Program-made: the position numbers and the translations under genes
From: Burkholderiaceae bacterium
GTDB taxonomy: Bacteria > Pseudomonadota > Gammaproteobacteria > Burkholderiales > Burkholderiaceae_E
Direction: 5' to 3'
Length of the DNA stretch: 34,100 nucleotides
NCBI GenBank assembly: GCA_024637395.1
Contig: JAGXFG010000074.1
Span: 1-34,100 of the forward strand
Shown: piece by piece, positions 1-34,100 of the stretch
Layout of the letters: every line of letters starts with the position of its first letter
Numbering within the stretch: position 1 is the first letter of the stretch
Notes under the pieces: generated by a model
The model's input: the letters and a program-made list of their open reading frames with translations, nothing else
Told to the model about the DNA's origin: nothing
Database searches by the model: none

Positions 1-120
1 ATGATGGGCGGTGGCTACGGTCCCGGCGCGATGATGGGCGGCGGCTACGGTCCGGGCGCAATGATGGGCGGCGGCTACGGTCCGGGCGCAATGATGGGCG
101 GCGGCTACGGTCCCGGGCCG
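1..120 (+). repeat. Four tandem 30-bp in-frame repeats (decapeptide MMGGGYGPGA)
   Basis: Four head-to-tail 30-base units start at 1, 31, 61 and 91. Units 2 and 3 are identical, while units 1 and 4 differ at a few positions, mostly synonymous. The array may continue upstream of the window. Because the period is a multiple of three, copy-number change by slippage or recombination would alter repeat length without shifting the frame. Confidence 0.95.
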
Positions 121-441
121 AACAGCGACGCGTGGCTGGCGCAGTACAAGGAGGCGTTGAGCATCACCGCCAACCAGGAAGGCGCCTGGCAGACGTTTGC
201 CAAGCAATCCCAGGAGCAGGCCGACGCGATGCGCACAGCGAACGAAGCGATGTTCACGTCGCTGCAAGATCCGAAACTCACCGCGCCAGAGCGGGCCGCA
301 CTGATGAGTGCCCTGATTCGGCAGCGCAGCGCTGCGATGGCATCGTCGGCGAGTGCGCTCAAGGATCTATACGCAGCCCTCACGCCGGAGCAACGCGCGC
401 TAATCGACCAGGGTCCCGGGGCCGGTTACCAGCGCCGCTAA
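1..441 (+). CDS. Spy/CpxP-like LTxxQ-motif periplasmic protein, 5' end outside window
   Basis: The reading frame is open at base 1, so the true start and any signal peptide probably lie upstream. The first 40 visible residues are four copies of a decapeptide MMGGGYGPGA (last copy altered to end GP). A helical domain of about 105 residues follows, with a C-terminal LTPEQRALID segment, the LTxxQ signature of Spy/CpxP-type periplasmic chaperones. Spy-family proteins bind unfolded envelope proteins and are typically induced by envelope or metal stress. Met/Gly-rich N-terminal tracts are common low-complexity extensions in this family, and paired methionines could bind Cu(I), which would fit the copper genes at 3.5-6.4 kb. 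That role is inference. The family call rests on the LTPEQR motif and the helical composition, because the canonical first LTxxQ motif is not obvious (an LTAPER segment sits at its place). Confidence 0.6.
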   Translation: MMGGGYGPGAMMGGGYGPGAMMGGGYGPGAMMGGGYGPGPNSDAWLAQYKEALSITANQEGAWQTFAKQSQEQADAMRTANEAMFTSLQDPKLTAPERAALMSALIRQRSAAMASSASALKDLYAALTPEQRALIDQGPGAGYQRR

Positions 442-470
442 CCGAAGGCCCGGTTTCACAAGGACCAGAG

Positions 471-500
471 TGATCAGGGTGCCGACCGGCACCCTGATCA
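471..500 (+). terminator. Perfect 13-bp hairpin downstream of the Spy-like gene (possible terminator or mRNA element)
   Basis: TGATCAGGGTGCC (471-483) is followed by a GACC loop and its exact reverse complement (488-500). It lies 30 bases after the stop of the Spy-like gene and 26 bases before the next start. No T-run follows, so a canonical intrinsic terminator is not certain. It may instead be a transcript-stabilising or attenuating hairpin, or a protein-binding palindrome. Confidence 0.5.
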
Positions 501-525
501 TCGCACCAAAATGGAGCTTGACCGC

Positions 526-990
526 ATGAACACTCGAGTCGCCAACCTGAATCCGGCCAGCTACGGTGTGCTTGCCTTCGCACTCCTGCTCGGGTTTTAC
601 TTTTCCTCGCTGACTCTAATATCGGGTTGGAGTTTCACCTGGCAGCAGTTCACCGAGTTCTGGTATTTCCTCGTGCCGCTCGGAGCTGGTTTCGGGCTGC
701 AGGTTGCCCTCTACGTGCGGCTGCGGCGGCTGGTACTGAATTCGAAGGATTCCGGCACCGTCATGGCGGCTTCCGGCACCACCTCGACCGCAGCCATGGT
801 CTCATGCTGCGCCCACTATCTCGTCAACCTGGCGCCAGTACTCGGCGCGACCGGATTGGTGACCTTCGCAACCCAGTATCAACTCGAGTTCTTCTGGGTC
901 GGTCTCGCGTTCAACGTCGCCGGGATCGCCTTCATCGCCAACAAACTCCGCAACGCTTCCAAGGACCATGCCCAATGCGTACCCGCCTGA
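526..990 (+). CDS. Four-helix membrane protein with a CCxH motif, unknown function
   Basis: A 154-residue hydrophobic protein with about four predicted membrane segments (roughly residues 14-34, 44-64, 88-112 and 120-140). The third segment carries Cys94, Cys95 and His97 (MVSCCAHYLVNLAPVLGATG), a plausible metal- or thiol-reactive site inside the membrane. I do not recognise a characterised family. The ATG at 526 is preferred over an in-frame ATG at 511 because a GGAG sits 9 bases upstream of it. The gene overlaps the start of the exported-protein gene at 975 by 16 bases, so the two are probably translationally coupled and act together. A role in metal handling is inferred only from the motif and the neighbouring copper genes. 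Confidence 0.75.
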   Translation: MNTRVANLNPASYGVLAFALLLGFYFSSLTLISGWSFTWQQFTEFWYFLVPLGAGFGLQVALYVRLRRLVLNSKDSGTVMAASGTTSTAAMVSCCAHYLVNLAPVLGATGLVTFATQYQLEFFWVGLAFNVAGIAFIANKLRNASKDHAQCVPA

Positions 991-1379
991 CTCCACTGCT
1001 CTCGTTCGTCGTCGCTGCAACCCTCATTTCTGGCAGCGCATTGGCCGCACCAAACCTTCCATCCCGAACCAGCTCGGCGGCAGCGGTCATGATGACTGCC
1101 ACGCCGCATCCCCTGACGGGAACCGTGTGGGAGTTCGACGTTGTCCTCAACACCCACTCCGGCGCGCTGGCCGACGACCTGGCGACGAGCGCAACGCTGG
1201 TTGCCGACGGCGGCAAACCCCTTGCCGCGCTGGCATGGCAGGGCGATCCGCCCGGCGGTCATCACCGCAAAGGCGTACTGCAGTTCAAGCCAATCTCGCC
1301 CCTGCCCAAGTCGCTCGAGCTGCGCATCACCCGTGACGGCGAGCCGCAACCACGGGTGTTCCAGTGGACGCTGAAGTAA
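975..1379 (+). CDS. Small exported protein of unknown function, coupled to the CCxH membrane protein
   Basis: A 134-residue protein with a clear signal peptide (hydrophobic residues 6-23, likely cleavage after SALA at 24). The mature part, about 110 residues, appears to be beta-rich and includes WEFDVVLNTHSGALADDL and GGHHRKGVLQF. The conserved-looking histidines 61, 96 and 97 could be metal ligands. No characterised family is recognised. The ATG at 975 lies inside the 3' end of the preceding membrane-protein gene, with AAGGA about 10 bases upstream, so the pair is very likely one operon. The protein probably works in the periplasm or is anchored through its membrane partner, but its function is open. 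Confidence 0.75.
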   Translation: MRTRLTPLLSFVVAATLISGSALAAPNLPSRTSSAAAVMMTATPHPLTGTVWEFDVVLNTHSGALADDLATSATLVADGGKPLAALAWQGDPPGGHHRKGVLQFKPISPLPKSLELRITRDGEPQPRVFQWTLK

Positions 1380-1425
1380 AGCTGCGACGCCAAGCGACCA
1401 CAGGATGCGCGAAGGAGGAACGATA

Positions 1426-1467
1426 ATGGGCCTGGCGCTAGCCCGAGATATCCGACACCAGGAGTAA
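1426..1467 (+). CDS. Possible 13-residue leader peptide before the AckA-PduL gene
   Basis: A very short frame (MGLALARDIRHQE, then TAA) follows a near-ideal ribosome-binding site, AAGGAGGAA at 1412-1420, with ideal spacing. Its last codons contain the AGGAG (1460-1464) that serves as the ribosome-binding site of the downstream fusion gene, and its stop lies 3 bases before that gene's ATG. This geometry is typical of translational coupling or a regulatory leader. It could equally be a chance frame. Confidence 0.35.
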   Translation: MGLALARDIRHQE

Positions 1468-1470
1468 CGC

Positions 1471-3420
1471 ATGAGTCGCCGAGACAACAAACCAGCTGCC
1501 TCCAAGGTGACGCCCTCCGAGCGGCCCAACCGGCCGCCGCTGGCGGCGGCAGAATCCTCGGGGACCACATCCGGCAGGGGACACGAAACATTTCTGGTGC
1601 TGACCATCAATGCCGGCAGTTCGTCGGTCAAGTTCGGCGTCTTCGACACGGGTGCCAACAAGCAACTGTTCCAGGCAGAGATCGCGCGCGCTGCGCGCGT
1701 TGAGGACGCGATCGAGCGGATTCCGGAAATGCTGAAAGCCAAGGGCGTCGCGGCATTGGACGCCATTGGACACCGCGTGGTCCACGGGGGGACGAAGTTC
1801 CGCGATGCCTGCGTCATCGATCCTGTGGTACTCCAAGGTATCAAGGATTGTGTGCCGCTTGCGCCATTGCACAATCCCCCGGCATTGGCGGGGATCGGAG
1901 TGGCCGACGCGGCCTGGCCGGGCGTGCCGCAGGTTGCCGTGTTCGATACGGCTTTCCACCAGACGATTCCGCCGCGTGCCAGCACCTATGCGGTGCCGGA
2001 GTCGTGGCGTGAGGTTGGCCTGCAGCGCTACGGCTTTCACGGCACCTCGCACAAGTACGTGATGCTGCGGATCGCCGAGGAGCTGAGGAGCTCCGCCACC
2101 GAGTTGCGCATCATCAGTTGTCATCTGGGCAACGGGGCCAGCGTATGCGCGATCGATCGCGGCGTTTCGGTCGACACCTCGATGGGCATGACTCCCCTCG
2201 AGGGGCTGGTGATGGGAACCCGTTCAGGCGACGTCGATCCCGGCATCTTTTCCTACCTGCAACGCAGTCTTGGACTGTCCGTCGCGGACATCGAGGACGC
2301 GCTCTATCACGACAGCGGCATCGCAGCTCTCTCGGGCGCCGGCCACGACATGCGGGACATCGAGAAGCGAGCCGCCGACGGTGATGCGAAGGCACAGCTT
2401 GCGATCCAGGTTTATGCCTACCGTGCGCGCAAATACATTGGTGCCTACGCTGCCGCCATGGGTGGCGTCGATGTCGTCGCCTTCACGGGCGGCATTGGCG
2501 AGAATTCCGCCACGATGCGCGGACGCATCTGTTCGGGACTCTCATTCCTCGGGCTTGATCTCGACGACGGCCTAAATGCCGGCGTTCGCCTGAGCGGCTC
2601 CGCGGCGCCGCAGATCCAGCGCGATCATTCGCGCATCCGGGTGGTCGTCACGAAGACCCGGGAGCAATGGATGATCGCGCAGGAAGTGGCGCGCGTGTTG
2701 GCGCACGGACAGGCAACGTTCGCGGCGATCGGCGGCGCGCCGGAGATGGCGCATGAGCCGTCGCCCGCGCCCGCGAACCCGCCGATTCCGGTCGCGGTGT
2801 CGGCGCATCACGTGCATCTCACCGAAGCAGCGGTGGAGCAACTGTTTGGCCAGGGGCACACGCTGAAGATCCGCAACGCGCTCACCCAACCGGGTTTCTG
2901 GGCCGCCGAGGAAACCGTCGACGTGATCGGCCCGCGCAGCACCATCGAGCGCGTGCGCGTGCTGGGGCCGTGCCGCGCGCAGAATCAGATCGAGATTACC
3001 GAGACGGAGGCCTACCAGCTCGGCATCGATGTCGCGGTGCGTCTGTCCGGCGATACGGCCGGCACGCCGATCGTGACCCTGCGCGGGCCCGGAGGTAGCA
3101 TCGAAACCGCTGGCTTGATCGTTGCCCAACGGCATATCCACATGCAAACGGAAGATGCCCGGTTGCGGGGGTTGCAGCACGGAGATGAGGTCGAGGTCGC
3201 GATCGATTCGGCGGGACGGGATCTGGTGTTCCGTGACGTCGTGATCCGCACCGACCCCGACTTCGTGACCGAGATGCACATCGATACGGACGAGGCCAAT
3301 GCCGCCCATCTCGACCGCGGTGGCGCCGGCGAACTCGTCCCCGTTGCCGGCTGCAGCGCCAATCTCACCGGGGCGCGGGCGCCGGCAAGCCGCATGGATA
3401 AGTCATGTTGCCTCGATTGA
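1471..3420 (+). CDS. Bifunctional acetate kinase - PduL-type phosphotransacylase fusion
   Basis: One 649-residue chain carries both enzymes that interconvert acetyl-CoA and acetate. Residues about 41-412 are an acetate kinase: NAGSSSVKFGV (Asn47), HRVVHGG (Arg102), Asp159 in VFDTAF, His190 in YGFHGTSHK, Arg251 in TRSGDVDPG, GGIGEN at 340-345 and Glu398. All the expected catalytic residues are therefore present. After a Pro/Ala-rich linker, residues about 438-630 are a PduL phosphate acyltransferase with metal-ligand motifs HHVHL (446-450), RHIHM (554-558) and EMHID (601-605), but no microcompartment-targeting helix is obvious. The kinase makes ATP from acetyl-phosphate and ADP, and PduL makes acetyl-phosphate from acetyl-CoA. 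Fusion would allow local handling of the acetyl-phosphate intermediate. The start is supported by AGGAG 6 bases upstream. The N-terminal 40 residues are an unstructured extension. Propionyl/propionate is an alternative substrate pair. Confidence 0.93.
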   Translation: MSRRDNKPAASKVTPSERPNRPPLAAAESSGTTSGRGHETFLVLTINAGSSSVKFGVFDTGANKQLFQAEIARAARVEDAIERIPEMLKAKGVAALDAIGHRVVHGGTKFRDACVIDPVVLQGIKDCVPLAPLHNPPALAGIGVADAAWPGVPQVAVFDTAFHQTIPPRASTYAVPESWREVGLQRYGFHGTSHKYVMLRIAEELRSSATELRIISCHLGNGASVCAIDRGVSVDTSMGMTPLEGLVMGTRSGDVDPGIFSYLQRSLGLSVADIEDALYHDSGIAALSGAGHDMRDIEKRAADGDAKAQLAIQVYAYRARKYIGAYAAAMGGVDVVAFTGGIGENSATMRGRICSGLSFLGLDLDDGLNAGVRLSGSAAPQIQRDHSRIRVVVTKTREQWMIAQEVARVLAHGQATFAAIGGAPEMAHEPSPAPANPPIPVAVSAHHVHLTEAAVEQLFGQGHTLKIRNALTQPGFWAAEETVDVIGPRSTIERVRVLGPCRAQNQIEITETEAYQLGIDVAVRLSGDTAGTPIVTLRGPGGSIETAGLIVAQRHIHMQTEDARLRGLQHGDEVEVAIDSAGRDLVFRDVVIRTDPDFVTEMHIDTDEANAAHLDRGGAGELVPVAGCSANLTGARAPASRMDKSCCLD

Positions 3421-3469
3421 CTCCGGGGTAAGGCAGCGGCCCTGATGCCAAGCCGACGCGAGCCGCGCG

Positions 3470-3778
3470 TTAGCGGGCGAAACGCTTGACCAGCCCCATG
3501 AGTTCGTCCACCGCGGCATCCCCGTCTCCGGAGTGGATCGCGGTTCGGACGCAGCCGTTGGTGTGGCTCTCGAGCAGTTGCAACGCAACCGCATCAAGCG
3601 CCGACTGGATCGCCGCGATCTGCGTCAGCACGTCGACGCAATAGCGATCGTCCTCGACCATCTTGGTCACGCCCCGCGCCTGTCCCTGGATCTTGTTCAA
3701 GCGCCGCAACAGCGCCGGTTTGTTCGGCTGGACCACCGCCTGGTGCGAATGATGTTCGCACTGCTTGGTTTCAGGCAT
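3470..3778 (-). CDS. csoR: CsoR-family copper-sensing repressor
   Basis: A 102-residue all-helical regulator of the CsoR/RcnR/FrmR family (LLRRLNKIQGQARGVTKMVE core). The Cu(I)-type ligand triad is present as Cys47 (RYCVDV), His72 and Cys76 (SHTNGC). The N-terminus has an extra Cys/His cluster (CEHHSH, residues 7-12) that could also bind metal. Apo-CsoR binds G-tract palindromes and releases them when Cu(I) binds. The gene is the last of copA-copZ-csoR, and its ATG overlaps the end of copZ (ATGCCTGA). A TTG at 3802 would extend it by 8 residues, but the coupled ATG at 3778 is preferred. Likely targets are the palindromes at 6440-6478 (its own operon) and 9212-9230 (lemA-htpX). A formaldehyde- or persulfide-sensing relative is less likely given the ligand set and neighbours. 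Confidence 0.87.
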   Translation of the reverse strand: MPETKQCEHHSHQAVVQPNKPALLRRLNKIQGQARGVTKMVEDDRYCVDVLTQIAAIQSALDAVALQLLESHTNGCVRTAIHSGDGDAAVDELMGLVKRFAR

Positions 3779-3980
3779 CGACTTCAAACCCCGCCCCTTC
3801 AATGGCGCTCTTCATCTGGGCGACGTTCACTTTCGCATCGTCGAAGTCGACGACGGCGCGCTTGGCTTCCAGCGACACCTCCGCTTTTGTCACTCCGTCG
3901 AGGCCCTGAAGCACGTTGGTGACGCTGCGCACGCAGCCGCCACAGGTCATTCCCGAAACCGTCAAAGTTGCTGATTGCAT
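3771..3980 (-). CDS. copZ: Cu(I) chaperone, single heavy-metal-associated (HMA) domain
   Basis: A 69-residue single-domain protein with the metal-binding loop GMTCGGC (Cys13 and Cys16) and the beta-alpha-beta-beta-alpha-beta pattern of Atx1/CopZ chaperones, ending EGAGFEV. It is expected to carry Cu(I) in the cytoplasm to the HMA domains of the adjacent CopA ATPase. The start is well supported by AGGAGAAG close upstream. The stop overlaps the csoR start by 8 bases, and copA ends 49 bases upstream, so the three form one transcription unit. Confidence 0.9.
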   Translation of the reverse strand: MQSATLTVSGMTCGGCVRSVTNVLQGLDGVTKAEVSLEAKRAVVDFDDAKVNVAQMKSAIEGAGFEVDA

Positions 3981-4029
3981 TTACTTCTCCTCTGGTTGAA
4001 CAAAAAGTAGACCCCTGCCCGGGCGTTTT

Positions 4030-6438
4030 TCAGCGCCGCCGCCAGCGCCGCAGCAACAGGGAGTTGCTCACCACCGACACTGACGACAAAGCCATCGCCG
4101 CCCCGGCGATCACCGGATTGAGCATCCCGGCGGCCGCAAGCGGAATGCCGAGCACGTTGTAGATGAACGCGAAGAACAGGTTCTGGCGAATCTTGCTCAG
4201 CGTGGCGCGCGACAGGCTGATGGCGTCGACGACCGAGAGCAAGTCGCTGCGCATCAACGCAATGTCGGCGGTCTCGATCGCGACGTCCGAGCCGGCCCCG
4301 ATCGCGAAGCTGACGTCTGCGGCTGCGAGCGCCGGTGCATCGTTGACGCCGTCGCCCACCATGCCGACGACCCGGCCGGCGGTTTTGAATTCCGCAACTG
4401 CAGCCGCCTTCTCGCCCGGCAGCACCTGGGCCCTAAAATGTTCGACCCCGGCAGCGTGCGCAATCGCCTCGGCCGTCGCGGCGTTGTCGCCGGTGAGCAT
4501 CACCACGTCAATGCCCATTGCCCGCAGCTTGGCAACCGCCTCGGGTGAACTGGCGCGTAGCTTGTCGGCTATCGCGAGATAGCCGAGGACGCGCCCGGCA
4601 CCACCGACGGCGATCACGGTCTTGCCTTGTGCGACCAGAGGTGCGATCGCCGCATCGTCGACGGCCAGGCCGGACTCGGCCAGGAACCCGGGTGCGCCCA
4701 GAAACAACGTCTGTTCGCCGCCCAGCGCGGGCATGTCGAACACCGCCTGCACACCCTTGCCGGTTACGGAGCGAAACTCGCGCAGCGCGGTGAGCGGCAC
4801 GCCGAGTTGCTTCGCGTGCTCGAGCACGGCGTGCGCCAGGGGATGCGCCGAGCCGGACTCCAGGCTGGCAGCAGCAGCGATCAGGTCGTGCTCAGTGAAT
4901 CCCGCCGCCGCAACCACGTCGGTCACTACCGGTTTGCCCTCGGTCAGCGTCCCGGTCTTGTCAAGCAAGAGAGTGCTGATCTTCTCCGCGCGCTCCAGCG
5001 CCACCGCGTTCTTGACCAGGACTCCCACCTGCGCGCCGCGCCCGGTGCCCACCATGATGGCGGTCGGCGTCGCGAGGCCGAGCGCGCACGGGCAGGCGAT
5101 CACCAGCACCGCCACTGCATTGACGAGCGCCGGCGCGAGTTCGCCGCCGATGCCCCACCACAACGCAAAGGTCGCCACGCTGATCGTGACGACGATCGGC
5201 ACGAACACGCCCGCAACCCGGTCCGCGAGACGCTGGATCGGCGCCTTGCTGCCCTGGGCCTGGCGCACCAGCCGAATGATGCCCGCGAGCATGGTCGCCG
5301 CGCCTACCCCTTCAGCCGCGCAGCGCAGCAGACCCTGTTGGTTGAGCGTGCCAGCGAAGACCTTGTCGCCCGAGAGCTTGCCGACCGGCAGGCTCTCGCC
5401 GGTAAGCATGCTCTCGTCGACGCCGGACTCGCCGCTCGCCACCAGGCCGTCGACCGGGATGCTTTCACCGGGGCGAACCACGAAGATGTCACCCACCTGC
5501 ATGCTGTCCACCGGGACCTCGACGATGGCGCCATCGCGCTCCACGCGCGCCGTCTTGGGCTGCAGGCGGATGAGCGCTTCGATCGCCGCCGAGGTGCCGA
5601 GCTTGGCACGCGCCTCGAGGATCTTGCCCATCAGCACCAGCGTGATGATGACCGCGCTGGCTTCAAAGTAGACGTGCTGATCCGCTATCCCGAAGAGGGT
5701 CACGATCGCGCTCATCCCGTAGGCCATGCTGGTGCCCAACGCGATCAATACATCCATGTTCGCGCCACCACCGCGCAGCGCCTTGTAGCCACCGACGTAG
5801 AAGCGCCAGCCGATCCAGAATTGCACCGGGGTTGCCAGCGCCAGCTGCACCCAACGTGGCAGCCATTCATGGCTCGCCCCACCCCAGGCCGCAAACATCT
5901 GCAGCACCAGCGGCAGGCTCAGCGCGGCGGCGATCCACAGCAGCCGCAGCTCGCCCCGATACGCGGTCTCCCGGCGCGCCTTTTCCTCCTCGGCGCTGGC
6001 CTCGAGACGTTCGCTCGCGTCGTAGCCGGCCTTGCGGATAACCGCGCTGAGCTGCTCCACCGTGGTCATCCCGGGCAGGTAGCTCACCCGCGCCGTTTCG
6101 GCGGCGAAGTTGACTTCGGCGTGCACGCCCTCGATCTTGTTGAGGACCTTTTCGATGCGCGCCGCGCAGGCGGCGCAGGTCATGCCGTAAATCGTTAGTT
6201 CGGCAATACGCTCGGGTACCGCATAACCGGTCTTGCGTACCGTTGCGATGACGTCGGCCGCCGTAGTAGTCCCGGGGGCGAGCGTGACCAACGCCGACTC
6301 GGAGGCGAAATTCACGTTCGCGCTCACCCCCGAGAGTTTGTTGAGACTTTTCTCGATGCGCGCCGCGCAGGCGGCGCAGGTCATGCCTTCGATCGGCAGG
6401 TCAAGGGTCAGTGAGGAAGTTTCCATAGCCGCCATCAT
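4030..6438 (-). CDS. copA: Cu(I)-exporting P1B-type ATPase
   Basis: An approximately 802-residue P-type ATPase with two N-terminal HMA domains (both GMTCAAC; Cys21/24 and Cys88/91), eight expected membrane helices, the actuator motif TGES, the intramembrane CPC copper site ([12 protein letters not shown]), the phosphorylation motif DKTGTLTEG, the HP motif (SAHPLA) and the hinge [13 protein letters not shown] plus HMA domains indicate a Cu(I)/Ag(I) exporter pumping from cytoplasm to periplasm. It leads the copA-copZ-csoR unit. The start is uncertain: ATGs lie at 6438, 6435 and 6426, and a TTG at 6462 falls within the operator. The palindrome at 6440-6454 abuts the first ATG. If the TATATG at its edge is the -10, the transcript would begin near 6426 and be nearly leaderless. 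Confidence 0.95.
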
Positions 6439-6439
6439 A

Positions 6440-6454
6440 TACCCCACTGGGGTA
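6440..6454. promoter_or_regulatory. CsoR-like operator 1 in front of copA
   Basis: TACCCCACTGGGGTA is a perfect 15-base palindrome around a single central base, of the TACCC-GGGTA G-tract type known for CsoR operators. On the minus strand it lies between a possible -35 (TTGCCT) and a TATATG -10-like element that runs into the copA start codons. Repressor bound here would occlude the promoter. Confidence 0.7.
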
Positions 6455-6463
6455 CAAGGCAAC

Positions 6464-6478
6464 TACCCGGTGGGGGTA
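6464..6478. promoter_or_regulatory. CsoR-like operator 2 (imperfect) upstream of copA
   Basis: TACCCGGTGGGGGTA has 5-base inverted arms (TACCC/GGGTA) and lies 24 bases centre-to-centre from the perfect palindrome. Two such sites about two helical turns apart suggest cooperative binding of more than one CsoR tetramer. The match is weaker than operator 1. Confidence 0.5.
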
Positions 6479-6556
6479 TCGCTAACTAAGCCTCAGCTCC
6501 CCGTCTGCCGCCTCTGTCGGGATGCGCCACGCGGTGGCACCATACTCGAGCTGGCA

Positions 6557-8497
6557 TCACGCCAGCCGGGGCGGGAGCGGGCAATCAAGAACACCCGCAA
6601 ACGCTCGCAATACCTCCATCTCGAGGGGCGATTCGCGCTGATCGTTCCAGACGCTGGCGGCACAGGCCTTGATCAATCCGGACTTCGCCAGGGGCGTCAA
6701 CTGCTCCAGCTTTGCGAGCGCCAGATCGAGGTCGGAAATCCTGATTTGATCCCTTGCCAGCAGGGTAAGTTGGCCTGACCCAATTGCGGCCACTGCCGCG
6801 GCAAACGCCTTCTCCACCGCGCCTTGGTCCTCGCTGCCGGCATGGGCCATCAACGAGAGCACGAGCTCGACGTCGCTCCGGCAACGCTCCAGATCCAGAT
6901 TGCCCGCCTTGGTCGGTGCCGACTTCAGGAACTGCCCGTCGAGGTGATTGAACAGAATCTTCTGCAAGGACCATTCCAGCAGGTCGATCCTGGAGTCCAT
7001 TTCGATCAAGGCAATCAAATTTTCCCGAAAAGACCGGTACTGTCTAAGCGACAACTGCTTGAGAGCGGGAATGGCAATATCAATAAGTGGCAAGCGGTAC
7101 TTGAAATCCAGCACATCCATGCGCGCCGTCAACGCCAGTGTCAGTTGGTAGACATCGGCATCGGCGTGAGCCTGCAATTGCTGGAATTGTCTGGCACGAA
7201 TCTCTTGCCCCTTGTCCAGCGCCAGGGCATAGATGATTGCGCGAGCCCCGTGCGGGTCGCGAGCGGCGTCCCGAATGTCACCGGACAAGTCGGACAACAG
7301 CGAGCGGGCGTAGTCGATGGTTTCCTGTTGCGGAATCCCGAAGCGATCGATTGCGCTCATCACACCTGCCACGCCGACCCCGGCGGCGATCACGGCGGCG
7401 TCCCGGACGGCCTCATCGCGCGCCTTGACGTCGCCTTGAGCGACCGGACCTTCCTCCCGCTCGGCAGCCGGCGGCGGCGAGAAATCGTACTTGCCGTCCC
7501 AGTGAGGATCGATGCGCAGAATGCGCTGCGCCAGGGGCGGGTGGGTCGCCGACAACCACTGCATGGCACCGCCAATGCCTTGCGCAAAGAAGGCGTGGCT
7601 GACCTCTGCGGCACCGGGATGTTCCAGTCTTGACCCGGCTTCCAGCCCGCCGATCCGCTTCAACGCCCCCCCAATCCCATTGGGATTGCGCGTAAATTGA
7701 ACTGCCGAGGCATCGGCCAGGTATTCCCGCTGCCGGCTTACCGCCGCCTTGATCAACGAGCCAAAAAAGGTGCCCGCGAAACCGATGACCATCAAGCCAA
7801 TCCCGAGGGCGAGGATGGCGCCTCCGTTCTTGTCGTTACCACGACGACGCCCCGACAGTGCGGTTGAATAGAGCAGGTAATAGCCCAGCATCCCCAGGAC
7901 CAGGATCCCGTTCAAGGCACCGATGAGGCGCAGGTTGAGCCGCATATCGCCATTGAAAATATGACTGAATTCATGAGCGATGATCCCCTGCAGTTGCTCG
8001 CGATTCAGATTTTCGACGGCTCCTTGGGTGATGCCAATTACGGCGTCGCGCGGCGAGAACCCGGCCGCGAAGGCATTGATTCCGGGCTCATTCTCGAGCA
8101 GATAGACGGGCGGCGCTGGTGTGCCGGAGGCGATCGCCATTTCCTCGACCACGTTTAGCAGTCTGCGGTGTTGGGGGTCTTGCGAGTTGCGCGGTATCAG
8201 TCTTGCGCCGAGCGCGTCCGCGACCACTTTGCCACCACCGGATAAAGCCATCATCTTGTAGAGGCTGCCGGCCAACACCACGACGCCGACACCGATGCTG
8301 ACCTCGGCAAATGTTTTCCAGTCCATTTGCAGCAGCAGAGTCTGGCCATCACCCAATTGCTCGCTTTTGATGGCGCCAAAGACGATCATGACCAGCAGGT
8401 TGGTCATGACGATCAGCGAGATCACTGCCAGGGCAAACAGGATAACGAGCACGGTCGTGCTCCGGCGCACCCGGTCCTGCGATTCAAAGAAGTTCAT
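6557..8497 (-). CDS. HtpX-like M48 membrane metalloprotease with long C-terminal extension
   Basis: A 646-residue protein. Two N-terminal membrane helices (about 15-40 and 63-83) precede an M48 peptidase domain with the zinc motif HEFSH (His175, Glu176, His179) and a third ligand in REYLADASA (Glu258). Two more helices (about 193-213 and 228-250) lie between. The domain ends near ATHPPLAQRI. E. coli HtpX is under 300 residues, whereas this protein has some 300 extra residues after the peptidase, mostly helical and without a recognised motif. HtpX proteases degrade damaged membrane proteins. The gene follows lemA by 29 bases with only a weak ribosome-binding site, suggesting coupling. LemA plus long M48 pairs are a recurrent arrangement. 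An operator resembling those of CsoR precedes the pair. Confidence 0.85.
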   Translation of the reverse strand: MNFFESQDRVRRSTTVLVILFALAVISLIVMTNLLVMIVFGAIKSEQLGDGQTLLLQMDWKTFAEVSIGVGVVVLAGSLYKMMALSGGGKVVADALGARLIPRNSQDPQHRRLLNVVEEMAIASGTPAPPVYLLENEPGINAFAAGFSPRDAVIGITQGAVENLNREQLQGIIAHEFSHIFNGDMRLNLRLIGALNGILVLGMLGYYLLYSTALSGRRRGNDKNGGAILALGIGLMVIGFAGTFFGSLIKAAVSRQREYLADASAVQFTRNPNGIGGALKRIGGLEAGSRLEHPGAAEVSHAFFAQGIGGAMQWLSATHPPLAQRILRIDPHWDGKYDFSPPPAAEREEGPVAQGDVKARDEAVRDAAVIAAGVGVAGVMSAIDRFGIPQQETIDYARSLLSDLSGDIRDAARDPHGARAIIYALALDKGQEIRARQFQQLQAHADADVYQLTLALTARMDVLDFKYRLPLIDIAIPALKQLSLRQYRSFRENLIALIEMDSRIDLLEWSLQKILFNHLDGQFLKSAPTKAGNLDLERCRSDVELVLSLMAHAGSEDQGAVEKAFAAAVAAIGSGQLTLLARDQIRISDLDLALAKLEQLTPLAKSGLIKACAASVWNDQRESPLEMEVLRAFAGVLDCPLPPRLA

Positions 8498-8526
8498 TGC
8501 GTGAACGGCGGCATGAACAGACGCCT

Positions 8527-9129
8527 TCAGAACGTGACTTTGGGCGCAGCCTGAATGGCCGCTGTGTCCTCGAATTCCAGCAGCGTGGCGTCGGCCTGGT
8601 GCCCGAACCGGGCGGCAAAGAGGGCCGGCGGGAAGGATTGTTTGTAGGTGTTGTAGAGCATCGCCTGATCATTGAACGCCTGGCGCGCAAAGGAAACCTT
8701 GTTCTCGGTGCTGGTCAGTTCTTCGCTCAACTGCATCATGTTCTGGTTGGCTTTGAGATCCGGATAGGCCTCCATCACCATCCTCATATTCATCATCGCG
8801 CCAGCCAGTTTGCCCTCGGCCCCGACCAGGTTCTTCATCGCCGTTGGATCGCCGGGAGTCGCCGCCGCGCTCGACAGCATGCCTGAGGCTTCATTGCGCG
8901 CGTTGACCACCGCTTCGAGCGTTTCGCGTTCGTGTTTGATATAGCCTTTCGCGGTCTCGACCAGATTCGGGATCAAGTCGTAACGTCGCTTTAGCTGTAC
9001 CTCGATCTGGGCAAAGGCGTTCTTGTAGCGATTTCTTAGCGAAACCAGGTTGTTGAAGATTGCGATCACATAAAAAACGATCAGTGCGATGACAACCAGG
9101 ATCGCGACGACGACTAGGGTGGTGTCCAT
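8527..9129 (-). CDS. lemA: LemA family membrane protein
   Basis: A 200-residue protein with one N-terminal membrane helix (about 4-25) followed by long helices containing the LemA signatures NNLVSLRNRYKNAFAQIEVQ, LKRRYDLIPNLVETAKGY and FPDLKAN-like YPDLKANQNM. LemA proteins are single-pass envelope proteins of unclear biochemical role that recur beside HtpX-type M48 proteases. AGAGG about 10 bases upstream supports the start. The gene is first in the lemA-htpX unit, with a 5' region of about 80 bases that begins at a CsoR-like palindrome. Confidence 0.93.
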   Translation of the reverse strand: MDTTLVVVAILVVIALIVFYVIAIFNNLVSLRNRYKNAFAQIEVQLKRRYDLIPNLVETAKGYIKHERETLEAVVNARNEASGMLSSAAATPGDPTAMKNLVGAEGKLAGAMMNMRMVMEAYPDLKANQNMMQLSEELTSTENKVSFARQAFNDQAMLYNTYKQSFPPALFAARFGHQADATLLEFEDTAAIQAAPKVTF

Positions 9130-9209
9130 CTGTTCTTACCTCTTGTTTGGTCGGTAGGTGATCTCACCAGGGTAGACCGGATTCACTTGGTCGCTCGGCT
9201 CATCACTAC

Positions 9210-9230
9210 ACTATACCCTACTGGGGTATA
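9210..9230 (-). promoter_or_regulatory. CsoR-like operator overlapping a -10 element in front of lemA-htpX
   Basis: TATACCCTACTGGGGTATA (9212-9230) has 7-base inverted arms (TATACCC/GGGTATA) and closely resembles known CsoR operators of the ATACCC-N-GGGTAT type. On the minus strand a TATAGT -10-like hexamer (9210-9215) overlaps one arm, placing a start site near 9203, about 75 bases before the lemA ATG. It lies downstream of the convergently ordered gene that ends at 9264, so lemA-htpX is the only sensible target. Confidence 0.65.
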
Positions 9231-9263
9231 AAGCGATGTTCCCGTCACCGACTGGTGCCGCTG

Positions 9264-10190
9264 CTACGCGCTGCACCCGGGCCCGCTCGGCGCCGCGCGC
9301 GAGCCGGGCCCATCGCCCCGGCCGGCGACGTTGGCGCGCCAGCCGCTGGCGCTGGAATATTTCGCGCTCAGCACGACACGCGGATCGAGCTGCGCCCATT
9401 CCCGTTTCGTGGTGCTCTTGAAGAACACCGCGCTCAAACGATATTGATCGGCAAACCAGTGCGCGTTGAAGGCCAGGGCCTCACCGTACAAGTCATCCTC
9501 GCTCAAGCCCTGTGCGGCGCCCAACGCGAGCAGACCGAGCAGCGCGGAGCCGTGGTTGCAGTCCTGGAAGAAGGTTGAGTTGTCGCAGCAGGGGCGATAG
9601 GTGGCGCGGGCCACCCGTGCGGCGCGGGCGTCCTGCTCCGGGGTGAGTACGACGATCGCGTGGTGGTTGAAGTCGAAACCCCCGTTCGGGGCCGTGCCAA
9701 GCGTCCAGCCGCCGACCGATGCAAAGCCAAAACGCATCCGTCCGTTAATAGGACTGTTGTTGTTGGCGCGCATCCGGTTGGCCAGCCCGACCGGCCACAG
9801 CAGATTGACATATAGAGCGGCATTTTCCCGCGTGAGGACGATGGGCTCCAGCGCCGGGCTTTTCAGGGCTGCTTCCAGCTCGCCGGGAATCCCGCCGCGC
9901 CGCGCGTAAATGGCGCGGAGCTTCTCCGGAACCAGCACCTGGGCGCGCACCAGTCGCACCAGGCTGTCACCGAGAACAATACGGCTGGTGTGGTCCGCGG
10001 CGCTCGGATCGGCCGCTGCGCTCACGGTCGCCGGAGTGAGCAGCGCGCGCCCGCCAACCACCACCGCGGCGGCGAGCGTAAGAGAGCCGCCCAGCACCAA
10101 GCGACGATCCGGGCGATATGCCGTCCCCGTCTGCCCGCGCGGCCAGCGATGCTCGCCCGCCTCGGCCGGCACAGTGCCGGGCGGCTTCAT
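9264..10190 (-). CDS. Exported protein with a CCx8CxH motif, unknown function, last gene of the ccm operon
   Basis: A 308-residue protein not recognised as any characterised family. An Arg-Arg pair (29-30, DRRLVLGG) followed by a hydrophobic stretch (31-50) looks like a Tat-type signal or an N-terminal anchor. The middle contains FNHHAIVVLTPEQDARAA (His176/177), then RPCCDNSTFFQDCNHG (Cys201, Cys202, Cys211, His213), then a helical LLGLLALGAAQGLSEDDLYG segment. The clustered Cys and His residues suggest a metal, haem or disulfide site outside the cytoplasm. The C-terminal 25 residues are Gly/Ala/Pro-rich. Its ATG overlaps the ccmI stop (ATGA at 10187-10190), so it is translated with ccmF-H-I. 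A role in cytochrome c or copper maturation is a guess from position. Confidence 0.8.
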   Translation of the reverse strand: MKPPGTVPAEAGEHRWPRGQTGTAYRPDRRLVLGGSLTLAAAVVVGGRALLTPATVSAAADPSAADHTSRIVLGDSLVRLVRAQVLVPEKLRAIYARRGGIPGELEAALKSPALEPIVLTRENAALYVNLLWPVGLANRMRANNNSPINGRMRFGFASVGGWTLGTAPNGGFDFNHHAIVVLTPEQDARAARVARATYRPCCDNSTFFQDCNHGSALLGLLALGAAQGLSEDDLYGEALAFNAHWFADQYRLSAVFFKSTTKREWAQLDPRVVLSAKYSSASGWRANVAGRGDGPGSRAAPSGPGCSA

Positions 10191-11092
10191 GGCCGCTGCG
10201 CGTTGCGCGGCGCTTTTTGCTCCGGAGCGACCGCTTTCGCCGACATTGCACCCGCACTCGCCAGGCTCTTGGCTTCCTCAATGCCCGACGCGATCGAGCG
10301 AGCAAACTCGGAGTCCGCCGGGACGGCGCGCACCACACGCTCCCAGTGATTGACCGCTGTCTTGAAGTCTTTCTTGTTAAAGGCGATGGTTCCGGCCAGC
10401 GCCAACGCCTTGATGTTGTCGGGGTCGACCACCAGTGCGCGCGCCACCAGTTGCTCTGGTTCGCCCTGGAGGTTGCGCCCATTGGCCATGGCGAGCGAAT
10501 CCGCATAATCGGCCAGCAACCCCGCATCAGCCGGCAAGACGGCCACCGACTTCGCGTATGCCGCGCTCGCCGCAGCGAAGTTCCCCTGCATCGACTGCGT
10601 CCGCGCCAGCATGGCCCAGCCCGCGCCGTCGTCGGGATTCGCCGCCAAGTCCTTGGTCAGCTGCGCGATCGCCTCGTCGATATTGTGCGGACCGATCACA
10701 TTCGGATCTGCCGCCGCTTGCGGGGAGAGCGCCGCCGGATTGCCGAAAGTGAAATACAGGTAGCCGGCCAACAACGGTACTGCAATCGCCGCGGCAACCG
10801 CGGCAACGCGGGAGGCGATGCGCATGGGGGCACCGGCTCGCGCCGCGGCTTCCGGCACGTCTTCCAGGACCCGGCGTTCGAGTTCGCCGCGCGCATCATC
10901 GTACTGTGCCGTGGCCAGTCTACCGGCGCGGTGCTCTTCCTCGAGTTCCACGAGTTGATCGCGATAGACCGAGACATTGAGCGTGGCGGATGAACCGCCG
11001 CCCGCTGCCGCCCCCTTCCTGAGCAGCGGCAAGGCCACGAACAAGGTCGCGATGACGATGAAGGCTCCAGCAATGATCCAGAATGTTGTCAC
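10187..11092 (-). CDS. ccmI: Cytochrome c maturation protein CcmI (TPR protein)
   Basis: A 301-residue protein with an N-terminal membrane helix (TTFWIIAGAFIVIATLFVALPLL), the CcmI-type segment NVSVYRDQLVELEEEHRAGRL, a second membrane helix near residue 110, and a C-terminal periplasmic TPR region (about 150-290, with repeats such as GAGWAMLARTQSMQGNFAAA). CcmI holds the C-terminal tail of apocytochrome c and passes it to CcmFH for haem attachment. The start is the GTG at 11092: it overlaps the ccmH stop (GTGA) and has GGAG 6 bases upstream. An open frame continues to 11713, but that part is antisense or out of frame with ccmH and ccmF and is not used. It is coupled by ATGA to the next gene. 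Confidence 0.9.
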   Translation of the reverse strand: MTTFWIIAGAFIVIATLFVALPLLRKGAAAGGGSSATLNVSVYRDQLVELEEEHRAGRLATAQYDDARGELERRVLEDVPEAAARAGAPMRIASRVAAVAAAIAVPLLAGYLYFTFGNPAALSPQAAADPNVIGPHNIDEAIAQLTKDLAANPDDGAGWAMLARTQSMQGNFAAASAAYAKSVAVLPADAGLLADYADSLAMANGRNLQGEPEQLVARALVVDPDNIKALALAGTIAFNKKDFKTAVNHWERVVRAVPADSEFARSIASGIEEAKSLASAGAMSAKAVAPEQKAPRNAQRP

Positions 11093-11613
11093 GTTGGCTC
11101 CGTTTCCTGTTTGGTTCCGAGCAGGTCCTTCGCTCGCGCCTGAGCAGCTGCACCCAAGGGAGGCTGCACCGACCCTTTTGGACGGCGCGCAAGGTTGCGC
11201 ATTAACACGATAATTCCCAGCAACAAGAGAAGCGCCGGGCCCGACCACAACAGCACCGTCTTCGCCTTCAGGGGCGGGCGGTACAGCACGAAGTCGCCAT
11301 AGCGAGCGACCACGTACTCGATCACTTCGGTATCGCTGGCGCCGGCTCGCATCTTGATGCGGATTTCTTCCCGCATGTCGGCCGCCAGTTCGGCGGCCGA
11401 ATCGGCCAACGTCTGGTTCTGGCAGACCAGGCAGCGCATTTCGCCAGCGAGATTCATCATGCGTTGCTCCAATGCCGGATCGTCGGACGCGGGCAACGCC
11501 TCCTTGGCGAATCCGGTGACCGGAGTCAGCGCCACGAGTGCCGCCGCGAACAGAATGCGGAGCGCTTTGCCGGCCCGGCCCAACCGCCTGCTTGCAATGC
11601 CGCCGGTATTCAT
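11089..11613 (-). CDS. ccmH: Cytochrome c maturation protein CcmH
   Basis: A 174-residue periplasmic thioredoxin-like subunit of the haem lyase. Residues 17-36 form a signal or membrane segment. The redox motif is LVCQNQ with Cys61 and Cys64. A membrane helix lies at about 120-140, followed by a short cytoplasmic tail. CcmH reduces the CxxCH of apocytochrome c before haem attachment and is itself reduced by CcmG. It is the short, single-domain form, with the TPR part encoded separately as ccmI. ATGA overlap with ccmF and GTGA overlap with ccmI show tight coupling. Confidence 0.93.
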   Translation of the reverse strand: MNTGGIASRRLGRAGKALRILFAAALVALTPVTGFAKEALPASDDPALEQRMMNLAGEMRCLVCQNQTLADSAAELAADMREEIRIKMRAGASDTEVIEYVVARYGDFVLYRPPLKAKTVLLWSGPALLLLLGIIVLMRNLARRPKGSVQPPLGAAAQARAKDLLGTKQETEPT

Positions 11614-13613
11614 CGCACCCCCACGGCGCCGACACCGCTGGCAATGGCCTGCGGTCGTCTTGCGGGCACTGATTCCTGCACCGCAACCCGATACCGGCGG
11701 TCAAAAACGGCAAGTACGCCGCCCAACGCCATCATCAGCCAGCCATACCAGATCCACTCCACGAACGGCTTGTAGTAGACGCGCATAATCCACGTCGTCG
11801 GGTTGATCTGGTCTCCGAGGGCGACGTAAAGATCACGGGACAAGCCGCGATCGATCGCCGCCTCCGTCATGGGATTTTTCTGATCGCGGTAGGTGCGTTT
11901 CTCCGGCAACATGGTCGTCACGTTGCGGCCATCGCGCGTAACGCGAATCTCGGCGCGGGTGGCGACGTAGTTGGGGCCCCGCACCCGCGATAGGCGCTCC
12001 ATCGCGAACTGGTAGTCGCCCACATTGACGGTGTCACCCGGGCTCACGCGCACGTCCTTTTCGACTTCATAGTTCCGAACCAAGGTGGCGCCGACGATGA
12101 AGACGGCGACCCCGAGGTGCGCCAGCAACATGCCGTAGTAGCTGAGCGAATTGGTCCTGAGTTTGGCGAACAGGCTCATCCCGCCGCGCGATTGTCGCAA
12201 CCGCTCCCACAGGTCCGCCAGGCTACTGGTAACGATCCAGGTCGCGAGCAACAGTCCGAAACTCGCCCCGGCCTTCCAGCTTGCCATGGTGAACGGCAGC
12301 AGCAGTGCAGTGACCAGCGCGATGCCAAACGCCCAGCGCAGGCGCACAGCAAGATCGAGCACGGTGGCTTTCTTCCAGCGCGCCATCGGCCCGACTCCGA
12401 TGAGAAACACGATCGGAACCGTCAGCGGAATGAAGACCAGCTCGAAGTAAGGCGTTCCCACCGAAATCTTGCCGATTCCCATTGCATCGAGCACCAACGG
12501 ATACAGGGTGCCAAGCAGCACCGAACCCGCAGCGACAACCAGCATGACGTTATTGAGCAGCAGCATCGATTCCCGAGATACCTTCTCGAAACTGCCGCCC
12601 AGGCCCACCTGGCGGGCGCGGATCGCGAACAGCAGCAGCGCTCCGCCGGTGACGATACCCAGCAGCGCGAGCATGAAGACTCCGCGCCGCGGATCGGTGG
12701 CAAAGGCGTGCACCGAGGTCAGCACGCCCGAACGCACCAAAAAGGTGCCAAGCAGGCTGAAGGAAAACGCGAGAATCGCGAGGAATACGGTCCAACCCTT
12801 GAACGCGCCCCGCTTCTCGGTCACCGCCAGCGAATGGATCAGCGCCGTGCCCACCAGCCACGGAATGAAGGACGAGTTCTCGACCGGGTCCCAAAACCAC
12901 CAGCCACCCCACCCGAGCTCGTAATAGGCCCAGAAACTGCCGAGCGCCACGCCCAGCGACAGAAACATCCACGCCAGCGTGGTCCAGGGCCGCGACCACC
13001 TTGCCCAAGTCGCGTCGAGCCGACCGCTGAGCAGCGCCGCGATGGCAAAGGCAAACGCCACCGAAAAACCGACGTATCCCATGTAGAGCAAGGGGGGGTG
13101 AAGCACCATCCCGAGGTCCTGTAGAAGGGGATTCAGGTCACGCCCTTGCGTCGCGGCGGGAATCAGCCGCTCGAACGGGTTCGAGGTGGCGATCAGGAAG
13201 GTCAGAAAGCCCACGCACGTCAGTCCCATCACCCCAGTGACCCGGGCAAGGAGGTCCTCGGGCAGGTGGCGGCTGAAACGGGTCACCGCGACCGACCAAC
13301 CGGCGAGGATCAGTACCCAGAGCAGCATCGAGCCCTCGTGCCCGCCCCAGACCGCGGCAATGCGGTACTGCAGCGGTAGTTGCGTGCTCGAATTCGCTGC
13401 CACGTAGGACACCGAGAAATCATTGCTGACGAAGGCCTGTATCAGCGCGCCAAAGGCAATCGCGAGGAACAGCAATTGGCCGGCTGCCGCCGTGCTGCCG
13501 GCGCGCATCCAGGCTTGGTTGCCACGCGCGGCGCCAATCAAAGGAAAGGCACTCTGTGCCAGGGCAAGAACGAGCGCGAGGATCAGGGCGAGATGTCCGA
13601 GTTCGGGAATCAT
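11610..13613 (-). CDS. ccmF: Cytochrome c haem lyase subunit CcmF
   Basis: A 667-residue polytopic membrane protein with the tryptophan-rich haem-binding motif WGGWWFWDPVENSSFIPWL, the conserved WGGHEGSMLLWVLILAGW segment and histidines such as those in HPPLLYMGYVGF. CcmF forms with CcmH and CcmI the system I module that attaches haem to apocytochrome c in the periplasm. Length is normal for the family. Start ATG at 13613; its stop overlaps the ccmH start (ATGA). The haem-delivery genes ccmA to ccmE are not in this window, so they must lie elsewhere in the genome. Confidence 0.96.
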   Translation of the reverse strand: MIPELGHLALILALVLALAQSAFPLIGAARGNQAWMRAGSTAAAGQLLFLAIAFGALIQAFVSNDFSVSYVAANSSTQLPLQYRIAAVWGGHEGSMLLWVLILAGWSVAVTRFSRHLPEDLLARVTGVMGLTCVGFLTFLIATSNPFERLIPAATQGRDLNPLLQDLGMVLHPPLLYMGYVGFSVAFAFAIAALLSGRLDATWARWSRPWTTLAWMFLSLGVALGSFWAYYELGWGGWWFWDPVENSSFIPWLVGTALIHSLAVTEKRGAFKGWTVFLAILAFSFSLLGTFLVRSGVLTSVHAFATDPRRGVFMLALLGIVTGGALLLFAIRARQVGLGGSFEKVSRESMLLLNNVMLVVAAGSVLLGTLYPLVLDAMGIGKISVGTPYFELVFIPLTVPIVFLIGVGPMARWKKATVLDLAVRLRWAFGIALVTALLLPFTMASWKAGASFGLLLATWIVTSSLADLWERLRQSRGGMSLFAKLRTNSLSYYGMLLAHLGVAVFIVGATLVRNYEVEKDVRVSPGDTVNVGDYQFAMERLSRVRGPNYVATRAEIRVTRDGRNVTTMLPEKRTYRDQKNPMTEAAIDRGLSRDLYVALGDQINPTTWIMRVYYKPFVEWIWYGWLMMALGGVLAVFDRRYRVAVQESVPARRPQAIASGVGAVGVR

Positions 13614-13631
13614 CGTTAGAACACTCCCGGC

Positions 13632-13823
13632 TTAGTGGCGGTGACCGGCGTGGTCATCGGCCGGGGAATTCGTTGCTGTTCGAGCATCCGCCGGACGCTT
13701 GTCGTCTGAGCCGTGCCCGCCGCCGCAGCAGCCGCCGCCACCGCCGTGACCGCCTCGGCGCATTACCAAAACCATGGCGATGCCGAACACCAGCCAAACC
13801 CAGTTCTGCGCTAACCATTCCAT
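13632..13823 (-). CDS. Small membrane protein with Gly/His/Cys-rich tail, unknown function
   Basis: A 63-residue protein: one N-terminal membrane helix (MEWLAQNWVWLVFGIAMVLVM), then GGHGGGGGCCGGGHG (residues 24-38) with a vicinal Cys pair flanked by His, then a polar tail ending DDHAGHRH. The arrangement looks like a membrane-tethered metal- or thiol-binding peptide, and it resembles small DUF2933-type proteins seen near copper genes (resemblance only). GAGG about 8 bases upstream supports the ATG at 13823. It sits between ccdA and ccmF on the same strand, 18 bases before ccmF, which implies co-transcription and a possible role in haem or copper handling. Confidence 0.75.
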   Translation of the reverse strand: MEWLAQNWVWLVFGIAMVLVMRRGGHGGGGGCCGGGHGSDDKRPADARTATNSPADDHAGHRH

Positions 13824-13913
13824 GTCTTTTCCTCAGTTGTGGGACCGCAAGCCAAAGGTCTGCGACCTCGTTTCATGTGCGATGCTCGTGGGGGAATCGG
13901 GACCATCGGTGAC

Positions 13914-14654
13914 TCATCCAATCGTCTGGAAGAACGGAAAGGTCTTGAGCAGCCAGAACCCGAACGTCGAGAGCATCCCCGTAATCATGGCCACACCCAT
14001 GAGGATCATTCCCACGCCGGCGCCGACCTGCAGCCATCGGCCGGTCTTGCGCAGCGCCTTCAGGCGATCGAGCATGGCGTCGGTGAACACCGCAGTCGCC
14101 ATGAACGGAATCCCCAGTCCGAGCGAGTACGCGGCGAGCAGTGCCACCCCGCTCTTGACAGTGGTTGTAGCCGCGCCGATGGTCAGGATTCCGCCCAGCA
14201 CCGGACCGATGCAGGGTGTCCAGCCGAAGGCAAAGGCGAGGCCGATCAGGTAAGCGCCCAACGGACGAGCGCCCTTCACCTCAATGCGAAAGCGCAGGTC
14301 GCGGTGCAACCAGGGCAGATTCAGCGCGCCGACCATGAACAGGCCGAATACGATGACGATGAGGCCGCCCAGGATGTTGGCCTCATAGCGGTAGCGCAAC
14401 AGCAATTGCCCCAGCGACGATGCCCCCGCGCCCAGCGCCACGAAGACCGTCGAAAATCCGGCCACGAAACAGAAGCTCAGCCAGAGCGCCGACAGGCGCC
14501 GCAGGCGCTTGCTCGCACCATCAGCGCGCGCCAGGTTGCCGCCCGCGACGTACGAGACGTAACCGGGCACCAGCGGCAGGACGCAGGGCGACAGGAACGA
14601 AATGATCCCGGCGCCAAGCGCCGTCGCCAGCGCGATGGTCGAAAGATCGCTCAT
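13914..14654 (-). CDS. ccdA: Thiol-disulfide interchange membrane protein CcdA
   Basis: A 246-residue membrane protein with about six helices of the DsbD/CcdA type. The redox cysteines lie in ISFLSPCVLPLVPGYVSY (Cys24) and FGWTPCIGPVLGGIL. CcdA carries electrons from cytoplasmic thioredoxin across the membrane to periplasmic CcmG, keeping apocytochrome c thiols reduced. The ATG at 14654 overlaps the ccmG stop (ATGA), a pairing that supports the functional link. An open frame extends to 14786 but is excluded because it overlaps ccmG and lacks family similarity. Confidence 0.93.
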   Translation of the reverse strand: MSDLSTIALATALGAGIISFLSPCVLPLVPGYVSYVAGGNLARADGASKRLRRLSALWLSFCFVAGFSTVFVALGAGASSLGQLLLRYRYEANILGGLIVIVFGLFMVGALNLPWLHRDLRFRIEVKGARPLGAYLIGLAFAFGWTPCIGPVLGGILTIGAATTTVKSGVALLAAYSLGLGIPFMATAVFTDAMLDRLKALRKTGRWLQVGAGVGMILMGVAMITGMLSTFGFWLLKTFPFFQTIG

Positions 14655-15235
14655 TGCTGCAGTTTGCGCACCAGCGGCATGATCGTCTCGTCCAAGGCCT
14701 GGCGCGTAATGGCGCCGATATGTTTGTAGGCGATCACCCCGTTGCGGTCGATCACAAAGGTTTCGGGCACGCCGTAAACACCCCAATCAATGCCGACGCG
14801 CCCGGAGATGTCCGCCCCGGTACGCGTATACGGATCCCCCAGATCTTTCAGCCAAGCCTGCGCATCATCGGGCTTGTCCTTGTAGTTGAGTCCATGGATC
14901 GGCACCACCTTCGACTTGGCGATCTGCATCCAGAGCGGATGCTCTTCCCGACACGCGACGCACCACGAGGCGAACACGTTAACCAGCGACACTTCCCCCT
15001 TGAGGTCGGTGTTGGCCAGCCCCAACTCGCGTCCCTTGACCGCCGGCAATGAGAACACGGGCACCGCTTTGCCGATCAACGGCGAGGGCACCTCCCGCGG
15101 ATCCAGCGTCAAGCCGATGCCGAGGAACACGGCCATGACCAGGAACACCACGAGCGGCGTGTAAACCGCTAATCGCCCGCCCTTGCCTGATGCCGGCGCC
15201 GCGCTGGCCGAGTCACTTGGAACCTCATCACTCAT
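14651..15235 (-). CDS. ccmG: Periplasmic thioredoxin CcmG/DsbE
   Basis: A 194-residue protein with one N-terminal membrane anchor (about 23-43) followed by a thioredoxin fold with the active site SWCVACREEHP (Cys92 and Cys95) and the conserved YGVPETFVIDRNG segment that carries the cis-proline. CcmG passes reducing power from CcdA to CcmH and apocytochrome c. GAGGAG about 7 bases upstream fixes the start at 15235. It is encoded immediately before ccdA (4-base overlap). The N-terminal extension of about 20 polar residues (Ser/Ala/Gly-rich) is slightly long for the family. Confidence 0.93.
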   Translation of the reverse strand: MSDEVPSDSASAAPASGKGGRLAVYTPLVVFLVMAVFLGIGLTLDPREVPSPLIGKAVPVFSLPAVKGRELGLANTDLKGEVSLVNVFASWCVACREEHPLWMQIAKSKVVPIHGLNYKDKPDDAQAWLKDLGDPYTRTGADISGRVGIDWGVYGVPETFVIDRNGVIAYKHIGAITRQALDETIMPLVRKLQQ

Positions 15236-15259
15236 TTCTTGCTCCTCTTCCTGGTAATC

Positions 15260-15282
15260 GCTCCCGGACCGGGCCCGGGAGC
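15260..15282. terminator. Intra-operon hairpin between the CPIC membrane-protein gene and ccmG
   Basis: GCTCCCGG (15260-15267) and CCGGGAGC (15275-15282) form a perfect GC-rich 8-bp stem with a 7-base loop. It lies in the 59-base gap between two same-strand genes. There is no T-run in either direction, so it more likely stabilises or partially attenuates the transcript than ends it. Confidence 0.4.
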
Positions 15283-15294
15283 AGTCATGCGCGT

Positions 15295-15741
15295 TCAACA
15301 ACAATCTTTCATGCGGCGCTTGAGTTCCTCGACGGCGTCCGAGTCGGTGGTGACCTCCGGCGGCACCCTGAAGAACAGGGCGATCAGGACCACCAGCGCG
15401 CCCAGCGCCACCCCGACCACGATCCAGTTGAAAACCAGCAGTCCCTGGACCGCGATAAAGCCGAGCGGGATAGAAAGCGTCTTCCACAGCAGGCCCGAAC
15501 GCCCCGGCGACAGACGCTTCTCGAGCAGGTAGGCCGTGCCCACCACCGATCCGCCCATCAGAATCGGCAGCATCGTGGTCTCGATCGGGAAACCAAGAAT
15601 GCGTACCGTGAGCAGCCACAGCCAGGTTCCGCCAACGCCAAGGCAGATCGGGCACAGCTCGAAGTCGAACGCCCGGCGCGCCGCCCAGGCGAGGGCGGCG
15701 ATCGCCAGGATCGACAAGCTAACCATCAGGATCTCGTTCAT
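15295..15741 (-). CDS. Membrane protein with a CPIC motif and terminal Cys pair, unknown function
   Basis: A 148-residue protein with about four membrane helices. After the first helix it carries FELCPICLGVGGTWLWLL (Cys30 and Cys33, a CxxC in a membrane-proximal position), and it ends in KRRMKDCC (Cys147/148). The CPIC motif recalls the CxxC of DsbB- and VKOR-type quinone-linked thiol enzymes, but the rest does not match those families clearly. Position between a CcdA-like gene (6 bases upstream) and ccmG argues for a role in the same thiol-redox chain. Start ATG at 15741; no strong ribosome-binding site, consistent with coupling to the upstream gene. Confidence 0.75.
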   Translation of the reverse strand: MNEILMVSLSILAIAALAWAARRAFDFELCPICLGVGGTWLWLLTVRILGFPIETTMLPILMGGSVVGTAYLLEKRLSPGRSGLLWKTLSIPLGFIAVQGLLVFNWIVVGVALGALVVLIALFFRVPPEVTTDSDAVEELKRRMKDCC

Positions 15742-15746
15742 GGCGG

Positions 15747-16529
15747 CTAGAACGCGTAAACCAACGCGCCGAGGGCAATCATCACCAATCCGCCCCCCAG
15801 CCGCATCGCGGTTCGATTGCTCTGCTGCCAGCCCTGGACCTTGCCCAGCAACGACTTGTCACTGGCGATAATCAGGATCAGCACCAGCGGCAGCACGAAG
15901 ATGAGGTTGTACAGAAGCAGGAAGCCGACCCCGTTGAAGTAGGTGGCGCGATCATGCAACAGGCCCAGGATCATTACGTAGGGCCCGCCCGAGCACGGAA
16001 ACTCGCACAGTCCGACCAGGCCGCCGAGCACCACCGCGGTCGGCACCGAGACCCGCTCCATCAGCACCGCGATCTTGTGGTGGGCGACTTTCGGAATGCT
16101 CAGCTTCAGCGGGAACGACGGGAACACCTCGTTGACGACATTGATCAGCCCGAGGATCACCAGCAGCACGGCGCCCACCTTCGACATGAAGTGCGGCGTC
16201 GAGAACAGGTGCAACGCCTGCAACAGCCCGAATCCGATCAGTAGATAGACCAGGAAAATTCCCAGAATGTAGGCGCTGCCGATGGCCAGCACGCTCGACC
16301 TCAACTTGCCGACGCTCAGCAGGAAGGCAATGGTGAGGATGAGGATCGAGAACGCGCAGGGATTGATGCTGTCGATCAGTGCCGCAACGGCAACGAGCGG
16401 CAGCATCCAGGTGCCACCCTCACTGAGGTTCCACAGCGCCGTCGTGCCAATGTTCTCGGCCCGGAAGAACCAAACCAGCCCGAAGAGCAGCAGGACGAAG
16501 GTGATGAGGAGGGGAAGTTTCCGCTTCAT
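15747..16529 (-). CDS. Second CcdA/DsbD-like transmembrane protein
   Basis: A 260-residue polytopic membrane protein. An N-terminal helix (about 5-21) precedes a DsbD-type core with redox cysteines in DSINPCAFSILIL (Cys58) and CEFPCSGGPYVMILGLL (Cys175 and Cys179). The family moves electrons across the membrane through these cysteines. It differs from the standard CcdA at 13914-14654 by its extra N-terminal helix and the additional Cys in CEFPC, so it may serve a different periplasmic partner, plausibly the DUF1573 protein or the CPIC protein encoded on either side. It lies 11 bases after the DUF1573 gene and 5 bases before the CPIC gene. Confidence 0.85.
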   Translation of the reverse strand: MKRKLPLLITFVLLLFGLVWFFRAENIGTTALWNLSEGGTWMLPLVAVAALIDSINPCAFSILILTIAFLLSVGKLRSSVLAIGSAYILGIFLVYLLIGFGLLQALHLFSTPHFMSKVGAVLLVILGLINVVNEVFPSFPLKLSIPKVAHHKIAVLMERVSVPTAVVLGGLVGLCEFPCSGGPYVMILGLLHDRATYFNGVGFLLLYNLIFVLPLVLILIIASDKSLLGKVQGWQQSNRTAMRLGGGLVMIALGALVYAF

Positions 16530-16540
16530 TTCCGCTCTGC

Positions 16541-17065
16541 CTAGGGAGTAACGTAGGCCGAAAAGGCCAGTTGCATGGGTTGCCCGGCGCTGTTTTCGAT
16601 GGTCACGACTCTTTCGATCGGACCGACGCCGGCCGGGCCATGCGCCGCGGGGTCAAATACCACCTCGACGTAGGCGCGTTCGCCGGGAGCGAAGTCCTGG
16701 TTGATGCTCGGAATGTCAGTGTGCCCCTGCATGCCGAACGGGCCGAAGCGGCGAATGCCTTTCACCAACTCGGCCGTGGTACACATGCATGAGGTGTAGA
16801 GCTTGCGGATCTCGATTGGTTCGGCGCCCCGATTGGCGAGGAAGAAGCGATGGGTAACCTTGCCGGCGGCCATCGAGATCGAGCCGAAATCAAACTTCGA
16901 CTCGCTTGAACCCAGGGCGGCGCTGGCTCTCGGGGTGGCGCCGGGGCGCGCTTGGGCGCTGGCTTGCGGTTGGCTCGGCGTGGTCTTGTCGGGCATGCCG
17001 GCGATGATCATCGCGCCAATACCGGCCACCACTACGGCGGTGGCAATCAGGAACTTCTTGTTCAT
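16541..17065 (-). CDS. DUF1573-domain protein, membrane-anchored or secreted
   Basis: A 174-residue protein: an N-terminal hydrophobic segment (5-23), a Pro/Ala/Gln-rich linker, then a DUF1573 beta-sandwich (about 57-172) with FDFGSISMAAGKVTHRFFLANRG and LYTSCMCTTAELV (Cys93 and Cys95). DUF1573 domains usually carry a Cys-x-Cys at this point, and their biochemical role is not established. A strong ribosome-binding site (AGGGAGG) precedes the ATG at 17065. It heads the long minus-strand series that continues through the CcdA-like protein, CPIC protein, ccmG, ccdA, ccmF, ccmH and ccmI, so it probably takes part in periplasmic thiol handling (inference). Confidence 0.85.
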   Translation of the reverse strand: MNKKFLIATAVVVAGIGAMIIAGMPDKTTPSQPQASAQARPGATPRASAALGSSESKFDFGSISMAAGKVTHRFFLANRGAEPIEIRKLYTSCMCTTAELVKGIRRFGPFGMQGHTDIPSINQDFAPGERAYVEVVFDPAAHGPAGVGPIERVVTIENSAGQPMQLAFSAYVTP

Positions 17066-17274
17066 AAAACCTCCCTTTGCGACGGAGTCGGATTCAGTGG
17101 GTTGGAAAGCAGGCGACGGCACTGCGTTCCCTGCGGACGAGACAGCGCGCCAATGCGTGGCCGCCGCCCGTCCAGGAACCGAAGGGGAATTCGCGCTCAA
17201 CCGCGCCAACGTCGTGACGCAGCGGTCATCGCGAACACCGGGAAACCGGCGCAGCGAGACTCAGCGCGAGAGGA
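17066..17274. other. Gap between the small exported protein gene and the DUF1573 gene
   Basis: A gene-free stretch of 209 bases that should hold the promoter of the DUF1573-ccm series on the minus strand. Apart from the ribosome-binding site next to 17065 I see no clear promoter hexamers, terminator or repeat. Confidence 0.5.
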
Positions 17275-17661
17275 TCAAATCAGAAAGTGACCGAACAGGA
17301 TGGTCAGTGGGGGACCGGCCGGTGATCGGTAGTCGAGACGGACAACGAGCGGAGCCGCTGGCAACCTGACGCGGCCCAGTGTCGGTGCCGTTGCAGCGAC
17401 CGCTGGCTGACCGTCGTGCGAGTACTTCTGGGCATCATTCTGGCGCGCCAGCTGGCAGTGGTCGGATCCGCCGCCCTGGTCCGCAGCCGGTGGGCAAAGG
17501 TGCTGTTGCGCATCCTCCGACATTGCCTGTGCCAGCTGCATCGGCCCGTGCTGCGGAGCGGGCAAATCGATCACGCAAGCGCGCGCCGCCGCCATGGTGT
17601 TGCCCACGACGAGCATCAGCGCCACAAACAGCGCCAACCAACGCTTGGTACCGGTCTTCAT
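17275..17661 (-). CDS. Small exported Cys/His-containing protein, unknown function
   Basis: A 128-residue protein with a signal peptide (hydrophobic residues 9-25, cleavage likely near MAAARA). The mature part is polar with Cys29, Cys56 and Cys68, scattered His (QHLCPP, SDHCQLA) and a hydrophobic C-terminus LTILFGHFLI. It resembles short periplasmic proteins found near metal-resistance genes, but no family can be named. It ends 209 bases before the DUF1573 gene on the same strand and is divergent from the kinase gene. The ribosome-binding site is weak. Confidence 0.65.
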   Translation of the reverse strand: MKTGTKRWLALFVALMLVVGNTMAAARACVIDLPAPQHGPMQLAQAMSEDAQQHLCPPAADQGGGSDHCQLARQNDAQKYSHDGQPAVAATAPTLGRVRLPAAPLVVRLDYRSPAGPPLTILFGHFLI

Positions 17662-17718
17662 ATCGGCTCGAACATCAACCTATGCAGTCAATTCCGGCGA
17701 CGATAGGGGAGCATTCTT

Positions 17719-17838
17719 ATGACTTCCTTAATCCCGACCGATTTGCTCGCGTACCTGCTCGCCTGCGCGTCCTCGCGGGAATCCTGGGATGACCCGGACA
17801 ATCGGCGCGGAGCGGCAACCATGTCGCGAATCTGGTGA
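17719..17838 (+). CDS. Possible 39-residue small ORF upstream of the kinase gene
   Basis: An ATG frame with GGGGAG about 8 bases upstream encodes a 39-residue peptide beginning MTSLIPTDLLAYLLACASSR. It sits in the 252-base divergent gap between 17661 and 17914. No similarity is recognised. The good ribosome-binding site is the only support. It may be a leader peptide or a chance frame. Confidence 0.25.
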   Translation: MTSLIPTDLLAYLLACASSRESWDDPDNRRGAATMSRIW

Positions 17839-17913
17839 TTCGTCGCCTTGGAACCATGGGGCGCCGGGCGCGGAGGGATAATTGGAGTTTTCGGCGGCCG
17901 ACCGAGGATCCCG

Positions 17914-20166
17914 ATGGACGGAAACTTCGCTCTCGCGCGTGCCAGAGGCGACTCGGGTTTCGCAGCGCGCGTTGCCTGCGCTCTTGACTGGCAACGGCTG
18001 GCGGCAGTGGCGCTGTTGACTCTGCTGCTCTCCCTTGGCGCGCTGACCAGCCCCTCCCTGGCGGACTTTCTCTCGCCGACTGAGATTGCGCTGGCCTGGC
18101 TGGAGCATGTTCTCGAACTCGCGGTCATCGCGGCGCTGCTCCTGGTGGCCTTCACCGTCACCGAGCGCGTGTTGCCGCGCAACATCCCGCTGCGGCTTGG
18201 CCTGATCTCTGCTTTGCTGCTCGTTCTCTCGTTCGCCTTGGCCGTGCTGCTGCATGCCTACTACGCTCAGGGGTTCGCGCACCTACCGCCGGCGCTGCGC
18301 ATCCTCGCCGATTCGCTGCGCTGGGGCCTGCCGGCGGTGTTCCTGGCCTTGATTGCCGATGCGCACCAGCTCGCCCTGCGCGCCGATTCCGCCGCGCACG
18401 CCGCGGAACTCGCGCGCGCGCAATTGCAGCAGGGCGAGTCCCAGCAACAACTTGCGCTGCTGCAGGCCCAGATTGAGCCGCATTTTCTGTTCAACACCTT
18501 GGGCAATGTCCGCCGCCTCTATCGCACCCAGGCGCCGGCTGGCGCCGCGGCGATTGACAGTCTCATGCGCTACCTGCACATGGCGTTGCCGCAGTTGCGC
18601 CGCCGCCGTGCCAGCCTGCGTGACGAAATCGCCCTGGTGCGCGCCTACCTCGATCTTTTTCAGTTGCGCATGGGTTCCAAGCTGCGTTTTTCGGTCTCTG
18701 TCGCCGACGACGTCAGGGATGCGGAGTTCCCACCGATGCTGCTCGTCACGCTCGTCGAGAATGCGATCAAGCACGGGCTCGAGCCGGCTGGCGGCGGGCA
18801 CGTCGAGGTGCGAGTCCGGCGCCGGGGCAATCGGCTCGAGGCCACGGTGCTCGATGACGGCGCGGGTTTTGCCGCGGCGGCGGGCAGCGGCACGGGAGTC
18901 GGTCTGGTCAACATCAGGAGCCAGCTTGCGGCGCGCTACGCCCGGCGTGGGCAGCTGCACTTGGAGGCGCGCGCGCCACGCGGCGCCAGTGCAACGATCG
19001 TTATCCCGCTGCGCCGCGCGCAGACCGAACGCGGCGCCCAAGCGGCGGACCCTGGTAGCAACTCGGCCACTACGCTGGCCGCGGTGCCAGCCCCGCCCGC
19101 CGAGGCGCCAGCGGCGCAGCAAGTTGACGGCCTGGCGCGCTGGCTGCACACCCACGGCGGCGCGGTGGCGATGGCGGGCCTGCTCTCTTTCGCGGCACCG
19201 GTCACGTACTTCACGGGGGCGCTGAGCGTGATGGGCGACGCGGGAGCGCTCAATGTGGCGCGACTCGGCATGTGGTGGGTACTCTATGGCGCTGCGCTCT
19301 GGTTCCTGCTGCTGATCGCTGGCTATGGCTGCGGGCGCTTGGCGCCACGCGTCGGACACGGCGCCCTTGGGTTGGCGTGGCTGCTCGCCGCTGTCGCAGC
19401 TGCGGCCCTCACGAGCATGTTGACCGCGGGGCGCGCGACGCTGCTCATTGAGCAGGGCCTGGTGAACAACCAGGCCACGATGCACCTGCACGGATTTGTC
19501 GTTTCCCTCGTCATGGCGTTGCTCTACTTCGCGCATCTGCGCCGCAGCCGTGCACATGAACAGGCAGCGGCCCGTCTCGCCACCGCCCAGCGGGCGCAGC
19601 GCCTCACCCACCGCCGCATCGCTGAGGCGCGCCTGCAGGAAATGCAGGCGCGCGTCGATCCGCAGGGACTCTTCCAGATGCTGGCAACGGCGCGTGGCCT
19701 CTACGACCGGGACGCAGCGCAAGGCGAACGTTTCCTCGATGAGGTGATTCTCTTTCTGCGCGCCGCGCTGCCGCGCCTGCGCAACGCTTCGTCGAGTCTG
19801 CTGCGTGAGGTCGAGCTGGCCCGCGCCTTCGTCAACCTGCACGCCATGGCCGGCACGGCGGGGCCGGGCATGACGACGGATGTCGCGCCCGATGCACTGC
19901 ACGCACGATTTCCACCTGGCGTGCTGCTACCGCTGCTTGATTCCGCCGTGACCGGCAATGGTGCGGGTCCGTGCCAACTCAGCGCAAGCTGCTCGAGCGC
20001 CGGCTGCCAGCTGGTACTTGCGCTGGCGACCGCCCCCTCGGCCCAGTCTGTCGTGCGCGTCCGCTCCCTGCTTGCGGAGCTATATGGGAAGACAGGACGA
20101 CTGGAAATTGTCGGGCACGACGGCGCAATCAAGGTCATCGTGAAGGTACCCTATGAACTCGCCTGA
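17914..20166 (+). CDS. Tandem LytS-type sensor histidine kinase with degenerate second module
   Basis: A 750-residue protein built from two copies of the same plan. Module 1 (1-370): membrane helices at about 29-150, coiled region, phosphorylation box QIEPHFLFNTLGNVRRL (His190), N-box LVENAIKHG (Asn283), and G-boxes DDGAGF and GTGVGLVNI. This is a complete LytS/YehU-like kinase. After an Ala/Pro-rich linker (371-405), module 2 repeats helices (about 414-541), then a box VDPQGLFQML in which the phospho-acceptor His is Gln584, an N-box reduced to LLDSAV, and no G-boxes, so it should not bind ATP or phosphorylate. This looks like a kinase fused to its own pseudokinase. The ATG at 17914 with GAGGAT upstream is preferred over a TTG at 17848. 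The last 14 bases overlap the response-regulator gene. The signal sensed is unknown. Confidence 0.88.
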   Translation: MDGNFALARARGDSGFAARVACALDWQRLAAVALLTLLLSLGALTSPSLADFLSPTEIALAWLEHVLELAVIAALLLVAFTVTERVLPRNIPLRLGLISALLLVLSFALAVLLHAYYAQGFAHLPPALRILADSLRWGLPAVFLALIADAHQLALRADSAAHAAELARAQLQQGESQQQLALLQAQIEPHFLFNTLGNVRRLYRTQAPAGAAAIDSLMRYLHMALPQLRRRRASLRDEIALVRAYLDLFQLRMGSKLRFSVSVADDVRDAEFPPMLLVTLVENAIKHGLEPAGGGHVEVRVRRRGNRLEATVLDDGAGFAAAAGSGTGVGLVNIRSQLAARYARRGQLHLEARAPRGASATIVIPLRRAQTERGAQAADPGSNSATTLAAVPAPPAEAPAAQQVDGLARWLHTHGGAVAMAGLLSFAAPVTYFTGALSVMGDAGALNVARLGMWWVLYGAALWFLLLIAGYGCGRLAPRVGHGALGLAWLLAAVAAAALTSMLTAGRATLLIEQGLVNNQATMHLHGFVVSLVMALLYFAHLRRSRAHEQAAARLATAQRAQRLTHRRIAEARLQEMQARVDPQGLFQMLATARGLYDRDAAQGERFLDEVILFLRAALPRLRNASSSLLREVELARAFVNLHAMAGTAGPGMTTDVAPDALHARFPPGVLLPLLDSAVTGNGAGPCQLSASCSSAGCQLVLALATAPSAQSVVRVRSLLAELYGKTGRLEIVGHDGAIKVIVKVPYELA

Positions 20167-20929
20167 AACTCCAGCTAGATCCGCGCCCACGGCAATCGTC
20201 GCCGAGGACGAACCGCTGCTGTGCGAAGAGCTGGCCGAACTGCTGCGCTCTTTGTGGCCGCAACTCGAGATCGTGGCGATGGTAGCCGACGGCGTTGCCG
20301 CGCTCAATGCGATCGACGAGCATCGTCCCGATGTGGCGTTCCTTGACATCCACATGCCGCTGCTCACCGGAATCGAGGTGGCGCGCCAGATCGCGGGGCG
20401 ATGTCATGTCGTTTTCATTACGTCCTACGACGAGCACGCGCTCGAGGCCTTCGAAGCCGGGGCAATGGACTATGTGCTCAAGCCACCCGATGCCGCTCGG
20501 CTCGCCGCGACCATCCAGCGGCTCAAGACGAGACTGCAGCAGCCGCCCAGCGATCTGAGCAGGGCGCTGCGCGATCTGGTGGAGCGGGCTCCGGGGTCAC
20601 CGCGTTATCTGCAGTGGATCAATGCCTCGCGCGGCACTGTCGTGCGCCTGATCACAGTCGAGGAGATCCTCTACTTCCAGTCGGACCAGAAGTACACGCT
20701 GGTGGCCACTGCGGAAACCGAGGCCCTGATCCGCAAGACGATCAAGGAGCTTCTCAAGGAACTCGACCCGACGATGTTCTGGCAGGTACATCGCTCGACG
20801 ATCGTCAACGTGCACGCCATCGACAGCGTGCTCAGGGACGACCAGGGCAACCTGAAACTGCGCCTCAGGGAGCGGCCGGAGGCATTTCCGGTCAGCGAAC
20901 CCTATCACCACCTTTTCAAGCAGATGTGA
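20153..20929 (+). CDS. LytTR-family response regulator
   Basis: A 258-residue regulator. The receiver domain (about 14-125) has the acidic pocket AEDE, the phospho-acceptor Asp65 in VAFLDIHMPLLTG, Thr90 and Lys110 (YVLKP). The DNA-binding LytTR domain (about 155-258) has VEEILYFQSDQKYT and FWQVHRSTIVNVHAI. It is expected to be phosphorylated by His190 of the upstream kinase, whose gene it overlaps by 14 bases. LytTR regulators bind paired 9-bp direct repeats, and a candidate half-site lies at 21421-21429. AAGG upstream supports the ATG at 20153. Confidence 0.94.
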   Translation: MNSPETPARSAPTAIVAEDEPLLCEELAELLRSLWPQLEIVAMVADGVAALNAIDEHRPDVAFLDIHMPLLTGIEVARQIAGRCHVVFITSYDEHALEAFEAGAMDYVLKPPDAARLAATIQRLKTRLQQPPSDLSRALRDLVERAPGSPRYLQWINASRGTVVRLITVEEILYFQSDQKYTLVATAETEALIRKTIKELLKELDPTMFWQVHRSTIVNVHAIDSVLRDDQGNLKLRLRERPEAFPVSEPYHHLFKQM

Positions 20930-20985
20930 CGCTGCGGCACGTCGCCGACGCGCTTCTGAATCACCCTGACATGGAGGGCACTCAC

Positions 20986-21393
20986 ATGAAGAAAGAACAC
21001 TTGAAGACGCGCCGCCAGCTTCTGGCCGTGCTCACCGCGTTCGGTGTGACGCCCGAGTTGCTCGCGCAGGATGCGGTGACGTCTCATCCGCGCTCTTTCC
21101 GCATCCTGCTCGAGAACGAGCGCGTGCGGGTGCTCGAGTACAAGAACGGACTCGGGCTCGGCGTCTGCGGCCAGGGGCTGCACTATCATCCCGAGCGCGT
21201 CACCGTCGCATTGACGGAGGCCAAGGTCCGAATCGCGGACGCGCAAGGCAAGACCGTCGTGCGGGATGTCCCCGCCGGTCACGTGTTCTTTTCACCCGCG
21301 GAGACACACGCGGTGGAGAACATCGGCGGCGCGGGCACGCGCGTGTACATCATCGAACTGAAAGACCAGAACTGGCGACCCAGCACCGGCTGA
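20986..21393 (+). CDS. Exported cupin-domain protein
   Basis: A 135-residue protein with an N-terminal export signal (MKKEHLKTRRQLLAVLTAFG; the Arg-Arg could be a Tat motif) followed by a single small cupin barrel. The cupin motifs are visible as LHYHPERVTVALTEAKVRI and GHVFFSPAETHAVENIG, with His residues positioned to bind a metal. Cupins range from enzymes to binding proteins, so the reaction cannot be named. GGAGGG about 7 bases before 20986 selects that ATG over the in-frame ATG at 20971. It lies 56 bases after the response regulator, possibly in the same transcript. Confidence 0.8.
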   Translation: MKKEHLKTRRQLLAVLTAFGVTPELLAQDAVTSHPRSFRILLENERVRVLEYKNGLGLGVCGQGLHYHPERVTVALTEAKVRIADAQGKTVVRDVPAGHVFFSPAETHAVENIGGAGTRVYIIELKDQNWRPSTG

Positions 21394-21420
21394 GGTCCGC
21401 TGCGCGCAACCCTTGCGCAA

Positions 21421-21451
21421 ACCGTTCATGCCCGACTTGACCGCAGTCGTG
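21421..21451 (+). promoter_or_regulatory. Candidate LytTR binding site
   Basis: ACCGTTCAT (21421-21429) fits the LytTR half-site pattern [TA][AC][CA]GTTN[AG][TG] at every position. A much weaker second copy (GCAGTCGTG, 21443-21451) follows after a 13-base spacer. It is in the 173-base gap before the exported protein gene at 21567, a sensible target for the adjacent regulator. The weak second half makes this tentative. Confidence 0.3.
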
Positions 21452-21566
21452 CCTTGATCTTCCGCTTTCGTCGCCTGGCCCCCCACGCACCTCCGCCTGC
21501 ATCCTACTGTGAAGGCTCCGGTGCACGGGCGCCACGAGCGAAACCCTCAACAAGGAGGATCAAGAA

Positions 21567-22076
21567 ATGAACGTTTTCATCACCAACCCGTTATTCCGTC
21601 GGTGCATGGCGAGCGCGGCATTTTGCGCCCTTGCGAGCACAACTGCACTGGCTGCAACGATGAAGATCGAGGCGGTCATCGTGCCGAAGGCCGATGCCAA
21701 GCTGGAGTTCGCCGACGGCAGCAAGCGCTACCTGCTCGCCGCACAGCGGGAAGGGAGGACGGTCGGCAACGGCCCGCTCTCCAGCGCGACGGTACTCGAG
21801 TGGGGAATGCATGAGGTCAACCCGGCGGTCGGGGCAAACGCGAGCGGCTACCTGGTTTTCACCACCGCCGAAGGCGATGTCGGCTACCTCAAATACCAGT
21901 TCCGTGCGATTCCCATTCCCGGGCCTGACGGCAAGCAGCACTTCGTGGCGAACGGATTCTGGGAAGCCGCCGGAGGAACCGGCAAGCTCAAAGGCCTGCG
22001 TGGCGGCGGCACGGTGCAGATCAACCCCGCCGAGCGGCGCTGGACGCTCGAGGGCGACTTGGTCGCGAGCAACTGA
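21567..22076 (+). CDS. Exported beta-barrel-like protein, unknown function
   Basis: A 169-residue protein with a signal peptide (about 12-29, cleavage likely after TTALA). The mature part is rich in beta-strand patterns: GYLVFTTAEGDVGYLKYQFR, NGFWEAAGGTGKLKGLRGGG and NPAERRWTLEGDL. The GGTGKLKGLRGGG segment recalls small lipocalin or allene-oxide-cyclase-like barrels of the DUF3224 type, but this is resemblance only. An excellent ribosome-binding site (AAGGAGGAT, 7 bases before the ATG) suggests strong expression. It follows the two-component genes and may be their target. Confidence 0.75.
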   Translation: MNVFITNPLFRRCMASAAFCALASTTALAATMKIEAVIVPKADAKLEFADGSKRYLLAAQREGRTVGNGPLSSATVLEWGMHEVNPAVGANASGYLVFTTAEGDVGYLKYQFRAIPIPGPDGKQHFVANGFWEAAGGTGKLKGLRGGGTVQINPAERRWTLEGDLVASN

Positions 22077-22142
22077 GACAGATTGCACAAGCGGCCGGCA
22101 CGCGCTTGGCCGGCCGTGTTCACCCACTTCAAGGAGGATGAA

Positions 22143-22454
22143 ATGGATTCACCAAAACGCTCATGGACCACTTTCGTGTTCCTTCTGGCTGCTGCCGGCG
22201 CGTTGACGATGCTGAGCATTCCAGCGCAATCCAACGACCTGCCCAACGGCCACGAGACTCAGTTCGTATCGACCCTTCAGGAACTGCCGGAAGCGGAAAC
22301 GAAATCCCTCTACCTGCAGTGCTCACGTGCCGCTCTGCAGGGAACACTTGGCACCATGGAAATCGCGCTGTGCTCGATTGTCTACGAGACGCTGTTGCAG
22401 GACATCTTCGACGGTGATTTCTTCGCGTTGCTCGACTGGTCGCGTAACCACTAG
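22143..22454 (+). CDS. Small exported protein with two cysteines, unknown function
   Basis: A 103-residue protein. A hydrophobic signal segment (about 8-25, ending SIPAQS) is followed by a helical mature part of about 75 residues with LYLQCSRAALQGTLGTMEIALCSIVYETLLQDIF, in which the two Cys residues could form a disulfide. No family is recognised. The ATG at 22143 has an ideal AAGGAGGATG ribosome-binding site and is preferred to an in-frame ATG at 22083. It is the third exported-protein gene after the LytTR regulator and the last before the convergent gyrB. Confidence 0.7.
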   Translation: MDSPKRSWTTFVFLLAAAGALTMLSIPAQSNDLPNGHETQFVSTLQELPEAETKSLYLQCSRAALQGTLGTMEIALCSIVYETLLQDIFDGDFFALLDWSRNH

Positions 22455-22467
22455 AAAGTCGCGAATT

Positions 22468-22486
22468 GGAGGGGGCCGCCCCCTCC
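22468..22486. terminator. GC-rich hairpin between convergent genes
   Basis: GGAGGGGG (22468-22475) and CCCCCTCC (22479-22486) form an 8-bp stem with a 3-base loop, between the stop of the plus-strand gene at 22454 and the stop of gyrB at 22517. Position suggests a shared bidirectional terminator, although neither side has a strong T-run. Confidence 0.55.
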
Positions 22487-22516
22487 ACCCGTTGCTCTGC
22501 GAGCAGCTACATATGT

Positions 22517-25018
<2,502 letters not shown>

Positions 25019-25047
25019 TCACTTGCAATGCAAAGGTGTGCCACGGC

Positions 25048-26157
25048 TCAGATGCGCATTGGCATGACGACGTACTTGAAGCTCTGGTCGTCGGGAACGG
25101 TGAGCAGGGCGCTGGTGTTCGAGTCGCCCAGCTCGATCTGGATCTGCTCTGACTTCAGGTTGCCGAGCACGTCCTGGAGATAGCCGACGTTGAACCCGAT
25201 ATCGACCGGCTCGCCAACATAGTCGGCCTCCAGTTCCTCGCGGGCCTCTTCCTGCTCGGTATTGGTGATCTGCACCTGCAGCCCCTCGGTCGAGACCAAC
25301 AGGCGCACTCCCTTGAACTTGTCGCTGGTGAGGATCGACGCCCTCCCCAGCGCTCCCGCCAGCACGTCACGGCTGATCAGCAGGCGCTTGGTATAGCCGC
25401 TTGGGATGACCCGCTGGTAATCGGGAAACTTGCCCTCGATCAGCTTGGTGATCATCTCGACCTCGCCAAACGAGATCCGCAGCTGGTTCGATGCGACGTC
25501 GATCCTTACCGGTTCGTCGTTGTCACTGAGCAGGCGTTGCAGTTCCAGCACCGTCTTGCGCGGGATGATCACTTCCTGGCGGGCCAGGTTCGCCCCCGCG
25601 AGCTCGGTTTCGCAATAGGCGAGCCGGTGACCGTCGGTGGCCACGACCCGAACTGCCGAGCCATCGGTAAGGAGCATCAGGCCGTTGAGGTAGTAGCGGA
25701 TGTCCTGCTGGGCCATCGCGAAATGGACCATGTGGAACAGGCGCTTGAGTTCATTCTGCGGCAGCGTGAAGCTGGCGCCAAAGTCATCGCTCACAGCAAC
25801 CGTCGGGAAATCTTCCGCGCCCAGGGTCTGCAGTGAAAACCGGCTGCGCCCCGCGACGATCGTAGCCTTCTTGTTGCTGACCCCGATACTTACCTCGGAA
25901 CTGTCGGGAAGCGAACGCAGGATGTCGATCAACTTGCGGGCCGATACCGTGATCGCGCCGTCTTCGTTGCCAACCCCGAGTGACGCCGTGGTGCGAATCT
26001 GAATTTCGACGTCAGTCGCCAGGAAGGAAACCTCATCGCCGCTCTTGGTGAGCAGGACGTTGGCGAGGATTGGCAAGGTATGGCGGCGTTCGACTATGCC
26101 GGCAACGGTTTGCAGCGGTTTGAGAATTGCATCGCGATGTGCCTTGATCATCTGCAT
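25048..26157 (-). CDS. dnaN: DNA polymerase III beta subunit (sliding clamp)
   Basis: A 369-residue three-domain clamp protein that encircles DNA and tethers polymerase III. Recognised from ERRHTLPILANVLL near the N-terminus, GAEDFPTV, IRYYLNGLMLL, VATDGHRLAYCE, FPDYQRVIP and the C-terminal YVVMPMRI, all at the expected spacing. Normal length. Start ATG at 26157 with GGAAGGAA about 9 bases upstream; an alternative ATG two codons later is possible. It follows dnaA after a 236-base gap that holds DnaA boxes. Confidence 0.98.
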   Translation of the reverse strand: MQMIKAHRDAILKPLQTVAGIVERRHTLPILANVLLTKSGDEVSFLATDVEIQIRTTASLGVGNEDGAITVSARKLIDILRSLPDSSEVSIGVSNKKATIVAGRSRFSLQTLGAEDFPTVAVSDDFGASFTLPQNELKRLFHMVHFAMAQQDIRYYLNGLMLLTDGSAVRVVATDGHRLAYCETELAGANLARQEVIIPRKTVLELQRLLSDNDEPVRIDVASNQLRISFGEVEMITKLIEGKFPDYQRVIPSGYTKRLLISRDVLAGALGRASILTSDKFKGVRLLVSTEGLQVQITNTEQEEAREELEADYVGEPVDIGFNVGYLQDVLGNLKSEQIQIELGDSNTSALLTVPDDQSFKYVVMPMRI

Positions 26158-26204
26158 GATGTTTTATTCCTTCCTGCTGTTGTTCTCTGTACGGCGGTTA
26201 ACCC

Positions 26205-26213
26205 TGTGGATAA
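26205..26213 (-). promoter_or_regulatory. Perfect DnaA box
   Basis: Reads TTATCCACA on the minus strand, an exact match to the consensus high-affinity DnaA site, about 48 bases upstream of the dnaN start. Confidence 0.8.
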
Positions 26214-26361
26214 GACCTTCAGACTAAGCCCTGCGCTTGCATTGAAACCAATTTTGCCTTGTGGACATAGTGTCCTGGGACAGTGGACTGTTTGGGCAAC
26301 TTTCTGCCTTCCCGACAACTGCCGTCTCTTGTCCCGAGGTTCTTGGGGTGTCATCACGCCT

Positions 26362-26370
26362 CTATACACA
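26362..26370 (+). promoter_or_regulatory. Near-consensus DnaA box
   Basis: CTATACACA differs from the consensus TTATNCACA only at the first base. It is 24 bases beyond the dnaA stop codon. Confidence 0.45.
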
Positions 26371-26393
26371 AGGTTGTCCGACCATTTCACCGC

Positions 26394-27815
26394 TCAGCCC
26401 CGCAGAGTCTGTTCGAGCACGTGGAGCTGGCGGTTCCACTCCGGGTCGTGCTGGCGCAACTCGGCGATCCTCTTGACCGCATGCATCACCGTGGTGTGGT
26501 CGCGGCCACCAAACGCCTCGCCGATCTCCGGAAAGCTCTTCTGGGTGAACTCCTTGGCGAAGTACATAGCCACCTGGCGCGAGCGGGCGATATGGGCCGG
26601 CCGGCGCTTGGAGTACATGTCGGCCACCTTGATCTGGAAAAATTCGGCCACGGTGCGCTGAATTGCGTCGATCGAGACTGGCGCGCGGTTGAGTTCGAGC
26701 AGGTCCTTGAGGGCCTCGCGGGCCAACTCGGCGCTGATCGGCTTCTCGCGAAAGCGCGCGAACGCGATGACCCGCAGCAACGCCCCTTCGAGTTCCCGAA
26801 CGTTGGACCTGAGGTGCTTGGCGATGAAGAAGGCAGCGTCATCCGGAAGCACGACGCCGCTGACCTCGGCTTTCTTGAGCAGGATCGCGACCCTCATCTC
26901 GAGCTCCGGCGGCTCGATCTCGACGATCAGCCCCGATCCCAAGCGCGACACCAACCGGTCCTTGAACTCGCTCAGTTCCCGCGGGTAGGTATCGCTGGTG
27001 ATTATCAGCTGCTTGCGGGCCGAGAACATTGCCTCGAAGGTATAGAAGAACTCTTCCTGGGTGCGTTCCTTGCCGCCCAGGAACTGGATATCGTCGATCA
27101 GCAACAGGTCCAGCGACTGGTACTTGCGCTTGAATTCCTGCGGCGTCTTGCGCTGGATCGCCCGGACCATCTCGTCAAAGTATTCCTGCGCGTGAACGTA
27201 GAGCACCCGGGCGTTGGGCGCCCTGGCGACGATCGCGTTGCCGACCGCATGGATCAGGTGGGTCTTGCCCAGGCCGACCCCGCCGTAGAGAAAGAGCGGG
27301 TTGTAAGCCCGGCCGGGGCGTTCTGCGACCTGCAGCATGGCCGAGATCGCAATCTGGTTGGCCTTGCCGTGGACGAAATTATCGAATGAAAGGTCGGGAC
27401 GCAGCCTGGTGCGGGTGTCCGGGGCGTAGTCGGTATCCAGCGCGGCGAAGGGATTGTGATCACTTTCGCCGGTCTCGGCTGCGGCCGGGAGTTCTTCATG
27501 GTCAGCGCGTTCTTCGCGCCGCGCCTGGCGCGGCGGCGCGCCGCGCGCCTTGGTCCCGGTGCCGCCTTGCTGGCACAGCTCGATGCTGACCGCCAGGGCG
27601 TCGCTGCCGAAAACCTCGCTGGCGATCTCGACGATCCGCGTCTCGAACTGGGCGCGCACGAAATTGAGTTTTAGTGAGCTGGGAACTCCCAGGCGCAGCA
27701 GATGTGCGTCGTCATCGAAGCCGAGGAAAATGAGCGGCTTGATCCAGGGTATGAATTGAGCTGCGGGCAACTCGGCTTCCAGCCGGGCCACGCAACTGTG
27801 CCAGCGTTCGAGCAT
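26394..27815 (-). CDS. dnaA: Chromosomal replication initiator DnaA
   Basis: A 473-residue AAA+ initiator. Domain I (about 1-85) starts [24 protein letters not shown], and a variable Gly/Ala/Glu-rich domain II follows. The AAA+ domain has Walker [11 protein letters not shown], Walker [22 protein letters not shown] and the arginine-rich [11 protein letters not shown]. Domain IV has the DNA-binding signature [14 protein letters not shown] and [15 protein letters not shown]. The ATG at 27815 gives the family N-terminus; a GTG at 27881 would add 22 unrelated residues. There is no strong ribosome-binding site. A promoter (TTGGCC, 18 bases, TAGAAT) lies about 85 bases upstream, divergent from the rpmH promoter. 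Confidence 0.98.
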
Positions 27816-27896
27816 TAGTGAGCCAGACGAAAAGGGGCGCAAAAGCCAACCAGCACTCAAAAAACCGCGCTTGCCGACCACCTACATTAACCCCCC

Positions 27897-27926
27897 ATTC
27901 TACTCCGTCCGGGGGGCCATGGCCAA
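27897..27926 (-). promoter_or_regulatory. Putative dnaA promoter
   Basis: On the minus strand TTGGCC (27921-27926) and TAGAAT (27897-27902) are separated by 18 bases. The -10 differs from consensus at one position, the -35 at three. The site is about 80 bases upstream of the dnaA ATG. Confidence 0.5.
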
Positions 27927-27934
27927 CGCGGCAA

Positions 27935-27964
27935 TTGACAATACGGCACCTAATGCGTTGTAAT
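27935..27964 (+). promoter_or_regulatory. Putative rpmH promoter
   Basis: TTGACA (27935-27940, perfect -35) and TGTAAT (27959-27964, one mismatch) are separated by 18 bases. Transcription would begin near 27971, about 40 bases before rpmH. This is the strongest sigma70-type promoter I can see in the window, as expected for a ribosomal-protein operon. It lies back-to-back with the dnaA promoter. Confidence 0.7.
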
Positions 27965-28009
27965 TACGGGCTTTTCCCAATTACCGGCTCCGGACGCGGA
28001 GAAATCAAA

Positions 28010-28144
28010 ATGAAACGCACTTATCAGCCTTCGGTCATCAAACGCAAGCGCACGCACGGCTTCATGGTCAGGATGAGGACCAAGGGTGGCCGATTGGTGA
28101 TCAACGCCCGCCGCGCGAAGGGTCGCAAGCGCCTGAGCGTCTGA
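28010..28144 (+). CDS. rpmH: Ribosomal protein L34
   Basis: A 44-residue, strongly basic protein beginning [18 protein letters not shown] and ending GRKRLSV, the full canonical L34 sequence of the large ribosomal subunit. GGAG 8 bases upstream supports the ATG at 28010; an upstream extension to 27818 in the same frame runs through the promoter and is rejected. First gene of rpmH-rnpA-yidD-yidC. Confidence 0.98.
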
Positions 28145-28173
28145 CGCAGGCAGTTGCACGACCTGTTCCTCCG

Positions 28174-28584
28174 GTGGCGCCGGATCAAACTTCGAGACGA
28201 CCGCGCCGCGGACCTCTGCTGCGCAGCGAGCACTTCACGCTCGCCATGCCGCGAACCAGCGGCACAGAATCGCCCAACGCCCAGGGCATAGAACTGCTGA
28301 TGGCCATTCCCAAACGCCAGCTCAAGCGTGCCGTTGATCGCAACACGGTGCGCCGGGTTGCGCGCGAAGCCTGGCGCGCCGCCAGGCGCCCGGCCGCTGC
28401 CGCCGAAGACGCGGGGTCGGCCGGCGCCCTGCCGTGCGCGGCGGTTGCCGGCCAGGCGGCGCTGCTGCGACTGGTGATCAGGCCGCAAGGGTTTGCGCTG
28501 CTGGCCCAAGGCGTGCGCAAGCGCCTGTGGCGCGCCGAGCTCGATAAGATCATCGCCGGCGCTTTCGGTCGCGGGACGTCGTGA
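28174..28584 (+). CDS. rnpA: Ribonuclease P protein component
   Basis: A 136-residue basic protein. The family signature appears as [23 protein letters not shown] (about 47-69), preceded by LLRSEHFTL and followed by a C-terminal helix [12 protein letters not shown]...LRKRL-like region. It binds the catalytic RNase P RNA and helps mature tRNA 5' ends. An Ala-rich insertion after the signature (about 70-93) makes it slightly long. The start is uncertain: GTG at 28174 has no clear ribosome-binding site, and the frame is open further upstream into rpmH. Its stop overlaps the yidD start. Confidence 0.92.
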
Positions 28585-28868
28585 TGCGCGCCGTTCTGCT
28601 GGCCCTGGTGCGCTTTTATAGGGTTGCGGTCAGTCCCTGGCTGGCGCCGCGCTGCCGTTACCTGCCGACCTGTTCCGAATACGCTGCCGAGGCGCTCAAG
28701 CGTCACGGTGCGCTGCACGGCGGGGCCCTGGCCTTGCGCCGGATCGCGCGTTGCCACCCCTGGGGCGGCAGCGGGATCGACGAGGTCCCGGCAGCGCCAT
28801 CAACCCATCCATCTACCAGTTGCTGCTCCCCTTCGGTGGCGGGGCAACACTTTGAGCGGCACGAATGA
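28584..28868 (+). CDS. yidD: Membrane protein insertion efficiency factor YidD
   Basis: A 94-residue protein with the YidD signatures [30 protein letters not shown] and [17 protein letters not shown], including the conserved cysteines. YidD is a small membrane-associated factor that helps insertion of inner-membrane proteins. The ATG at 28584 overlaps the rnpA stop (TGATG); a GTG one codon earlier is possible. The stop overlaps the yidC ATG (ATGA). The last 25 residues are a variable tail. Confidence 0.95.
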
Positions 28869-30571
28869 ACTCCATGCAAATCCAGCGCATCATCCTTTGG
28901 GTCATTTTCTCGATGTCGTTGCTGTTCCTGTGGGACAGCTGGCAGCGGCACACCGGTCATCCGTCGATGTTTGGCGGCAATCCGGCGACCCAGCAAGTCG
29001 GTGGCCAGGGGGCGTCCCCAGGCACCAATAATCCTCCGGCCGATGCCAGCGTGCCCCCGGCCGCGCCAGTCGCGTCCTCGGCCGGCAGAGCGGCCACCGA
29101 AGCCGTGCCGGCACAGGCCTCGGTTGCAGCCACCAAGGCGATCCGGCTGGGCAACGACGTCCTCGCCCTGGACATCGGGCCGATGGGCGGCCAAATCCGC
29201 CGGGCGGAATTGCTCAAGCATCGCAACGCCGACGACAAGACCCGCAATGTCGTGCTCCTCGATGACCGGCAGGGGGCTATCTACCTGGCCCAGAGCGGCC
29301 TGATCGGCGCTGCCGCGGGTAGCACCTTTCCGACCCATCGCAGTGAATTCACCTTCGACTCGGCCGGGCCGGTAGAACTCGCCCCGGGAGCCGCCAGCGC
29401 GGAGCTCAAGATGTCGGCAACGAGCGGCGGGATCAGGCTGCAACGCACTTATACGCTCGAGCGCGGATCATATCTGGTACAGATTCGTGAAGACATCACC
29501 AACGTGGGCACCACCGCGTTGGCGCCGACGATGTACATGCAGCTGACCCGCGACGAGCACAAGGTGGCTGGCGAGTCGCGGTTCTACAGCACCTTTACCG
29601 GCCCCGCGATCTACACCGAGGCGACCAAGTTCAAGAAGATCTCGTTCGGTGATATCGAAAGCGGCAAGGCCGATCAGGTCGCCAACGCGCCCGACGGCTG
29701 GGTGGGAATGATCCAGCACTACTTCGTGTCGGCCTGGGTCCCGGCCAAGGGCATCGAGCGCCAGTTCTACACCCGCAAGGTCGACACCAATCTCTATTCG
29801 GTCGGCGTCAAGCAGCAGGTTCCGGAACTCGCGCCGGGGGCGACCAGCGAATTGTCCACCCGCCTCTACATCGGCCCCCAGGACCAGAACGTACTTGAGA
29901 AAGTGTCGCCCGGCCTCGACCTGGTCGTCGACTATGGCTGGCTGACGGTGGTTGCCAAGCCGATCTACTGGCTGCTGGAAAAACTCCACTCGCTGGTTGG
30001 CAACTGGGGTTGGGCGATCGTGTTGCTGACCATCGTCGTCAAGACGATGTTCTTCCCATTGCAGGCCGCGAGCTACCGCTCGATGGCGCGGATGAAGGCG
30101 GTGGCCCCGCGTCTGGCCACGCTGAAGGAACGCTTCGGCGACGACCGGGTCAAGCTGAACCAGGCGATGATGGAGCTCTACAAGCAGGAGAAGATCAATC
30201 CGCTCGGCGGCTGCCTGCCGATCGTGGTCCAGATCCCGGTCTTCATCTCGCTCTACTGGGTGCTGCTCGCGTCGGTTGAGATGCGCAACGCTCCCTGGCT
30301 CGGCTGGATTCATGACCTCGCCGCGCCGGATCCGTACTACATCCTGCCGCTGGTCATGGCGATAACGATGTTCGTCCAGGTCAAGCTCAATCCGACGCCA
30401 CCGGATCCGATGCAGGCCAAGATGATGATGTTGATGCCGCTGGTGTTCTCGGTGATGTTCTTCTTCTTCCCGTCGGGACTCGTGCTCTACTGGCTGGTCA
30501 ACAACGTCTATTCGATTGCACAGCAATGGGTGATCAACCGCAAGTTCTTGGGCGGGGCGAAGAAGGCCTGA
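28865..30571 (+). CDS. yidC: Membrane protein insertase YidC
   Basis: A 568-residue insertase of the Oxa1/YidC family. The N-terminal helix ([24 protein letters not shown]) and a Pro/Ala-rich linker precede the large periplasmic P1 domain (about 85-355) and the five-helix insertase core (about 365-555), with [40 protein letters not shown] and [16 protein letters not shown]. It inserts and folds inner-membrane proteins alone or with SecYEG. Gram-negative type, full length. Coupled to yidD by ATGA. Confidence 0.98.
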
Positions 30572-30591
30572 ACTCCGAGCGCGTTGCCGGG

Positions 30592-32028
30592 GTGAGTGCC
30601 GGAACTTCGCCCGCGGCCGCCGCGCTCGCGCGTCCGGCGATTGCGGCCGTGGCCACTGCGCCGGGGCGGGGCGGAATCGGCGTGGTCCGGGTTTCGGGGT
30701 CCGACCTGGCGCCGGTGATCGATGCGCTGATCGGTCGGCGGCTCGTTCCCCGCCACGCGACCTACGCCGCCTTTCGGGCGGCTGACGGCACCACGATCGA
30801 CCGCGGGGTCGCGATCCATTTCCCGGCGCCCAATTCCTATACCGGCGAAGACGTTCTCGAGATCCAGGGCCACGGCGGTCCGGTGGTGCTGCGGATGTTG
30901 CTCGAACGGGTGCTCGAGGCCGGGCGTGCCGGCGCCGCCGGGTCTGAAATCAGGCTGGCGCGGCCGGGCGAGTTCACCGAACGCGCGTTCCTCAACGACA
31001 AGCTCGACCTGGCCCAGGCCGAGGCCGTAGCCGATCTCATCGATGCCAGCACCGAGCAGGCCGCACGTTCCGCCGCCCGTTCGCTGGAAGGCGAATTTTC
31101 GCGGGCGGTCGGCGCGCTGGTCGACGCGCTGGTCAATCTGCGGATGCTGGTCGAGGCGACACTCGATTTTCCCGAAGAAGAGATCGATTTCCTCGAGGCC
31201 AGCGACGCGCGCGGCCAGCTCGCGGCCTTGCGCGCTCGGCTCGACGCGACGATCGACCAGGCCCGTCAGGGAGCGCTGCTGCGCGAGGGGCTCAACGTGG
31301 TGCTCGCGGGCGTGCCCAATGTCGGTAAATCGTCGCTGCTCAATGCGCTCGCCGGCTCCGAAGTGGCGATAGTCACGGCGATTCCCGGCACCACGCGCGA
31401 CAAGGTCACCCAGCCGATCCAGGTGCAAGGTGTGCCGCTCAACATCATCGACACCGCCGGGCTGCGCGACAGCGCTGACGAGGTCGAACGCATCGGGATC
31501 GCGCGTGCCTGGGAAGAGGTCGACCGGGCTGACGTGGTGCTGCACCTGCGCGATGCGCGCGAAGTGCCGTCGCCCGGCTCGGAGCCGCAGCCCGCTCTCG
31601 GGTCGGAGGCCGCCCTGGCTGGCGCGCTGGTTGCACGCCTGCGGCCGCACGTGCCGGTGATCGAGGTCTGGAACAAGATCGACCTGTGCCAGCTGCCTGC
31701 GCATGCCGAGGGAGCGCGCGCGGTGTGGCTCTCGGCCAAGACCGGCGCCGGCGTCGAGGGTCTGCGTGCCGCGCTGCTCGAGACCGCTGGCTGGCACGGG
31801 ACCGGCGAGACGACCTTCCTGGCGCGGGCCCGCCACCTCGAAGCCCTCAACGTTGCCCGCGAGCACCTGGCCCAGGCCCACGATCACGCCCAGGCCGGCG
31901 CGCAACGGCTCGAGCTTCTGGCCGAGGAACTGCGCGGGGCGCAGCAACGCCTGGGCGAGATCACTGGCGCCTTCAGTGCGGACGATCTGCTTGGCGTAAT
32001 CTTCAGCCGTTTCTGTATCGGAAAATGA
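30592..32028 (+). CDS. mnmE: tRNA modification GTPase MnmE
   Basis: A 478-residue GTPase that, with MnmG, makes the (carboxymethyl)aminomethyl modification of uridine 34 in certain tRNAs. The N-terminal folate-binding domain shows [34 protein letters not shown] and [23 protein letters not shown]. The G domain (about 220-380) has [38 protein letters not shown] and NKID, and the chain ends in the catalytic FCIGK. GTG at 30592 is chosen, 20 bases after yidC, because it fits the family N-terminus; the frame is open back to 30526 inside yidC. The ribosome-binding site is weak. Confidence 0.96.
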
Positions 32029-32053
32029 GTCGCCAGCCACCGGAGTCCTGCCA

Positions 32054-32641
32054 ATGCCACCAGTTACCCAGTTCCTAGTCATTGCCAATGTGGTGATGTT
32101 CCTGCTCACGCAGTTGGCGGGCCCATCGATCATTGGCTGGTTCGGGCTCTGGCCGCTCGGTTCCGGAATGTTCATGCCCTGGCAGATCGTCACTTTCGCG
32201 TTTCTGCACGCGGGGCTCACGCACCTGGTGTTCAACATGTTCGGGTTGTGGATGTTCGGCTCCGAACTCGAACGGGTCTGGGGACCGCGCCGCCTGGCGC
32301 TGTTCTATGGGGTTAGCACGTTGGCCGCGGCTCTCGCGCAGCTGGCGGTCGGGCTGTTCTCACAGAGCATGGCCCCGACGATCGGCGCCTCGGGCGGCCT
32401 GTTCGGGTTGCTGGCCGGCTTCGCGCTGGTGTTTCCCCGGCGCACGATTACACCGCTGATTCCGCCGATCCCGATGCCAGCCTGGCTGTTCGTGACGATT
32501 TACGGAGTGATCGAGCTCTCGCTGGGTGTCACCGGGAGCGCCGCCGGAGTGGCGCATTTCGCGCATCTCGGCGGCCTGTTCGGCGGCTGGATGGTCATTC
32601 GGTATTGGCGCGGCCAGCCGCCCTTTGGGCGCCGCCGTTGA
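32054..32641 (+). CDS. Rhomboid-family intramembrane serine protease
   Basis: A 195-residue protein with six predicted membrane helices. The catalytic Ser113 is in GASGGLFGLLAG and the catalytic His is probably His171 in AHFAHLGGLFGGW. The helix-2 HLVFNMFGLWMFG carries the His57/Asn61 that help form the oxyanion site, and the loop FGSELERVWG is the rhomboid WR-like region. It cleaves membrane proteins within or near the membrane; the substrate is unknown. GGAG 8 bases before the ATG supports the start, 25 bases after mnmE. Confidence 0.93.
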   Translation: MPPVTQFLVIANVVMFLLTQLAGPSIIGWFGLWPLGSGMFMPWQIVTFAFLHAGLTHLVFNMFGLWMFGSELERVWGPRRLALFYGVSTLAAALAQLAVGLFSQSMAPTIGASGGLFGLLAGFALVFPRRTITPLIPPIPMPAWLFVTIYGVIELSLGVTGSAAGVAHFAHLGGLFGGWMVIRYWRGQPPFGRRR

Positions 32642-32742
32642 GTGGGCGCCGCCGAACTATGCGCGGGCGCGGATCGCGGCTACCATAGGCCGCGGCGCTA
32701 CTGACGGCGCGGCGCCGGCTTCAATTCAGGGGAGACCAAACC

Positions 32743-33162
32743 ATGAGCATGATGAAGGAATTCAAGGACTTCGCGATGCGCGGCAACGTGGTCGACATGG
32801 CGGTTGGTATCGTCATCGGCGGCGCATTCGGCAAGATCGTCAGTTCGCTGGTCAGCGACGTGATCATGCCGCCAATCGGCATGGCGCTGGGAGGCGTCGA
32901 TTTCTCCAAGCTCGCCATCACGCTCGCCGAGAAGACCGAGACGACCGCGGCGGTCGCCATCAAGTACGGGGTGTTCGTGAACACGGTGCTCGATTTCGTG
33001 ATCGTGGCCTTCTGTATCTTCATGGTGATCAAGGGCATGAACAGTCTCAAGCGCGAGGAAGCACCGGCGCCGGCGGGGCCGATCATCAAGGAATGTCCCA
33101 AGTGCATTAGCAACATCCCGATCAAGGCGACCCGCTGCCCGCACTGCACCTCCGAAATCTAG
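32743..33162 (+). CDS. mscL: Large-conductance mechanosensitive channel MscL with CxxC pair tail
   Basis: A 139-residue channel subunit: N-terminal amphipathic helix ([36 protein letters not shown]), TM1 with the glycine-rich pore segment, periplasmic loop and TM2 (about 74-96). The channel opens under membrane tension to release solutes in hypo-osmotic shock. The C-terminus has [19 protein letters not shown], two CxxC pairs resembling a zinc ribbon, in place of the charged cytoplasmic helix of the E. coli protein. GGGGAGA upstream supports the ATG at 32743. Confidence 0.95.
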
Positions 33163-33186
33163 GAGCGCCGGGCCAGTGAATTGCCG

Positions 33187-33215
33187 CCCGGGAGCGGGCC
33201 AATACCCCTCCCGGG
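33187..33215 (+). terminator. Putative hairpin terminator after mscL
   Basis: CCCGGGAG (33187-33194) and CTCCCGGG (33208-33215) form an 8-bp GC-rich stem with a 13-base loop, 24 bases after the mscL stop. No T-run follows, so it is a weak candidate. Confidence 0.4.
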
Positions 33216-33248
33216 AATGGTCTTAGCCGCAGTAGGTAGAATCGCGGC

Positions 33249-33356
33249 ATGAATACCGGAATCCCCTGCCTGTTGATGCGGGACGGGACGGCGCGCGGGC
33301 CGTGCTTCGACGCCGCCGACAATCCGCCCGCCGCTGGAGCCCAGGGAGCAATATGA
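33249..33356 (+). CDS. Possible 35-residue small ORF overlapping the DsbB-like gene start
   Basis: An ATG frame beginning MNTGIPCLLMRDGTARGPCF ends at a TGA overlapping the DsbB-like ATG (ATATGA). A TAGAAT hexamer at 33236-33241 precedes it. The frame contains two Cys and lies just upstream of a disulfide-forming enzyme, but there is no strong ribosome-binding site and no recognised similarity. Probably a chance or coupling frame. Confidence 0.2.
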   Translation: MNTGIPCLLMRDGTARGPCFDAADNPPAAGAQGAI

Positions 33357-33802
33357 GACAAGATTCCGCCAGCCAGCAGCTGGCCACCGACCCAGCCTGG
33401 ACGGCGATATTTTTCGCCTGGCTGCTCAGCTGCGTGGCGACGCTGGGCGCCCTGTTCCTCAGCGAAGTGGTGAAGATTCCACCCTGTTCGCTGTGCTGGT
33501 ACCAGCGCATCTTCATGTTCCCGCTCGCCATCCTGCTGCCGCTGGGGTTGTTTCCCTTTGACCGCAGGGTCCTTCGCTACACGCTGCCGCTCGCGATCAT
33601 CGGCTGGCTGATTGCGGCGTTCCACCTGTTGCTGATGTACGGTGTCGTTCCGGCGACCCTGCAGCCCTGCACCCAGGGCGTACCGTGCACGGAAGTACAG
33701 ATTGAGTGGCTGGGCTTCGTGACCATTCCGCTGCTTTCCCTGCTGTCCTTTTCAGTCATCATCGCCCTGTTGTTTCGGGCCCATTACCGGGTAAACAAAT
33801 GA
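33353..33802 (+). CDS. DsbB/BdbC-like disulfide-bond formation membrane protein
   Basis: A 149-residue membrane protein with four helices. The first redox pair is PPCSLCWYQR (Cys45 and Cys48, the DsbB-family signature), and the second is in the loop QPCTQGVPCTE (Cys106 and Cys112). DsbB-type proteins oxidise their thioredoxin-fold partner and pass electrons to quinone. AGGGAG 7 bases upstream selects the ATG at 33353. The stop overlaps the next gene (ATGA), which encodes a DsbA/BdbD-like protein and is almost certainly its partner. Confidence 0.92.
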   Translation: MRQDSASQQLATDPAWTAIFFAWLLSCVATLGALFLSEVVKIPPCSLCWYQRIFMFPLAILLPLGLFPFDRRVLRYTLPLAIIGWLIAAFHLLLMYGVVPATLQPCTQGVPCTEVQIEWLGFVTIPLLSLLSFSVIIALLFRAHYRVNK

Positions 33803-34100
33803 ACCGAAAAACGCTTTTCATCGGCTCCGCGGTCTTGCTGGTCGTGGTGTTCATTGTCGGCGCCTTCTTCTACCAGAGCCAGCTGAGCAAACAGGCGCAG
33901 GAGGTTGCGGCGCGCAACCAGGCCCACCTGGTTCGCGTCTATTCGCCCACCTTTGGCAATCCCCAGGCGAAGGTCCACATCGTCGAGTTCCTTGATCCGG
34001 CCTGCGGGACCTGTGCTGCCTTCTATCCCGAGGTCAAGCGACTGATGGCGGCCAATCCGGACCGCATCCGCCTGTCGGTTCGCCACGTGCCGTTTCACAA
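33799..34100 (+). CDS. DsbA/BdbD-like thioredoxin-fold protein, 3' end outside window
   Basis: The first 100 residues of a membrane-anchored protein: hydrophobic helix (about 5-24), a short stalk, then the start of a thioredoxin fold with VHIVEFLDPACGTCAAFYPEVKRL, where CGTC (Cys69 and Cys72) is the redox site. It is cut by the window end. The ATG at 33799 overlaps the DsbB-like stop. The pair would form a self-contained disulfide-forming system in which the DsbA-like partner oxidises substrates and is recycled by the DsbB-like protein. Confidence 0.9.
   Translation, partial: MNRKTLFIGSAVLLVVVFIVGAFFYQSQLSKQAQEVAARNQAHLVRVYSPTFGNPQAKVHIVEFLDPACGTCAAFYPEVKRLMAANPDRIRLSVRHVPFH

Follow-up and report, generated by a model that had tools for sequence, protein, structure and literature searches.

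The window, the whole 34,100-nucleotide stretch of Burkholderiaceae DNA analyzed here, encodes a 750-residue protein, P0001, in which a sensor histidine kinase is followed in the same chain by a second, noncatalytic kinase-like module; genes for a LytTR response regulator and a small cupin-like protein come next (Table 1). Throughout, K denotes the active LytS-type sensor kinase, P the LytS-type noncatalytic module or protein, and a locus the set of K, P, and LytTR regulator. A longer P0001, read from an alternative TTG start at 17848, is possible. The regulator start overlaps the kinase stop, and the best NCBIfam model for the regulator is BtsR, matched below that model's cut-off. The cupin-like protein matches no Pfam family above cut-off. 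Elsewhere, the window carries a putative open frame at 21513–22073 (no Pfam family over cut-off; relatives in five other loci of clade A, defined below) and a CcmF/NrfE heme lyase gene at 11610–13613, with redoxin and DUF1573 genes between the latter and the kinase. On the minus strand, gyrB, dnaN, and dnaA occupy 22517–27881 and place the kinase system near a likely replication origin.

Table 1. Features of the kinase–pseudokinase locus, with positions in the window and the evidence for each
Feature	Position	Strand	Evidence
Fused kinase–pseudokinase P0001, 750 aa	17914..20166	+	ORF; ATG 17914 with GAGG upstream
K module, four-helix membrane region, residues 26–148	17989..18357	+	Hydropathy, AlphaFold-model helices
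K module, DHp (His_kinase PF06580); His190 codon 18481–18483	18409..18684	+	Pfam, motif position
K module, HATPase_c with N, G1, and G2 boxes, residues 276–367	18739..19014	+	Pfam, motif position
Low-confidence linker, residues 368–406	19015..19131	+	pLDDT < 50 over 368–404; alignment, junctions
P module, second four-helix membrane region (modeled), residues 407–543	19132..19542	+	AlphaFold models
P module, DHp-like region; Gln584 codon 19663–19665 replacing His	19588..19851	+	Profile alignment, motif position
P module, shortened, degenerate CA fold (predicted) without N, G1, and G2 boxes	19852..20163	+	AlphaFold model, PDB match, Pfam
LytTR response regulator (receiver + LytTR)	20153..20929	+	Domain matches; acceptor Asp in FLDIHMP
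Small cupin-like protein, twin-Arg type N terminus (our reading)	20971..21393	+	Weak cupin match, PDB sequences, E 0.011

Module 1 is a LytS-type sensor histidine kinase, with a membrane region, a PF06580 DHp domain bearing the acceptor histidine, and both N and G boxes: EPHFLFN starts at residue 188 (His190), LVENAIKHG at 280 (Asn283), DDGAGF at 314, and GTGVGLVNI at 326. Module 2 lacks the catalytic features of a LytS kinase: VDPQGLF, starting at 581, puts Gln584 at the acceptor position, LLDSAV starts at 674, and the N and G boxes are absent. In Pfam, P0001 matches PF06580 in two stretches and HATPase_c once, over residues 276–367. An earlier note on this DNA had given the reading frame and all of its motifs and residue numbers exactly, to the residue; it had called module 1 catalytically complete, which the motifs and the HATPase_c match confirm, and had described module 2 as carrying Gln584 and lacking G boxes, to which a missing N box can be added. 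Hydropathy backs three of the four helices of the P membrane region at the threshold used. Four plus four membrane helices, as modeled, would let both kinase-fold parts be cytoplasmic in one chain, as a fusion requires. By alignment and junctions, the linker between the modules is the site of the K stop and the P start in relatives in which the two are split.

Taken alone, module 2 of the window scores 21.8 bits against PF06580, below the 25.2 cut-off, and matches no ATPase family of Pfam up to E 10. Its likeness to module 1 nonetheless exceeds chance, since a module-2 profile retrieves module 1 of P0001 at E 1.3e-21. An AlphaFold model of module 2 (pLDDT 75, pTM 0.44, 7 sequences) has membrane-type helices, a DHp hairpin entered from a long helix, and a short alpha/beta domain; among PDB structures it comes closest to 6swk, the kinase domain of GanS (Foldseek E 9.3e-7; VIA Z 14.9, 166 aligned, rmsd 4.5), and DivL 4q20 is among the others (Z 12.2, 117 aligned, rmsd 2.5). 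The full-length P0001 model (pLDDT 63, pTM 0.38, 10 rows) again matches 6swk best, via module 1 (Z 18.0, 167 aligned, rmsd 5.1). Because these alignments are only 7 and 10 rows deep, details of the models are untrustworthy. Module 2 is predicted to keep the DHp–CA kinase fold, with 6swk as best match, and the outcome that the earlier note had named as fatal to its reading, a second half that is not a kinase fold, did not materialize. On the combined evidence of fold, PF06580 likeness, profile match, and the trees described below, module 2 shares descent with LytS-type kinases.

Nineteen full-length P genes were found in 16 genomes of the order, the window's included, and K adjoins P or is fused to it in all 18 loci with K in view. 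The loci fall into clades A (eight: the window, SG8_41, Ww204, G488, G002, G016, BroJett031, and R1_Bin), B (nine: Ww204, G519, G520, G496, G486, G497, G499, G488, and G448), and C (two: G499 and G485). A first search of genome contigs with P0001 as query returned no relatives. The window's own genome and 60 relatives (61 in all) yielded a fused homologue in G016, at 60% identity, and two separate, overlapping genes for K and P in G002, which belongs to the window's genus; the system was not found in two of the three other genomes of that genus. G016 (CP070753) is a single-contig genome of 57% completeness in which frameshifts may be common. A module-2 alignment search of genome contigs gave six loci, two of them those of G002 and G016, all in MAG records named Betaproteobacteria, Burkholderiales, or Burkholderiaceae. 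Across the window's family, a close module 2 occurs in 3 of 74 genomes (G000, G002, and G016). The Ww204 genome holds a second, more distant K–P pair, of which G448 carries a relative; in the family of G448, P is present in 12 of 67 genomes (clade B, nine; clade A, four; divergent clade C, two). Among 399 sampled genomes of the order, P was recognized in four (G000 and G448, plus G057 and G212 by hand), and when 114 genomes sampled from the class were searched, the top two matches outside the window's own genome were kinases with the histidine. A plasmid search returned 189 records, all below 60% identity and none spanning 80% of the query. The rarity of P is uncertain, since ordinary kinases score equally well and divergent P may be missed.

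EPHFLFN is present in K of all 18 loci in view. The acceptor site of P holds Gln in 15 of the 19 and Arg in four (BroJett031, R1_Bin, Ww204-B, and G488-B); His occurs in none, which answers the earlier question of whether module 2 always lacks it. No full-length P (0/19) matches an ATPase family in Pfam up to E 10, and HATPase_c scores above cut-off in all eight K tested. Across 83 LytS-type segments compared, 75 keep both the His and the N-box Asn, the other eight being seven P and one fragment. A GxGxG string does occur in three P (the window's, Ww204-A, and G520), neither as GxGxGL nor at the G2 site. The PF06580 cut-off is exceeded by 18 of the 19, the window's P being the sole exception. 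We rejected the possibility that P is an ordinary kinase whose His codon carries an error, on the absence of both His and any ATPase match from all 19. Lacking an acceptor His and a recognizable ATP site across homologues and keeping the kinase fold, which is predicted for the window's P only among the 19, P has the makeup of a pseudo-histidine kinase.

A different departure from the usual motif set is seen in L002 (G000:C114), L045–L048, and others, which keep RPHFLFNS and the N box and show NP at the position of the G1 box of other kinases. We take the kinases of L002 and L045–L048 to be AlgZ-like, and from their motifs such kinases appear to be a differently degenerate LytS type. In each of three genomes from another family of the order (G221, G316, and G401), three LytS kinase/LytTR pairs lie within ~10 kb (L110, L111, and L112).

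P is a gene of its own in 15 of the 19 loci and is fused to K in four (the window, G016, BroJett031, and R1_Bin). The split loci comprise 13 with K on the same contig, G499-B, which extends over two overlapping contigs, and G486, in which K lies off the contig and a stop codon closes the P frame ahead of P. All 17 loci with K on the contig have the order K–P–regulator; in the eighteenth, G499-B, K and then P stand on another contig, the end of which overlaps with the fragment of P. The regulator follows P in every locus (19/19), always with the phospho-Asp motif FLD. In the 13 split loci measured, the nearest in-frame P start lies at −4 nt from the K stop in eight, −7 in two, +9 in two, and +2 in one, a choice of start that favors small gaps; the spacing is consistent with coupled translation. 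The cupin-like gene stands next after the regulator in all 10 clade A and C loci, at 51–75% identity to the window's, and was not matched in the nine clade B loci; it is a candidate target of the regulator. Clade B triplets (L186, L188, L190, and L191) have a common run of open frames upstream of K, and none of the four L188 frames tested had a Pfam family above cut-off.

Half of the clade A loci (4/8) are fused, and the spacing of K and P is nearly constant, at 1152–1182 nt, in all eight; in two relatives, a single in-frame stop parts K from P. BroJett031 and R1_Bin share their fusion at 94–97% identity. All clade B and C loci are split. In a joint K+P+regulator tree of clades A and C (10 rows), which is weakly resolved, the fused state corresponds to three changes among the A rows. 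Given these three changes and the split state of B and C, the split pair is most likely ancestral, and fusion perhaps occurred up to three times. Whether the tandem form is conserved, as the earlier note had asked, has a divided answer: It recurs within clade A, but most P are separate genes. A one-off fusion or frameshift was rejected on the same counts of fused loci and changes, and the separate, unrelated genes that the note had named as a refutation turned out to be often separate but adjacent and related. That the window's fusion is a sequencing or assembly error joining adjacent genes is extremely unlikely: The window genome is a 131-contig draft, a lone in-frame stop is all that separates K from P in two relatives, and the fused single-contig relative G016 has low completeness, but the four fused loci come from separate assemblies and two of them share the fusion.

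G057 and G212 each have a kinase that falls within the K clade and adjoins a short P-like protein; these proteins, of 235 and 253 residues, keep the membrane region and the DHp hairpin and end before the CA domain, with VDPDKLSATL and VDPELLFDTL, respectively, replacing the His motif. For each, the P profile outscores the K profile (86.8 vs 45.5 and 56.3 vs 37.1 bits); neither protein reaches the PF06580 cut-off, and neither matches an ATPase family up to E 10. A LytTR regulator lies beside each, the gene order in G212 being regulator, K, P. Against the 399 genomes of the order, the G212 and G057 proteins (E 1e-12 and 1e-10) retrieved only themselves, apart from one match of the former, to the P of G448 (E 6.7e-13). 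These two CA-less P are excluded from the count of 19.

In a 95-row tree, which retained five AlgZ-type rows, the 19 P group together in a clade of their own (SH-aLRT 98); a second clade (SH-aLRT 85) unites the K rows with the G057 and G212 kinases and three duplicate rows. An 82-row tree, a quick one with SH-aLRT as its only support, omitted the incomplete P of G499-B, all AlgZ-type rows, and seven duplicate or partial rows; it again recovers one clade of 18 P (98) and one of 17 K with the G057 and G212 kinases (92), and the 45 other kinases all fall outside the latter. The other kinases were picked by likeness to P0001 or P and are an uneven sample, and the P branches are long, so that long-branch attraction may help gather the P clade. 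In both trees, K and P alike divide into B versus C+A. Because K and P are separate old clades with matching subdivisions, the pair is older than the fusion, and internal duplication within the chain was rejected. The earlier description of a sensor duplicated within one chain stands insofar as a kinase and an inactive kinase-fold module share one chain; their origin is better read as the joining of two genes, kinase and pseudokinase, that had long been a pair. Over 17 loci, distances among K track those among P (r 0.956), a correlation that needs nothing beyond shared descent, as that between K and regulator equals it (r 0.958).

Over the kinase-core part of six pairs (Nei–Gojobori), dN/dS is 0.13–0.30 for K, 0.20–0.59 for P, and 0.06–0.15 for the regulator, with some linker included in the fused K rows and dS near or above 1 in several comparisons. 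P is under purifying selection, with dN/dS below 0.6 in all six pairs (the maximum, 0.59, in one), and it evolves faster than K. That module 2 is a functionless, decaying duplicate is very unlikely. Its lost catalytic motifs, its faster evolution, and the complete loss of CA in two relatives lean toward decay, but reading frame, gene order, and DHp are retained over deep divergence in 19 loci, and P is one old clade with dN/dS below that bound in each of the six pairs. Mean identity among clade A P is 0.67 for the membrane region (TM), 0.69 for the DHp, and 0.56 for the CA, the lowest; among clade B P, it is 0.25 for the TM, the lowest (0.33 for the TM of clade B K), 0.62 for the DHp, and 0.42 for the CA. 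The DHp is the best conserved P region in both clades, which together with the CA-less relatives points to it as the working part of P. The fast-changing membrane region of clade B P may reflect different signals or weak constraint.

Building on the observed anatomy, motif loss, conservation, linkage, and purifying selection and on the predicted fold, we consider the window protein to be, probably, the one-chain form of a conserved three-part system: K, a LytTR regulator, and P as a regulatory subunit dedicated to K and paired with it. Constant adjacency, coupled starts, and repeated fusion argue that P is a physical partner of K. P would pair with K through the DHp/coiled-coil and the membrane helices, add a second sensory bundle, and set the kinase/phosphatase balance of K; phosphorylation of the regulator would fall to K alone, and the regulator may in turn switch the cupin-like gene that follows. 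The K–P contact and its DHp route, the direction of the effect, the signal, and the targets are inferred. Because P lacks an acceptor His, a 1:1 K–P heterodimer could only autophosphorylate in cis, on K. The earlier note had suggested a built-in allosteric partner or second sensor; of the explanations considered, a built-in regulatory partner accounts best for the data, and its allosteric action is something we infer. Against this reading, the membrane part, the proposed sensing region, is the least conserved part of clade B P, the distribution is patchy, and P outpaces K in evolution.

A pseudo-histidine kinase modulating a kinase is already known. DivL of Caulobacter is not known to be encoded together with its kinase, retS of Pseudomonas is unlinked to gacS, and RocA, the accessory pseudokinase of CovS, sits at a separate locus and belongs to a kinase family different from that of P. 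In RetS–GacS, a second histidine kinase modulates a kinase through direct kinase-region contact; RetS is a hybrid kinase that also homodimerizes and, unlike P of the window, is not fused to its kinase. By analogy, the RetS–GacS co-complex offers a structural precedent for K–P. RocA, a pseudokinase-type protein, tunes the phosphatase activity of a sensor kinase, as proposed for P. BtsS/BtsR and LytSR pair a LytS-type kinase with a LytTR regulator, as in the window, but are described as having one kinase and no P subunit. A ChrS pseudokinase variant of Corynebacterium with a damaged CA still affects signaling, through HrrS; it is a laboratory-evolved mutant, unlike the natural P, and native ChrS and HrrS heterodimerize, whereas truncated ChrS gave no significant heterodimer (PMC9491836).

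The nearest published model is FasB–FasC–FasA of group A Streptococcus, which likewise has two neighboring membrane sensor-kinase genes and one regulator; two-hybrid data there indicate FasB–FasC heterodimers, not homodimers, in a model in which the two heterodimerize and the kinase domain of one partner is dispensable (PMC12675982). K–P loci resemble it in gene order and motif loss, with two adjacent kinase-type genes, one of them noncatalytic, and one regulator. FasC, however, keeps a likely acceptor, His246, that P lacks, the membrane part of FasB is dispensable, and FasB and FasC are separate proteins (PMC12675982). K:K and P:P homodimers lying side by side, with P as a second sensor via membrane contacts or as a regulator holder and with no mixed DHp bundles, are an unlikely alternative: A membrane region and a DHp are present in each half, and the data fit homodimers and heterodimers alike, but FasB and FasC are modeled as pairing through their DHp domains (PMC12675982), RetS has been solved bound to the GacS DHp (7n0e), and the DHp is the part of P most conserved in both clades.

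DivL shares with P a histidine-kinase fold and a replaced acceptor His and, as proposed for P, serves regulation without kinase activity; its N and G boxes are kept, and it reads DivK~P (PMC4211667). In P the ATP-site motifs are gone, and its gene lies with that of its kinase. P might work in reverse, as DivL does, its kinase fold docking the LytTR regulator, reading the regulator's phosphorylation, and feeding back to K. We regard this as quite improbable. The DHp, the regulator-docking region in kinases, is kept in P, the PDB matches of P include DivL itself (4q20), and DivL senses phosphorylated DivK through its kinase fold, but DivL, its Tyr aside, retains the H, N, G1, F, and G2 boxes (PMC4211667), P has lost these boxes, and two P relatives have no CA domain at all.

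The preferred reading, P as a dedicated subunit pairing with K, finds no direct counterpart in the open-access literature searched: Neither a pseudokinase of LytS type nor a fusion of a histidine kinase with a pseudokinase turned up there, and the earlier statement that no described example of the arrangement was known holds for that literature. As far as these searches reach, novelty lies in the one-chain form, in the LytS-type subunit dedicated to K, and in the CA-less series.

More broadly, and tentatively, since we hold the proposal to be about evenly balanced with a slight lean against, the Burkholderiales may possess an ancient class of sensor kinases that are obligately two-subunit and have one catalytic arm, a LytS-type K and a co-encoded dedicated P, in which P has gone stepwise from a dead kinase (Gln/Arg at the acceptor site) to a membrane–DHp half without CA (Asp/Glu) and has been joined to K up to three times. 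If so, the fused form would be a natural single-chain kinase–pseudokinase histidine kinase that, as a heterodimer, forces autophosphorylation in cis. The K–P system bears on whether histidine kinases can be true heterodimers with one catalytic arm. Natural split, fused, and CA-less versions of one system make cis versus trans phosphorylation directly testable, along with the role of the second membrane bundle and the origin of a pseudokinase from a kinase pair. For annotation, a PF06580 match next to a kinase and a LytTR regulator may mark a noncatalytic subunit, which calls for caution before a second kinase is assigned.
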